A DNA stretch of 57,462 bases from NCBI GenBank assembly GCA_019912885.1, contig JAIOHV010000126.1, positions 1 to 57,462 on the forward strand. Direction: 5' to 3'. Source of the stretch: a bacterium (GTDB taxonomy: Bacteria > Lernaellota > Lernaellaia > JACKCT01). Under the pieces are notes generated by a model. That model did no database searches, was not told the origin of the DNA, and was given only the letters and a program-made list of their open reading frames with translations. Position numbers and translations under genes: made by a program. This document shows, piece by piece, positions 1 through 57,462 of this stretch. How positions within the stretch are numbered: position 1 is the stretch's first letter; every line of letters starts with the position of its first letter.

Positions 1-3
1 TTT

Positions 4-63
4 CCGGGAGCGCAGGCGTCTCGCCTGCTTCGATATCACCCGCTCCCTGACGGTCGCGGCTCT
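4..63. repeat. Dispersed two-part repeat element, copy A
   Basis: Read on the minus strand, this has a first half GAGCCGCGACCGTCAGGGAG (plus CGGG; 63-39) and a second half rich in GCAGGCG/CGCCTGC (31-4), which is itself a small inverted repeat. The same two halves, in the same order and with a near-identical short gap, occur at 35334-35392. Partial copies of the first half lie at 33254-33322, 34260-34290 and 55614-55645. Here it sits directly behind the stop codon of the ABC ATPase gene. It looks like a REP-type interspersed element, and no transposase is nearby. Confidence 0.75.
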
Positions 64-64
64 G

Positions 65-1027
65 TTACGCGCCGCTTATCCGCACGCACCGGGCCCGATG
101 GCCCGGCGTGATCTCGATTTCCGGAATCTCGTCGTGGCGGCAGGCGTCGATGACCACCGGGCAGCGCGGCGCAAAGGCGCATCCGGGCAGGCGGTGCGCG
201 GGGTCCGGTACCTGGCCGGGGATCGGCGCGGCGATTCTTCCCTCGTCGAGCGCGTGCACGACCGAAAGCAGCGCGCGCGTGTAGGGATGCGCGGGCGCGC
301 CGAGCACCGCGTCGCGCGTGCCCTCTTCCACGATCTTCCCCGCGTACATCACGGCGATGCGGTCGCACACCTGGCTCACAACGCCGAAATCGTGGCTGAT
401 GAGGACAAGCGCGCGATGACCCGCTTCGCAGCGCTCGCGCAGGATGTCGAGCACGCGCGTCTGCACCGTGACGTCGAGCGCGGTCGTCGGCTCGTCGGCG
501 ATCACCAGGTCCGGCTCGCCCGCGAGCGCCATGGCGATAAGCGCGCGCTGGCGCATGCCGCCGGATAGCTGAAACGGATACGACTTCGCCGCGCGGTCCG
601 GCTGCGGCAAACGCACATCAGCAAGCAATTCCACCGCGCGCGCCGCGGCCTGTTTGCGGGTCATGCGCAAGTGCGTTGTGAGGACCTCGCCGATCTGCGC
701 GCCGACGGTCATCACCGGGTTCAGGAACGTCATCGGATCCTGAAAGACAAACCCGATCCGCCGCCCGCGCACCCGGCCAAGCGCGCCGTCCGTCATGGCG
801 AGCAGATCGCCCGCGCCGTCGAGCGTCGCGCTACCCGCGACCGACGCGCCGCGCGGCGCGAGGCGGCACGCGCCGCGCATCGTCAGCGACTTTCCGCTGC
901 CGGATTCGCCGACGATTCCCACGCGCTCGCCGCGCGCGATGGACAGACAGACGCCGTCCACGGGCCTTGAAACGCCGGCGGGCGTGTCGAAGGAAACGCG
1001 CAGGTTGTCGATGGAAAGCAGAGACAC
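65..1027 (-). CDS. Oligopeptide/dipeptide-type ABC transporter ATP-binding protein (DppD/OppD-like)
   Basis: A 320-residue ABC ATPase that would power peptide (or nickel or sugar) import at the inner membrane. Visible motifs are Walker A GESGSGKS (about residues 40-47), the signature LSGGMRQR, Walker B with DEPTTALDV, and the switch histidine in LISHDF. The C-terminal AHPYTRALL and the Cys-containing [10 protein letters not shown] block are hallmarks of the oligopeptide-transporter extension (oligo_HPY), so the subfamily call is good. The start is GTG at 1027 without an obvious Shine-Dalgarno, and a repeat element lies immediately upstream. No permease or binding-protein gene is visible; a DppF-like partner could lie beyond the left edge, since transcription runs leftward. 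Substrate is unknown. Confidence 0.88.
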
Positions 1028-1036
1028 GAAATTGTT

Positions 1037-1124
1037 TTACCGCAAAGACGCAAAGAAAAATGCAAAGAACGCGAAGATTTTTTCTCGTTGCGTTCTTCGC
1101 GTTTCTTCGCGTCTTCGCGGTGAA
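1037..1124. repeat. Imperfect ~88-bp inverted repeat (GCAAAGA/TCTTCGCG type)
   Basis: The left arm (1037-1077) is built of repeated GACGCAAAGA-like decamers. The right arm (1085-1124) is its imperfect complement, built of TTCTTCGCGTT-like units, so the transcript could fold into a long hairpin. It fills almost the whole gap between the MshEN gene and the ABC ATPase gene. Elements made of ACCGCAAAGACGCAAAGA-like units are common interspersed repeats in many bacterial genomes, to my knowledge. No ORF or transposase is associated. Confidence 0.7.
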
Positions 1125-1127
1125 ATA

Positions 1128-1805
1128 TTAATGCGCGGTCGGTTTCCGGTTGCGCGGCGGGAGTTCGTTTTCGGCGATGAGGCCCTTGCGGATGAGCAGG
1201 CGTTCGAGCGCCTCCAGGCGCGCTTCGAATGCCGGGCGCATCGGCGTCTCCTCGCTGTCGGAGGAAAGGATGATGAAATCCTCGGAGTCCTCCGGTGCGC
1301 CGTCGATGTTGATCCGCTGCTGGAAGTCTTCCTCGCCGTTGGCTTCGCGCAGCTTGCCGTCGGCATAACAATAGTCGATCGCGAGGCGAATGTCGGACTC
1401 CGGCGCGATGGCCGCGATGACCTGGCAGCCGCCCGCGAACTCGATCGTGCGCTGCGCGTCCAGGTCCGCGGGGTCCGTCATCGCGACCAGTAGCTTCGGC
1501 CGGCCGCCGCCCGCGCGCCGCGCGACGGGGATGAGCCCGTGACGCGCGCAGAAATCCTTCTTGGCGTACGCGAGCGCGTCGATGCGGATGCGGCTGCGCC
1601 GCAGATTGATCCTGACGACGCGAAGCTGCTCGGCGAGCGCGTCGACCAGCTTGTTCTCGTTGACGAAACCCATGCGCAGAAGGTGCGAGCCGATCCGGCC
1701 GCCGAAGGAGCGTTGATCGTTGAGCGCCGCTTCGAGCTGGTGCGGCGCAAGCGCGCCTCGATCGACGAGCATGTCGCCAAGACGCCTGTGGGTGCTGATT
1801 TCCAC
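1128..1805 (-). CDS. Orphan MshEN-domain (GspE/PilB N-terminal-like) protein
   Basis: Predicted 225-residue protein starting at GTG 1805, which is preceded by GGAGGGG with a 6-nt spacer. A longer ATG start at 1895 would overlap the upstream gene by 50 bp and lacks this site. The N-terminal RLGDMLVDRGAL and the following RIGSHLLRMGFVNENKL segment match the MshEN fold found at the N-terminus of GspE/PilB/MshE secretion ATPases, which in some members binds c-di-GMP. No Walker motifs follow, so this is a stand-alone domain. The acidic C-terminal region ends in a charged helix. It is the last gene of a three-gene minus-strand run (TPR lipoprotein, lipoprotein, MshEN). A role in surface assembly or c-di-GMP response is inference. 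Confidence 0.75.
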   Translation of the reverse strand: MEISTHRRLGDMLVDRGALAPHQLEAALNDQRSFGGRIGSHLLRMGFVNENKLVDALAEQLRVVRINLRRSRIRIDALAYAKKDFCARHGLIPVARRAGGGRPKLLVAMTDPADLDAQRTIEFAGGCQVIAAIAPESDIRLAIDYCYADGKLREANGEEDFQQRINIDGAPEDSEDFIILSSDSEETPMRPAFEARLEALERLLIRKGLIAENELPPRNRKPTAH

Positions 1806-1845
1806 GATGTTCCCCTCCGGGCGCCGTCGCGCTTGCCGGACGCGG

Positions 1846-2616
1846 CTACAGGTCGATGACCTTGACGCCGTCCTCGGCAATTCGCAAATCGGCATCCGTC
1901 GGTCCCTTGCCGATTTCGATCTGCGTCAGCCGCAGGGTGAGCGTCTCGCCGCTTTCCGGCGCGCGGATCACGACCTTTTGCGGAATGGGCACCGGCCCGT
2001 CCCGATGGTCGGAACACGTAATCTGCGCCAAAAGATCCGTGGGATCATCCTCTCGAAAACTTGCAAAGCTTGTCAAGCGTCGATTTCCCCCCTCGATCGC
2101 GGCGCGCAGCCACCGGCCGCCCGCGTCGCGCCCCGCGAGCATGATCGCGCCCGGCGGGTCGATGGGCCACGGGCGCACGAGATCCCAGCCGTCGTGCGCG
2201 GCGGGCAGGCCGCCTGCCAGGATCGCGGGCAATGGCGCCGGATCGACGGGAAGCGCAAAGAGCGTCGCAAGGATTTTCGCCGGCTCGCCCTGGATGAGCA
2301 CGCGCTCGACGCGGTTGAGATACTGGCCGTACCGGGGGAGCAATACGATGGAGCCCATCGGCGTCATGAACGGCGTGAAGGCGTCGATGCGTATCCCGCG
2401 GACGGGATCGACAAGCAATTTCGCCTCGGCGTAGCCGATGGCCAGGCCGCCGGAGCGCATCGTACCGAATGCGGAAAACGGCACGGCACGGGCCTTGAGC
2501 GCCTCGGCGAGATCCTCGGTGTCGATTCCGATCGACGGCGCCCGCGGGCGCGGCGCGCAAGCCGCGGCGACAAGAGCGACCGCCGCGAAAAAGATGACGG
2601 CGCGCGCGCTATTCAA
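1846..2616 (-). CDS. Predicted outer-membrane lipoprotein, family not recognised
   Basis: A 256-residue protein with an N-terminal hydrophobic stretch ending in a lipobox-like VAAAC (Cys about residue 20). This implies lipidation and anchoring in the outer or inner membrane. The body alternates short beta-like segments (for example GSIVLLPRYG and PQKVVIRAPESGETLTLRLTQIEI). That is compatible with a LolB/LppX-like or DUF4292-like half-barrel that binds lipids, but I do not recognise a diagnostic motif. Its start overlaps the end of the upstream TPR gene by 8 bp, so the two are probably translationally coupled. The pairing with a TPR lipoprotein suggests a joint role in envelope assembly; this is inference. 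Confidence 0.65.
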   Translation of the reverse strand: MNSARAVIFFAAVALVAAACAPRPRAPSIGIDTEDLAEALKARAVPFSAFGTMRSGGLAIGYAEAKLLVDPVRGIRIDAFTPFMTPMGSIVLLPRYGQYLNRVERVLIQGEPAKILATLFALPVDPAPLPAILAGGLPAAHDGWDLVRPWPIDPPGAIMLAGRDAGGRWLRAAIEGGNRRLTSFASFREDDPTDLLAQITCSDHRDGPVPIPQKVVIRAPESGETLTLRLTQIEIGKGPTDADLRIAEDGVKVIDL

Positions 2617-4342
2617 GTCCCTGCAGCTTCTGTTCGAGGCGGCGCTGCTGATCCGGCTCCGGATTGCGTTCGAGGGCTTCGCGATAAACCTCGCGCGCCT
2701 TGTCGGGCAGGTTGAGCGCGACGTAGCAGTCGCCCAGGTGCTCGGCGATCACCGGCTCGTCGGGCAAAAGTTCGTGCGCGCGGGCGAGCCACGTTTGCGC
2801 TTCCTGATACTTGCCCTGCTTGTAGAGAAGCCAGCCGTAACTATCGATGATCGGCCCGTCGTTCGGGCGCATCTCGATCGCGCGGCGCAGCAGGATCTCG
2901 GCGCGCTCGATGTCGGTGTCGTGTTCGACGAGCGTGTAGCCGATGTAGTTCATCGCGTCGGCGTCGTCGGGATCTTGCTCGAGCACCGTCTCCATCAGCT
3001 CGACGCCCTCGCGCCAGCGGCCGACGCGCTCGAGCAGGTTCGCGTAGGAATACATCATCCGGCCGCGGTCGGGTGCGATCTTCACCGCCTCGTTCATCAG
3101 CTCGATGGCGCGATCGACCTCGCCCATGTCCGCGAGCACGAAGGCCAGCTCGCTCATGGTGGCGGCGTCCTCGGGGTTCATTTGCAGCGCCTGGCGCAGG
3201 ACTTGCGCGGCCTCGGCCGGGCGGCGCAAACGGCGAAGGATATGCGCGCGCACGCGAATGCCGTCGTAGTACCGGTCGTGATCCTGCGGGATGCGCGCCA
3301 GGGTTTCGAGGGCGCCGTGGAGATCGGACAGACGCATCCGCGACATGCCGAGCAGGTAGCGCGCCTCGCCGTTTTGCGGCTCCGCGGAGAGGATGAGCTT
3401 GAATTCCTCGGAGGCTTCCTCGAAGCGCCCGCGCTGATAAAGGATGAGCCCGCGCGTGATCTGCACGCCGACCTCGTCCTCGTACTGGAACAGGCGCAGT
3501 TTTTCGTTCTCGCGTTCGGCCTCGTCCAGGCGTTGGTCGCGAAGGTGCATGCGAACAAGGTGCGAGCGCACGTTGGAGTTGTCGGGTTCGAGTTCGAGCG
3601 CGCGCTCGTAGGCCGCGATGGCCTCCTCGTCCTCGCCCACGAGTTCGGCGCAAAGGCCAAGGGCGATGTACGCGCGCGCGAATCGCGGTTCCGCCTCGAT
3701 CGACTTTTTCGCGTGCGGCACGGCGGTCGCGCAGTCGTTTTCGGCAAGCGCCATGCGCGCCAGTTCGAAGTGTCCCTCGGCGGATTCCGGATGCCGGCGG
3801 ACGTGTTCGGTCAGGAGCCGGTGCGCCTTGCGCTCATCCTTCTTGAGCATGTACAGCCGCGCCAGAAGGATCGGGATTTCCGGCTCGTCCGGCAGGCGCT
3901 TGAGCGTCTGCTCGTAGACCTCGATCGCGTCGTCGATGTTGCCCATGACGGAGTGGATCCCCGCCAGAAGCGCCGCGTTCTCGACATCGCCCGGCGCCAA
4001 TTCGTACGCGCGGCGGCCGTACTTGAGCGCCTGATCCAGGTCGCCCGTCTGCACCGCGATGCGCGCGAGCAGCCGCTCGATATCGGCGTTGTCCTCGATC
4101 CTCGCCATCGCATCGAGCGCCTGGCGGGCGCCCTCGATGTCGCCGGAAATGCGCGCGTTTTCCGCCACGATCGCGAGGTAATACAGGTTCGACTTGTCGT
4201 CGATCTTCTTGCCGGCCTCGATTTCCGCGGCCTGTGCGCGCAATTCGCCGGTGACCGGGCGCCCGCGCGCCGCGCAAGCGGAAACGAAGACCGCCGCGAC
4301 CAGGGCGGCGGCGACGGCAGGAAATCGTATATATGGGTTCAC
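2609..4342 (-). CDS. TPR-repeat lipoprotein
   Basis: About 577 residues if translation starts at GTG 4342 (CGGGAG 12 nt upstream). This start places a hydrophobic signal segment followed by VSAC, a plausible lipobox, at the N-terminus. An upstream GTG at 4420 would add 26 residues in front of the signal and is less likely. The rest is an array of at least ten tetratricopeptide repeats, for example ALKYGRRAYELAPGDVENAALLAG and AIAAYERALELEPDNSNVRSHL. TPR solenoids mediate protein-protein contacts, and secreted or lipidated ones often act in outer-membrane biogenesis or secretion. It heads a tight operon with the lipoprotein and MshEN genes and is divergent from the DUF192 gene across about 114 bp. 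Confidence 0.88.
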   Translation of the reverse strand: MNPYIRFPAVAAALVAAVFVSACAARGRPVTGELRAQAAEIEAGKKIDDKSNLYYLAIVAENARISGDIEGARQALDAMARIEDNADIERLLARIAVQTGDLDQALKYGRRAYELAPGDVENAALLAGIHSVMGNIDDAIEVYEQTLKRLPDEPEIPILLARLYMLKKDERKAHRLLTEHVRRHPESAEGHFELARMALAENDCATAVPHAKKSIEAEPRFARAYIALGLCAELVGEDEEAIAAYERALELEPDNSNVRSHLVRMHLRDQRLDEAERENEKLRLFQYEDEVGVQITRGLILYQRGRFEEASEEFKLILSAEPQNGEARYLLGMSRMRLSDLHGALETLARIPQDHDRYYDGIRVRAHILRRLRRPAEAAQVLRQALQMNPEDAATMSELAFVLADMGEVDRAIELMNEAVKIAPDRGRMMYSYANLLERVGRWREGVELMETVLEQDPDDADAMNYIGYTLVEHDTDIERAEILLRRAIEMRPNDGPIIDSYGWLLYKQGKYQEAQTWLARAHELLPDEPVIAEHLGDCYVALNLPDKAREVYREALERNPEPDQQRRLEQKLQGLE

Positions 4343-4456
4343 GGAAACGAGGATCTCCCGGGGGCGGGCCGCGAAACGTTTTTCCGGCCCGAAACGCGCG
4401 ACCGTTGCCTGCGCGCGCACGCCTTCCTACCATGCTCCCGAAGTTGGGGAAAGATC

Positions 4457-4975
4457 ATGGACTTTCGCCTGGATACGCCGGCCGTTCGATTCGGCCTTTT
4501 CACCGTCGCGGTGTTGGCGCTGGCGGTTTTCGCGGGCGCCGCGCGACGGCCCTTGGCGCACGCGGACGACGCGATGGAGGTCAACCGCGGCCTGCCGGAG
4601 GCGGCGATCGTCGTCGGCACGAAACGGCTGACGGTGGAGATCGCCGCCACGCCCGACGCGCGCCGCATCGGCCTCATGAACCGCGATACGCTGCCGCCCG
4701 ATCGCGGCATGCTGTTCGTGTTTCCCAAGGCGCGACCGGTGCGTTTCTGGATGAAAAACACGCGCATCCCGCTTTCCGCCGCGTTCTGCGACGCGACCGG
4801 GCGCGTATTGATGATCGCCGACATGACCCCGCTGTCGCTTTCGCATTGGGGGCCGGAAAAAGACGCCGTGACCTATGTGCTCGAGGTGAACCGGGGCTAT
4901 TTCCGCGAAGCGGGCGTCGGCGAAGGCGACGTTTTGCCCTTGGCCGCGATGGTCGGAAACGCCGGCGCGAGCTGA
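4457..4975 (+). CDS. DUF192 family secreted protein
   Basis: A 172-residue protein starting at ATG 4457. An N-terminal membrane or signal segment (about residues 10-32) is followed by the compact DUF192 domain: VEIAATPDARRIGLMNRD, then GMLFVFP, FWMKNT and IPLSAAFCD, and a C-terminal VLEVNRGYF. These are the conserved blocks of the family, which is widespread, usually exported, and has no firmly established biochemical role. The reading frame stays open for 2 kb upstream, but that part is only the shadow of the TPR gene on the other strand. It converges on the SGNH hydrolase gene with a 6-bp gap. Confidence 0.88.
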   Translation: MDFRLDTPAVRFGLFTVAVLALAVFAGAARRPLAHADDAMEVNRGLPEAAIVVGTKRLTVEIAATPDARRIGLMNRDTLPPDRGMLFVFPKARPVRFWMKNTRIPLSAAFCDATGRVLMIADMTPLSLSHWGPEKDAVTYVLEVNRGYFREAGVGEGDVLPLAAMVGNAGAS

Positions 4976-4981
4976 GCCCGG

Positions 4982-5938
4982 CTACGGCGCGGGCGGCAAA
5001 AGATTTTCGTCCACGAGGCTCAGATAAACGGCGCTGGCCATGCGCATGTAACCTTCGCTGTTGGGGTGAAGGTCGGGCGCAAGGAAGTGTTCGACGTCCC
5101 CTCGGCTCGGCAGGTTGAAGTCGTAGTTTCGGACAAACGGCACGCCCATGTCCCGGGAGACCGACGTCATCGCGCGATGGACATAGAGGCTGCGGTGCCA
5201 GTAGCCGACGATGACCGGCCGGGCGCCCTGTTCGCGCGCAAGGTTCACCATCGCGCGCAGATCGTCTTTCAGCCAGTCCGCGAGAATCCCCTGGTCGCCC
5301 CCGCACAGGACGCAGTCGAGCGTCGTGATGTCCTCCACGCCGTCGCGAAGGAGCTGCCTGATTCGCGTGCGCGCGATCCAGCTCAATTTGTAAGCGCGGC
5401 TGTGGGAAAGCAGGTGCGCGAGTTTCGCGCGATCGGGTGCGCGGGCGATGTCGCCGTCGAGAATCGTCGCGTCGGAGAGGTTCTGCTCGTTGTTGCCGCC
5501 GCCGCCAACGAGCACCAGGTCCGTAGGCCAACGGGCGAGAAAATAGTCCTTCAGCGCGTTCAGCGCCTGCGAGGAATTGTAGCCGGGGCGCCCAACGTTG
5601 ATCACGGACGTCCGCAGATCCGGCCGCTCCTGATGGATCAGCCTGGCCAGATGTTCCGGGTAGCTTTTTCCCGGCGGCGCGCCGATGCCGAAGGTGTGCG
5701 AATCGCCGGTCGCCACGATGCGAAAATTCGCGTCCGCGAAATTGATGCGCCCGACCGGCGGGCGGGTAAATCGCGCGTTCGCCTCGGTGCGCAGACGCGC
5801 CGACCACAACGCCATGCCGATCTCGATGGCAAGCCAGGCGAGCGGTATTGCGATCACCACCTGCGCGACGGCGAGGAAGACAAGCGTCTTGTACCAGGGG
5901 CGCCGGCGCCGGGAAAGGCGAATGCCGGGCGATCTCAC
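4982..5938 (-). CDS. SGNH/GDSL-family hydrolase, membrane-anchored (paralogue 2)
   Basis: A 318-residue protein. The start is taken as GTG 5938, which overlaps the TGA of the upstream paralogue (GTGA). The same RRRPWYKTL motif followed by one hydrophobic segment then opens both proteins. The SGNH fold is supported by GDSHTFGIG (block I, nucleophile Ser), GGGGNN (block III-like) and DLHPNSEGY (block V, catalytic Asp and His). Such enzymes are esterases or lipases, and membrane-anchored versions often modify O-acetyl groups on polysaccharides. The substrate is unknown. The tandem arrangement with a close homologue points to local duplication. Confidence 0.85.
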   Translation of the reverse strand: MRSPGIRLSRRRRPWYKTLVFLAVAQVVIAIPLAWLAIEIGMALWSARLRTEANARFTRPPVGRINFADANFRIVATGDSHTFGIGAPPGKSYPEHLARLIHQERPDLRTSVINVGRPGYNSSQALNALKDYFLARWPTDLVLVGGGGNNEQNLSDATILDGDIARAPDRAKLAHLLSHSRAYKLSWIARTRIRQLLRDGVEDITTLDCVLCGGDQGILADWLKDDLRAMVNLAREQGARPVIVGYWHRSLYVHRAMTSVSRDMGVPFVRNYDFNLPSRGDVEHFLAPDLHPNSEGYMRMASAVYLSLVDENLLPPAP

Positions 5939-6903
5939 GGCGCCGGCTCCGGGGGTCGCGGCGGCAACAAACCTTCGTCGAGCAAGGTCAGATACACCGC
6001 GTTGGCGATTCGCTCGTATCCCTCGGCGTTCGGGTGATTGTCGGGCACGAGAAAATCCTTCTCCTTGTGCCGGGCGGCGAGATTGAAGTGTTCGTTTATG
6101 ACATACGGGGTGCCCGTCTCCCGGGACACGGTCGACATCGCTTCGTGGATGAATTTGCGGTGCATCCAGTACCCGACGAGCACCGGTTTGGCGCCTTTTG
6201 ATCGCGCGATCCGGACCATCTCGCGAAAATCCGCGGCGAGCCACTCGATGAGCATCGGCTCGTCTTTCTTGCACAGAACGCATCCCACCCAGTCCGTGTC
6301 ATCCACGCCGTCGCCAAGCAATTGCTCGATGCGCGCGGTGGTAATGCGCGACAGCTTGTAAGCGCGGCTGTGTTCGAGCAGGTGCGCCAGTTGAACGGGA
6401 ACCGGCGCCCTGGCGATGTCCGCCCGCAGAAACGTTGCTTCCTCCAGGTTGTGACCGTTATTCGTGCCCGCGGACAACAGCGCGACGTCCGCGCGGCGCC
6501 CGGTCAAAAAGTAGTCCGTCAACGAGCGCAGAGCCTGCGACGAGTTGTAGCCGGGAAACGCGACATTGATGACCGCCGGGCGGAGGTCCGGGCGTTTGTG
6601 GTGGATCAAACGCGCGAGCTGCGCGGGGTAGCTTCCGGTTGTCCCCGCGCCGATGCCGAAGGTGTGCGAATCGCCCGTCGCGACAATGTGCAGATTCGCA
6701 TCGGAAAAATTGATCTTTCCGTCTGGCACGTTCGTGAATCGAATCGCCGTCTGTCCGCGCAACCGCGCGGACCAAATCGACATTCCGATCTCCGTGACAA
6801 TCGCCGTGGCGAGAAGCAGCAGAATCTGGGCCGCGAGAAAAAAGCCCAGCGTCTTATACCAGGGACGGCGCTTCATCCGGCGGAGCGTGGACGGTCGGTT
6901 CAT
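5935..6903 (-). CDS. SGNH/GDSL-family hydrolase, membrane-anchored (paralogue 1)
   Basis: A 322-residue protein from ATG 6903. A longer open frame reaches 7008, but the matching N-terminus of the downstream paralogue supports the internal ATG. A single hydrophobic anchor follows KRRPWYKTL. Catalytic blocks are GDSHTFGIG, SAGTNN and DNHPNAEGY. About half the residues look identical to the downstream copy, including the GYNSSQAL and HSRAYKLS stretches and a paired-Cys segment (VGCVLCKKD here, LDCVLCGGD there). The two are translationally coupled by a 4-bp overlap. Probable extracytoplasmic esterase; specificity is unknown. Confidence 0.85.
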   Translation of the reverse strand: MNRPSTLRRMKRRPWYKTLGFFLAAQILLLLATAIVTEIGMSIWSARLRGQTAIRFTNVPDGKINFSDANLHIVATGDSHTFGIGAGTTGSYPAQLARLIHHKRPDLRPAVINVAFPGYNSSQALRSLTDYFLTGRRADVALLSAGTNNGHNLEEATFLRADIARAPVPVQLAHLLEHSRAYKLSRITTARIEQLLGDGVDDTDWVGCVLCKKDEPMLIEWLAADFREMVRIARSKGAKPVLVGYWMHRKFIHEAMSTVSRETGTPYVINEHFNLAARHKEKDFLVPDNHPNAEGYERIANAVYLTLLDEGLLPPRPPEPAP

Positions 6904-7218
6904 TTTGTTAGACTCATAACATTTCGCGCACCGCCGGCGGAACAAGCTCGCGCCAAACCGGCGCGCCGAGGCCAACACTTTGTTGACATGCGGCCGCGAA
7001 GGGATCATAGATCAAAACCGCAACAAAATCCGGCGGCTCGCGCCGCGAACGCCGGGACGCGACGACGCGATGGCCGTGATCGTCGCCGGTGGTTGTCCGC
7101 ACCGCAAACCTGAATTGAATGGTCCTTCCCAGATACAGCGCCTCCGACGCTCACCGGTTCGCCGCGACATCGTTTTGCGAGCGCTGCCGGCTTCATCATC
7201 AACAACGGATTCGTAAAT
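6904..7218. promoter_or_regulatory. Divergent intergenic region with a candidate promoter for kor
   Basis: A 315-bp gap between the divergently transcribed SGNH genes and korA, with no convincing gene. On the plus strand TTGACA (6983-6988) is a perfect -35. A weak CATAGA at 7006-7011 is correctly spaced (17 bp), which would give a leader of about 200 nt for korA. No strong Shine-Dalgarno precedes the korA ATG. Confidence 0.3.
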
Positions 7219-9087
7219 ATGCCTGAAACCACCGCCATCAGCCGGAATCCCGCGCGCCCGGTCGAAGAGGTTCCTTCGGTCGTCATCCGCCTTGCGGGCG
7301 ACTCCGGCGACGGGATGCAACTCACCGGGACGCAGTTCACGGCGACGAGCTTCGCGGTCGGCAATGACCTCTCCACGCTTCCGGATTATCCGGCGGAAAT
7401 CCGCGCGCCCGCGGGCACGCTTGCCGGCGTCTCGGGATTCCAGCTCCAGTTCTCGTCGGAGCCCGTCCACACGCCCGGCGATACGCCGGACATTCTCGTG
7501 GCGATGAACGCCGCGGCGCTGAAGGCGAATATCGACGATCTCGTGATGGGCGGCATCATCATCGCGAACACCTCCGGATTTGGGTCCGACAATTTACGCA
7601 AGGCGGGATACGAGTCGAATCCGCTCGAGGACGGATCGCTCTCGTCGCACCGCGTTCACTCGCTCGACATCACGCGCCTGACGCAGGAGACACTGGCCGA
7701 ATCGCCCCTGTCGAACAAGGAAAAAGGCCGCTGCAAGAACTTTTTCGCGCTCGGTCTCCTGTATTGGCTTTACAACCGGCCGCTCGACAACACGCGCGCG
7801 TGGATCACCAAAAAATTCGCCGCGAGCCCCGACATCGTTGCCGCGAACCTGAAGGTGCTGAAGGCGGGGTACAACTTCGGCGAGATGACGGAGATCTTCT
7901 CGACGAGCTACCGCGTCAGGCGCGCGTCGCTCGATCCGGGAACCTACCGGCACGTGACCGGCAACTCGGCGACCGCGATGGGCCTCGTGACGGCCGCCAG
8001 GCTCGCGGGGACGCCGCTGTTTTTCGGCAGCTATCCCATCACGCCGGCTTCCGAGATTCTCCACGAGCTTTCGCACTACACGCACTACGACGTATCGACG
8101 TTCCAGGCCGAGGATGAGATCGCCGCGGTTTGCTCGGCGATCGGCGCGTCCTACGGTGGAACACTGGCGGCGACCGCGTCGAGCGGCCCGGGCATCGACC
8201 TGAAGGCCGAGGCGCTTGGCCTGGCCGTCGTCGCGGAGCTTCCGCTCATTGTCATCAACGTTCAGCGGGCGGGTCCGTCGACCGGCATGCCGACCAAGCC
8301 GGAACAGTCCGACCTGCTTCTGGCGATGTTCGGGCGGCACGGAGAGTGCCCGATGCCGATCCTCGCGCCGGCGACGCCCGCGGATTGCTTCGACGTGATG
8401 ATCGAGGCGGCGCGTATCGCGGTGACGCACATGACGCCCGTGATGGTGTTGTCCGACGGCTTCGTCGCCAACAGCTCGGAGCCCTGGCTTCTGCCGGATC
8501 TCGACGCCCTGCCGCGGTTTGCCGTGCGCAAGCCGGATGGCGCGAACGGCGTGGCGCACTTCGATCGCGACCTCGCGACGCTGGGCCGGCCGTGGGTGGT
8601 GCCCGGCACGCCGGGAATGACCTATCGCATCGGCGGGCTCGAGAAGGACTTGCACACGGGCAACGTCAGCTACGACCCGGAAAACCACGAGGCGATGATG
8701 CGGATGCGCGCCGACAAAATGGACGCGGTCGCGAACGGCGTGCCGGACCTTGAGGTGACCGGCCCGGATTCGGGCGACCTGCTCGTGATCGGATGGGGTT
8801 CGACGGCCGGCGGCATCCGCACCATGCGCGAAAGACTGGCGCGGCAGGGCGTGTCCGTGGCGACCGCGCACCTGCGTCACCTGAATCCGCTCCCGAAAAA
8901 TCTGGGCGAAGTCGTGCGCCGCTATCGCACGGTGCTCATCCCCGAACTCAACAGCGGGCAGCTTCTCATGCTCCTGCGCGCGAAATACGAAGGTAATTTC
9001 GCCGGATTCCCGAAGGTGCAGGGGCGCCCGTTTCGCGTCGTCGAGCTTGTCGAGCGCGCGCTCGCGATCGTCAAGGAGACCAACTGA
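7219..9087 (+). CDS. korA: 2-oxoacid:ferredoxin oxidoreductase, fused gamma-alpha subunit (KorA type)
   Basis: A 622-residue subunit of a 2-oxoacid (probably 2-oxoglutarate):ferredoxin oxidoreductase, a cytoplasmic CoA- and thiamine-diphosphate-dependent enzyme that makes acyl-CoA and reduced ferredoxin, or runs in reverse. The N-terminal gamma domain starts at VIRLAGDSGDGMQLTG. The alpha domain begins near residue 225 with TGNSATAMGLVTAARLAG and FFGSYPITPASEIL. VQRAGPSTGMPTKPEQSDL is the typical KorA block, and the pyrimidine-domain Glu lies in QAEDEIA. The next gene, the beta subunit, overlaps it by one base (TGATG). No separate delta or ferredoxin-like subunit is present, as in other two-subunit Kor enzymes. 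Substrate preference cannot be read directly. Confidence 0.92.
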   Translation: MPETTAISRNPARPVEEVPSVVIRLAGDSGDGMQLTGTQFTATSFAVGNDLSTLPDYPAEIRAPAGTLAGVSGFQLQFSSEPVHTPGDTPDILVAMNAAALKANIDDLVMGGIIIANTSGFGSDNLRKAGYESNPLEDGSLSSHRVHSLDITRLTQETLAESPLSNKEKGRCKNFFALGLLYWLYNRPLDNTRAWITKKFAASPDIVAANLKVLKAGYNFGEMTEIFSTSYRVRRASLDPGTYRHVTGNSATAMGLVTAARLAGTPLFFGSYPITPASEILHELSHYTHYDVSTFQAEDEIAAVCSAIGASYGGTLAATASSGPGIDLKAEALGLAVVAELPLIVINVQRAGPSTGMPTKPEQSDLLLAMFGRHGECPMPILAPATPADCFDVMIEAARIAVTHMTPVMVLSDGFVANSSEPWLLPDLDALPRFAVRKPDGANGVAHFDRDLATLGRPWVVPGTPGMTYRIGGLEKDLHTGNVSYDPENHEAMMRMRADKMDAVANGVPDLEVTGPDSGDLLVIGWGSTAGGIRTMRERLARQGVSVATAHLRHLNPLPKNLGEVVRRYRTVLIPELNSGQLLMLLRAKYEGNFAGFPKVQGRPFRVVELVERALAIVKETN

Positions 9088-10112
9088 TGCAACAGACGCT
9101 CACAAAAAAAGACTTCGCCTCCGACCAGGAGGTCCGCTGGTGCCCCGGCTGTGGCGACTACGCGATCCTCGCGACCGTGCAAAAGGCGTTGCCGGAGCTT
9201 GGACTTGCGCCGCACAACGTCGTGTTCGTCTCCGGCATCGGTTGTTCCGGCCGCTTTCCGTATTACATGAACACATACGGCTTTCACGGCATCCATGGGC
9301 GGGCGCCGGGTATCGCGACGGGCCTGAAGCTCGCGCGGCCGGATCTGTCCGTGTGGGTGGTGACCGGTGACGGCGACGCGCTTTCCATCGGCGGCAACCA
9401 CTTCATCCACGCCTTGCGCCGCAACGTCGATCTGAACGTCCTGCTTTTCAACAACCGCATCTACGGCCTGACCAAGGGACAATATTCGCCGACGAGCCTG
9501 CCGGGCACGAAGTCAAAATCCTCCCCGTTCGGCAGCGTGGACGCGCCGTTCAATCCCCTGTCCGTCGCCATCGGCGCGGGCGCGAGCTTCGTGGCGCGCG
9601 CGATCGACGTGGACATCAAGCACCTGGGTCAGATCGTCAAGCGCGCCGCCGCGTACAAGGGCACCTCGCTCGTGGAGATTTATCAAAACTGCCTGGTCTT
9701 CAACGACAAGGCCTTCGACGATGTGGAGAACCGCGCGACGCGCGCGGATAGCGCCGTGTATCTCGAACACGGCAAGCCGCTCGTCTTCGGCGCGGACGGG
9801 AATAAAGGCATCCGCCTGAACGGCCTTTTACCCGAGGTCGTCACCATCGGCGAAAACGGCGTGACCGAAGCCGATCTCGTGGTGCACGACGAGCACGCGC
9901 CCGATCCAGGCTATGCGTTCATGCTCGCGCAGATGCTGCCGCCCGCCTTCCCCACGCCGATCGGCGTGCTGCGCGAGGTCGAACGGCCGACCTACGACGC
10001 GAGCGTTCGCGCGCAGATTGATTCGGCCATCGAAAAGCGCGGACCCGGCGATCTGAAAAAGCTGATCTACTCCGGCGAGATCTGGACCGTGAACGAAGGC
10101 GACGCGGTTTAG
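9087..10112 (+). CDS. korB: 2-oxoacid:ferredoxin oxidoreductase beta subunit (KorB type)
   Basis: A 341-residue beta subunit partnering the upstream gamma-alpha protein. WCPGCGDY (Cys19, Cys22) supplies two cysteines of the conserved iron-sulfur region. The thiamine-diphosphate/Mg motif is GDGDALSIGGNHFIHALRRN followed by LLFNNRIYGLTKGQ. The frame begins in the TGATG overlap with korA, so the two are co-translated. Together they feed ferredoxin-linked metabolism in an oxidative or reductive TCA-type pathway. Downstream lies repeat DNA with no clear terminator. Confidence 0.93.
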   Translation: MQQTLTKKDFASDQEVRWCPGCGDYAILATVQKALPELGLAPHNVVFVSGIGCSGRFPYYMNTYGFHGIHGRAPGIATGLKLARPDLSVWVVTGDGDALSIGGNHFIHALRRNVDLNVLLFNNRIYGLTKGQYSPTSLPGTKSKSSPFGSVDAPFNPLSVAIGAGASFVARAIDVDIKHLGQIVKRAAAYKGTSLVEIYQNCLVFNDKAFDDVENRATRADSAVYLEHGKPLVFGADGNKGIRLNGLLPEVVTIGENGVTEADLVVHDEHAPDPGYAFMLAQMLPPAFPTPIGVLREVERPTYDASVRAQIDSAIEKRGPGDLKKLIYSGEIWTVNEGDAV

Positions 10113-10330
10113 TAAGGCTGGAAGGCTGGATGGCTGGAAGGTCATCGCGGGCGCGAGGTTTGTCATCCGCGCTCACGGTGACAATACCGCCGCGCCGACC
10201 CAACGCCGCTGCGCGAAACTCAGGTTAACAAAGTTGACGCGAACATTTTTGTAAATACCACCGGCTCGCGGCGTGTCGCTCGTTCCTATTTCCTGTTTCC
10301 TCTTTCCTGTTTCCTCTTCCCTCTTCCCCC
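10113..10330. repeat. Repeat-filled intergenic region (octamer array plus heptamer array)
   Basis: Two low-complexity blocks fill the gap between the convergent korB and sulfatase-like genes. At 10116-10147 three GGCTGGAA-type octamers run into AAGGTCATCGCG; the same junction is found at 29512-29607 and, on the minus strand, at 21524-21562 and 39526-39590. At 10283-10329 TTTCCTG/TTTCCTC heptamers repeat about six times up to the sulfatase stop codon. No gene is seen. Confidence 0.75.
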
Positions 10331-11581
10331 CTACTGCAAATACCCCAGGCTTTTCAGCTCGTCGGCAAGGTCATCCGGGATTTCGTTTTCGCTCACCTTC
10401 GCGCGCTCCCTGGCATTGTGCGCGTCGAGCATCTGCTGCATGCCGGCGGCGCGCCCGAGCGACGCTTTGTAGAGATCGCGCTTCTCGCGCGGGTCGGCCT
10501 TCAGGTCAAACAGCTCGACCGCCTGCGCCTCGCGGTCGTGGATGTATTTCCAGTCCTGATCGAGCACGCCGCGCTTGTCGGCAAAACGCAGCGTCTCCGC
10601 GAAAATGGTGCGGTCCTTCCCCTTCACGAATCGATCGCCCGCCGACTCGATCGGCCGGCCCTGAAACGATTCCGGCGCGTCGATTTCGAGCAGCGCAAGG
10701 AACGTCGGCGCCACATCCACATGCCATAACACGGTGTCCACGCGCCCAGGGGCGAAGCCCGGGGCGTGCAGAATAAACGGAACGCGCAGCACCTCCTCGT
10801 ATAACGTCTTTGAATGCCGCGTGCCGCCGTGATCGCCGAACTCCTCGCCGTGATCCGCGACGATAGCGATGACGCTGTCGTCAAACCGGCCCGCCGCCTT
10901 CAGATGATCGAGCAGGCGCCCCAGATGCCGGTCCGTGTAGGCGATCTCGCTGTCGTACCGGTCGACGGCGCGGCGGCCGAAATCGAATTCCTCATGACGC
11001 AGATAGTCGTTGTGCGGATCGAAATAGTGGACCCACAGAAAAAACGGGCCTGCGTCGAGGCGGTCCACCGCCTCGATCGCCAGGTCGGTGACCTCTTTCG
11101 ACGACGCAATCGATTTCGACTCGCCCAACTTGAGAACCGACGTATCGAATCGATCAAAGCCCTGGTTGAAGCCGTATTTCGGCCGGAAGATGACGTGGCT
11201 GACGACCGCCTCCGTGTCGTAGCCTTCTTCGTTCAAGACTTCCGCGAGCGTCAGGAGGCGACCTTCGAGCGGATGTTTCCATTCCGCGATGCCGTGGTCC
11301 CGGGGCGGAAGCGACGTGAACATCGACGCCGTTGCGGGCATCGTCCAGGGGCTCGGGCTATACATCCGCTCAAAGACCGTCGCCTGGGCGGCGAAGCGGT
11401 CGATGTTCCGCGAGGTCGGGCGGGCATAGCCGTAGACGCCAAGGTGATCGGCGCGCAAGGTGTCGATGACGATGAATACGAGGTTCGGTTTGGGACCGAA
11501 AAGATCGCGGACGATTTCGCAACCGCTCGCAAGGGCGGCGGCGGCAACGATGACGGCGGCGGTGCAAAGACGCTTCAACAT
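10331..11581 (-). CDS. Sulfatase-fold hydrolase lipoprotein with Thr at the nucleophile position
   Basis: A 416-residue protein from ATG 11581, chosen because the signal peptide with lipobox ALASGC (Cys21) then sits at the N-terminus. The alkaline-phosphatase-superfamily sulfatase fold is clear: FIVIDTLRADHLG (metal Asp40), the nucleophile loop SPWTMPATAS, HDFDPHN-like WVHYFDPHND, and ADHGEEFGDHG with metal Asp and His. Where true sulfatases have Cys or Ser in CxPSR for formylglycine, this protein has Thr80 and no following Arg. It may therefore be a phosphodiesterase, phosphotransferase or other sulfatase-like enzyme rather than an FGly sulfatase. It is 41 bp downstream of, and probably co-transcribed with, the GH79-like gene. 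Confidence 0.87.
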   Translation of the reverse strand: MLKRLCTAAVIVAAAALASGCEIVRDLFGPKPNLVFIVIDTLRADHLGVYGYARPTSRNIDRFAAQATVFERMYSPSPWTMPATASMFTSLPPRDHGIAEWKHPLEGRLLTLAEVLNEEGYDTEAVVSHVIFRPKYGFNQGFDRFDTSVLKLGESKSIASSKEVTDLAIEAVDRLDAGPFFLWVHYFDPHNDYLRHEEFDFGRRAVDRYDSEIAYTDRHLGRLLDHLKAAGRFDDSVIAIVADHGEEFGDHGGTRHSKTLYEEVLRVPFILHAPGFAPGRVDTVLWHVDVAPTFLALLEIDAPESFQGRPIESAGDRFVKGKDRTIFAETLRFADKRGVLDQDWKYIHDREAQAVELFDLKADPREKRDLYKASLGRAAGMQQMLDAHNARERAKVSENEIPDDLADELKSLGYLQ

Positions 11582-11622
11582 GACCGGTGGACAACTTAGC
11601 ACGTGGATTCGTCGCCGCAATC

Positions 11623-13254
11623 CTACTGGCACGCCTCGGCTTCGCCCACGACAACGGCCGAAACGAACGTGAGCGACTCGCCTGCAATCGCCAGCGTCGC
11701 GACGCCGTCCGTGACATCAACCGGCTCACCTTCGGGCATCGCCATGTTGCCGGCCTCGTCCACCGCGACCCCATTGATAAACGCAAGGCGGCCCGCAAGA
11801 CCGCCGGGTGATGTCAGATCGAAACGCACGGCGCTTTCGATCGCGGCGCCGGAAAGCTCGACAATCGCCTCGCGCGCCTTCGCCTGGGGATTCGCGATCA
11901 CGATCGTGACGCGCCCGCTCTCGGTACCGCAGAAGCCGTGCGCCTTGAGCGTGTGTCGAAGCGTGGTCGTTTTCAGGTGCGCCTTCGCGACGAAGTTTTT
12001 GTAAAGCCAGATCGTGTACCAGGTCGGGTACGGCTCCCACGTGTCGTGTTCGACGATCCCGTAACGCAGTCCTGCGAGCGACTGCCGCACGAACGTGCCC
12101 GTCCCCTCCGAGGCGAGCACGCCGATCCAGTCGGCCCACCACAGCGCGTCGGCCAGGCGATTGGACACGCCGTCCTGCCCGCCGCATTGCGCCGACGCGC
12201 TTTCACCCAGAAACACCGGCACGTCCTTCGCGGCTGTCTTGAAATCGCTTGCGTACGCGCGGGACGTTTCCACGATGTTCTCGTCGAACAGATTTTCCGC
12301 TGTCGCGGGAAACGTCTGCCAAAGCGGGCTTTCGCCGCAGCCATCGGACTGCGTGGGGTAGAGGTGCCAAGAGGCGATATCGACGACATCGCGCGCCAGG
12401 GCGAGTGTACGCGCCGAGAAGCGGAACACATCGCCGACGAAGTAGACCGGGTAGTAGTACGAGCCGAGCGCGAGAAGCCGGCCGCCCGGATCTTCCTCGT
12501 CGATCAGATCCCGCAACACGCGAAGGTCGTCCGCGTATTGGTCCGGCCCGAAGCCGCCCGGCATCTTGAAGTTGAAGAAGAAGCCGTTGACCTCGTTGCC
12601 CGCCTCCCAGATGTCGAAGCGGTCTCCGTTGTCGAGCCCGCGCGCGAAGCGGATGAGGCGGCGCGCGTCGGCGTCGGTCCAAGCGCCGGTGTCGGCGTCG
12701 CGCGGGCCGGGGCCGAAGTTCAGGCAGAACGAAACGCGCGCGTCGGTCGCCTCGGCGAAATCGGCGATCTCGCGGATATCGTCGCGCGTCCAGTAGCCCG
12801 GCTGAAACGTCTCGGCGTCGCGATAGGAGATCTGGTAGCTCTCCGGCAGGTCGCAGTCGCCTTCGCCCTCGCAGAAATACGTGCCGTCAGCGACGGTGCC
12901 GCCGATGCGCAGGATGCCCGGCATGAGCTGGCGCACGAGCGCCCGCAGGCGCGGGTTCGACAGATCCGGACGGCGGATGCCCTCGTAAAAACCCGGGTCG
13001 TCCGGCTCGGTGCGCGAATTGACGAACTCCGCCGTGTCGATCGTCACGCCGAGGTACGGATCGTGCAGCGTGCCGTCGGCGTTACCGGCCTCGACGACGA
13101 TCGAGATCGGTTCCTCGCGCGGCGCGAATTCGGTCGGGATGATGTTGTCGGGCGGGTCCTCGATTTCGGTGCACGCGCCGAAAAGCGCAAGCGCCATCGC
13201 GGCAAACGCGACCGCGACCAGGGCCGCGCGAGAAGACGTCGGGGATCGAAGCAT
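11623..13254 (-). CDS. Glycoside hydrolase family 79-like (heparanase/beta-glucuronidase) lipoprotein
   Basis: A 543-residue protein from ATG 13254. The open frame continues 1 kb further upstream, but that part is the shadow of the next gene. The signal peptide ends with LFGAC (lipobox Cys28). The catalytic (beta/alpha)8 barrel shows LRIGGT, the acid/base pair in WEAGNEVNGF (Asn220-Glu221) and a nucleophile in FLGESASAQCGG (Glu351). This is followed by a block close to the heparanase C-half (WADWIGVLASEG, then FVRQSLAG and a downstream WLYKNFVAK). GH79 enzymes cleave glucuronosyl linkages, including those in heparan sulfate or plant arabinogalactan. A C-terminal beta-sandwich follows, as in GH79. 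It heads a two-gene unit with the sulfatase-fold lipoprotein and is divergent from the GPI-PLD-like gene. Confidence 0.83.
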   Translation of the reverse strand: MLRSPTSSRAALVAVAFAAMALALFGACTEIEDPPDNIIPTEFAPREEPISIVVEAGNADGTLHDPYLGVTIDTAEFVNSRTEPDDPGFYEGIRRPDLSNPRLRALVRQLMPGILRIGGTVADGTYFCEGEGDCDLPESYQISYRDAETFQPGYWTRDDIREIADFAEATDARVSFCLNFGPGPRDADTGAWTDADARRLIRFARGLDNGDRFDIWEAGNEVNGFFFNFKMPGGFGPDQYADDLRVLRDLIDEEDPGGRLLALGSYYYPVYFVGDVFRFSARTLALARDVVDIASWHLYPTQSDGCGESPLWQTFPATAENLFDENIVETSRAYASDFKTAAKDVPVFLGESASAQCGGQDGVSNRLADALWWADWIGVLASEGTGTFVRQSLAGLRYGIVEHDTWEPYPTWYTIWLYKNFVAKAHLKTTTLRHTLKAHGFCGTESGRVTIVIANPQAKAREAIVELSGAAIESAVRFDLTSPGGLAGRLAFINGVAVDEAGNMAMPEGEPVDVTDGVATLAIAGESLTFVSAVVVGEAEACQ

Positions 13255-13410
13255 CGCTCGTATCTCACACGATTCGCGGGACGAGGCAAGGCGCGCGCGT
13301 CCGTAACGTCGAACGCATTGGTTTGCCGCCCCGTGTTTTGGTAGATTCGGCGCTTGTTTCGATTCGACGGCAGGCGGCGCGATTCGCGTTTCCGCCGTCA
13401 CGAGGTGCGC

Positions 13411-16326
13411 ATGAAACCGAATCTTCGCGCGGTCGTTGTCGCGGCCGCCGTTGTCCTTCTCGCCGCCGGCGCGGCCAACGCCGCGGGCATCACCGTGCAC
13501 AACGAGGTGGCGCAGCGCGCGGTGCTGGATTTCGCGTCGCCGGCGCATCCGGATTACGAGCAATTCGTCCTCGATCACCAGGATGCGCTGCAACCCGGTT
13601 CGGTGTTCCCCGATTGGGGATTCGTCGGCCAGGCGTTTCACGACGAGGCGGAATACGCGCACTGGGACCCGTGGCGCATCGCGGTCGTCGAGTACATCCG
13701 CGAGGCCTATCCCAAGCCGTGGGACACCGCGACCGAAAAGCTCATCGCGTTCGTTTTCGGCTTCGCGTGCCACGGCATCGCCGACATCAACTGGCACGGC
13801 CTGCCGATCGCCGAGGCGCTCATCGACGTGATGAGCGCAATGGAGTTCGACAACGACTGGCAGGCCGCGCACACCGCCGCGGACACCGGCGGCGACCTCG
13901 TTTACTCCTTTGATCAGGGCGTCGATTGGCTTTCGCCGTGGTACATCCCGTCGCAGGATATGGAGGCCGTGTATCACGAGCTCGGTTACGACACCGTCAC
14001 GGCGGCGGACATCGAAAACCAGATGCGCGTACAATACATCGGCGCGCTCGCCGAGAAGATCGGCGGGTTCCTGCTCTATTTCCTCTACGCGAACGACTCG
14101 CCGTTTCTCGTCGAACACATGCACGATTACTTCGTCGGCGGCATCGACGACATGGCCGCGTGGACGACGTGGTACTGGACGCAGACGATCGACTGGCTCG
14201 AAAACGGCCCGCCGCCTGCCGGCCCGCTCGCCCCGCCTCCGGGTGTGAATCTTTCCGTCATGCACGATTACATCGAGGAGTTGCATTTCAACGCCGTCGC
14301 GAACCTCGCGCACCTTGGCATCACGATCACCGAGACGCGCACCGAGCGCGGCGTGTACTTCGAGGCCACGGACGCGGTCGCCGTCGAAGGCGCGCGCGAC
14401 GCATTACGACCCATCGCCAAAACCGCCGCCGCGGACGGCCTCGCCATCCCCGCGCACGCGGATCGCATCTCCACCTGGGTCACGGGTGGCGCGAACGACT
14501 ACGTCGGCACGGACCTCGCCGCCGGCGACTACAATGACGACGGCGCGCCCGACCTTGCCATCGGCGCGCCCGGAACGGGCGAGCCCGGCGAAGGACAGAC
14601 CGGCGCCGTCTACATCGTGTACGGCGGCGCCTTCGCCGAGGGCGATGTCGATTTCAACCTCCTCGCCGACGCGGACGTGATCCTTACGGGCGACGCGGAA
14701 TACGGCCGCTTCGGCTGGCAGGTGGAGACGATCGACCTGAACGCGGACGGCCGCGACGACCTGGCCGTCTCCTCGCCCACCGTCGGCACCGCGCTCGGCG
14801 ATCCGGGCTACCACGGTAAGGTCGAAATCTTCCTCGGCCAGCCCGGCGGCGGAATTTCGGCGACGCCGGATGTCGTCATCGCGTCGGACGCGCCGTACGA
14901 AAATCTCGGCCACACGCTCGCGGGCGGCGATCTCGACGGCGACGGATACGCCGACCTCGTGGTCGCGACGCCGTATCACCGCGGCGCGGGCCGGCAGCGC
15001 GGGCGCGTCGCCGTCTTTTTATCCACGACCGGCCTTCCGCCGGCGAGCGCCGATGTCGATGACGCGGACTGGGTCGCGTCCGACTCCGTCAACTACGGAT
15101 GGTTCGGATACGCCGTCGCGGTCGTCGAATTTGAGTTCGGGCAGAAATATCTCGTCGTCGGGCAGCCCGGCCGCCCGGGCGCGGGCGGCGAGCCGATCGC
15201 GGGACGCGTGTACGGCTATTCATTCTTCGAGACGGATCGCGACACGACGCCGGAGTTTGTCGTCAACGGCACGGCGCCCTACGGAAAGCTCGGCGCGGCG
15301 CTCGCGGGCGGCGATCCCGGCGGCACGGGCACGCCGCAGCTTCTCGTCGCATCCGCCACGCGCGAGATCGACGGCATGGTGCAGGCGGGCGAGGTGCGTT
15401 CGGTGGTGCTCGGCGCGATCATTGGCGAGCACGACCTAAACGACGTGACCGAAAAGTTCCTCGTCGAGGGCGACACCACCTACGGCCGCCTAGGCTGGAA
15501 AATCGCCATCGCCGACTCGGACGGCGACGGCAAACAAGACCTGTGGCTGACGCGGCCGTTCCGCGAATCGCACCCGTCGACCGATCCCGCGCGCGCGGGC
15601 GCCGCGTTCCTGTGGCGCGCGTCGCATTTCCCGGCGACGGCCGCGTTCGACCTCACCACGACGCCCTTCTGGCGTTTTGCAGAAACGGACGAGCAGTCGC
15701 TGTTTGGCGCGTCGATCGCGATCGCGGATTTCGACGGCGACGGCGTGAATGACGTGGCCTTCGGCGCGCCGCGCGCTTCGGACGCGGGCCGCCTGTCGGG
15801 CAAGGTCGTCATCGCCGCGTGGCCGACGCCGCGCCTGGTATCCGTGACGCCCGATGTCGCGTATCGGGGCGAAACGACGACGCTCGTCGTTGCCGGCAAG
15901 CGCCTGTTCGAGGACGCGGCGCCGCTTGTCGAAATCGGCTTCGGCTTCGACGACACATCGGTATCGCCCACGGATCTCACGTTCGTCTCGCCGGATGAGC
16001 TGCGTATCGACGTCACCTACGCGACGGACGCCGACACCGGCGTGCGTCATCTGCGCGTCACGACGGCATACGGCAAGGACGAGATGTTCAGCGCGTTCAC
16101 GGTCGGCGACGAACCGCCCCCGGACGACGATGACGATACCGCGGACGACGACGCGGCAGACGATGATACCGACGACGACACGGGCGACGACGACGATTCT
16201 GGCGGCGACGACGACGATGCCGATGACGACGATGTTGGCGACGACGACGACGACGCGGCGGATGACGATGATGACGACGATGATGATGATGATGACGACG
16301 ACGACGGCGGCGGGTGCGGGTGCTGA
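13411..16326 (+). CDS. GPI-specific phospholipase D-like protein: zinc PLC domain, FG-GAP propeller, IPT/TIG domain, poly-Asp tail
   Basis: A 971-residue secreted protein from ATG 13411 (GAGGTG upstream), with a signal peptide ending near ANA. The zinc-dependent phospholipase C/D domain (to about residue 350) starts THNE-like with ITVHNEVAQRA. It contains candidate metal ligands His30, Asp68, His77, His84, His121-x3-Asp125, His129, His154 and Asp158. From memory, blocks such as YPKPWDTATEKLIAF, SPFLVEHMHDYF and TERGVYF line up in order with animal GPLD1. Next come FG-GAP blades with Ca-binding loops (DLNADGRDD, DLDGDGYAD, DSDGDGKQD, DFDGDGVND), an IPT/TIG-like domain (about 810-900) and an Asp-rich tail ending GGGCGC. 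GPLD1 cleaves GPI anchors; the bacterial substrate is unknown. Confidence 0.87.
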   Translation: MKPNLRAVVVAAAVVLLAAGAANAAGITVHNEVAQRAVLDFASPAHPDYEQFVLDHQDALQPGSVFPDWGFVGQAFHDEAEYAHWDPWRIAVVEYIREAYPKPWDTATEKLIAFVFGFACHGIADINWHGLPIAEALIDVMSAMEFDNDWQAAHTAADTGGDLVYSFDQGVDWLSPWYIPSQDMEAVYHELGYDTVTAADIENQMRVQYIGALAEKIGGFLLYFLYANDSPFLVEHMHDYFVGGIDDMAAWTTWYWTQTIDWLENGPPPAGPLAPPPGVNLSVMHDYIEELHFNAVANLAHLGITITETRTERGVYFEATDAVAVEGARDALRPIAKTAAADGLAIPAHADRISTWVTGGANDYVGTDLAAGDYNDDGAPDLAIGAPGTGEPGEGQTGAVYIVYGGAFAEGDVDFNLLADADVILTGDAEYGRFGWQVETIDLNADGRDDLAVSSPTVGTALGDPGYHGKVEIFLGQPGGGISATPDVVIASDAPYENLGHTLAGGDLDGDGYADLVVATPYHRGAGRQRGRVAVFLSTTGLPPASADVDDADWVASDSVNYGWFGYAVAVVEFEFGQKYLVVGQPGRPGAGGEPIAGRVYGYSFFETDRDTTPEFVVNGTAPYGKLGAALAGGDPGGTGTPQLLVASATREIDGMVQAGEVRSVVLGAIIGEHDLNDVTEKFLVEGDTTYGRLGWKIAIADSDGDGKQDLWLTRPFRESHPSTDPARAGAAFLWRASHFPATAAFDLTTTPFWRFAETDEQSLFGASIAIADFDGDGVNDVAFGAPRASDAGRLSGKVVIAAWPTPRLVSVTPDVAYRGETTTLVVAGKRLFEDAAPLVEIGFGFDDTSVSPTDLTFVSPDELRIDVTYATDADTGVRHLRVTTAYGKDEMFSAFTVGDEPPPDDDDDTADDDAADDDTDDDTGDDDDSGGDDDDADDDDVGDDDDDAADDDDDDDDDDDDDDDGGGCGC
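16120..16323 (+). repeat. Asp-codon minisatellite encoding the poly-Asp tail of the GPI-PLD-like protein
   Basis: About 60 codons dominated by GAC and GAT in DDDDTADDDA-type units, ending in a pure Asp run followed by GGGCGC and the stop. The same unit types (DDDTGDDDTG) recur in two neighbouring genes. On the other strand the tract reads as long Ser/Val ORFs, which are artefacts. Confidence 0.9.
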
Positions 16327-16554
16327 CAGGCGGGGAACGCCGAATGCCTGTTTAGACGCGGCGAAATACGATGGGATACGACTGTGAAACCGGGAAGCCA
16401 GGAACGTCGCGCGCTTATCGACGGCGAAAAAACCGCAGCGTGAAATCCCGGCCCGCCTTCCGCGTTTTGATCGGCGATTGCTCTTTTACCGTTAAATTCG
16501 TTACGCTTGCCCTTTGATGGTGGATTGATTGCCTTTGGTTCGGGAGGTGGCGTG
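16327..16554. other. Intergenic region, no gene seen
   Basis: A 228-bp gap between two same-strand genes. No convincing ORF, RNA or hairpin terminator was found. A locally AT-rich segment around 16480-16510 could hold a promoter for the FG-GAP lipoprotein, but no well-spaced -35/-10 pair is evident. Confidence 0.4.
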
Positions 16555-18354
16555 ATGCGAAACCTATGGCGGGTCGGTTCGCTGTGTTTTCTATTGACCT
16601 TCGTATGCGCCGGTTGCAGTTGCGGCGACGATGACGACGATTCGGGCGGCGGCGACGCGGCGAATGACGATTCCGATGACGACGTGACGGACGATGACAC
16701 GTCGGGCGACGATGACGCCGGCGACGATGACACGGGCGACGACGACACCGGGGACGACGACGATCTCGGTCCCGAGACCGGCTGTATCGTGCCTGCGGAC
16801 TACGACGGCGACGGCGACGAGGAACTCGCCATGGCCGTCATGAACGGGGACGAGGACCGATTCGTTCTGAACCTCGTCGAGCCGGGAACGCTGGCGCCCA
16901 CGCCGGTGCTTACTCTGGAGAACGTCGCAATCGGCGAGGGCGGCACGCGCTTTGCGGTCGCGGATTTCAATCAGGACGGCATCTGGGACGTGCTGATCGC
17001 CGCTTTCGACGCCGGCACGCTGGAAACGACGTTTCTCGTATACGCCGGCGGCGATTTCGAGACGCCGTATTACGAATCCGATCCCGTCGCCGCGAATCTG
17101 TACGCGTTCGCCATCCTCGACGAACGCAACGACGGCTTCGCCGACTTCGTCACCTACTGTTCGGATTGCGGCGGAGACAACGGCTACCTGATCTTCCACA
17201 ACGAGGCCGGCGAAATCACGCCCGGCGATCTGATCGCCGACGAGGGAGTCGGGTATACGAATTGGCTGCCCGACTTTGTGCCGGGACGCCTGTTCCCCAC
17301 CGGGTCGAATGTGACCGGCGAGTCCGGCGCCGTGCATTTCGCAACCTATCGCGAGTGGGACGACGCCGGGACCGAATATGCTCAATTTTACGCGTACGAC
17401 AGCCTGACCGGCGATCCGGTCGTTTCGACCGATCCGATCGAGGCGCAGGACGGCAATGGCTGGTCGAGCGCGCTCGCCGGCGACCTCGACGGCGACGGGA
17501 TGACGGAATTCATCCACGCCCTCACGTGGGCCGATGACGCCATTCCCTCGCGCGAGGCGACGCACACGATTTACGGCTATGAAGGCGGGGTCTTCGTCAA
17601 GGAATACGCTCCGACACCCGAGAGCAACTCGTACGCGTACATACTCTGGGGTGCGGTCGACGTCGACCTCGACGGCGTGCTCGATCCGTTCCTGAACATC
17701 AGCGAGTCGGGCGGCACTGAAAGCTGGCTCGTGCTGGACGGTCCCGGCAGCTACTCGGAGCGCTTCACGTTCACGACGCCGCCGGGCTACGCCACCGAGT
17801 TCGCCTTCGGCCGCCGGCGGGGAGGCACGCAGGTCGGCTATATCCCCGCGGGCGGGCTCGATCCCTCGATCGCCGTCATTACGGAACACTCGGACGGCGG
17901 GGCGCGGACGGGGCAGCTTTCGCTTCTGTCGATGTTGGACGGGTCGGAAACCACGGCGCTCGCGACGATTCCGCTTGGAGAAGGCGGGCGTTCGAACGCG
18001 GGCGCGGCGGACCTGGGCGGCGACGGGATCGTGGACGTCTTCGTCCTCGCCGAAGAATCCGTGTGGGACGGCGCCGAATGGGTCTATGAATGGCGTATTT
18101 ATCTCTACAACGGCGAATCCATGGACGAAGTGTACGATGCGGACATTCCCACCGCGTTCGACTATACGCCGTGGATGACGATGGAATACGATTTCACAGG
18201 CGATCACGCGCCCGATCCGGCCATCGTTGGAGACGTGAGCGGCCAGACGCGCTGGCTGATTTATCCTTGCGATTCGACGGGCTGCGAATCGCCGCTCCAC
18301 ATCGACGGGGAAAGCGCGAACACGTACCTTGAGTTCGGCGGGCCGTACCTGTGA
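16555..18354 (+). CDS. FG-GAP/VCBS-type repeat lipoprotein with N-terminal poly-Asp stalk
   Basis: A 599-residue predicted lipoprotein from ATG 16555, with a strong GGGAGGTGG 4 nt upstream. The signal peptide ends at lipobox VCAGC (Cys21). Immediately after the lipidated Cys comes an Asp-rich stalk (about residues 25-72, DDDTGDDDTG units). A propeller-like domain follows with Ca-binding FG-GAP loops such as DYDGDGDEE, DFNQDGIWD, DLDGDGMTE, DVDLDGVLD and DLGGDGIVD. The layout suggests a membrane-tethered beta-propeller held away from the surface on an acidic, possibly Ca-loaded linker. No catalytic domain is visible. It lies between the GPI-PLD-like and subtilisin-like genes, which share the same tail type. 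Confidence 0.83.
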   Translation: MRNLWRVGSLCFLLTFVCAGCSCGDDDDDSGGGDAANDDSDDDVTDDDTSGDDDAGDDDTGDDDTGDDDDLGPETGCIVPADYDGDGDEELAMAVMNGDEDRFVLNLVEPGTLAPTPVLTLENVAIGEGGTRFAVADFNQDGIWDVLIAAFDAGTLETTFLVYAGGDFETPYYESDPVAANLYAFAILDERNDGFADFVTYCSDCGGDNGYLIFHNEAGEITPGDLIADEGVGYTNWLPDFVPGRLFPTGSNVTGESGAVHFATYREWDDAGTEYAQFYAYDSLTGDPVVSTDPIEAQDGNGWSSALAGDLDGDGMTEFIHALTWADDAIPSREATHTIYGYEGGVFVKEYAPTPESNSYAYILWGAVDVDLDGVLDPFLNISESGGTESWLVLDGPGSYSERFTFTTPPGYATEFAFGRRRGGTQVGYIPAGGLDPSIAVITEHSDGGARTGQLSLLSMLDGSETTALATIPLGEGGRSNAGAADLGGDGIVDVFVLAEESVWDGAEWVYEWRIYLYNGESMDEVYDADIPTAFDYTPWMTMEYDFTGDHAPDPAIVGDVSGQTRWLIYPCDSTGCESPLHIDGESANTYLEFGGPYL

Positions 18355-18364
18355 TGCCGCCGCT

Positions 18365-18394
18365 TTGGACTTTTCCGGCTGGTCGGTGTAAGAT
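18365..18394 (+). promoter_or_regulatory. Candidate sigma-70-type promoter of the subtilisin-like protease gene
   Basis: TTGGAC (18365-18370) and TAAGAT (18389-18394) are separated by 18 bp in the 149-bp gap before the protease gene. This would give a leader of about 100 nt. The match is good but was found by eye only. Confidence 0.4.
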
Positions 18395-18503
18395 TTTCCC
18401 CGCATTTGTCGCGATTTTTCGACCCTGACCGTTTGAGCCGATTCGATTCGCGCGCCGCTTGAGGGTGCGGCGGGAACGAGTCCAATTTCCTAAGGAGTGG
18501 GAC

Positions 18504-21464
18504 ATGCGCGCGTTTTCCCGGACGCTCATCGCGTTCGTGTGCGTCGCCCTTCTACCGGCCGCCGCGCTCGCGGGGGCCTGGATCGATCCGAATCTCACCG
18601 ACGAGATGTCGCTGGCCGGGGCCGCCGGCGTGGTGGACGCCATCCTCGTGCTTGACGATCAAGTCGATCTGGACGCCGTGATCGCCGAGGTGAAGGCCGA
18701 AGGCGGCGACCTGGCCCGCCGGCATTACGAGGTCATCACGCGCCTTCAGGAAAAGGCGGCGGAGACGCAGGACGATCTGCGCTCCGCGCTCGAGATCGGC
18801 GCAATGACCGGCGCGATCACGCGCATCAAGCCGTTCTGGATCACGAATGCCATCGCGGTTACGGCGATGCCGGGGGCGCTCGACGAATTGGCCAGGCGCG
18901 GCGACATCCGCTCGATCTATCTCGACTATCCGATCCAGCTCGTGGAGCCGGTGGAGGTCACCAAGGACGACGCACCGCCGCTTGTCGCCGCCATCGAAAA
19001 CGGCGTCGTCCAGACCGGCGCGCCGACCCTGTGGGCCCTTGGCATCGACGGCACCGGGACGCTCGCCTGCGATCAGGACACCGGCGCCGACGGCAACCAC
19101 CCCGCGTTCGCGGCGCGCTGGCGCGGCCTTGACCCCGGCGTGCAGCCATCGCACGCATGGTTCGATCCGCTGCACAATCAAACCTTTCCGACCGACTCCA
19201 GCACGCACGGAACGCACACGCTCGGCACGATCCTCGGCAAGACCGGCGCCAACGAAATCGGAGTCGCGCCGGGCGCGAAGTGGATCGGCGCCAAGACGAT
19301 CGACACCGGCGGCGACATCTTCTCCGACGCGGTCGGCGGATTTCAGTGGGCGGCGGACCCGGACGGCAACCCCGCGACGATGGACGACGTCCCCGCGGTA
19401 AGCAGCAACTCCTGGGGCCTCGCGCCCTGGTATTACGGGCCGTGCCGCACGGACTTCAACGCCTCGATCACGGCGGCCGAGGCCGCGGGCGTGGCGGTGA
19501 TCTTCGCGGCGGGCAACGAGGGAAGCGGCGCGAAAACCCTGCGTTCGCCGGCAAGCTCGCAACTGTCGTCGCTTTCGGTTTTCGCGGTCGGCGCGCTGAA
19601 TCAGGACGCCACCACGATCGCCGGCTTCTCGAGCCGCGGGCCGTCGGATTGCGACAACGTGTCGATCAAGCCGGAGGTTTCGGCGATCGGCGTTGACGTG
19701 CGTTCGTCGTATCCGAACAACAGCTACGCGACGATCAGCGGCACCTCCATGGCGACGCCGCACGTCGCGGGCACGGTGCTGCTTCTCAAGCAGGCGTTCC
19801 CCGACGCGCCGCCCGAGGCGTTCAAGGAAGCGCTGTACATGACGGCCGTCGATCTCGGCACGGCCGGCGAGGACAACACCTACGGCCGCGGCCGCGTCGA
19901 TGTCGTTGCGGCGTATCAGTACATGCTGCCGATCTGGGGCATCAATTCCGACGGCACGATCTCCATCGATGATATCTTCACCTGCTCGGACACGATCGAC
20001 ATCGCCGTGCGCGACAGCGATCTGGCCGCGCCGACGATCCAGGTGAAGGTCGTGAGCACGACGGAGCCGGCGGGCGAGTTCGTCACGCTGTCGGCGACGT
20101 TGAACGACGGCGAATACGAGGGCTCGATCAACACCACAAGCGGCGCGCCGGCGGCCAACGGCGTGCTCTCCGTGTCCGACGGCGACGTCATCGGCGCGGC
20201 CTATCTCGACGCGGACGACGGCGACGGCGGCACGAACGTGGTCAAGACCGATACGGCGCTCGCGGATTGCGCGCCGCCCGTCTTCGCGGGCCTGACGACG
20301 GCGATCCCGGCGATCGACGGCTCGATCCGCCTGAACTGGAGCGCGGGCACCGACGCGAACGGCGTCACGTACAACATCTACCGCGCGCTCTCCTCGAACG
20401 GGCAGAACTTCAATTCGCCGCTCGCGACAACGGCGAACACAACGTACGTCGACGCGGCGGTGACGCCGGACGTGACGTATTTCTACGTTGTGCGCGCCGA
20501 GGACAGCCTCGGCCAGGAGGACGCCAACACCGTGGAGCGATCGGCCGCGTACGTTTCGCCGACGGCGTTGTGGGCCGAGACGTGGGACTCGAACGCGACC
20601 GTCTGGGACCACCCGTGGGACATCACGGACGGCGGAACGGGCCCGGGCACGTGGACCGATCAAAACCCCGGCGGGCGCAATATCCCCGGGAGCCTCGGCG
20701 TCGTCATGATCGTGGACTCGGATTATTACGACACCTCGAACCTGGACGAAACGCTGACGAGTGAGATCATCGACGTGGAAGGCAACGAGGGCATCTACTT
20801 CACGTTCGTGCACGACTTCAATTCGTATTCGACGGAGGTCGGCGACGTGGACGTTCGCCTGGACGGCGGCACGTGGGAGAACGTCGCGCGCTTCTCGGGC
20901 GGGGACGTGACGGAAATCGCGACCGTCGACCTGTCGTCCGAGACGTTTGAGACGATGCAGATCCGCTTCCATTACTACAACGCGTATTACGAGTGGTGGT
21001 GGGGGGTGGACAACATCCGCGTCTTTGGCTGGCCGATCCCGACCACGACAACCACGACCACGACGACAACAACCACGACGACAACAACTACGACAACGAC
21101 AACGACAACGACAACGACCACCACCACCACCACAACGACGACCACGCCGGCGACAACCACGACCGCGCCGGGCACGACGACGACAACGATCCCCGGTGAC
21201 GACGACGACGCGACGGATGACGACACCGCGGACGACGATACGGGCGACGACGACACGGGCGACGACGATACGGGCGACGACGATGACGCGGACGATGACA
21301 CCGGCGACGACGACATGTCCGACGATGACGCCGATGATGACGATGCGGACGATGACGACGCGGACGATGACACCGGCGATGACGACGACACCTCGGACGA
21401 CGACGTGTCGGATGACGACGATGACGACGATGACGGAGGTTGCGGCGGCGGATGCGGAAATTGA
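18504..21464 (+). CDS. Secreted subtilisin-like (S8) serine protease with Thr-rich and Asp-rich C-terminal tails
   Basis: A 986-residue protein from ATG 18504 (AAGGAG 6 nt upstream) with a signal peptide ending near ALAGA. A propeptide (about 40-150) precedes the S8 catalytic domain. Catalytic Asp192 lies in DQDTGAD, His235 in HGTHTLG and Ser415 in GTSMATPHVAG, with oxyanion Asn338 in AGNEG. After the protease come beta-rich regions, including an fnIII-like segment (LNWSAGTDANGVTYNIYR) and a jelly-roll-like domain with paired aromatic residues (YYEWWWGVDNIRV). A poly-Thr linker (from about 847) and an Asp-rich tail ending GGCGGGCGN close the chain. It is likely exported and held at or shed from the surface. 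The substrate is unknown. Confidence 0.92.
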   Translation: MRAFSRTLIAFVCVALLPAAALAGAWIDPNLTDEMSLAGAAGVVDAILVLDDQVDLDAVIAEVKAEGGDLARRHYEVITRLQEKAAETQDDLRSALEIGAMTGAITRIKPFWITNAIAVTAMPGALDELARRGDIRSIYLDYPIQLVEPVEVTKDDAPPLVAAIENGVVQTGAPTLWALGIDGTGTLACDQDTGADGNHPAFAARWRGLDPGVQPSHAWFDPLHNQTFPTDSSTHGTHTLGTILGKTGANEIGVAPGAKWIGAKTIDTGGDIFSDAVGGFQWAADPDGNPATMDDVPAVSSNSWGLAPWYYGPCRTDFNASITAAEAAGVAVIFAAGNEGSGAKTLRSPASSQLSSLSVFAVGALNQDATTIAGFSSRGPSDCDNVSIKPEVSAIGVDVRSSYPNNSYATISGTSMATPHVAGTVLLLKQAFPDAPPEAFKEALYMTAVDLGTAGEDNTYGRGRVDVVAAYQYMLPIWGINSDGTISIDDIFTCSDTIDIAVRDSDLAAPTIQVKVVSTTEPAGEFVTLSATLNDGEYEGSINTTSGAPAANGVLSVSDGDVIGAAYLDADDGDGGTNVVKTDTALADCAPPVFAGLTTAIPAIDGSIRLNWSAGTDANGVTYNIYRALSSNGQNFNSPLATTANTTYVDAAVTPDVTYFYVVRAEDSLGQEDANTVERSAAYVSPTALWAETWDSNATVWDHPWDITDGGTGPGTWTDQNPGGRNIPGSLGVVMIVDSDYYDTSNLDETLTSEIIDVEGNEGIYFTFVHDFNSYSTEVGDVDVRLDGGTWENVARFSGGDVTEIATVDLSSETFETMQIRFHYYNAYYEWWWGVDNIRVFGWPIPTTTTTTTTTTTTTTTTTTTTTTTTTTTTTTTTTTTPATTTTAPGTTTTTIPGDDDDATDDDTADDDTGDDDTGDDDTGDDDDADDDTGDDDMSDDDADDDDADDDDADDDTGDDDDTSDDDVSDDDDDDDDGGCGGGCGN
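21042..21464 (+). repeat. Thr-codon and Asp-codon minisatellites in the protease tail
   Basis: About 50 codons of ACN (mostly ACC, ACA, ACG) with PATTTTAPG and TIPG interruptions are followed by about 85 codons of GAC/GAT-rich DDDTGDDD units. Codon-level variation suggests selection for the peptide rather than pure slippage. Confidence 0.85.
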
Positions 21465-21576
21465 AGATTGAAGAATGAAGATTGAAGATTGGCGCGGCCG
21501 GCTCGAAGGGGCCGGCCGCGCTTGCGATGACCTTTCAGACTCTCAGACTTCCAGCCTTCCGGACTATTTTTCCCTC
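21465..21576. repeat. Heptamer array, strong hairpin and reversed octamer array
   Basis: GAAGATT-type heptamers (21462-21490) are followed by a perfect 11-bp stem, GCGCGGCCGGC at 21492-21502 and its complement at 21511-21521, with an 8-nt loop. The reverse complement of the TGGAAG-octamer plus AAGGTCATCGC element then occupies 21524-21562. The hairpin could terminate the protease transcript, but it lacks a T-run. Confidence 0.7.
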
Positions 21577-22101
21577 ATGAACAACATCATTCGCGAACTC
21601 AATGGCAAAACCCCCGACCTCGCCCCTGACGTTTTCGTCGCGCCGGGCGCGGTCGTCATCGGCGACGTGACGATCGGTGCGGGATCGAGCGTGTGGTACG
21701 GCTCGGTCCTGCGCGGCGACGTGGGGCACGTCCGCATCGGCAAACGCACCAACATCCAGGACCTGTGCATGCTGCACATGTCAACGGGCAAATCGAACTG
21801 CGTCGTCGGCGACGACGTCACGGTGGGGCATCGCGTGATCCTGCACGGGTGCGCCATCGAGGATCGCGCGCTCATCGGCATGGGCGCGATCATCCTCGAC
21901 AACGCGGTCATCGGCGCGGGCTCGATCGTCGCGGCGGGCGCGGTGGTCCTGGAAAACACGATCGTCCCGCCGGGTTCGCTTGTCGTCGGCATCCCCGCGA
22001 AGGTCCGCGACACGAAGGACGGCGACCGCCACCCCGCGCAAGAGACGGCGGAGAATTATCGGAGACACGCGGCGGAGCATGGGGAGTTGTATCGCAAGTA
22101 G
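21577..22101 (+). CDS. Gamma-carbonic anhydrase family protein (left-handed beta-helix)
   Basis: A 174-residue protein from ATG 21577. The longer open frame upstream reads through the repeat region. Hexapeptide repeats (GDVTIG, GAVVIG, GAIILD, GAGSIV) form a left-handed beta-helix. The three metal histidines of the YrdA/CaiE/gamma-CA family appear as His67 (CMLHMS), His85 and His90 (VGHRVILHGC). These proteins are trimeric, and some hydrate CO2 while others have unknown activity. The C-terminal helix (ETAENYRRHAAEHGELY) is typical. No operon partner is apparent. Confidence 0.92.
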   Translation: MNNIIRELNGKTPDLAPDVFVAPGAVVIGDVTIGAGSSVWYGSVLRGDVGHVRIGKRTNIQDLCMLHMSTGKSNCVVGDDVTVGHRVILHGCAIEDRALIGMGAIILDNAVIGAGSIVAAGAVVLENTIVPPGSLVVGIPAKVRDTKDGDRHPAQETAENYRRHAAEHGELYRK

Positions 22102-22215
22102 GCCCGAAGGTCACCGCGTATATCGCGCTCATCAACTGTCCACAATGTCCATTCCGTCCATTGTGTCCATCGAAATTCTTGGCACGGGCACGGGCACGGG
22201 CACGGGAACAGTCTT
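22102..22215. repeat. Short tandem repeats: GTCCATTNN 9-mers and GGCACG hexamers
   Basis: In this gap between convergent genes, 22139-22170 carries four GTCCATT-type units, and 22181-22206 carries about four GGCACG hexamers. The same hexamer array occurs at 35399-35428 inside a coding linker. A related GTCCAT array occurs, reversed, near 39366-39400. Confidence 0.7.
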
Positions 22216-23103
22216 TTAGTTCTCGTTTGCGATGAACCTCTTCGTCACCGTGATGACGTTGCCCGCCTCGTTGTAGGCGATTTCGTCGAAGTAGAACTTC
22301 GTCATGAGGATGCCGCGCCCGTGCGTCTCCAGGGCGGCGACCGGGTCGATGTCCGCGACCCACTTGCGCCAGTCGAATCCCGGCCCCTCGTCGGCGATGC
22401 GGAACGCGCACGCGTCGTCCGTGAACGTCAGGTCGATATCCACGATGCGGTCGCGGAATTCCGGATCGTCGCGGCGGTCCTGGTGGAGCATCGCGAGCAT
22501 GTCTTCCTCCATCGCGCGCGTTTTCTCGTCGTAGGAGATTTCAAGGCTTCCGTGCTCGACGCCGTTTTGCACGGTTTCGAACAGGCCGACCCTTATCGAG
22601 TCGATCTCTTCCGGCGGGAACAGCGGCGCGACCGCGTCGACGAGAAGCGCGCCCGCCATCGTCACCGCGCGCGGATCGGCGACAAGCCACAGGCGAAGGT
22701 CGAGTTCGTGGAGCGCGGCGGCGGCGCGGCGTCGCGCGCCGGCGTCTTCCAGGAACGGGAGCGCGCGGCCGGCGGCATCTCCCGGATCCGGCGCGGGTTC
22801 GGCGGGTTTTTCGTCATGGAACGCGCCCGCGACGGCCAGGCGCAACTCGCGATCGCCGTCGAGCACGCGGATCAGAAGCAGCGTCTCGGGCGCCTGCTCG
22901 CGGCAGCGCTTCAGGCGCTCCGCGGCCGGCATCGAGTTCCAGTCGAGGCCGTCGGGCCATTCGAGGTGGCGAAGCGGCTCGGGAATCGCGGTTTCGCCGC
23001 GGGCGCCGCCCGGCATCGCGCCGGCGCCGGAGAGAGCCGCGCGGACGATGGCGGATAGGTGCGCCGCCGCGCCGCCTCCATCCACCAGAATGACGTTCGA
23101 CAT
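22216..23103 (-). CDS. Stand-alone HATPase_c (RsbW/anti-sigma-like) protein
   Basis: A 295-residue protein. The C-terminal half is a GHKL ATPase: N-box LFETVQNGVEHG (Glu176, Asn180), G1 box ADEGPGFDW and G2 box HGRGILMTKFY. There is no HisKA domain. This matches the serine-kinase/anti-sigma (RsbW/SpoIIAB) class, which usually phosphorylates an anti-sigma antagonist or binds a sigma factor. The first 130 residues are not recognised. No STAS or sigma-factor gene is adjacent; the neighbour upstream is a hybrid histidine kinase on the same strand. Partner-switching regulation is therefore inference. Confidence 0.75.
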   Translation of the reverse strand: MSNVILVDGGGAAAHLSAIVRAALSGAGAMPGGARGETAIPEPLRHLEWPDGLDWNSMPAAERLKRCREQAPETLLLIRVLDGDRELRLAVAGAFHDEKPAEPAPDPGDAAGRALPFLEDAGARRRAAAALHELDLRLWLVADPRAVTMAGALLVDAVAPLFPPEEIDSIRVGLFETVQNGVEHGSLEISYDEKTRAMEEDMLAMLHQDRRDDPEFRDRIVDIDLTFTDDACAFRIADEGPGFDWRKWVADIDPVAALETHGRGILMTKFYFDEIAYNEAGNVITVTKRFIANEN

Positions 23104-23282
23104 TTCGGTGTAACGCCCTTCTCGTTACGCCGAACAACACCGCGGTGTTATTTCAACGTTTGCGAAGGCTGTTATTTGTCACGACGACGCCCGCCGCGCG
23201 GCGCCGGAAACCCGTGTTTTTCTCGTCGTCGCGAAAATTTAGCACAGGACGGCTTGCGAAACAAAAGAAATTGGAGAAGCGA

Positions 23283-26200
23283 TTACGCGGCCCTCGAGCG
23301 CGCGGCCAGATCCTCGACGGCGCGGCGCTCGGCGTCGAAATCCGACGCGCGGGCGCCCGCGCGACGGCACTTGGCCTCCATCGCGCGGGCAAGATTGCAT
23401 AGCGCATCGAGATGAAAATTTGCGGCCAAGCCCTTGAGCGAGTGCGCCCAGCGCGAAACCTCGTCCATGTTTTCCTCGTCGAGCGCGCGCATCAGCCGCT
23501 CGGCGCGCGCGGGAAACTCGCGCACGATCTCGCCGACAAGCTCCATGATCTCCGCGTCGTCCTGATAGGCGTTGCTTGTGACCGCGAAATCGAGCCCCGG
23601 GACGGCCGCGCCGGGAACGGACGCCTCGCGAGCCGACGCGCCGGCCGGCGCGGGATCCCGTTCCGGCTCGCGGATCGCCCCGGCGCCTTCGCGGCGTTCG
23701 GCGCAAAAGCGCGCGATCGTCGAACGCAGCGTGATATGCTTGATCGGCTTGCGCAGATAATCGTCGCAGCCGGCCTCGATCGCCGCGTTCTCGTGATCGT
23801 TCATCGCGTGGGCGGTCAGGGCGACGATCGGCATGCGTCCGCCCGCCGCGCGGATGCGCCCGGTGGCCTCGTAGCCGTCGAACTCCGGCATCTGCACGTC
23901 CATGAGCACGATATCCGGCGCGCACGTGGTCGCCAGATGCACGGCCTCGCGCCCGTCCCGGGCCCAGAACACGCGCGTGATCCCCATGCGTTCGAGCGAC
24001 TTTTGAACCAGCCGGAAATTCGGCTCGACGTCCTCGGCGACAAGCACGCTCACGCCGGACAGGTCGGCCTCGTCGGTCCGGTCGCACTCGTCCAGATGTT
24101 CCTGGCGGATGACGTGCGGCGTCAGCATCGGGCCGGGCCCGGTGCGCGCCAGCAGCGCGCGTATCGTCGCGACGAGGTACGCGCCGACGATCGGCTTGAA
24201 CAGTAACGCGGAAAATCCCGCGTTGGCCGCCTGCATCGAGAGGCCCGAATCCGAACGCGAGCTCCAGAGGACGACGTGCGTGCCGCCGAGCAAATCCGCT
24301 TCCCGCGCCGCGCGCAGGAATTCGAACCCGGACGCGTTCGGCATGATGTCGTCCACGACCACCACGTCGTAGGCGCGGCCGGCCTCGCGCTGTCTGGCGA
24401 CGAACGCAAGTCCCTCGTCGACGCTCGAGGCCGCGTCCGCGTCGATATCGAAAAGTTTCGCGTAACCCGCGGCCACGCGGCGGTTGCCGGCGTTGTCGTC
24501 GATGATAAGAAGGCGCTTTTCCGCTAGCTCCGCCAGCGGCACGAGGCGAAGATCGTCGCCGTCCGCCCGGCGCTCGAATTCGAGGGTGAACGAGAAATCG
24601 CTGCCTTGGCCCTCGCGGCTTTCGACCGAAAGATTTCCGCCGAGCGATTCCACGAGCCTTTTGGTGATCGCAAGCCCGAGGCCCGTTCCGCCGTGACGGC
24701 GGCGGATGGAGCCGTCCACCTGCGTGAAGGCCTCGAAGATGCGCGTTTGCATGTGATCGGGAATGCCGATGCCGGTGTCGCGAACGGAAAACGCCAGGCG
24801 CACGCGCGCGTCGCTTTCGCCGGCGCGGCGGATCGAAAGGCGCACTTCGCCCTTCGCGGTGAACTTCGCGGCGTTGCCGAGCAGGTTCAGAAGGATCTGA
24901 CGCAGAAGACCTGGATCGCCGCCGACAAACGGCTCCACGTCGCCGGCGATGTCGCACACGATCTCGACCTTCTTGTCGCGAACGCGTGGGCCGACCAGCG
25001 CGCAGGCGTCCGAGGCCAGCCGCGCGAGATCGAACGGCACCTGTTCGACCTCGATCCGGCCCGCCTCGACCTTCGAGAAATCGAGGATGTCGTCGATGAT
25101 GGCAAGCAGCGCGTCGCCCGCCTCGTGAATGATACGCACGTGCTCGTGCGAATCGTCCGGCAGCGTCTCGGCAAGCAGCAGGTCGGAAAATCCGATGATT
25201 GCGTTCATCGGCGTGCGAATCTCGTGCGACATATTCGCGAGGAACTCGCCCTTGGCGCGGCTGGCGCGCTGGGCGGCCTCGATGGCGTGCGTCAGCTTGA
25301 GATTCGCCTCGTCCAGTTCCTGCGCGCGGCGCTCGGCGATTTCGTGCAGCGAGACGATCTCGACGAGCCGGGCGGCCAGGTCATCGCGCTGCGTGCGGAT
25401 GAGTTGCTCGGATTTTTTTCGCTCGGTCATGTCGCGCAGCACCGCGATGAACAGGCGCTGGTTCGCGTGACGCATTTCGGCGACGGAGACCTCAAGGGGG
25501 ATCTTCGTTCCGTTCTCGCGCTCGCCGGTCAGTTCGCCCTTGAATCCGCGAATCTTCGTCACGTCGTCGGCTTCGCGCGGATGCAGGAAGTGCTTGTTCA
25601 AGACCGGCCGAATCCGGGGGACGAACATGTCGAACGGCCGACCGGTGACGATGTGATAATCGTAAACGCCGAAAAGCCGCCCCGCGGCGGGATTGAACGA
25701 CTCGATGAGCCCGTTCTCGTCCACGATCACGACGCCGTCGACGACGTTTTCGAGGATCGCGCGGGTTCGTTCCTTGACGTCGCGCAGTTCCCGCTCCTGT
25801 TCGCGCTTGTGCCGGTCGATGTCGGCCAGGATCCGCCGCCTGGCGTCGTCGAGCACGCCGCCGAGTTCCGCCACCTCCGCAACACCCCGGGTCGGCATGG
25901 CGGTCTTGTAATCGCCGGCGCCGAAGCCGTGCGCCGCGGCGCGCAACCGCGAGAGCGGACGCATGAGATACGCCAGCACCAGCGCGAGCGTCACGACGAT
26001 GACGGCGAAGTCCAGCCCGGCCTCGAGCAGGTGCTCACGCGATTTGACGAGCAGCGCATCGAGAAGCGCGTCCTCCGAAAAATCGACCTCCAGGACCGCG
26101 ACGATCCCGTCCCCGGCGCCGCGAATCGGCGCGAATGCGGACAGCCACGCGCCGTGAGGATCGCTGTAGATTCCCGTATCAACGATCTCGCCGTTGAACA

Positions 26201-26699
26201 GGGCGGGCGCCATCTCCGGCCGATAGTCGTAATAATGATCCCAGTACGGCGCGATGGCGCTCGAAGCGACAAACTGCATGGCGCCCTTGTGGACGCGGCC
26301 CGGTTCGGCGCGGATCGCCTCGAGCCGCTCCGGGCGCGGGCGCAGCGTATAAATCGGCGTCGTGCGATCGGTGACCTGGCCCGCGCGTATCAGGTATTCG
26401 CGCAGGCGGCGGATTTCCTCGGGGGCGTCGCTCCACGTGGCGGGCTCGGGGGAGGAGCCGGTCGATTTCGCGAGCGCATTGGCGGCGGCCTCGTGCCGGT
26501 CCCCGTCGATGGAAAGCGCCAGCGTGCCGGCGACCGTTCGGATGCGGGCGCGTTCGCCTTCTTCCAGGCTTTCGCGCCATTCCAGGCGCATGTGCGCGAG
26601 AAAAAACACCGTTCGCGCCGCCAAAAGAATGGTAATGACGAACAAGAGTCGCCCGGTCAGGCTTCGCGGAAAACGGGCGCAACGACGCAAGAGACCCAT
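23283..26699 (-). CDS. Hybrid sensor histidine kinase with two receiver domains and an HPt domain
   Basis: An 1138-residue inner-membrane sensor. Two TM segments (about 15-35 and 228-248) flank an extracytoplasmic sensor region. Then follow HAMP (about 250-300), PAS (about 312-425), HisKA with His492 (MSHEIRTPMN), HATPase with Asn609 and DTGIGIP, receiver 1 with Asp783 (VVDDIMP), receiver 2 with Asp934 (VLMDVQMP) and Lys984, and an HPt domain with His1086 (AHSLKG). This is a complete internal phosphorelay of BarA/ArcB-like layout, but the final response regulator is not in the window. The signal is unknown. It is divergent from the M23 peptidase gene across 104 bp. Confidence 0.93.
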   Translation of the reverse strand: MGLLRRCARFPRSLTGRLLFVITILLAARTVFFLAHMRLEWRESLEEGERARIRTVAGTLALSIDGDRHEAAANALAKSTGSSPEPATWSDAPEEIRRLREYLIRAGQVTDRTTPIYTLRPRPERLEAIRAEPGRVHKGAMQFVASSAIAPYWDHYYDYRPEMAPALFNGEIVDTGIYSDPHGAWLSAFAPIRGAGDGIVAVLEVDFSEDALLDALLVKSREHLLEAGLDFAVIVVTLALVLAYLMRPLSRLRAAAHGFGAGDYKTAMPTRGVAEVAELGGVLDDARRRILADIDRHKREQERELRDVKERTRAILENVVDGVVIVDENGLIESFNPAAGRLFGVYDYHIVTGRPFDMFVPRIRPVLNKHFLHPREADDVTKIRGFKGELTGERENGTKIPLEVSVAEMRHANQRLFIAVLRDMTERKKSEQLIRTQRDDLAARLVEIVSLHEIAERRAQELDEANLKLTHAIEAAQRASRAKGEFLANMSHEIRTPMNAIIGFSDLLLAETLPDDSHEHVRIIHEAGDALLAIIDDILDFSKVEAGRIEVEQVPFDLARLASDACALVGPRVRDKKVEIVCDIAGDVEPFVGGDPGLLRQILLNLLGNAAKFTAKGEVRLSIRRAGESDARVRLAFSVRDTGIGIPDHMQTRIFEAFTQVDGSIRRRHGGTGLGLAITKRLVESLGGNLSVESREGQGSDFSFTLEFERRADGDDLRLVPLAELAEKRLLIIDDNAGNRRVAAGYAKLFDIDADAASSVDEGLAFVARQREAGRAYDVVVVDDIMPNASGFEFLRAAREADLLGGTHVVLWSSRSDSGLSMQAANAGFSALLFKPIVGAYLVATIRALLARTGPGPMLTPHVIRQEHLDECDRTDEADLSGVSVLVAEDVEPNFRLVQKSLERMGITRVFWARDGREAVHLATTCAPDIVLMDVQMPEFDGYEATGRIRAAGGRMPIVALTAHAMNDHENAAIEAGCDDYLRKPIKHITLRSTIARFCAERREGAGAIREPERDPAPAGASAREASVPGAAVPGLDFAVTSNAYQDDAEIMELVGEIVREFPARAERLMRALDEENMDEVSRWAHSLKGLAANFHLDALCNLARAMEAKCRRAGARASDFDAERRAVEDLAARSRAA

Positions 26700-26803
26700 A
26701 CGAAACGTATCGAATTGCCGATGTCGATCCTTGACCTTTTATCAGGGACCGTTCACCGTTTTTCGCGGCCTGTCGGCGAGACGGGCGGCGCCTCGCGAGG
26801 ATC

Positions 26804-28570
26804 GTGCGTAAGACCATGCTTTTCTTACTGAAATTATACGGGCGGAGCGTCGTTCGCTTGGCGGCTATCCGATGGGTCGGGCCCGCGTTTGCCGCGCTCG
26901 TCGCAGCATCGGTTTTCCTGGCCACGGCGGGCGCCGAATCCCCGGATTCGGCGGCGGGCGCGCCGGGCTACTTATGGCCGGTGAAGGCGACGCCGGTCGT
27001 GACGGGCGTGTTCTGCGACGCGCGCAACGGGCACCCGCACGGCGGGCTCGATATCTCGCTGTTCGGCAAGGTGGGGACGATCCCGATCGTTTCCGTGGAC
27101 GAAGGCGTGTTGATGCGCCTTCGCACCTCGCGATACGGTTACGGCAACGCCGTTTACGTCCGCATGCCGGGCAAAAAGGTGGCCGTTTACGCGCATTTGG
27201 ATCGCTTTTCGCCAAGGCTCGAACGCGTCGCCGCCGAGCTTCGCGAAAAGACCGGGCAATACGACCTGGATTACTACTACGAGCCCTGGGAGATGACAGT
27301 GCCGATCGCGCGCGGCGAGACAATCGGCATGGGTGGCAAGTCGGGTACGAGCACGGCGCATCTGCACTTCGAGATCCGCGACGACGATGTGGTGAACCTG
27401 AATCCGTTGACGAGCGGATTTGCCGTCAAGGACGACGTCGCGCCGAACATCGGCGGCCTGCTGCTTTCGCCGATCGATGCCGCCTCCGCGATCGACGGCG
27501 GGCGGTCGCCAAGGCGCCTTCGCGGCGCGGGCGGCGAACATGTCCGCTTGCGCGGGCGCGTGGGACTTTCCGTTGACGCGGCGGATCGCCACGCGGCGAA
27601 GGGTCGCCGTTTTTCGCCGTATCGCATCGAGGTGCGCGTCGACGGCGCGCCGTATTTCGAGACGCGCTTTGACCAATGGGGCTACATCGATCAGCGCATC
27701 GAGATGTCTCAATACGACCGCGACGCGAAGGGCGCGCGATACCTGCGTGCGTACAATCCGTGGCCGGTCGAAGTTCCGTTTTACTCCAAACCTGACGCGG
27801 GTACGTTCGACGACCTCGCGCCCGGCGATCACGAGGTTGAGATCATCGTTGCCGATCCGGCCGGGAACGCGGACCGCGCCGTGCTTCGCGTGACCGTGGA
27901 GGGCGCCGGAAGCGCATCCCGCCCCTGGCCTTACGGCGCGAGTATGTATCGGCTTTTCAACGGCGCGCGCGCGGCGACGCCGGACGGATCATTTGAGATC
28001 GCGGGCGGCGAGAAGAGCTTTTTCGCGCCGCTTCTGATCGATATCAACGACGCGGGCTTCGCGCATCCCGCGGCCGAGACCGCGTGCGTGTCGGTGCCGA
28101 ATCCCGGCGGCCCGGCGAGGCGCCAGGCGTTTGGCGTATCATTCGCGTACGGCGAGGACGCCGAATCCATCGAGCAGCTTGCGGTGTACGCCATCGATGG
28201 CGGCAAGGCGGGTTTTCTGGGCGCGGACCGCCCGCCCGTCGGCCGTCGCGTGTCGGGGCAGGCGTTCGACTTTGGCACGTACTGCCTGCTTCGCGACGCG
28301 GCGCCACCTGCGGTCGACGGCATTCGCGCGGCGCGCGCGCCGGCCGTGGCTAAGTTTGTCGCGACCGATGACATCGCGGGCCTGGCCAACGACGGGGTGC
28401 GCGCGCAAATCGACGGCAAGCCAGCGCTGGTGCGCTATTCCGCGTCGACCGGGCGCGGCGAGGTGTTCGCCATCGGCGCAAGGCCGCGGGGCGAGCGGAC
28501 GATTTCGATCGCCGCCACTGATCGCGTGGGCAACGTCACGAACCGTCAGGCCGTCCTTGTCATAAAATGA
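26804..28570 (+). CDS. M23-family (LytM-type) metallopeptidase with C-terminal beta-sandwich region
   Basis: A 588-residue exported protein. Candidate starts are GTG 26804 (GAGG 3 nt upstream) and ATG 26816. A hydrophobic signal or anchor is followed by the LytM fold: HPHGGLDIS (metal His79 and Asp83), YAHLDRF and the HLHFEIR motif. The zinc-binding set therefore looks complete. The remaining 350 residues contain Ig-like segments (for example DHEVEIIVADPAGNADRAVLRV), perhaps for wall or substrate binding. M23 enzymes cut peptidoglycan cross-links or glycine-rich peptides. It faces the hybrid kinase gene across a shared promoter region. Confidence 0.88.
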   Translation: MRKTMLFLLKLYGRSVVRLAAIRWVGPAFAALVAASVFLATAGAESPDSAAGAPGYLWPVKATPVVTGVFCDARNGHPHGGLDISLFGKVGTIPIVSVDEGVLMRLRTSRYGYGNAVYVRMPGKKVAVYAHLDRFSPRLERVAAELREKTGQYDLDYYYEPWEMTVPIARGETIGMGGKSGTSTAHLHFEIRDDDVVNLNPLTSGFAVKDDVAPNIGGLLLSPIDAASAIDGGRSPRRLRGAGGEHVRLRGRVGLSVDAADRHAAKGRRFSPYRIEVRVDGAPYFETRFDQWGYIDQRIEMSQYDRDAKGARYLRAYNPWPVEVPFYSKPDAGTFDDLAPGDHEVEIIVADPAGNADRAVLRVTVEGAGSASRPWPYGASMYRLFNGARAATPDGSFEIAGGEKSFFAPLLIDINDAGFAHPAAETACVSVPNPGGPARRQAFGVSFAYGEDAESIEQLAVYAIDGGKAGFLGADRPPVGRRVSGQAFDFGTYCLLRDAAPPAVDGIRAARAPAVAKFVATDDIAGLANDGVRAQIDGKPALVRYSASTGRGEVFAIGARPRGERTISIAATDRVGNVTNRQAVLVIK

Positions 28571-28619
28571 CCCCGCTTTGGGCACGGATGTCTTTTTTAT
28601 TTTCAAAAGGAGGTGTGAT

Positions 28620-29438
28620 GTGGGACGGGACAGCGTTTGGACGCTTTCGGGTTACGCATTCTGGGGCGCGGTCGTGGCGGCGATCCTGCTGGCGCTTGTC
28701 GTGGTGACGCCGGCGTTCGCCGAGGTGAAATACGAAACGTTCGAATACAAGGACGGCGCGACGATCCTCGAGGGCTACCTCGCGTGGGATGACGCCATCA
28801 AGGGCGAGAGGCCGGGTGTGCTCGTGTTCCACCAGTGGCGCGGGCTTTCCGACTACGAACGCATGCGCGCGCGGCAGCTTGCCGAGATGGGATACGTCGC
28901 GTTCGCCGCGGATATCTACGGCAAAGGCGTGCGCCCGGCGACCGTGCAGGAGGCGGGCGCGACGTCCGGCAAATACAAGGAAAGTCCGGAGCTGTTCCGC
29001 CGTCGCGCGAATCTGGCGCTCGACGCGCTGCGCAAGCACACGCTGTCGCAGGACAACAACATCGGCGCGATCGGCTACTGCTTCGGCGGCGCGGCGGTGC
29101 TGGAACTGGCGCGCTCGGGCGCGGTGTTCAACGCGGGCGTGAGCTTCCACGGATCGTACAAGACGTCGCTACCGGCGAAAAAAGGCGAGATCAAACCCGC
29201 GTTGCTCGTTGTCCACGGCGCGGACGATCCGTTCACAAACATGGAGGAGCTCGACTGGCTGATGGACGAGCTAAACGCGGCAAGCGCGGACTGGCAGGCG
29301 ATCGTCATCTCCGGCGCGCAGCATGCGTTCACCGATCCGGACGCCAAGGGCGACCTGAAAGGCGCGAAATACGACGAACGCGCCGCGCACCGTGCGTGGG
29401 AAGCGATGAAGGTGTTTTTTGGCGAGACGCTGAAGTGA
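28620..29438 (+). CDS. Dienelactone-hydrolase family protein with N-terminal signal/anchor
   Basis: A 272-residue alpha/beta hydrolase. The start is GTG 28620, 5 nt after a full-length AAAGGAGGT Shine-Dalgarno. An ATG two bases earlier is in another frame. An N-terminal hydrophobic segment (about 10-34, ending PAFAE) predicts export. The catalytic triad reads Cys154 in GYCFGG, Asp203 in HGADDPF and His235 in GAQHAF, the Cys-Asp-His set of dienelactone hydrolases. Exported members of this family are mostly uncharacterised esterases. It follows the M23 gene by about 50 bp and may be co-transcribed. Confidence 0.9.
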   Translation: MGRDSVWTLSGYAFWGAVVAAILLALVVVTPAFAEVKYETFEYKDGATILEGYLAWDDAIKGERPGVLVFHQWRGLSDYERMRARQLAEMGYVAFAADIYGKGVRPATVQEAGATSGKYKESPELFRRRANLALDALRKHTLSQDNNIGAIGYCFGGAAVLELARSGAVFNAGVSFHGSYKTSLPAKKGEIKPALLVVHGADDPFTNMEELDWLMDELNAASADWQAIVISGAQHAFTDPDAKGDLKGAKYDERAAHRAWEAMKVFFGETLK

Positions 29439-29612
29439 TTGAAGATTGAAGATTGAAGATTGAAGATTGCGGATGCGCCCGAGCGCGAGCCCGTGCCCGG
29501 AACGAATAGTCTGAAAGACTGGAAGGCTGGAAGACTGGAAGATTGGAAGACTGGAAGGCTGGAAGACTGGAAGGCTGGAAGGCTGGAAGACTACTGGAAG
29601 GTCATCTCGGCA
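29439..29612. repeat. Heptamer array followed by long TGGAAG-octamer array ending AAGGTCATC
   Basis: GAAGATT heptamers (29439-29467) are followed at 29512-29600 by about ten CTGGAAGR-type octamers running into AAGGTCATCTC. It is the longest example of an array family seen four times in the window. There are no spacers and no conserved longer unit, so it is not a CRISPR. Confidence 0.85.
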
Positions 29613-29619
29613 TTGTCAT

Positions 29620-29677
29620 CCTGAGCGAAGCGAAGGATCTCCGTGGCCAACCGCCGAGACCCTTCGCTTCGCTCAGG
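29620..29677. repeat. Stem-loop repeat with perfect 17-bp arms (CCTGAGCGAAGCGAAGG)
   Basis: CCTGAGCGAAGCGAAGG at 29620-29636 is exactly complementary to 29661-29677, with a 24-nt loop. A half copy (CCTTCGCTTCGTTCAGG) is at 39454-39470. Elements with this TGAGCGAAGCGAAGG core are known to me as widespread interspersed repeats in several bacterial phyla. Confidence 0.85.
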
Positions 29678-29723
29678 GAGACAACAACGACGCGCGGCCG
29701 TCGTATTGACGCCGGCCGCGTCA

Positions 29724-29767
29724 CTCGATCCTCAATCCTCGATCCTCAATCCTCGTCTTCGATCGCG
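29724..29767. repeat. TCAATCC/TCGATCC heptamer array
   Basis: Four to five heptamers run into the 3' end of the queF gene, followed by CTTCGATCGCGC. The same CTTCGATCGCGC follows a heptamer array at 35484-35494 inside the ABC fusion gene. Confidence 0.6.
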
Positions 29768-30183
29768 CCCCGCTCGGCGACGCACGTCACGGCGATACCG
29801 CCGCGCGCGTTGTAGTGCCCGGTGACGCGCAGGCTCTTCGGCTTTGCCTGCCGGAACAGCTCTTCGGTGAGCGTCGCGACGATCTCCTCGTTGAAGCCCT
29901 TCCGGTCGCGATAGCCCTGCAAATAGAGCTTCAGCGATTTCGTCTCGATGAGGTGCGCGCCGGGGACGTATTCGATCTCGAGCCGGCCGAAGTCCGGCTG
30001 CCCGGTGACCGGGCAGATCGTCGTGAACTCGCGGCAATCAAGCCGCACCAGCACCTCGCCCGCGCCCCACGGCACAAGGTCCACGCGCTTTAGCGGCCCG
30101 GTGACGGATTTGCCGAGGACTTTCGGTTTGTAGGCGCCGCGAGATGCGGTACGGGTTTTATTCCTTGATCCGGTTTTCGGCAT
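29746..30183 (-). CDS. queF: NADPH-dependent 7-cyano-7-deazaguanine reductase (preQ1 synthase)
   Basis: A 145-residue unimodular QueF, which reduces the nitrile of preQ0 to the amine of preQ1 in queuosine tRNA-modification synthesis in the cytoplasm. Key residues are Cys57 in FTTICPVTGQPDFG (thioimide nucleophile) and Asp64. The E(S/T)KS substrate motif is present as IETKSLKLYL, and the second half carries a GHYNARGG segment. The start is ATG 30183 with GGAGGGG upstream. The short basic N-terminal extension is typical. No other queuosine gene is near, and it is divergent from the TetR-led efflux operon. Confidence 0.94.
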   Translation of the reverse strand: MPKTGSRNKTRTASRGAYKPKVLGKSVTGPLKRVDLVPWGAGEVLVRLDCREFTTICPVTGQPDFGRLEIEYVPGAHLIETKSLKLYLQGYRDRKGFNEEIVATLTEELFRQAKPKSLRVTGHYNARGGIAVTCVAERGAIEDED

Positions 30184-30250
30184 CGATCCCCTCCGATTTT
30201 CAGGCAACTTAGCGCAACTGCGAGCCAAGGCGCGAGCGCGAAAATTCCGC

Positions 30251-30279
30251 TTGACGCGCGCGTGCGGCGGTGGTATCTA
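30251..30279 (+). promoter_or_regulatory. Sigma-70-type promoter of the efflux operon
   Basis: TTGACG (30251-30256) and TATCTA (30274-30279) are separated by exactly 17 bp. This places the transcription start at about 30286, inside the palindrome described in the next entry, and gives a leader of about 35 nt before the tetR GTG. Confidence 0.6.
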
Positions 30280-30310
30280 AGGAAACGATTGTTGGTTTTA
30301 TCGTTTCCTT
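30279..30310. promoter_or_regulatory. 11-bp inverted repeat, probable TetR operator
   Basis: AAGGAAACGAT (30279-30289) and its exact complement ATCGTTTCCTT (30300-30310) are separated by 10 nt. The palindrome overlaps the predicted transcription start and precedes the tetR start by 10 bp. That position is typical for an autoregulated TetR-family operator. Confidence 0.65.
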
Positions 30311-30320
30311 CGGAGAATTC

Positions 30321-31010
30321 GTGGACACCGCCGTCAACCGCCTGATCGAACTTCTGGGGCCGCATCTGGCCACGGAGCCGGACAAAACGCGCGACCGCAT
30401 CGTCACCGCCGCGAAGCAGCGTTTCGTCGAACACGGCTTCGCGCGCGAGACGATCGGCCGCCTGTGCCACGACCTGCACGTCTCGAAAAAGACGTTCTAC
30501 AAGTACTTTGCCGACCGCGACGATCTGGTGCTCGCCATCGTGGCGCGCAACTTCTCGATCATCGCGCCGCGCATCGCCGAGATCACCGCGAGCGACCTGC
30601 CCCCGCGCGAACGCATCGACGCCGTGGTCGATTTTCTGCTCGGCACGGTCGCCAAGCACTTTTCCGTCGCGTTCCTGGCCGACTTGCAAACACTGATGCC
30701 CGACGTGTGGGAGGCGATTAACTCCTTTCGCCTTTCGCAGGCGCGGCGCGTCATCGGGATGATCGAGGAGGGCCAGCGCGCGGGCGTGTGCCGCGACGAC
30801 ATCGACCCGGAGCGCCTCTCGCGTCTTCTCGCCGTGTTCGTGACGCGCGTGGTCGATCCGCGCACGCTCGCCGAACACGGACTGCGTCTGGAGGATGCGG
30901 TCGAGACGATGACCAAGGTTCTGCGTTACGGCATCTACACGCCGGAGCCAAAACGCGCCGTGACACGCAAGAAAACGCCGCCCGCCGCGAAACAGGGGCG
31001 CAAGCGATGA
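30321..31010 (+). CDS. TetR/AcrR-family transcriptional regulator
   Basis: A 229-residue regulator. The start is taken as GTG 30321 (GGAG 5 nt upstream); a further upstream GTG lies before the palindromic operator and would put the operator inside the coding region. The N-terminal TetR helix-turn-helix is clear: RDRIVTAAKQRFVEHGFARETI, then CHDLHVSKKTFYKYFADRDDL. The C-terminal ligand-binding half is variable, as usual, and ends in a basic tail. It is the first gene of the efflux operon, overlapping tolC by 4 bp (ATGA). It probably represses the operon until an exported compound binds. Confidence 0.92.
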   Translation: MDTAVNRLIELLGPHLATEPDKTRDRIVTAAKQRFVEHGFARETIGRLCHDLHVSKKTFYKYFADRDDLVLAIVARNFSIIAPRIAEITASDLPPRERIDAVVDFLLGTVAKHFSVAFLADLQTLMPDVWEAINSFRLSQARRVIGMIEEGQRAGVCRDDIDPERLSRLLAVFVTRVVDPRTLAEHGLRLEDAVETMTKVLRYGIYTPEPKRAVTRKKTPPAAKQGRKR

Positions 31011-32368
31011 AGCCGCGCGTCTTCATCCTCGCGGCGGCGTTCGCGCTGGCCCTTCCCGCCAACGCTTTCGCGCAGAGCTTCACGCTCGATGACGCGATCG
31101 CGCACGCGCTCGAGAACAACAAGCGCCTTGCCGCCGCACGAGAGGAAATCGAGGCGGCCGAGGCGCGGCTTTCCGGCGCGTGGGCGCCGATTTATCCGCG
31201 CGTCGATATCGAGGCCGGCTACACGCACATCTCCGACGTGCCGACGATCGACATCGAAGGCCTGGACCTGTCCGCCCTGTCCGCGTTTCCCGGCGCTCCG
31301 GAAATCCCGCCGTTCGAGGAACACAAGAAGATGGGCGACGAGGACAATTATCGCGCGGAAGTGAAGGCGCGGCAGCTTCTGTTCGGCTCCGGCCAGGCGC
31401 TTGCCGGCATGCGCGCGGCCAAGGCGGCGACGCGGGCGGCACGCGAGCAGGTGGCGGCGGACGAAAACGAAATCGCGCGCGACGTGGCGCTCGCGTTCTA
31501 CAACGTCCTTCTCGCGCGCGAGGTGCTCGTTGCGCGCCAGGAGGCGCTTTCGACGTCCGAGGCGCATCTGGCCGACGTGCGTACGCGGCTGTCGTTCGGC
31601 GCGGCGACGCGGCTCGAGCTTTTGCAGTCGGAGTTGGACGCCTCCAATCGCCGCCCCGAGGTGCGCGAGGCGCAAAACGCGCTCGCCATCGCGACGACCG
31701 GGTTCAAGTCGTTGATCGGCTACGACCTCGACGCGCCGATCGCGATCGACGGCGACCTCGGCGATCTCGCGCCCGTGCCGGCGTATCCGGAGGCGTTTGC
31801 GACGGCCACGTCGCATCGCCCGGAGCTCGCGGCGCTTTCCGCCGGCATCGACGCGCGCGATCACGAGGCCTGGGCGCGCACCGCGGGCATGTTGCCGAAG
31901 GTCGTCGCCCTGGGCAGCTACGGCTACCAGAAGCCGTGGTACTTCGAGGAGGACTGGAAAACGGTGTGGACCGTCGGCGTCGGCGTGACGATTCCGGTGT
32001 TCGACGGATTCGCCGCGTGGTCCGGACGAAAAGAGGCGCTCGCCGGTATGCGCAAACTCGAAAAAGAGCGCGCCGCCGCGCGCGAGGGCATCGACCTTCA
32101 AGTGCGGCGCGCGCTGCTTGACCTGTCCGAGATCGAGCCCCGCGTGCGCGAGACGGCGGAAAATCTCGCGCGCGCGAAAGAGATCCACGAGATCGCCGCC
32201 GCCTCGTACAAGCTCGGCGCGATCACAAACCTGGAACTGCTCGACGCGCAGCTTGCGGTGACCGCCGCGGCGACCGCGCGCGCCAAGGCGCTGTTCGATT
32301 ATCAAACGGCCCGCGTCCGCCTCATCAGCGCGTCGGGCGCGCCGCTCACGAAGGAGGCGACGCCATGA
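31007..32368 (+). CDS. TolC-family outer-membrane efflux protein
   Basis: A 453-residue protein from ATG 31007 with a cleavable signal peptide (ALPANAFAQ). The two OEP repeats are visible: TLDDAIAHALENNKRLAAAREEI opens the first half and RPELAALSAGI the second. A conserved YxLGAxTNLELLDAQ (residues near 400) closes the periplasmic barrel helix. The protein would form a trimeric outer-membrane channel. Both ends overlap neighbours by 4 bp, giving one translationally coupled efflux unit with the adaptor and ABC components downstream. Confidence 0.92.
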   Translation: MKPRVFILAAAFALALPANAFAQSFTLDDAIAHALENNKRLAAAREEIEAAEARLSGAWAPIYPRVDIEAGYTHISDVPTIDIEGLDLSALSAFPGAPEIPPFEEHKKMGDEDNYRAEVKARQLLFGSGQALAGMRAAKAATRAAREQVAADENEIARDVALAFYNVLLAREVLVARQEALSTSEAHLADVRTRLSFGAATRLELLQSELDASNRRPEVREAQNALAIATTGFKSLIGYDLDAPIAIDGDLGDLAPVPAYPEAFATATSHRPELAALSAGIDARDHEAWARTAGMLPKVVALGSYGYQKPWYFEEDWKTVWTVGVGVTIPVFDGFAAWSGRKEALAGMRKLEKERAAAREGIDLQVRRALLDLSEIEPRVRETAENLARAKEIHEIAAASYKLGAITNLELLDAQLAVTAAATARAKALFDYQTARVRLISASGAPLTKEATP

Positions 32369-33225
32369 GCCGCGTCATCCGCGTCCTCGCGATTGCCGCG
32401 ATCCTCACCGCCGCCGCGTATGGCATCTACACGACGCGCGGCGACGAGAAGGACGAGAATCTGTATTCCGGCGTCGTCGAGGCGACCGAAGTCACCGTGT
32501 CCGCGGAGGTCGCCGGGCGCATCACGGAGATTGCCGTGGACGAAGGCGCGCGCATCGAGAAGGGCGAGTTCATCGCGCGCATCGACGACGCGATCTTCGC
32601 CGCGCAGCTTGCGCAGGCCGAGGCGGCGCGGGGCGCGGCGCGCGCGCAGTACCAGGCCGTCGGCGCGGGACTTTCCGAGATCAACGACGAGATCGAGCGC
32701 GGCGAGAATCTCTATAACGCGGGCAGCATGTCCGCGCAAAAGATGGACATGCTCCGGGGCAAGAAAGACCGGCTCGCCGCGCAACGCGACGCCGCGTCGC
32801 ATCAGATCAAGCAGGCCGACGCGACGGCGCGGCTCGCGCAAGAACAGATCGGCCGCGCAACGATCGTCGCGCCGATTTCCGGCACCGTCGTCGCGCGTTC
32901 CATAGAGGCCGGCGAGTCCGCGATGCCCGGCGCGGCGATCGTGACGATTGCGGATATCGAAAATGCGTGGGTGCGCATCTTCGTGCCGGAGACGCGGCTT
33001 GGGCACCTGACGCTCGGTCAGACCGTCAAGGTCACCGCGGACTCGTGGACCGACCGCGCGTTCGACGGCACCATCGTCATGATCTCCGATCGCGCCGAGT
33101 TCACGCCGAAAAACGTGCAGACGCGCGAGGAACGCACGCGCCTCGTGTACGCCGTGAAGATCGCCGTGCCCAATCCCGACGGCGCGCTCAAGATCGGCAT
33201 GCCGGTCGACGCGCGCCTGCCGTAG
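32365..33225 (+). CDS. HlyD/AcrA-type membrane-fusion (adaptor) protein
   Basis: A 286-residue periplasmic adaptor with one N-terminal TM segment (about 5-22). The lipoyl halves are VSAEVAGRITEIAVDEGARIEKGEFIARID and ATIVAPISGTVVARSIEAGESAM. Between them lies a coiled-coil hairpin (about 70-150) with Ala/Gln-rich heptads. A beta-barrel region (NAWVRIFVPETRLGHL) follows. It bridges the TolC-like channel and the ABC exporter. Its place immediately before RbbA/YhhJ-like genes matches the E. coli yhiI-rbbA-yhhJ order. Confidence 0.92.
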   Translation: MSRVIRVLAIAAILTAAAYGIYTTRGDEKDENLYSGVVEATEVTVSAEVAGRITEIAVDEGARIEKGEFIARIDDAIFAAQLAQAEAARGAARAQYQAVGAGLSEINDEIERGENLYNAGSMSAQKMDMLRGKKDRLAAQRDAASHQIKQADATARLAQEQIGRATIVAPISGTVVARSIEAGESAMPGAAIVTIADIENAWVRIFVPETRLGHLTLGQTVKVTADSWTDRAFDGTIVMISDRAEFTPKNVQTREERTRLVYAVKIAVPNPDGALKIGMPVDARLP

Positions 33226-33232
33226 GACCGCG

Positions 33233-34225
33233 ATGATCGGGATCAACAAGGTATTGGAACCGCAACCGTCAGGGAGCGGGTACGAAATCCGGTTGGAACC
33301 GCGACCGTCAGGGAGCGGGTACGTCCTTGAGGTCAACGGCGTCCGCAAGGATTTCGGCGACGTGAGGGCCGTCGCGGGCGTGTCGTTCACCGTCGGACCC
33401 GGCGAGATCTTCGGTCTCGTCGGCCCGGACGGCGCGGGCAAAACGACGCTGTTACGCGTGGCGATCGGCGTCATGGACGCGGATGAAGGAAGCGTCGCCG
33501 TGGACGGCCTCGACGTGGCGGCGGACGCGGAGCGGGTGCGCGAAATCGTCGGGTACATGCCGCAACACTTCGCGCTCTATGGCGATCTTTCGGTCGAGGA
33601 GAACCTGCACTTTTTCGCCGACATGCATTTCGTCGGGCGAGCCGAACGCAAGCGCCGCCTCGCGCGCCTCTACGAATTTTCGCGCCTGGAGCGATTCAGA
33701 AAGCGCCCCGCGGAAAAGCTCTCCGGCGGCATGCAAAAAAAACTTGCCCTGTCGTGCGGCATGATCCACACGCCCAAGCTCCTTTTGCTCGACGAACCGA
33801 CGACCGGCGTCGATCCCGTCTCGCGGCGCGAGCTGTGGGACATCCTCTACCGCTTCGCCGACGAGGGCGTGGCGATGGTCGTGTGCACACCGTACATGGA
33901 CGAAGCCGAACGCTGCCATCGCGTCGCGCTGATGCACGAGGGATCGCTTCTCGCACTCGACGCGCCCGGCGCGATCGTCGACGCGTGGCCTTTCGCCGTC
34001 TTCGAGATCACCGGCCGCGATCTTGCGCCCGCGAAGGCGACGCTCGCCGAAAGCCGCGCGGTGCGTGACGTGTATCCATTCGGCGACGCATTGCACGTCG
34101 TCACCGCGTCGGACGCCAACTTCGACACCCTGCGCGACGCGCTCGGCCCCGCGTATCGTGCCGAGCGCGTCCGTCCCTCGTTCGAGGACGTTTTCATGAC
34201 GCGCATCCGCACGGATACGGCATGA
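33233..34225 (+). CDS. ABC-2-type exporter ATP-binding protein with repeat-derived N-terminus
   Basis: A 330-residue ABC ATPase of the drug-export/RbbA class. Walker A is GPDGAGKTT (residues 64-72, Asp66 in place of the usual Asn). The signature is LSGGMQKK, Walker B LLLLDEPTTGVD, and a TPYMDEA segment stands where the switch His is usually found (Thr-Pro instead of Thr-His). The first 33 residues contain a 13-residue tandem repeat (LEPQPSGSGYEIR, LEPRPSGSGY...) encoded by two copies of a dispersed DNA repeat. ATG at 33233 lies 8 bp after the adaptor stop, but the conserved domain starts only at VLEVNGV (residue 31). It overlaps the next gene by 4 bp. It corresponds to the first ATPase half of RbbA. 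Confidence 0.87.
   Translation: MIGINKVLEPQPSGSGYEIRLEPRPSGSGYVLEVNGVRKDFGDVRAVAGVSFTVGPGEIFGLVGPDGAGKTTLLRVAIGVMDADEGSVAVDGLDVAADAERVREIVGYMPQHFALYGDLSVEENLHFFADMHFVGRAERKRRLARLYEFSRLERFRKRPAEKLSGGMQKKLALSCGMIHTPKLLLLDEPTTGVDPVSRRELWDILYRFADEGVAMVVCTPYMDEAERCHRVALMHEGSLLALDAPGAIVDAWPFAVFEITGRDLAPAKATLAESRAVRDVYPFGDALHVVTASDANFDTLRDALGPAYRAERVRPSFEDVFMTRIRTDTA
33254..33322 (+). repeat. Two tandem copies of the CCGTCAGGGAGCGGG repeat inside an ABC gene
   Basis: Two 30-bp copies (33254-33283 and 33293-33322) with a 39-bp period, differing at one base. Each carries the CCGTCAGGGAGCGGG core shared with copies at 39-63, 35341-35357, 34270-34285 and, more diverged, 55614-55645. They read in frame as LEP(Q/R)PSGSGY. 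Confidence 0.9.
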
Positions 34226-36615
34226 GCGACCGTTTCGCGAACCCTCACCCACCCCTGCATTGGAACCGCGACCGTGAGGGAGCGGGTCGCGCATCCTCCG
34301 ACCCCGCCGGCTCAGCGAATCCGACACACTCAATCCTCAATCCTCAATCCTCAATCCATCCCGAACGCGACATCGCCGTCGAGGCGCGCGGCCTCACCAA
34401 GCGCTTTGGGCGCGATTTCGTCGCGGTTGACCGCATCGACTTCACCGTTGACGCCGGCACGATCTACGGCTTCCTCGGCCCGAACGGCGCGGGCAAGACG
34501 ACGACCATCAAGATGCTGTGCGGCATCCTCGCGCCCACCGGCGGCGCGGGCCATGTCGGCGGATTCGACATCGTTCGCGAGCAGCCGAGGATCAAGGAGA
34601 TCGTCGGCTACATGTCGCAGCGCTTCGGCCTCTACGGCGATCTGACCGTTGCGCAGAACCTCGATTTCTACGCCGGCATCTACCGCGTCGAGAGCGACAC
34701 ACGGCGCGCGCGCATCCGCGAGGTGCTGGAGCTTTCCGGCCTCGCGGGGCGCGAGAAGCGCCTGACCGGCGAGCTCTCCGGCGGATTCAAGCAGCGCCTC
34801 GCGCTCGGCTGCGCGATCCTGCACGAGCCGCGCATCCTGTTTCTGGACGAGCCGACCGCGGGCGTCGATCCCATCAGCCGCCGCCGCTTCTGGGATCTGA
34901 TCCACGAAATGAAATCGCGCGGCGTGACCGTCTTCGTCACGACGCACTACATGGACGAGGCCGAACACTGCGACGCGCTATCGCTCATCGCGGGCGGGCG
35001 CATCATCGCTTCCGGCGCGCCGCGCAAGCTTCGCGAAGAGGCGATCGCCGGCAAGCTATTCGCCGTGCACGCGGGCGATCTCGGCGCCGCGATGAATGCG
35101 CTCGCCGCATCGGCGCCGCATGGCGGGCACGGGAGCGTGCAGGTGTTCGGCCGTGAGCTGCACGTCGAGGCGGACAGCGCGGACGACATCCGCGCGCGGC
35201 TCGATGGCGCGAACATCGGCGGCGCCGACGTGCGCGAAATCCGCCCGACGCTCGAGGACGCCTTTATCGCGCTCGTCGAGCGCGGCACGAACGGAGGCGA
35301 ACGTAGCCGCGACGATCAGAGACGCGACGATCAGAGCCGCGACCGTCAGGGAGCGGGCGCGTCCGAAGCAGGCGGGACGCCTGCGCTCCCGGCCGCGGGC
35401 ACGGGCACGGGCACGGGCACGGGCACGGATCATGACACCACGCACGCGTCCCGCAATCTTCAATCTTCAATCTTCAATCTTCGATCGCGCATCCTCCCCA
35501 TCGCACTCAAGGAAACGCGGCACATCGTGCGCGACTGGCGCACGCTGACGATGGCGATCGGCGCGCCGATCGTCATGCTGCTGCTGTTCGGCTATGCGAT
35601 CACCTTCGACATCCGCTACATCCGCCTCGCCGTGTTCGATGGCGATCTTTCGCCCGAATCGCGCGATCTCATCGACAGGTTCACAAGCTCGGATTACTTC
35701 CGCCTCGCCGCCGTTGTGGACTCCGACGCGGGCCTCGGCGAGCCGATCGAGGCCGGCACGGCGCAGGTCGCCGTGTCGATCCCGCGCGGGTTCGGCGATT
35801 CGATCCGGCGCGGCGATGCGGCGAAGCTCGCCGTCATCCTGGACGGCTCCGAATCGAACACCGGCACCATCGCGGCAGGCTACGTCGAGGGCATCCTGCA
35901 GTCGTTCAACCTCGACGCGGCGCGCGCGGCGCTCGCGCGCGCGGGCGTGACGCAAGCCCCGCCGATGCCGCCCGTCGAGGTGGACATGCGCTTCTGGTAC
36001 AACCCGGAGATGGAGTCCGAAAACTTCATCGTCCCCGGTCTCATCGCCGTCGTGATGATGGTGATGACCGCCCTTCTCACGAGCCTCACGGTCGTGCGCG
36101 AACGGGAGCGCGGGAGCCTCGAGCAGCTCATCGCCACACCCGTCCGCACGCACGAGGTCATCATCGGGAAACTGCTGCCCTACTTCGCGATCGGCATGAT
36201 CGACTCGATCATCATCGCGGTCCTTGGCGTCGCGGTGTTCGATGTGCCGTTTGACGGCAGCATCACGCTTTTTCTCGCGGCGGCGTCGGTGTTCGCGGTC
36301 GCGGGCCTTGGCATCGGGCTATTCATCTCCACCGCGGCGAAGAACCAGATCCTCGCGATGCAGGTGGCCATCCTCGCAACGATGCTGCCCGCGTACCTGC
36401 TCTCCGGCTTCATGTTCGCCATCAAGAACATGCCCGCGTGGGTGCAGGCGATCACGTATGTCGTGCCCGCGCGCTACTTCATCGTCATGCTGCGCGGCAT
36501 CATGCTGAAAGACCTGCCGGCGCACGCGCTCTGGCCGCAGTTTGCTTTCCTCGCCGCGCTCGCCGTGCTGATGCTGACCGCGAGCATCCGGCGTTTCCGC
36601 AAGAAGGTGGAATGA
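34222..36615 (+). CDS. ABC exporter ATPase-permease fusion (RbbA second half-like)
   Basis: A 797-residue protein. Residues 1-50 are low-complexity and repeat-derived (copy D at 34260-34290, heptamers at 34325-34360). The ABC ATPase spans about 51-350: Walker A GPNGAGKTT (86-94), signature LSGGFKQR, DEPTAGVDP, and TTHYMDEA, where TH carries the switch His. A linker (about 354-425) is made of DNA repeats (SRDDQ pentamers, EAGGTPALP, GTGTGTGTG, NLQSSIFNLRS). The ABC-2 permease follows: a TM near 440, a large extracytoplasmic loop, and five TM segments from about 600 to the end. E. coli RbbA is ATPase-ATPase-permease; here the first ATPase is a separate gene. Substrate is unknown. Confidence 0.88.
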   Translation: MSDRFANPHPPLHWNRDREGAGRASSDPAGSANPTHSILNPQSSIHPERDIAVEARGLTKRFGRDFVAVDRIDFTVDAGTIYGFLGPNGAGKTTTIKMLCGILAPTGGAGHVGGFDIVREQPRIKEIVGYMSQRFGLYGDLTVAQNLDFYAGIYRVESDTRRARIREVLELSGLAGREKRLTGELSGGFKQRLALGCAILHEPRILFLDEPTAGVDPISRRRFWDLIHEMKSRGVTVFVTTHYMDEAEHCDALSLIAGGRIIASGAPRKLREEAIAGKLFAVHAGDLGAAMNALAASAPHGGHGSVQVFGRELHVEADSADDIRARLDGANIGGADVREIRPTLEDAFIALVERGTNGGERSRDDQRRDDQSRDRQGAGASEAGGTPALPAAGTGTGTGTGTDHDTTHASRNLQSSIFNLRSRILPIALKETRHIVRDWRTLTMAIGAPIVMLLLFGYAITFDIRYIRLAVFDGDLSPESRDLIDRFTSSDYFRLAAVVDSDAGLGEPIEAGTAQVAVSIPRGFGDSIRRGDAAKLAVILDGSESNTGTIAAGYVEGILQSFNLDAARAALARAGVTQAPPMPPVEVDMRFWYNPEMESENFIVPGLIAVVMMVMTALLTSLTVVRERERGSLEQLIATPVRTHEVIIGKLLPYFAIGMIDSIIIAVLGVAVFDVPFDGSITLFLAAASVFAVAGLGIGLFISTAAKNQILAMQVAILATMLPAYLLSGFMFAIKNMPAWVQAITYVVPARYFIVMLRGIMLKDLPAHALWPQFAFLAALAVLMLTASIRRFRKKVE
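35305..35495 (+). repeat. Composite of four repeat types forming an in-frame protein linker
   Basis: In order: three 15-bp units (35305-35349), dispersed repeat copy B (35334-35392), GGCACG hexamers (35399-35428) and CAATCTT heptamers (about 35455-35485) ending in CTTCGATCGCGC. Every one of these types occurs elsewhere in the window between genes. Confidence 0.85.
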
Positions 36616-37760
36616 TGGGCCGCGTCTTTCACGTCATGAAAAAGGAATTCATCCAGACCTTCCGCGATCCGCGCATGGTGGTGATGATCTTTCTGGCTCC
36701 GCTGCTGCAGTCGTTCATCTTCGGCTACGCCGTGACGACGGACGTGAAGAACATCAACCTCGTCGTGCTCGATCACTCGCGCACGTCCGAATCGCGCCGG
36801 CTCGTCCAGGACTTCACCGCCTCCGGCTACTTCACGCACGCGGGCTTGATGGATAGCGAGGACGAACTGCGTTTCGCGCTCGAACGAAACCGGGCCGACG
36901 CGGCGATCGTCATTCCCCCCGACTTTCATCGCGCGAAAGCCGGCCGCGCGGAAAAATTGCAGATCGTCCTTGACGCGACGGACTCGAACTTCGCGCAGGT
37001 CGCCGCCGGATACACACAGCGCATCCTGGAACGGCGCGCGCGCGACGAGCTGGCCGGAATCGTCGCGCTCGCGTCGGCGCGCGCGGCGGCGCGGGGCGTG
37101 CCGCCTCCGTCCGTGCCGCGTGTCGAGGCGGCGACGCGCATCTGGTACAACCCGGAGCTGCGCAGCGTGTATTACATGGTGCCCGGCGTCATCTGCATGA
37201 TCCTCATGATCATCACCATGATCCTCGCCGGGCTCGCGGTGACGCGCGAGCGCGAGCTTGGCACGATCGAGCAGATCGTCATCAGCCCCATCACCGGGAC
37301 GCAGTTCATCCTCGGCAAACTGTTGCCGTTCGCGATCCTGGGCTTTTTGGACGTGCTTCTCATCATCGCGCTCGCGACGCTGCATTTCGAAGTGCCGATC
37401 CGCGGCAGCCTCGTGTTCCTGTTCGGCGCGTCGGGCGTCTTCCTGTTCACGACGCTCGGCCTCGGCCTGTTTTTTTCGACCATCTCGCAGACGCAGCAGC
37501 AGGCGATGTTCGCAAACTTCATTTTCCTCATGCCTGCGATCCTGCTTTCCGGATTCATGTTCCCGATCGAGAATATGCCCGACGCGGTGCAGCTTCTGAC
37601 TTACGTCAACCCGCTGCGCTACTTCCTCGTCATCATCCGCGGCGTGTTCCTGAAGGGGCTCGGCTTTGACGTCCTCTACCCCGAGGTTGCCAAGCTTGCG
37701 CTTCTGGGCGTCGTGATTTTCACGCTGTCGGCGGCAAGGTTTAGACGAATGATGGCGTAG
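36612..37760 (+). CDS. ABC-2-type exporter permease (YhhJ-like)
   Basis: A 382-residue inner-membrane protein starting at ATG 36612 (ATGA overlap with the fusion gene; a second ATG at 36615 is equally possible). One N-terminal TM (about 22-45) is followed by an extracytoplasmic domain of about 150 residues and five TM segments from about 190. The conserved VTRERELGTIEQIVISPI coupling-helix motif and the LSGFMFPIENMP loop mark the ABC-2 family. It probably pairs with the permease half of the upstream fusion to form the transmembrane channel. It is the last gene of the efflux operon. Confidence 0.92.
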   Translation: MMGRVFHVMKKEFIQTFRDPRMVVMIFLAPLLQSFIFGYAVTTDVKNINLVVLDHSRTSESRRLVQDFTASGYFTHAGLMDSEDELRFALERNRADAAIVIPPDFHRAKAGRAEKLQIVLDATDSNFAQVAAGYTQRILERRARDELAGIVALASARAAARGVPPPSVPRVEAATRIWYNPELRSVYYMVPGVICMILMIITMILAGLAVTRERELGTIEQIVISPITGTQFILGKLLPFAILGFLDVLLIIALATLHFEVPIRGSLVFLFGASGVFLFTTLGLGLFFSTISQTQQQAMFANFIFLMPAILLSGFMFPIENMPDAVQLLTYVNPLRYFLVIIRGVFLKGLGFDVLYPEVAKLALLGVVIFTLSAARFRRMMA

Positions 37761-37783
37761 GGTTGCGATTCCATCACGCCCTG

Positions 37784-37834
37784 GGAGCGCGAGCGTCCCG
37801 CGTGCTTTGATCGCGCGCGGGAAGTGCGCTCCTG
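37784..37834. terminator. Hairpin between the convergent permease and nrfA genes
   Basis: GGGAGCGC...TCCCGCG (37784-37803) pairs imperfectly with CGCGGGAAGTGCGCTCCT (37817-37834). The sequence resembles a degenerate second half of the dispersed repeat (copy A/B). Its position between convergent ends suggests a bidirectional terminator, without T-runs. Confidence 0.4.
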
Positions 37835-37844
37835 CAAGGCCGCC

Positions 37845-39302
37845 CTACTCCTTCGCCGCCACCTGCTGTTGCAATTCGTTTTTCGGGATGACAGGCTGAT
37901 AGCCCTCTTCGCGCACGGCGATCTGCCCTTGGCGGGCATAGTCGAGCGCCTGCGCGAGGATGCGCGCCGCCTCCGGCGGCGCGTGGAAGCCCATCGAGTT
38001 TTCCGCCTCCACGAAATCCAGCAGGAACGTCGATTTGCGTTGCATCGCGAGCGCCGCCGCGAGCCGCTCGTCGGTTGCGCCCGCCGTCTTCGCGTTGACG
38101 ATGTCGTCGATGAGCGCCATCAGCGCGTCCATCGCCTGGTCGCGTTGATCCAGGATGCGCGCCTGAATCAATTCGGCGCGGTATTTCAGTTCCGTCTCCG
38201 GTACCCTGTGGCACGTCTGGCAGGAATTCGAAATGTTCAGCAGCGGGCTGCGCACATGGTGGTCGCTGATCTTCATCGCGCCCTCGCGCTTGTACGGCAT
38301 GTGGCAATCCGCGCACGAGACGCCCGCGCGCGCGTGGATGCCCTGCGACCACATCTCGAACTCCGGATGCTGCGCTTTCAGCATCAGGCCGCCGGTGTCC
38401 GCGTGAACCCAGTCCTTGAAGCCGGTTTCCTCGTAATACGCGAGAATCTGATCGGCCTTCTTGCCCTTGTGCCACGGATAGGTCAGGCGCTTCTCGTCGC
38501 CCTTGAAGTAATACTCCACGTGGCATTGCGCGCACACGAACGTGCGCATCTCCTGCCGGGTCGCCATCGCGTTCGGGTCATAGTCGGCGATGCCCTCTTC
38601 CGCCCACTTCGCCGTCTTGATTCCCTCCAGGAACCCCGGGCGCGTCACGCGGAGCTGCATCGTTTCCGGATCGTGGCAGTCGATGCACGCGATGGGATGC
38701 TCGACGAGCTTTCGCGCCTCGGCGTACGGCATCGGATTGATCTTCGCGAAGCCTGCCATCAGGTCGCCGTCGCCCGCCTTCTTGTACGGAACGTACATCG
38801 ACGCGTGGCAATGCAGGCACGTGCCCGGCTGTTTGGCGACGATCTGCCGCTCGGTGAACGTCTGGTCCTCCAGCATGTACGCGTGGCCACGCTCCTCGCG
38901 GAAGTCCTTGGCGAACGCGTATCCCGCCCACATCCGCGACAGGCGCGGGTCCTCCTCGATCTTCGACTGCGCGACGACCGTGCGCGGGTCGGTCGAGGTC
39001 GGCTCGCGCAAAATCGCCTCCGAGCCGCCGAAGCGCGTGCGTTGCATGTCCACGGTCTGCAAATAGTCGTCGTACTGCATCGGAAAGTTCTTGCCCCACA
39101 ACGCCGGGTCGGTCGTCTCGTCGTCGATATCGACCACGCGGTAGAAGGGATTGCGCTCCTCGACCTTGTGTTCATAGACGGAGACAAGTACGGCGATGGA
39201 GATCGCCGTCGCGGCCGCGGCCGCGAAGAACGCCGCGGCCAGGAAGACGGCCACCGAACGGCGCGGCCGCGGTCTTGCGTTGTCGTGACGTTCCGTTTTC
39301 AT
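37845..39302 (-). CDS. nrfA: Ammonia-forming cytochrome c nitrite reductase, catalytic pentaheme subunit
   Basis: A 485-residue periplasmic NrfA with an uncleaved or signal TM (about 16-42). It reduces nitrite to ammonium with six electrons from NrfH. Five heme sites are visible: C162LHCH, C206IDCH, C257AQCH, C330ADCH and C361QTCH. The first, active-site heme has CxxCH instead of the CxxCK of E. coli. Catalytic and structural residues fit the family: Arg138, Glu263-Tyr264 in HVEYYFKG, and Gln311-His312 in QHPEFEMW. AAGGAAG precedes the ATG at 39302. nrfH lies 290 bp upstream across repeat DNA. Confidence 0.95.
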   Translation of the reverse strand: MKTERHDNARPRPRRSVAVFLAAAFFAAAAATAISIAVLVSVYEHKVEERNPFYRVVDIDDETTDPALWGKNFPMQYDDYLQTVDMQRTRFGGSEAILREPTSTDPRTVVAQSKIEEDPRLSRMWAGYAFAKDFREERGHAYMLEDQTFTERQIVAKQPGTCLHCHASMYVPYKKAGDGDLMAGFAKINPMPYAEARKLVEHPIACIDCHDPETMQLRVTRPGFLEGIKTAKWAEEGIADYDPNAMATRQEMRTFVCAQCHVEYYFKGDEKRLTYPWHKGKKADQILAYYEETGFKDWVHADTGGLMLKAQHPEFEMWSQGIHARAGVSCADCHMPYKREGAMKISDHHVRSPLLNISNSCQTCHRVPETELKYRAELIQARILDQRDQAMDALMALIDDIVNAKTAGATDERLAAALAMQRKSTFLLDFVEAENSMGFHAPPEAARILAQALDYARQGQIAVREEGYQPVIPKNELQQQVAAKE

Positions 39303-39592
39303 AAGAACTTCCTTTCGCGAGGTTCCTTGCCCTCGCCCGTTCCCGATCCCGAAATTGGTTTTTGGACTAGATGGACGTCATGGACAAAATGGATCCGATG
39401 GAAAAACGCGCCTGATCGCGGCTTCGGTATGGACCGCGCACTCCGCTTCGCTTCCTTCGCTTCGTTCAGGACTTGCGGCACGGACGCCGCCCCACCCGAC
39501 ATTCGCAATTCGCCATTCGACACTTGCGATGACCTTCCCAACTGCCAAACTTCCGAACTTCCGAACTTCCCAACTTCCCAACTCTTCCCCAC
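39303..39592. repeat. Repeat-filled nrfH-nrfA spacer
   Basis: This gap holds a reversed GTCCAT-type array (about 39366-39400), a half copy of the TGAGCGAAGCGAAGG stem-loop (39454-39470), and the reverse complement of the octamer/AAGGTCATCGC element (39526-39590, about seven AACTTCC-type units). No gene is seen. It separates two genes that usually abut. Confidence 0.7.
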
Positions 39593-40051
39593 CTAATCCG
39601 CGTGGCCCACGTTCGCGTGGCAGCGCACGCACGAAAGTTCGACGCCCGCGCGCGGGCGGTGGTCGATCTGTTCGACGACCGCCTGGTGGCAGTGGCGGCA
39701 ACTTTGTTCCGTGACGTTGAGATTGCCCGGCTTGATGCGGATCGGCTCCGCGAATTCGCCAGTCGTGAACGCCAGCGAGTGGTGATAGCCGTTCAGCGCC
39801 TTCACCGTGTATTTGCCGGCGAGATTGTGCGGCGTGTGGCAATCGTTGCAGGTCGCGACGGCGTGGTGGCTCGACTTCGCCCAAGCGTCGAATTGCGCCC
39901 GCATGACGTGGCAGTTCACGCACGCGGCGGGATCGTCAAACATGTACGACGCGCCCTTGGCGTAGACGAACGTGAAACCGCCGACCCCGGCGGCGATGCC
40001 GGCGGCGATTCCCACGGCGGCGGACGCAATGATGAGCGCGCGTGCGTACAT
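39593..40051 (-). CDS. nrfH: Cytochrome c nitrite reductase small (quinol-oxidising) subunit
   Basis: A 152-residue tetraheme NapC/NirT-family protein. The start is ATG 40051, with a TTG four codons upstream as the alternative. A single N-terminal TM (about 7-30) anchors it in the inner membrane. Heme motifs are C44VNCHVM (with the Met50 typical of NrfH heme 1), CNDCH, CRHCH and CVRCH. NrfH takes electrons from the quinol pool and passes them to NrfA. Its order before nrfA supports an nrfHA respiratory unit. Confidence 0.94.
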   Translation of the reverse strand: MYARALIIASAAVGIAAGIAAGVGGFTFVYAKGASYMFDDPAACVNCHVMRAQFDAWAKSSHHAVATCNDCHTPHNLAGKYTVKALNGYHHSLAFTTGEFAEPIRIKPGNLNVTEQSCRHCHQAVVEQIDHRPRAGVELSCVRCHANVGHAD

Positions 40052-40161
40052 ACCCCGCCCCAACCCCCGGCGGCGGTCCTACGATAACAGCGTTTCTATA
40101 AGGGACCACGCGGTCCGGATTGATCCCGATCAACCGCGCGCGTAAGTCTCCCCACGCTTTC

Positions 40162-41229
40162 TCAGGGCAGCACCGCGTCGATGACGCGCTTCGCGTTGCC
40201 GCCAATGATTTTGGCGGCGTCGTCCGCGGACAGGCCGCGTTCGAGCAGCACCTGCGTCAGGTTTGGCAGGTCGGATATGTCGGCAAGGCCCTTGGGCATC
40301 GTCCACAGCCAGCCGTCCATGTCGCTGCCGTACGCCGCGTGGTCGGCGCCCGCGACCTTCACGACGTGCAGGATGTGGTCGGCGATGCGATCGAGCCCCG
40401 CCAGATGATTTCCCGTCGCGAAACCCGGCGAAAACATGATGCCGACGATGCCGCCCGTTTTCGCGACCGCCTCGATCTGCTCGTCGTCGATGTTGCGCCA
40501 GTGTTTGTGCACGCCCGAGACGCACGTGTGCGACACCATCACCGGCCGGTGAAGCACGCGGCTCATCTCGGCGGCGTCCATGAAGCCCTTTTTGTTGACA
40601 TGCGCGAGATCCAGCACGATGCCCATGTCGTGGATTTTTTGCACGAGCTTTTGCCCGAACGGCGTCAGCCCTCGATCGCGACCCTTGCGCGAGCCCAAGC
40701 CCATCGCGCACGAGCACGCCGCGTTTGATGAAAAATGCGCGAGCGTGAAATAGCGCATGCCGAGCGCGTACGCCTCATCCACGAGGTCGAGCCGCTCGCC
40801 GATCGCATGCGCGCCCTCGAGGCCGGGAAAAGCACCGACGCGTCCGCCGGCGATGCCGCCGGCGAGATCCTTGCGCGTGCGTATGATGTAGATGACATCG
40901 TCCCACTCCTCGCACACGCGGTTCAGATACAGGAGCTGCCGGCGGATCGGCTTCCACAGCGTCTCGGCGCTGCCCCAGGCGCGCGTCACCAGGCCAAGCC
41001 CCCAGATATCGACGCACGCATCGTTCACGCGCGGAATGTCCGCCTGAAAAAAGAAGGGCGAGCGCGGCACGCGGTTGCGGTGGCGGCGCGTCATGTCATA
41101 GCCGACAAGTTCGTGCGAAAGCAGTGTGTCGACGTGCAGGTCGGCGACGACGCCGGACTTGTGCAGGCGAGCGGCCTGCGCCTGGGGCGTCAATCGGCTC
41201 GTTTCGTCAATGATGGTCGCGGTTGCCAT
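40162..41229 (-). CDS. M19-family (renal dipeptidase-like) dipeptidase
   Basis: A 355-residue amidohydrolase-fold dipeptidase. Zinc ligands are visible as DLHVDT (His32, Asp34), the bridging Glu in FPGLEGAHA, and His in LDLAHV and VSHTCVSG. GSDMDG provides the catalytic-site Asp, and IIGGNAKRV is the C-terminal family motif. The start is ATG 41229 with AAGGAG upstream. There is no signal peptide, so it is probably cytoplasmic. M19 enzymes hydrolyse dipeptides, often with a D- or beta-residue at the C-terminal side. It is divergent from the LpqC-like lipoprotein. Confidence 0.92.
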   Translation of the reverse strand: MATATIIDETSRLTPQAQAARLHKSGVVADLHVDTLLSHELVGYDMTRRHRNRVPRSPFFFQADIPRVNDACVDIWGLGLVTRAWGSAETLWKPIRRQLLYLNRVCEEWDDVIYIIRTRKDLAGGIAGGRVGAFPGLEGAHAIGERLDLVDEAYALGMRYFTLAHFSSNAACSCAMGLGSRKGRDRGLTPFGQKLVQKIHDMGIVLDLAHVNKKGFMDAAEMSRVLHRPVMVSHTCVSGVHKHWRNIDDEQIEAVAKTGGIVGIMFSPGFATGNHLAGLDRIADHILHVVKVAGADHAAYGSDMDGWLWTMPKGLADISDLPNLTQVLLERGLSADDAAKIIGGNAKRVIDAVLP

Positions 41230-41567
41230 AAAAATAACTCCTTAATAAAAAAACAAAACATCGGCTCCCATTTTCTTCGGCGTACGCTCCCGGTGATATC
41301 GCACGGCTCACAGACATTCCTTGCCTTTTTGACACGCCAGAAGGTCCGGCGGCGTCAAAATGGGCGTTTTTGGAGTCATGCCCGTGGGGATCGTCACAAC
41401 AACGGCGACGCCTGTTGCCGTCGAAGGCCGTGGCGGATTCTGACCGGCAACACGCGGACAAATCAATGCCGGCCGGTCGGGCGCGAACGGCGCGCCGTTG
41501 TTTGCGCCGCGCCTGGCGTGGCAAGATGCGCGCTTCGCGGATTTCCGCGGTTATTGGAGCTTTCGCC
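41230..41567. other. Divergent intergenic region, no gene seen
   Basis: A 338-bp gap between the M19 gene (minus) and the LpqC-like gene (plus). Near the M19 start it is AT-rich (41235-41265) and includes that gene's Shine-Dalgarno. Open frames here are extensions of the flanking genes or shadows. No hairpin or repeat of note was found. Confidence 0.5.
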
Positions 41568-42503
41568 ATGAATTTTTTTCGCCGACGATTTGCCGTTTTC
41601 CTCGCGGCGGCATTTTGCGGACTCGGATTCGCGTGCATGGGGCACGACGCCACGCCGATTTCCGACGACGAGCTTGGCGCCGGCAATCACCGCGTGTCCT
41701 ACCGCCACGACGGACAAACGCGCGAGATGATCGTTCACGTCCCCGCAATTCGGGAGAGCCGCGCGCCGCTCCTGATCGCGCTGCACGGCGGAGGGCAGAA
41801 CGCCGCGCAGATGCAGCGCTACGCGAACCTCGACGCGCTCGCCGACCTCGCCGGGTTCGTCGTCGCCTATCCCGAAGGCACCCGGGCGATGGTCGCCGGC
41901 GACATGCGCGTGTGGAACGCCGGTTTTTGCTGCGGGCGCGCGGATTCGGAGAACGTGGACGACGTCGGCGCGATGCGCACCATCGCCGGCAAACTCGTAT
42001 CCGCCGCGAACATCGACAAGTCGCGCGTGTACGTCACGGGCATCTCCAACGGCGGCATGATGGCCTACAAGATCGCGTGTGACGCGGCGGATCTCGTCGC
42101 GGCGATCGCGCCTGTGGCGGGGTCGATCCCGCGAAGTTGCCAACCCTCCGAACCGGTCTCCGTCATCGCGTTCCACGGGACGGCGGACGAAAATGTGCCG
42201 TACGGGGGCGGCGTGGGCGACGACTCCCTCACGGGCGTCGAAAACGAATCCGTCGACGAGGCGATGAGCCTGTGGCGCGAAGCGGACGGCTGCGACGGCG
42301 CCGCCGAAACGCGCACGATCGGGAACGTGGAGCTTAGCCGCTGGAGCTGCCAGGACGGCCACGAGGTCGCGCGCTACAAGATCCTGGGCGGCGGCCACAC
42401 CTGGCCGGGCGCGAACGCCGCGAACTGGGGGTCGTTCATCGACACCCCAAACGCCGGCCCAAACGCGGTGATGTGGGAGCATCTGTCCGGTCACCATCGT
42501 TGA
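41568..42503 (+). CDS. LpqC/PHB-depolymerase-type esterase lipoprotein
   Basis: A 311-residue alpha/beta hydrolase from ATG 41568 (TGGAGC 7 nt upstream). An N-terminal signal with Cys23 in GFAC predicts a lipoprotein. Family features are LLIALHGGGQNA (oxyanion loop), nucleophile Ser160 in VTGISNGGM, Asp207 in HGTADENVPY, and the terminal GGGHTWPG with catalytic His. The family includes poly(3-hydroxybutyrate) depolymerases, feruloyl and acetylxylan esterases and mycobacterial LpqC. The exact substrate is open. The final WEHLSGHH is typical. Confidence 0.92.
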   Translation: MNFFRRRFAVFLAAAFCGLGFACMGHDATPISDDELGAGNHRVSYRHDGQTREMIVHVPAIRESRAPLLIALHGGGQNAAQMQRYANLDALADLAGFVVAYPEGTRAMVAGDMRVWNAGFCCGRADSENVDDVGAMRTIAGKLVSAANIDKSRVYVTGISNGGMMAYKIACDAADLVAAIAPVAGSIPRSCQPSEPVSVIAFHGTADENVPYGGGVGDDSLTGVENESVDEAMSLWREADGCDGAAETRTIGNVELSRWSCQDGHEVARYKILGGGHTWPGANAANWGSFIDTPNAGPNAVMWEHLSGHHR

Positions 42504-42628
42504 GACGCCGCGCGGCGGGTCGCCAAAAAGCGCCGCCCACCCTTGAGTTTCTTTAGAAATTCGCGATGATTCGCCGTCCCCCATCGCCGGTACGACGGAG
42601 CCGACGCGACCGGCGCGATTGACGAGAC

Positions 42629-43825
42629 ATGCCAAAACACTCGCGCGCCTCGACGACGCTCTTCAAACGGATCGACCACTATGTGGGATTGCCGATCTGC
42701 GTCGCGTTGTCTCTTGTCGCCGGCGCCGCACGCCTCGTTTTCGGCAAGCCGAAGCCCGTGCGCCCGCCGCGCCGCGTTCTCGTGATCAAGTTCTTCGGCC
42801 TCGGCAGCATCGGTTATTCCACGGTCGTTGCGAACGATCTCAAGCGCGAATTCCCCGGCGTTCGCGTCGAGCTTCTCACCTTCGGCGAAAACCGGGGTTT
42901 TGCCACGTTTCTCGAAGCGTTCGACGATATCCGCGTCATCCGCCGATCGGGTGCGATCGCGTTCGCGTGGGACACCGCGCGGACGATGCTCGCCAACCTG
43001 TCGCGCCCCTACGACGTGTGCATCGACCTCGAATACTTCTCGAAATACACGGCGATGCACACCGCCTTCACGCGCGCGCCCGTCCGCATCGGCTTTTACA
43101 TGCGCTGCCTCTGGCGGCGCTTCATCTACACGGACCACGCGTACTTCAACACCGCCAAACACATACGGCGCATCTACGGGATGACGGCGGAATTGGCCGG
43201 CGTATCCGCGTCGGCCGAGACACCCGTGCGCATCGCGATGCCGGCGGATCTTGTCGCCGCGGCGGAAAGGAAGTTGCGGGGGGCCGGATGGCTCGAGGGC
43301 GCGCGCCTCGTGGGCTTGAACATCAACGCGAGCGATCTGGCGCTTGGCCGCCGCTGGGAACCGGAGCGTTTCGCGCGGGTCGCCGCCGCGGTCGCCGAGC
43401 GGGGTTTTTGCGTCGGCCTGACGGGCGCGCCGGGCGAGCACGACTACGTGGAGCGATGCCGCGAGATGATTCCCGAACCCGCGCGCTCGCGCTGCCTGAA
43501 CCTGGCGGGCGTGTTGACGATCCGCGAGTTCGTCGCTTTCCTTTCGCTCGTGGACCTTTTCATCACGAGCGACTCGGGGCCGATGATCTTCGCGATCCTC
43601 GCCGACGCCCCGTCGGTTTCGCTGTGGGGCCCGGGCGATCCGGCGATGTTCGGCGGGGACGAGATGCGTCACACGCATGTGTACTCCGCGTTCCCGTGTT
43701 CGCCGTGCATGTACATCCCGACGACGGACGCGGGCAAATTCTGCAACCAGACCTTTCCGTGCATGGCGGCGATCCAGGTCGAGGACGTTCGCGACGCGGT
43801 GTTGCGCCGCCTGGAGGCGGCATGA
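42629..43825 (+). CDS. Glycosyltransferase family 9 (heptosyltransferase-like) protein
   Basis: A 398-residue GT9 enzyme. The first Rossmann domain begins RRVLVIKFFGLGSIGYSTVV, and the second contains VGLNINASD. The donor-site LFITSDSGPMIFAILADAPSVSLWGPGDP block is typical of ADP-heptose and related transferases. A hydrophobic N-terminal segment (about 18-37) may bind the membrane. A cysteine-rich C-terminus (CSPCMYIP, CNQTFPCM) is common in GT9. It probably adds a sugar to lipopolysaccharide or another envelope glycan. It overlaps the methyltransferase gene by 4 bp. Confidence 0.9.
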   Translation: MPKHSRASTTLFKRIDHYVGLPICVALSLVAGAARLVFGKPKPVRPPRRVLVIKFFGLGSIGYSTVVANDLKREFPGVRVELLTFGENRGFATFLEAFDDIRVIRRSGAIAFAWDTARTMLANLSRPYDVCIDLEYFSKYTAMHTAFTRAPVRIGFYMRCLWRRFIYTDHAYFNTAKHIRRIYGMTAELAGVSASAETPVRIAMPADLVAAAERKLRGAGWLEGARLVGLNINASDLALGRRWEPERFARVAAAVAERGFCVGLTGAPGEHDYVERCREMIPEPARSRCLNLAGVLTIREFVAFLSLVDLFITSDSGPMIFAILADAPSVSLWGPGDPAMFGGDEMRHTHVYSAFPCSPCMYIPTTDAGKFCNQTFPCMAAIQVEDVRDAVLRRLEAA

Positions 43826-44682
43826 CGGCGGCGTGCCCGGCGTGCGGCACGGCGGCGCTGACGCCGGCGTTTGAGCATCGCGGCGCGAAATTTCTGCGCT
43901 GCGCGGGTTGCGGATCGCTCATCCAGGCCCCGGGCGACGGCGCCGTCACGGACGAATATTACGACAGGAACTACCACGCGGCGCGCGGCCACGGCGGCGC
44001 GGGTGTGGGTATCGACTCCGCCAAACGCGAAACCTTCACGCGCTATCTTCGAAAGCTCCTCGCCGGAGCGCCCGCGGCGGGCAAGCGTTATTTCGAGGTC
44101 GGCTGCGGCACCGGTGACGCCACCGCCGCCGCCGCCGCGCTCGGATTCGAGGCGATCGGAATGGACATCGCGCCGTCGGCGATCGCAACGGCCAGGGAAC
44201 GCTTTCCGGGCGTGACTTACCTGGTCGGCTCCGCGTCGGACTACGATGCACCCGACGATCGCTTCGATGTGATCGCGCTTTTTGACATGATCGAGCACGT
44301 CCCGGACGCGCATGCGCTTTTGGGGAACCTGGCGCGCATGCTCGCGCCGGGCGGATCTTTGCTCGTCGTCACGCCGGACGCGGCATCGTTTTCCGCACGC
44401 ATGCTCGGCTCGCGCTGGTTTCACACGATGAAAGAGCACGTGCTGATCTATTCGCTCGCCGGCCTTGACGCGGTCGCCGCCACGGCGGGTCTGAAACGCA
44501 TCGAGGGCGGATTCGCCTGGAAGTGGATCAATCTCGAAATGCTCGCGCGGCACGCGACCGAGCACGCCCACATCCTCGGCGGACGTGCCATCAGCCGCAC
44601 GCTTTTTGCGATCCCGGCCGGCGTTCGCGCGCGCGTCTTCCCGTTCAACATCGGCGAGTTTTTTGCCGTCTACCGAAAATAG
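43822..44682 (+). CDS. Class I SAM-dependent methyltransferase with N-terminal zinc ribbon
   Basis: A 286-residue protein from ATG 43822 (ATGA overlap with GT9). Cys5, Cys8, Cys27 and Cys30 (CPACG and CAGCG) form a putative zinc ribbon. The Rossmann methyltransferase follows: motif I YFEVGCGTGDATAA, IGMDIAPSAI, DVIALFDMIEHVPD and PGGSLLVVTPD. This architecture is common in sugar and polyketide C-methyltransferases and in glycan-cluster methyltransferases of unknown substrate. The context suggests methylation of a sugar in the envelope glycan made by this cluster. Confidence 0.9.
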   Translation: MTAACPACGTAALTPAFEHRGAKFLRCAGCGSLIQAPGDGAVTDEYYDRNYHAARGHGGAGVGIDSAKRETFTRYLRKLLAGAPAAGKRYFEVGCGTGDATAAAAALGFEAIGMDIAPSAIATARERFPGVTYLVGSASDYDAPDDRFDVIALFDMIEHVPDAHALLGNLARMLAPGGSLLVVTPDAASFSARMLGSRWFHTMKEHVLIYSLAGLDAVAATAGLKRIEGGFAWKWINLEMLARHATEHAHILGGRAISRTLFAIPAGVRARVFPFNIGEFFAVYRK

Positions 44683-46255
44683 CCTCGCACCCGCGCGCCC
44701 GGCGCTTGTCGCGGCGATCATCGGCGCGGCGCTCTACATTCCGGCGGCGCTGCGTTACGGCGACGTTTTTCCCGACAGCTCGGCGTATCTCGACATCGGA
44801 CGGGAGCTCTTTCGTAGTGGGCGATTCGTCGTCAAGATCAACCTCACCGCCTTGTGGACAGGCGCCGAATCGCCCGCACTGTCGTATTACAACCCGCTGT
44901 TTTGCGTCTGGGTCGGACTGTGGTGGAAGATATTCGGCGCGGTCGGGCCGACCATCGTCTTCACGAATGGCTTGTTCGCCGCCGCCAACGGCCTTTTGAC
45001 GTTTGTCTTCGCCGCGCGCCTTTTTTCCCGCCGCGCGGCGTGGATCGCGATGATCCTTTTCCTCACGATGTCCGTCACGCTTCGGAATATGCTCTTTCTC
45101 GCGACGGAACAGCCGGGGCTGACGTCGTTTCTGGCTGCCGTCGCGCTATTGGTATCGCCAAACCGGAAAAACGCGCACCTGCTCGGCGCGGGGCTCGTGT
45201 TGTTTCTCGGATTTCTTACGCAGGTGTCGAGTCTCGCCAACAGCCTGATGCTGCTCGCGGGATTCGCGGCGACTGCCGCGTTTCGCGAGCGCCGCTTTCT
45301 GCCCGCCGCCGCGCCGCTTGCCGCGTTCTTCGGATTTTTCCTCGTCTACCAGTTCGCCTGCGCGGCCACGACCGGCCACCTCTACCCCTATTACCCCACC
45401 GGCGCGCAGGCCTGGAGCATCAGCGAGCGGTTCGGCCCGGTCCACTACGCCGACGCCTTTCCCGTGATTCGCGGCGAGGCGATGGAATGGCCGATGCGCC
45501 TGGCGTTGACCGTGCGTTTCATCGGAGAAAAAGCCGATCAATACGTCGGCCAGGCGCTCGATCTTTTCCTGTTGTTCGCGGCCCTGATTCCCGTCGCCGC
45601 CGCGGCGACGCTCAAACGCCGGAGATGGGATGCCGCGTTGCTTCTGGTCGCGCCGGCTGTCGCAAACATCGTGCTCATCCTTCTGATTTACTATTGGCTC
45701 GATTTCATCGAGATCCTCCGTTACGCGGTTTTCCCCGCCGCGCTGCTTGTCCCCGTCGCGGCGGACGCGGCAGTCGCCACTTATGACGCGATGCGCGCGC
45801 GGGAGCGCACACGCACCGCCGCCGCGAGCGCCGCCGTTTTTTCCGTGATGCTGCTCGGGACGCACCTCATTCTCACCGACGCCGGAATCCTGCTGCGGCC
45901 AGGGCGCGAGACGGAGTCGAACCTGCGCCGCGAGACGCGCCGTTCGCTCGCGTACGTGCGGGAACAATCGAGCCCGGCCGACGTGATCGCCGTTGAGCCG
46001 AACAGCGACCAGATCGCGCTGTCGTTCTACCTCGATCGCCCCGTCGTCGCGCTGCCGAACGCGCGCAGCTCGACCCGCGAAAATCATCTCGCCTTCCGCC
46101 GTATCTTCCATCCCGCGTTCGTCATGTTCCGTGACGAGTCGCTCGGGCGCGCGTGGCACTACAAGAACCACTATTCATTGCACCTTCGCGCGGCCGGATG
46201 CGGCCCGGACGAGAATTGGCAAAGTGACATCATCGAGGTGTGGCGATGCGGGTGA
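44663..46255 (+). CDS. Large polytopic membrane protein, GT39/ArnT-like glycosyltransferase candidate
   Basis: About 530 residues if started at TTG 44663, which overlaps the methyltransferase by 20 bp. The frame is open from 44585, so the exact start is uncertain. About ten to twelve TM segments are visible, with an early periplasmic loop carrying DSSAYLDIGREL after YGDVFP. That resembles the catalytic Asp loop of GT-C enzymes (GT39, GT83). A periplasmic C-terminal domain contains an ADVIAVEPNSDQIALSFY segment. It probably transfers a polyprenyl-linked sugar. It is followed immediately by another membrane protein. Confidence 0.75.
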   Translation: MPSTENSLAPARPALVAAIIGAALYIPAALRYGDVFPDSSAYLDIGRELFRSGRFVVKINLTALWTGAESPALSYYNPLFCVWVGLWWKIFGAVGPTIVFTNGLFAAANGLLTFVFAARLFSRRAAWIAMILFLTMSVTLRNMLFLATEQPGLTSFLAAVALLVSPNRKNAHLLGAGLVLFLGFLTQVSSLANSLMLLAGFAATAAFRERRFLPAAAPLAAFFGFFLVYQFACAATTGHLYPYYPTGAQAWSISERFGPVHYADAFPVIRGEAMEWPMRLALTVRFIGEKADQYVGQALDLFLLFAALIPVAAAATLKRRRWDAALLLVAPAVANIVLILLIYYWLDFIEILRYAVFPAALLVPVAADAAVATYDAMRARERTRTAAASAAVFSVMLLGTHLILTDAGILLRPGRETESNLRRETRRSLAYVREQSSPADVIAVEPNSDQIALSFYLDRPVVALPNARSSTRENHLAFRRIFHPAFVMFRDESLGRAWHYKNHYSLHLRAAGCGPDENWQSDIIEVWRCG

Positions 46256-47739
46256 TCGTCGACCTGCTTGCGCGCGCCGGCCGTTTTCTGTTCGACGGCC
46301 CGCGGCGGCTCTCGACGCTCCTCGTCGTAACCGTCATCTGCACGCCGCTGCTCTTGTTGTATCGGACGATCGAGACCGGCGAAACGCCGCTCTGGGCGTC
46401 GCGCGCGCACAACATCGCTGGTCATATCCTCTCCGGCGCGGGGGTCGTGGAAACGATCGAACCGGCCGCGGCGCGACGCACACTTTCGCCGCTTGTCGAG
46501 CCGGGACCCGCCGCGCTTGCGTGGGGATTCGCTTCCCGCGCGATACCGCCGGCTTTCGTTTCCGTTCTCGCCGGCTCGGCGGCGTTGTTGGCGATCGTTT
46601 TCATCGCGTGGCGCGCCGCGCCCGTCGCATGGTTTTTCGCCTTCACCGCGTCCGTCTTGCATCCGGCGATCGGCGACGACCTGATGGAAAAGCCCGCGTC
46701 CGCGCTCGCGCTCGCCTGCTGGATCGCGGCGACGATATTCGCGTCCGGCGGCGGCGGACGTGCCCGCAGGGCCGGCGCGGAGATTCTCGCCGCGCTGGCC
46801 GCGACCGCGTCGATCGCCTTTGCGCCACATGCCATCGCGGCGGCGTGGCCGCGCCGCGAAGGTGATTTGCACCGCGCATTTTTCATCATTCCGGCGCTCG
46901 TTGTCGGCGCGCTCGCGGCCGGCGTCGCCTTCGCGGGCGTCGGCGACGTGCTGGCCGAACGCCTTGGGCTCGGCGGCATCGGCGCGCGGCGCGTCGTGTA
47001 TGTCTTCCCCGCATACTGGAAAGAAATCGCCGCGGATCCCTGGCTGTATCTCTTCGGCTTCCTCGCCGTGCACGGATACCGTGCGCGTGCGCACTCGGGC
47101 GCGCCGGGCGCCGTGGGCATGTTATTCATCTTCGGCATCGCGAGCTTTTTCGCCGTGCCCGCGATTCAGCTTGCGCAGGCCTCGCCGAAACTGAGCGGGC
47201 TTGGCGTGCCCGCGTATCTGTTTTTTCTTCCTGTCGCGGCCTTTGGATTCGTGCGTCTTGCGGATGAGTTGTCCGCGGGCGACGCGCGATGGCGCGACGC
47301 GATCCGGGGCGGCGCGGCGATCGCCCTTCTTTACATCGTCACCACCGCGGCGCTGCAAAACATCATGATCCGGCTCGCGCGATCCGAGGCGCCCTCGACG
47401 TCCGCGATTCACGACCGCGCCGCGATGCGCAAGGCGCGGCGCGCGCTGCCGCCGGAAAGGTGGATTCTCGCCCCGGGTTTCGACGATGCGGTGTTCGGCG
47501 TGGAGCGCGTCGTCGTCGATCGTGTCCCGCGCGTCAAGGACGCCGTCGCTATCCTCTCCGCGCGCGACGATATCGATCTTGGCGGCGTGCTCGAGCGGCG
47601 AGACGCGGTTGGCGACGCGGCGGGCGTTTGCGAGGCGATCGGTGACGGATACCGCCTTTGCCCGCCGGCGTTTTTCCTATCCGCGCACGAGCCAGGTGAA
47701 GCGTTCGTTTTCCCCAGCGGCGCGGAATCCGGCCTCTAG
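46246..47739 (+). CDS. Polytopic membrane protein of unknown function (glycan-cluster associated)
   Basis: A 497-residue protein from ATG 46246 (GAGG 7 nt upstream); its start lies within the last ten bases of the previous gene. Around ten hydrophobic segments are separated by short loops, with a periplasmic C-terminal domain of about 120 residues (PPERWILAPGFDDAVFGVERVVV). The overall shape resembles GT-C-type glycosyltransferases, but I do not see a convincing DxD/ExD loop at the N-terminus. Its last 63 bp overlap the convergent gene on the other strand. Confidence 0.65.
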   Translation: MRVIVDLLARAGRFLFDGPRRLSTLLVVTVICTPLLLLYRTIETGETPLWASRAHNIAGHILSGAGVVETIEPAAARRTLSPLVEPGPAALAWGFASRAIPPAFVSVLAGSAALLAIVFIAWRAAPVAWFFAFTASVLHPAIGDDLMEKPASALALACWIAATIFASGGGGRARRAGAEILAALAATASIAFAPHAIAAAWPRREGDLHRAFFIIPALVVGALAAGVAFAGVGDVLAERLGLGGIGARRVVYVFPAYWKEIAADPWLYLFGFLAVHGYRARAHSGAPGAVGMLFIFGIASFFAVPAIQLAQASPKLSGLGVPAYLFFLPVAAFGFVRLADELSAGDARWRDAIRGGAAIALLYIVTTAALQNIMIRLARSEAPSTSAIHDRAAMRKARRALPPERWILAPGFDDAVFGVERVVVDRVPRVKDAVAILSARDDIDLGGVLERRDAVGDAAGVCEAIGDGYRLCPPAFFLSAHEPGEAFVFPSGAESGL

Positions 47740-49275
47740 GACGGCTTTCCGGACAGCGGGATCGTTGTAGCGCGCGTCCGAGTCGAAAACGCGATCGAGA
47801 AGGATGGCGCGCGGCTGGTGAACCGAAAGGAATTGCCCGACCGCGCGCGGCGTGGCCTGATGGTCGATCGGAAGCGTGATGACCGGGCGTCCGAACCGGC
47901 ATGCGGCGACAATAAAGTTCGTCGCGAACGGCTCCCCCGCCGGCAGGTCACGCTCGATCCACGCGGCCGGATCGTCATACAGCGTCCGTCGCGCGTCCTC
48001 GGTCCCGATCGCGGACCGGTCGTCGCGCAGCCTTTCGAAAGAGAGCGTGCCGCCGGCGATTGCGATCGCGACGGCCACGCCCGCCGCGACCGTCGGCGCA
48101 AACCGCGTTCCGCGCGCGGAACGCGACAGCGCGCGAATCAATCCGAACGCCGCGGCGGGCCACAACAGCGCCGACGAGACGAGCGCGTAGCGTTCCGCCT
48201 CGATGCCGGGCATGAAATAGAACGTCAGCGCGAAAAGCAGCACCGATCCGACGCCGCCGGCGACGAGCGTCCACACGATCGCGCGTTCCCGCCGCGTGCG
48301 CGCGACGCCCGCGCCGAAAAGGGCGAGCACGAGCACCGCGAACCCGACGACGCGAAACATCGACCCGAGGTGATCGAGGCTGTGGTGCGTCAACATTCGC
48401 GCCAGAATGCCGCCCGAGATATCGCCGCCAAACGTGAGCGACGGCTCGATCGCCCGATACCCCGCGCCGCCGAAATCGCGTGTCAGGCGCAACGTGCGCG
48501 CCTCCCGGCCGTATGCCGGATACGCCGCGCCGATCGACGCGAACGACGCGATCTGCACAAGCGCGAAAACGCCGAGCGTCACGATCGCGGTCTTGATCAC
48601 GGCGACAAGCGGCACGCCGTCGGTTTCGTGCGCGGTGTCGGATCGGCGTGGCGTAAGCGCGGCCAGGCACGCGCCGGCCAGCAACGGCAGGATGGTCAGC
48701 GCGTTCGCCGCGCGCACCAGCACGCTCGCCCCGAGGATGACGCCCGCCGTGAACGGGCGCGGCTTTTCGCGAACCATCAGATGGACGCCCGCGAAAATCG
48801 CGAGCAGGCCCATCGGCTCGACGAGCGGCGTCGCGATCACCCCGGCCATCGCGGGCGACGCCGCGACCGCCGCCGCGACCGCCGCGGCGACGAGTGGCCC
48901 GGAAAGCGCGCGAGCGGCAAGAAAAACGAGGCCGATCAACGCCGAAGCGCACAGGCCGTTCAGCCCGATCGCTCCCCGGATGCGCGCGTCGTCCGGTATC
49001 GCCGCGAGCGCCAGCGGATAAACCGGCTGCTGGTAAAACCAAGCCGGCCGCGTGGGACCGATCCACGACTGGTAGGAATTGTAGGAGACGACAAGTCCGT
49101 CACCCGCCGCGATGTGCCGGGCGATGTCCTGATACACGCACGCATCCGGCGAGAGTTTCCCAATCGGAGCGGCGACGAAGGCGACGCAAAATGGAAAGAC
49201 AAGCGCCGCGACGAAAAGCGCCGTCGCGATACGCCTCACGGCCGGCACGGGCGCTGTGCCATGGTCTTCGATCAT
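47677..49275 (-). CDS. Polytopic membrane protein, GT39-like glycosyltransferase candidate
   Basis: A 532-residue protein with about twelve TM segments. The first periplasmic loop contains SPDACVYQDIARHI, an acidic motif typical of GT-C enzymes, followed by AAGDGLVVSYNSY. A C-terminal periplasmic domain (about 420-532) includes FGRPVITLPIDH. Its layout parallels the two membrane proteins on the other strand, so they are probably distant paralogues in glycan assembly. It is separated by only 27 bp from the oligoendopeptidase gene upstream on the same strand. Confidence 0.75.
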   Translation of the reverse strand: MIEDHGTAPVPAVRRIATALFVAALVFPFCVAFVAAPIGKLSPDACVYQDIARHIAAGDGLVVSYNSYQSWIGPTRPAWFYQQPVYPLALAAIPDDARIRGAIGLNGLCASALIGLVFLAARALSGPLVAAAVAAAVAASPAMAGVIATPLVEPMGLLAIFAGVHLMVREKPRPFTAGVILGASVLVRAANALTILPLLAGACLAALTPRRSDTAHETDGVPLVAVIKTAIVTLGVFALVQIASFASIGAAYPAYGREARTLRLTRDFGGAGYRAIEPSLTFGGDISGGILARMLTHHSLDHLGSMFRVVGFAVLVLALFGAGVARTRRERAIVWTLVAGGVGSVLLFALTFYFMPGIEAERYALVSSALLWPAAAFGLIRALSRSARGTRFAPTVAAGVAVAIAIAGGTLSFERLRDDRSAIGTEDARRTLYDDPAAWIERDLPAGEPFATNFIVAACRFGRPVITLPIDHQATPRAVGQFLSVHQPRAILLDRVFDSDARYNDPAVRKAVLEAGFRAAGENERFTWLVRG

Positions 49276-49302
49276 GCGTTCGATGGGCGCGCGGGCGGCC
49301 GT

Positions 49303-51171
49303 TTATTTCCCCTGCTTGTCGAGAATCTTCTCCAGCTCGTCCATGTAGCGATTCGCGCGGTCCATCAGCGCGGCGTAGGCGTCGGGTTTGGTCATGTCCA
49401 CGCCCGCGTCTTTCAGCAGCGAGACGGGGTCTTTCGATCCGCCCGAACGCAACAGCGCCGCGTAGCGTTCGAGCGCGCCGGGCTCGCCGTCGATGACTTT
49501 CTGCGACAGCGCGCTCGCGGCGGCGACGGAGGTCGAATACTGGAACACGTAATAGTTGTAGTAGAAATGCGGAATGTAGGACCACTCCGACTCGTAGAAC
49601 TGCGGCACCTTGCACACGCCGTCCGCGTCGCCGTAGTAGCGGCGCACAAGGTCGATGTACATCTTCGAAAGCGTCTCGCCGGTGAGCGCCTCGCCCTTTT
49701 CGACCGCTTCGTGGACCAGCAATTCGTACTCCGCGAACTGGATCTGCCGGAAGAACGTGCCCTTGATCGTGCCGTCGAGGAAGTTGCCGAGCAGGTACAC
49801 GCGCTCGTCGTCGGACTGCACCTTCTTCAGCATGTAGTCGTTCAACAGATTCTCGTTGAACGTGGACGCCACCTCCGCGACGAACGTCGAATAGTCCGCG
49901 GTCGCGATCGGCTGCGTTTCGTTGGAGTTCCACGAGTGCAGCGCGTGGCCGAGCTCATGCGCGAGCGTGAGCACGTCCGAATATTCGTCGTTGTAATTCA
50001 TCAGCACGTAGGGATGCACGCCATACGCCCAGCCCGACGAATACGCGCCGGACCGCTTGCCCTCGGTCGGATACACGTCGATCCACCGCTCGGCGAGCGA
50101 TCGCCGGATCAGCGCGACGTATTCCTCGCCCATTGGCGAAAGCGACTCGGGCAGCACGCGCGCCGCCTCGGCCCAGTCCATCTCGATCTTCGATTCGGCG
50201 ACAAACGGCACATAGAGATCCTGATATTCCAGCACCGGCAGCCCGAGCGCCCGTCGCTTGAGGTTCAGGTAGCGATGGAACGTCGGCAGATGCTGGTTCG
50301 CCGCCGCGATGAGGCTGCGGTAGATCGCCGGGTCGATGTCGTCGTAGTCGAGCGACGCGGCAAGCGTGCTTTCGTATCCGCGCATCTCCGCGTAGAAACG
50401 GTGAACCTTGAGCTGCGTGTAGAGCATCTCGCCGATCGTCTGCTCGAACTTCTTGAACTGCGCGAAAAACGACTCGGCCAGGCGGTCGCGGTCGGCCTCC
50501 AGAGGCGCGCGGCGATATTTGCCGTAATTCGCGTCCGTCAGCTTCACGTTCGTTCCGTCCGCGAGCGCGATCGTCTCGCGCGGCAGGTCCGCGTTCTCGA
50601 AGATCGAATACAGGCTCGACCCCGCGCGCGCCACGTCCGACGCCGCGGCGAGGATGCGCTCCTCCGCCGGCGAGAGGATGTGCTTCTTGCGGCGCAGCGT
50701 CTCGCGGATCGGCCGCTCGTAGACCGCAAGACCCGGCTCGCTCGCGAAATACGCCTCGATCGTCGCCTCGGGAATGGCGACGAGCTCCGGATCGAGGTAC
50801 GCCGACGCTTCCGCGAATCGCGAGCGCGCCTGGCTGACCTCGCTTTGCAGCGCCTTGTTGGCCTGCACGCGAGTATCCTGATCGGACAATCGCCCGGCAT
50901 AAGATTCCAGCCGGCGGATGCGTTCCTCAAGCTCCCAATAGTGATCGAGCGACGCCCTGAGCGTTTGCGCGGACTCGCCAAGCCGTCCCTTCCATTTCGC
51001 GATGTCCTTCGCGTCCTTCACGAACGCGTCCTTGGCGGCGTTGAAGTCGGCGACATCCGCGTAAAGCGCGGCCAGATCCCATTGGTGTTCGAGCGCGACC
51101 ATCGATCTCTCCTTCAGTTGCCCGCCCTGCGCGACGGCGGCCAGGGCGACGGCGATGAGCACGGAACGCAT
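49303..51171 (-). CDS. Oligoendopeptidase F-type M3 metallopeptidase, predicted exported
   Basis: A 622-residue zinc peptidase. The HELGH motif (His405, Glu406, His409) with the downstream ligand Glu434 in FVAEVASTFNE defines the M3B family. MNYNDEYSDVLTLAHELGH and YNYYVFQYSTSVAAA (C-terminal) are typical PepF blocks. Length matches the family. The first about 18 residues (MRSVLIAVALAAVAQGG) look like a signal peptide, unlike the usual cytoplasmic PepF, suggesting periplasmic peptide breakdown. The ATG at 51171 has GGAGGAACC upstream. Confidence 0.93.
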   Translation of the reverse strand: MRSVLIAVALAAVAQGGQLKERSMVALEHQWDLAALYADVADFNAAKDAFVKDAKDIAKWKGRLGESAQTLRASLDHYWELEERIRRLESYAGRLSDQDTRVQANKALQSEVSQARSRFAEASAYLDPELVAIPEATIEAYFASEPGLAVYERPIRETLRRKKHILSPAEERILAAASDVARAGSSLYSIFENADLPRETIALADGTNVKLTDANYGKYRRAPLEADRDRLAESFFAQFKKFEQTIGEMLYTQLKVHRFYAEMRGYESTLAASLDYDDIDPAIYRSLIAAANQHLPTFHRYLNLKRRALGLPVLEYQDLYVPFVAESKIEMDWAEAARVLPESLSPMGEEYVALIRRSLAERWIDVYPTEGKRSGAYSSGWAYGVHPYVLMNYNDEYSDVLTLAHELGHALHSWNSNETQPIATADYSTFVAEVASTFNENLLNDYMLKKVQSDDERVYLLGNFLDGTIKGTFFRQIQFAEYELLVHEAVEKGEALTGETLSKMYIDLVRRYYGDADGVCKVPQFYESEWSYIPHFYYNYYVFQYSTSVAAASALSQKVIDGEPGALERYAALLRSGGSKDPVSLLKDAGVDMTKPDAYAALMDRANRYMDELEKILDKQGK

Positions 51172-51373
51172 GGTTCCTCCTCACGTCGCGACGCGCCATG
51201 CGCCGCGCAAAAAGGCCCGGAGGCGGAAAGAGCGGACGTTAACCGGAAGCGGCAGGCGGCGACAATCCCCCGTGCGGGCCGCCGGTTCGTAAGCATGACC
51301 ACAGACCAAATCGCGGCATAGACCGAAAAAGCGCGGCATCGTGTTTCCACGCTGAACGATAGTCCGAACGCGG

Positions 51374-52795
51374 GTGTCCGGGCTTTCGATGCGCTTTTTC
51401 GTGGAGGAAGCGGCCGGTATGCCCGCGGCCCTTGGCGCCGACCCCGGTTTTGAGGTCTATCGAGAGCGTTCGCGGTGGGCGTCGTATCTCGGCATGGCGT
51501 CCCTTTCGACGTTCTCCCTGGCGCAGGCGTACGCGTTTTTCGAGATCGGAACACCGGAGGTGATCGACCGCGCCGCCGCAAGCGTTTCCGTGGCGCTGAA
51601 CCTCGTCGCCGCGGCGTGCGTCGCGGCGTATTACGTCGTCAACTTCGTTGCCGCGCCCCGGCTCGGCTGGGACTTCGAACGCACCTGGCGAATCAGCGTC
51701 CACGCCCTCATGACGTTTCTGATGCTCTTTGCCGTGGCGCACATCCACATTGCCGGCAGCACGACGACGGTGCTGCCGGTCATGTTTGTTACCATCTCTC
51801 TTGTGAATATCTGGGTGGTCGGCCCGCGTGCCGGCTGGACGTATTTTTTTCTGGGTATCGCGGGTTGGGGACTGGTGACGCAGTTCGAGCGCGTCGGCTG
51901 GCTTGGGTTCCTTCCTCTGCACGCGCGGGCGGCCGAGGTGAGCCGCGACATTTTCCTCGAAAGTCGCTACGTCGGCATGACGATGGCCCTGTTCGTCGGG
52001 AATGGCCTGTTCATCCTGGCGATGGCGATCAATTACACGCGGCAGCTTCAGATGGCGAACGCGCGGCTGGATTTCATCAACCGCGAACTCGCCGCGACAA
52101 ACGAACGCCTGAGCGCGGCCGAGATGCTGCGGGACGACCTGACGAACATGATCGTGCACGATCTGCGCTCGCCGCTTGTGGGTCTGCAAATGAATCTTCA
52201 GGCCATGAAGCGAAAGATGCCCGATGACCCGGCACTGGCCGACCGGTTCGAACGCACCATGGCCGGCGCAAACCAGCAGCTCGAAATGATCAACGACCTT
52301 CTCGATATCAACCGACTGGAATCCGGCGAGATGGTGATTCGCCCGGCGCCCGCGGATCTCGAACGGCTCGCCCACGAGGCCGTCACGTCGCTCGGTGCGT
52401 TCGCGGACGGGCGAAAGATCAGCATCGAAGCGAGCCCCGAGGCCGCGCCGGCGACATGCGACCCCGACCTCGTCAAGCGCATCATCGCGAATTTCGTCGG
52501 CAACGCGGTGAAGTTCACGCCGCGCGGCGGGCCGATCGCCGTGCGCATCGACGAGACGAACGGGTCGGTACGCGTGCGCGTGTGCGACGTGGGCCCCGGC
52601 ATCCCGCGCGAGGATCAGGACCGTATATTCCGCAAGTTCGGCCAGGCGGAGCTGCGCGGGCAAAGGCGGCAACACTCGACGGGTCTTGGCCTCGCGTTCT
52701 GCAAACTCGTCATCGACGCGCACCGCGGCGATATCGGCGTGGAAAGCGTCGTCGGTCAGGGCAGCACATTCTGGTTTACGCTGCCGAAGGCATAG
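51374..52795 (+). CDS. Membrane sensor histidine kinase
   Basis: A 473-residue kinase with five or six TM segments in the first 220 residues and no large periplasmic loop, so the signal may be sensed in the membrane. A short coiled coil (about 222-252) leads to HisKA with His262 (MIVHDLRSPL). The HATPase has N-box IIANFVGNAVKF, G1 DVGPGIP and G2 STGLGLAF. No cognate response regulator is adjacent. The start may be GTG 51374 or ATG 51389; neither has a clear Shine-Dalgarno. It converges on the sterol-desaturase-family gene. Confidence 0.9.
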   Translation: MSGLSMRFFVEEAAGMPAALGADPGFEVYRERSRWASYLGMASLSTFSLAQAYAFFEIGTPEVIDRAAASVSVALNLVAAACVAAYYVVNFVAAPRLGWDFERTWRISVHALMTFLMLFAVAHIHIAGSTTTVLPVMFVTISLVNIWVVGPRAGWTYFFLGIAGWGLVTQFERVGWLGFLPLHARAAEVSRDIFLESRYVGMTMALFVGNGLFILAMAINYTRQLQMANARLDFINRELAATNERLSAAEMLRDDLTNMIVHDLRSPLVGLQMNLQAMKRKMPDDPALADRFERTMAGANQQLEMINDLLDINRLESGEMVIRPAPADLERLAHEAVTSLGAFADGRKISIEASPEAAPATCDPDLVKRIIANFVGNAVKFTPRGGPIAVRIDETNGSVRVRVCDVGPGIPREDQDRIFRKFGQAELRGQRRQHSTGLGLAFCKLVIDAHRGDIGVESVVGQGSTFWFTLPKA

Positions 52796-52841
52796 CCTGT
52801 CGAGCCCGTCGGACGAAGCTGAGCCTCTGTCCGCGCATTCC

Positions 52842-53711
52842 TCACTCCGCGAGCGTGCCGCCGGGTCGAACGTCCGCTGGCTCGCGGTGCGTTTCGTCGC
52901 CGCCGTCCGCGCGCCAATATTCGCGCTGGCGGCGGAAGGGCGCGAAAAGGACGTTGGCGAGGCGGTTGTCGCCCTCGCGCATATAACCCGGCACGCCGAT
53001 GCGTATCCGGTCTTGCGGGATGCCGAGCACGATCGTGCGGTGCAGGCGATCCCAGAACGAGAAGACGACGGAATAGTTCGAGTTGGTCTCGCCGCGGATC
53101 TGCGAGTGGTGGATGCCGTGCATGCGCGGCGTGACGATGAGAAGGTTCAGGCGGCGCTCCCACACGATCGGCAACTTCAGGTTCGAGTGATGAAAAAGCG
53201 TGCCGGCCTGGAAGACGCCCTCGTAGATCACGTAGCCGACAGGAGAGATGCCGACAAGAAAAATCTGCACGACGCGGAAAGCGGCGGAAAACGCGATCTC
53301 GCCGAAGTGGAAACGGAACGCGGTGGAGACGTCGAGGTCCGGATCGAAATGGTGGACGTTGTGAAAGCGCCACAAAAACGGCACGGCGTGATTCAGGCGG
53401 TGCCAGTAATAAAACGTGACGTCCATCAGCAGAAGTCCGACGACAAACGCCGCTTGCGGCGGCAACGCAAGCCAGTTGACGACACCGAAGTCTTTATCCG
53501 TTTGGCGCACGAGCGGCTCGACCAGCGGCGAGATGATCGCCCGCGCGATCAGAAAAGCCCCGCCGGCCAGGACGAGGTTGACGAAGGCGCGCGCGAAAAA
53601 CGCGCGGCGGCGCTCGCGCAGCGGAAACAAGCGCTCGAACGCGAGAAGGGAAAGGAAATAGCCGCTGAAAACGGCGGCGATAAGGACGGCATCCGGCATG
53701 ACTCTTTGCAT
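52842..53711 (-). CDS. Sterol desaturase/fatty acid hydroxylase-family membrane protein
   Basis: A 289-residue integral membrane di-iron enzyme from ATG 53711; the frame extends upstream to 53798, but the N-terminal TM begins right after this ATG. The histidine clusters HRLNH (104-108), HNVHH (117-121), FHHSN and GIHHSQ fit the fatty acid hydroxylase superfamily. That family hydroxylates or desaturates sterols, fatty acids, carotenoids or alkylglycerol ethers. Four TM segments are visible. The substrate is unknown. It is divergent from the baeRF gene across a 297-bp gap. Confidence 0.9.
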   Translation of the reverse strand: MQRVMPDAVLIAAVFSGYFLSLLAFERLFPLRERRRAFFARAFVNLVLAGGAFLIARAIISPLVEPLVRQTDKDFGVVNWLALPPQAAFVVGLLLMDVTFYYWHRLNHAVPFLWRFHNVHHFDPDLDVSTAFRFHFGEIAFSAAFRVVQIFLVGISPVGYVIYEGVFQAGTLFHHSNLKLPIVWERRLNLLIVTPRMHGIHHSQIRGETNSNYSVVFSFWDRLHRTIVLGIPQDRIRIGVPGYMREGDNRLANVLFAPFRRQREYWRADGGDETHREPADVRPGGTLAE

Positions 53712-54008
53712 TATGGACCGAAAACGCGCTCGCCGGCGGTCGGCCGCGTGACGCGCGTCAAAAATATTTCTCGCGCCGCTTCCGATTTTGAGCGACACTT
53801 ATAAAGGGAGGCGAACTTTGGCCAAACGCGCCCAATCCAGGCAAGGCCGGCGGACGAAGCCGCGTGCGCGATCTCACCAAGCGATGACGCGGTCGCGCGG
53901 AAATTATCGCCGCCTTCGCCCATTGGCGTTAGTTTGAAAAGGAAAGAACGACCGAAAGGCGCCCTCGCCGCGCCCCGGCAACGATAGGCTTCTTCAGGAG
54001 GACGATTC

Positions 54009-55193
54009 ATGCCGCACCGTACCGACAAGCACACCGATCCCATCACGCCCGAGCTCATGCGCGATCTTCTCGCGGTGGAAACCGACGTCGCGGTTTCGAT
54101 CTACATGCCGACGCATCGCCGCGGGCGCGAAACGCAGCAGGATCCGATCCGCCTGAAAAATCTGCTGCGTCACGCGGAGGAGCGCCTCGCCCGCGATCGC
54201 CGCGCGCCCGAGGCTCGCGAGTTGCTCGAGCCCGCGCGCGCGCTGATCGACCGCGGCGCGTTCTGGAAAACGCGCTCGGACGGGCTCGCGGTTTTTATCT
54301 CGGCGGATCATTTTCTGGCCCTGCGGCTTCCGTTTGAGGTGCCCGAATCGGCCGACGTCGGCCGGCGCTATTTCCTGACGCCGCTTGTCCCCGCGCTGGA
54401 GAGCGCGCGCGTCTTTTACGCGCTCGCGCTCGATCAGGACGGCACGCGGCTTTTTTCGTGCACGCCGGCAAGTTACGAGGAGATCGCGTTTCCTCCGGAC
54501 GTGCCTGTCGATCTGGCGACCGCGACGCGCTTTGACGAGGAGCAGAAATCGCTGCAATTCCACACCGGCACGGGCGTCGCCGGACCGGGTGGGCGCGCGG
54601 CGATGTTCCACGGCCAGGGCGCGGGAGACGAAGCGAGCATCAAGGATAAGGCCCGGGAGATGTACCGGCAGATCGATTCGTTCGTGTGCCGCTATCTCGG
54701 CGAGACGAGCCCGCCGCTGGTGCTGCTGGCCGCGGAGCCCAATCGCGGCCTCTATCGCGAGATTTGCCGCTACCAGAATCTTCTGGAGCACGGCGTCGAT
54801 GCGCATCCGCGCGATCTGCGCGACGAGGAGCTGCATGCGCGCGCGCTGGCGGTGGTCGCCGAACTGTTTGACGAGGTACGGCGCGAGGACGTGGCGCGCT
54901 TTGTCCGCCTGGACGGCCACGGCGCGGCGCGGGCGGCGCGCAAGCCCGAGGACGTCGTGCGCGCGTCGATGAACCGGCGCGTCGAGGCGCTGCTGCTGCG
55001 CCACGGCGAGCGATTGTGGGGCGAGATCGGCGAGGGCGAGGATGTGCGCGTGGACGACGGTCCAAGCGACGCGGCGACGGATCTGGTGAATCTGGCGGCG
55101 ACCGAGACGATGCGTTACGGCGGCCGCGTGCACGTGGTGCGTGGCGACGACCTGCCCGCGGATGTGAAGATGGCGGCGATTTTGCGGTATTAG
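54009..55193 (+). CDS. Bacterial archaeo-eukaryotic release factor (baeRF)-like protein, probably family 3
   Basis: A 394-residue soluble protein from ATG 54009 (GGAGG 8 nt upstream). The N-terminal VSIYMPTHRRGRETQQDPIR followed by LKNLLRHAEERL, then the FWKTRSDGLAVFIS block and a C-terminal FGAGxV-like Rossmann part, match my memory of the baeRF families. These are bacterial homologues of the eRF1 catalytic and C-terminal domains, thought to act on ribosomes or tRNA. No GGQ motif is evident; a GGRAAMFHGQG segment stands in its place (around residue 196). It is a single gene with its own terminator, and the function is inferred from family only. Confidence 0.75.
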   Translation: MPHRTDKHTDPITPELMRDLLAVETDVAVSIYMPTHRRGRETQQDPIRLKNLLRHAEERLARDRRAPEARELLEPARALIDRGAFWKTRSDGLAVFISADHFLALRLPFEVPESADVGRRYFLTPLVPALESARVFYALALDQDGTRLFSCTPASYEEIAFPPDVPVDLATATRFDEEQKSLQFHTGTGVAGPGGRAAMFHGQGAGDEASIKDKAREMYRQIDSFVCRYLGETSPPLVLLAAEPNRGLYREICRYQNLLEHGVDAHPRDLRDEELHARALAVVAELFDEVRREDVARFVRLDGHGAARAARKPEDVVRASMNRRVEALLLRHGERLWGEIGEGEDVRVDDGPSDAATDLVNLAATETMRYGGRVHVVRGDDLPADVKMAAILRY

Positions 55194-55194
55194 C

Positions 55195-55230
55195 GGAGGA
55201 TCGAGGATCGAGGATCGGGGATTGAGTGCT
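55195..55230. repeat. GAGGATC heptamer array
   Basis: Three to four GAGGATC-type heptamers directly after the baeRF stop codon. They are related to the heptamer arrays at 29439, 29724, 34325 and 35455. Confidence 0.6.
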
Positions 55231-55234
55231 GAAG

Positions 55235-55260
55235 CGGTGCGCCAGGGCGTACCGTTTTTT

Positions 55261-55261
<1 letters not shown>
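55235..55261 (+). terminator. Rho-independent terminator of the baeRF gene
   Basis: An 8-bp stem CGGTGCGC/GCGTACCG (one G-T pair) with a CAGG loop is followed by seven T residues (55255-55261). It ends exactly at the stop codon of the convergent treZ gene. Confidence 0.8.
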
Positions 55262-57204
<1,943 letters not shown>

Positions 57205-57218
57205 GGGGTCCTCCGGAA

Positions 57219-57235
57219 GGGGCGCGTCGCGCCCC
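57219..57235. repeat. Perfect palindrome GGGGCGCG-T-CGCGCCCC overlapping the treY stop
   Basis: Eight-bp arms around a single central base. The last base is part of the treY TAG codon. GTAGGGGCGCG-type palindromes are, to my knowledge, frequent interspersed repeats in several bacterial phyla. It could also modulate treY-treZ translation. Confidence 0.75.
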
Positions 57236-57462
57236 TACAATCGCACCAGAAGCGCGACGGGAAATTCGCTCCAGATTTCGGCAAGCGACACGTCGCGTTC
57301 GCCGGCGAGCTCTCCATTCGCGAAAACGTCACGCCACGCGCCGGGCGGCAGGCGCAAAAGGGTTTTGTCCCACTCGCCTTTTCGCGTGTGCGGCAGGCGC
57401 GGAACGATCGTCGCGACGCGTCCGGCGCGTACGAACGCGATGGCCGGCGGATCGGGCCGCGG
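57235..57462 (-). CDS. treY: Malto-oligosyltrehalose synthase, C-terminal fragment (cut by the window edge)
   Basis: Seventy-five codons of the 3' end are present; the stop is TAG at 57237-57235. The translated fragment contains IAFVRAGRVATIVPRLP, then WDKTLLRLPPGAWRDVF and a final FPVALLVRL. This is the pattern of the TreY C-terminus (VPRL, DT-x-LxLP-G-W, LAEL-x-x-FPVALL). TreY isomerises the reducing-end glucose of maltodextrins to an alpha,alpha-1,1 linkage. Its position directly before treZ on the same strand supports the assignment. Confidence 0.8.
   Translation of the reverse strand, partial: PRPDPPAIAFVRAGRVATIVPRLPHTRKGEWDKTLLRLPPGAWRDVFANGELAGERDVSLAEIWSEFPVALLVRL

Follow-up and report, generated by a model that had tools for sequence, protein, structure and literature searches.

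Genes and signals at the locus

The DNA analysed, hereafter the window, is a stretch of 57,462 nt that carries a gene for a three-domain protein of the baeRF/Balon type (Table 1). Both flanking genes lie on the opposite strand, so the baeRF gene is, as far as the map shows, monocistronic. As the initial annotation stated, it seems to be transcribed on its own and to have its own terminator; a ribosome-binding site precedes the ATG. The terminator hairpin comprises 20 nt and is directly followed by seven T. RNA folding of the 41-nt stretch 55225-55265 gave -17.9 kcal/mol (z -3.38), with none of 200 shuffles equally stable, and the signal was less marked for the 72-nt stretch 55194-55265 (z -1.72; 10 of 200 shuffles equally stable). 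The site was absent from the output of a simple terminator pattern scan.

Table 1. Features of the baeRF locus, with positions in the window and residues of the 394-aa protein.
Feature	Position	Strand	Basis or remark
Fatty-acid hydroxylase-type gene (upstream neighbour)	52842-53798	-	Pfam
Ribosome-binding site AGGAGG	53996-54001	+	Read directly; ATG seven bases on
Antisense ORF, 379 aa	53994-55133	-	Overlaps the baeRF gene
CDS, baeRF/Balon-type three-domain protein, 394 aa	54009-55193	+	ATG start; ORF map
Tip predicted to point at the decoding centre, residues 37-42 (RRGRET)	54117-54134	+	Alignments
Middle domain, eRF1 catalytic-domain fold, residues 134-284	54408-54860	+	Pfam match 136-284; VIA-align
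Long loop in place of the GGQ loop/Balon lasso, residues 176-212	54534-54644	+	Alignment, model
C-terminal (eRF1 domain 3/Pelota-like) domain, residues 284-394	54858-55190	+	VIA-align; ends Arg393-Tyr394
Intrinsic terminator, hairpin 55235-55254 and T7	55235-55261	+	RNA fold, sequence
Alpha-amylase-type gene (downstream neighbour)	55261-57204	-	Pfam

The downstream neighbour, an alpha-amylase/DUF3459 protein that may serve trehalose synthesis, is convergent with the baeRF gene. The four nearest other genes scanned with Pfam were ordinary (fatty-acid hydroxylase, histidine kinase, alpha-amylase type and M3 peptidase). Ten further ORFs of the window were scanned and four of them matched Pfam, as an M19 dipeptidase, two ABC-type proteins and cytochrome c552, none of which has any bearing on the baeRF gene. 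The antisense ORF is read as a shadow ORF on the basis of its codon-position GC, which mirrors that of the gene.

Assignment to the Balon-type baeRF family

Relatives were collected as loci fetched by patterns over LQFHT and GRETQQDPI, and 80 of the 140 confirmed relatives were taken. The resulting 63-row alignment holds the window protein and 62 relatives; the 18 loci left out (L020, L024, L027, L028, L034, L035, L044, L045, L057, L059, L060, L071, L075, L078, L079, L084, L089 and L090) are mostly near duplicates, the further reasons being broken frames (L024, L034 and L044), truncation (L078) and an odd start (L020). The three broken frames, all in public genomes, reflect either sequencing error or decay of the Balon-type gene. 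The relatives fetched in this way come from many phyla and are 28-41% identical to the window protein.

Homology to bacterial relatives of the archaeo-eukaryotic release factor, as proposed in the initial annotation, was confirmed by the HMM search it had suggested. Five Pfam baeRF models matched the 394-aa protein, every one above its curated cut-off: family 7 (103.9 bits, 1.1e-29, cut-off 27.2) and families 3, 6, 11 and 8 (91.4, 84.9, 53.7 and 46.2 bits against cut-offs of 31.5, 27.5, 27.2 and 27), which makes the protein a member of the Pfam baeRF clade. The single NCBIfam match was NF052287, the AOC03_06830 (Balon) ribosome hibernation factor equivalog, at 139.1 bits and thus far below the equivalog cut-off of 330 bits; we therefore file the protein as a Balon-type baeRF of a divergent subclade and not as a Balon orthologue or equivalog. 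With the single protein as phmmer query, the sole PDB match at E<=0.001 was Balon (8rd8_B, 1.2e-22, residues 18-394). The 63-row profile retrieved Balon (3.3e-43) and Msmeg1130 (1.5e-5) from the PDB, along with designed proteins and an unrelated subunit as the other three matches (E 0.0087-0.35), and Rv2629 was not among these five; the distance of the window protein from Balon is much smaller than that of Msmeg1130 from the profile. All 63 rows matched NF052287 and Pfam baeRF families 7, 3 and 6 at E<=0.001; 23 of them also matched the model for MSMEG_1130, and a single one that for Rv2629. The best row reached E 1.8e-58 against NF052287, about 200 bits when scaled from the score of the window protein, from which we infer that none of the rows reaches 330 bits.

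Neither a GGQ nor a NIKS string is present in the protein, in line with the GGQ deficiency noted at the outset, and the possibility of a release factor was rejected for this reason. The protein falls within the broad description of Balon-type proteins (PMC10901736): it is three-domain and aeRF1-like, longer than 300 aa, free of NIKS and GGQ, and significantly homologous to Balon in the phmmer search. It is thus a further member of the known Balon-type family in a divergent subclade, and the new point is confined to an altered tip and a longer loop, family and mechanism being already known.

Predicted structure

The AlphaFold2 model computed from the 63-row alignment had a mean pLDDT of 90.4 and a pTM of 0.84, and was poorly defined at residues 1-6 and about 181-210. 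In VIA-align comparisons the top structure was Balon (Z 28.2, rmsd 6.2, 350 aligned), followed by Msmeg1130 (Z 22.7-23.3), Rv2629 (Z 19.4) and archaeal aRF1 (Z 13.6); Dom34 (Z 11.6) and archaeal Pelota (Z 11.4) scored lower. Foldseek ranked three Balon chains first (best 3.3e-24), then two Msmeg1130 chains, one aRF1 and one eRF1 chain, and Rv2629. The initial annotation had staked its proposal on structural similarity to eRF1 domains 2 and 3, and the similarity found extends over all three domains, the match to aRF1 covering residues 16-394. Taken separately, residues 129-283 matched the eRF1 middle domain 2hst (Z 9.4) and residues 284-394 the archaeal release-factor C-domain 3ir9 (Z 11.6). 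A C-domain beta-hairpin used for EF-Tu(GDP) is described as a feature of Balon-type factors (PMC10901736); the model has strands at 325-331, 337-340 and 346-349, which align to Balon with single-residue gaps only.

Ribosome-contact residues

The residues through which Balon contacts rRNA are given in Table 1 of PMC11317432, among them Arg368-Tyr369, which contact 23S A1067 and A1095. These align with Arg393-Tyr394 of the window protein, and among the 62 relatives the Arg is found in all and the second position holds Tyr in 50 and Phe in 10. The decoding-centre His-Pro of Balon is missing from the window protein, in which Arg38-Gly39-Arg40 stand in place of Balon Glu26-His27-Pro28 in the alignment; 46 of the 62 relatives likewise have Gly at the second of these positions and nine have Pro at the third. 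All five proteins aligned from the lower-scoring whole-genome matches that side with Balon (L104-L108) keep this Pro; L109-L117, with lower scores, were left out of the alignment. Balon Lys207, Gly296, Asn344 and Asn345 likewise have other residues in their place, Ser234, Arg323, Arg369 and Tyr370, and of Balon Gly176-Ser177-Asp178 only the Gly is kept (194), within a loop of uncertain alignment. Msmeg1130 also lacks the tip His-Pro in the profile alignment and yet binds the A site, as does Rv2629 (PMC10901736), so that loss of the His-Pro does not exclude A-site binding. Seven columns, including N51, W86, G338 and R393, are invariant in the 63 sequences, and are kept in the window protein by definition, as the alignment includes its row.

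The middle-domain loop

In Balon-type factors a lasso loop and a bL27 trap are described at the peptidyl-transferase centre (PMC10901736). The corresponding loop of the window protein carries LQFHT...GGRAAMFHGQG and is about 14 residues longer than that of Balon, given 69 residues here against the 55 between Balon residues 160 and 214. Model confidence is low at 181-210 (block means 59-66) and the alignment there is uncertain. Across the 63 sequences G202 is found in 62, H201 in 54 and R196 in 45. The loop also contains a Gly-Gln pair (G202-Q203); position 203 is H in 38 sequences and Q in 19, so Q203 is no conserved equivalent of the GGQ glutamine, and the idea that it acts as a catalytic residue of that type was rejected.

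The pattern FHT...GRAAMFHGQG is partly common to relatives in many phyla. Fetching the loci by LQFHT and GRETQQDPI patterns selected to some extent for the loop and tip residues, so that their conservation in the 63 rows is in part an effect of the sampling. Among pattern-free whole-genome matches above 300 bits (n=12, which omits the window's own gene, contains two pairs of near duplicates and includes some of the same genes as the pattern-fetched loci), LQFHT was found in five and His-Gly at 201-202 in seven. Judged from these sequences, the long patterned loop is frequent in relatives and not universal. One could speculate that the protein represents a second, widespread class of Balon-type factors that has lost the His-Pro and whose loop, lengthened by about 14 residues into FHT...G.R.A..FHG[HQ]G, reaches into the catalytic centre to act directly on it or on the peptidyl-tRNA end. 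We regard this as rather unlikely; if true, the loop would serve as a plug or conceivably as a slow hydrolase, and hibernation would be imposed from the catalytic and not from the decoding side.

Distribution and phylogeny

The 63-row profile matched 25 of 386 genomes including the window's own, in which there was one match, and thus 24 of the 385 others, in agreement with the sporadic distribution claimed initially. Matches were absent from all six other genomes of the same class, four of which are at least 90% complete and the other two 77 and 84. The absence in the class rests on this profile search, with its 25 matched genomes, because a PF18849 search of the same six genomes was negative with a control that also gave no match. 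A first scan of the genome contigs with the single protein found no relative. Both transfer and repeated loss are possible explanations of the sporadic distribution. The two genomes G103 and G369, from one genus, each contain three Balon-type matches to the subclade profile, two high and one low.

In a tree built by quick search the window row forms a long branch (1.24), its highest identity to any relative being 41%, near the base of a large multi-phylum group (support 89, not starred), and the smallest starred set holding it comprises 14 rows with Balon among them. Its exact place is unsure in view of the long branch and unusual composition. Such a branch, the replacement of several Balon contact residues, the lack of a close relative and the absence of the gene from the searched members of the class could also mark a diverged remnant that has hardly any role on the ribosome, or none. 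This we consider very unlikely, given an intact reading frame with ribosome-binding site and terminator, a confident AlphaFold2 model and the retention of the seven invariant columns, which by construction include the window row.

Genomic context of relatives

Neighbouring genes of the 62 loci were predicted simply as the longest ORFs, a rule under which some of the 122 called are probably not genes, and 117 were scanned with Pfam; the remaining five are the downstream neighbours of L053, L064, L070 and L081 and the upstream neighbour of L087. The scan identified seven mechanosensitive channels, five HPF (S30AE) proteins, four universal stress proteins and three cold-shock domains. HPF is thus the direct neighbour in 5 of 62 loci (L043, L052, L054, L065 and L068), where at about one HPF per some 4,000 genes we estimate well under one by chance among 117 neighbours. 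A tblastn search for HPF beside the 80 pattern-fetched relatives found none, which the five in the Pfam scan mark as a false negative, and a Pfam scan of ten size-picked neighbours also contained no HPF. The three cold-shock domains are fused to three of the five neighbouring HPF proteins (L043:6995-7633, L065:6738-7310 and L052:9268-9897), and the hosts of these fusions include the cyanobacterium Mastigocoleus and a Dehalococcoidales MAG.

Relatives were also found on 17 of 72,556 plasmid records, on 3 of 50,697 phage records and, in one viral scan with two short patterns, on one viral contig. Together with the sporadic distribution and the absence from the class, this could be read as a phage- or mobile-element-linked translation blocker, employed in defence or by the mobile elements themselves. 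Such a role is very improbable. The three phage records are without annotation, so that the link to phage response drawn in the initial annotation is thin; of eight viral structure matches at E<=0.001, seven come from named giant viruses and several are annotated as eRF1; and the nearest genes scanned in the window are ordinary. Stress genes lie nearby in four of the six plasmid loci examined out of the 17: one adjoins an HPF/RaiA gene, two are near a cold-shock gene and one lies between universal-stress and stationary-phase protection genes, the other two having no clear stress gene adjacent. The window protein had no PADLOC match at E up to 0.1, and it was rejected as a defence gene; a phage origin was likewise rejected, with only the three phage records and the one viral contig in its favour.

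The Balon-type gene of a conjugative Enterobacter hormaechei plasmid (L007:6001-7047) is flanked on either side by IS1 copies and lies close to iraM and a cold-shock gene, and a Nitrobacter hamburgensis plasmid has one (L008:3941-5059) among universal-stress, PRC-barrel and stationary-phase protection genes.

Probable ribosome hibernation and alternative functions

The view that these proteins are experimentally almost untouched is out of date since the publication of Balon in 2024 (PMC10901736). Balon, which contains neither GGQ nor NIKS, is reported to bind in the A site whether the ribosome is vacant or translating, to admit EF-Tu(GDP) as a partner there and to be compatible with RaiA. About 20% of representative bacteria are described as having homologues, usually encoded close to stress genes, with raiA the most frequent neighbour, and E. 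coli as having none (PMC10901736). An earlier study of sequences and genomic context by Burroughs and Aravind made the case that most of the baeRF families are hydrolases that lack activity and may act with HPF to obstruct the A site (PMC6514570), and potential Balon homologues in archaea were reported in 2026 (PMC13324472). A literature search, mostly judged at the level of search results, found no experimental study of the divergent subclade.

We consider it probable, at roughly 0.78, that the gene encodes a Balon-type ribosome hibernation factor. Its closest functionally characterised relatives act in ribosome hibernation, GGQ and NIKS are lacking, the C-terminal Arg-Tyr is conserved and HPF adjoins the gene in 5 of 62 relatives; counted against it are the Arg-Gly-Arg tip, the four lost Balon contacts, the missed equivalog cut-off and an HPF gene that is not adjacent. 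The 4.8-Mb window genome has one HPF match, a 107-aa protein on another contig (C138), downstream of a gene that we take to be RpoN. By analogy with Balon, under starvation or stress the protein would enter the ribosomal A site without reading mRNA. The N-domain would then occupy the decoding centre and the middle-domain loop lie close to the peptidyl-transferase centre, and the C-domain, placed at the GTPase centre, could be joined there by EF-Tu(GDP). Elongation would thereby be halted and idle ribosomes protected, with an HPF/RaiA protein tolerated alongside, and peptide release would not be expected.

The main alternative, also named in the initial annotation, is ribosome rescue, one of the options that Burroughs and Aravind proposed for baeRF proteins (PMC6514570), in which the protein would enter stalled ribosomes and cause Pelota/Dom34-like splitting or peptide release through its own loop. 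The fold shared with Dom34 and Pelota and the Gly-Gln pair in the loop are compatible with this, but the variability of position 203 and the hibernating activity of the nearest tested relatives (PMC10901736) argue against it. The window genome also encodes SmpB, two RF-1-domain proteins and bL27 with its usual N-terminal tail elsewhere, and acVLRF1 was not found in it; standard termination and trans-translation are probably covered by the RF-1-domain proteins and SmpB, which favours a different role for the baeRF protein. Rescue is therefore unlikely, and A-site hibernation, fitting better than either rescue or release, appears the best reading. What stood of the initial interpretation is thus the homology, the missing GGQ, the lone gene with its terminator and the sporadic spread; the suggested functions in rescue, phage response and peptidyl-tRNA hydrolysis, the last for want of a conserved GGQ-type glutamine in the loop, are not the best supported. 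Hibernation would link a gene of a lineage with few sampled genomes to a stress pathway that was recognised only recently, and the analysis points to a multi-phylum subclade in which two ribosome-contact regions are unlike those of Balon.

Comparison with known systems

Among characterised proteins, aRF1/eRF1 and Pelota/Dom34 share the three-domain fold with the window protein at about 10-20% identity, and differ from it in that it lacks GGQ and NIKS. The Pfam baeRF families 7, 3 and 6 (PF18849, PF18845 and PF18848), which it matches above curated cut-offs, are families of predicted function whose models cover the middle domain only (residues 136-284 or 136-324). The mycobacterial Msmeg1130 and Rv2629 (PDB 8v9j, 8v9l and 8v9k) share its fold and are more distant in sequence than Balon. 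Balon itself (Psychrobacter urativorans AOC03_06830; PDB 8rd8, 8rdv and 8rdw) differs in the His-Pro of its tip, its shorter loop and the NF052287 cut-off below which the window protein falls, but has in common with it the full-length three-domain aeRF1-like architecture, 23.6% identity over 364 positions, the lack of GGQ and NIKS, the QDPI.LKN segment and the C-terminal Arg-Tyr.
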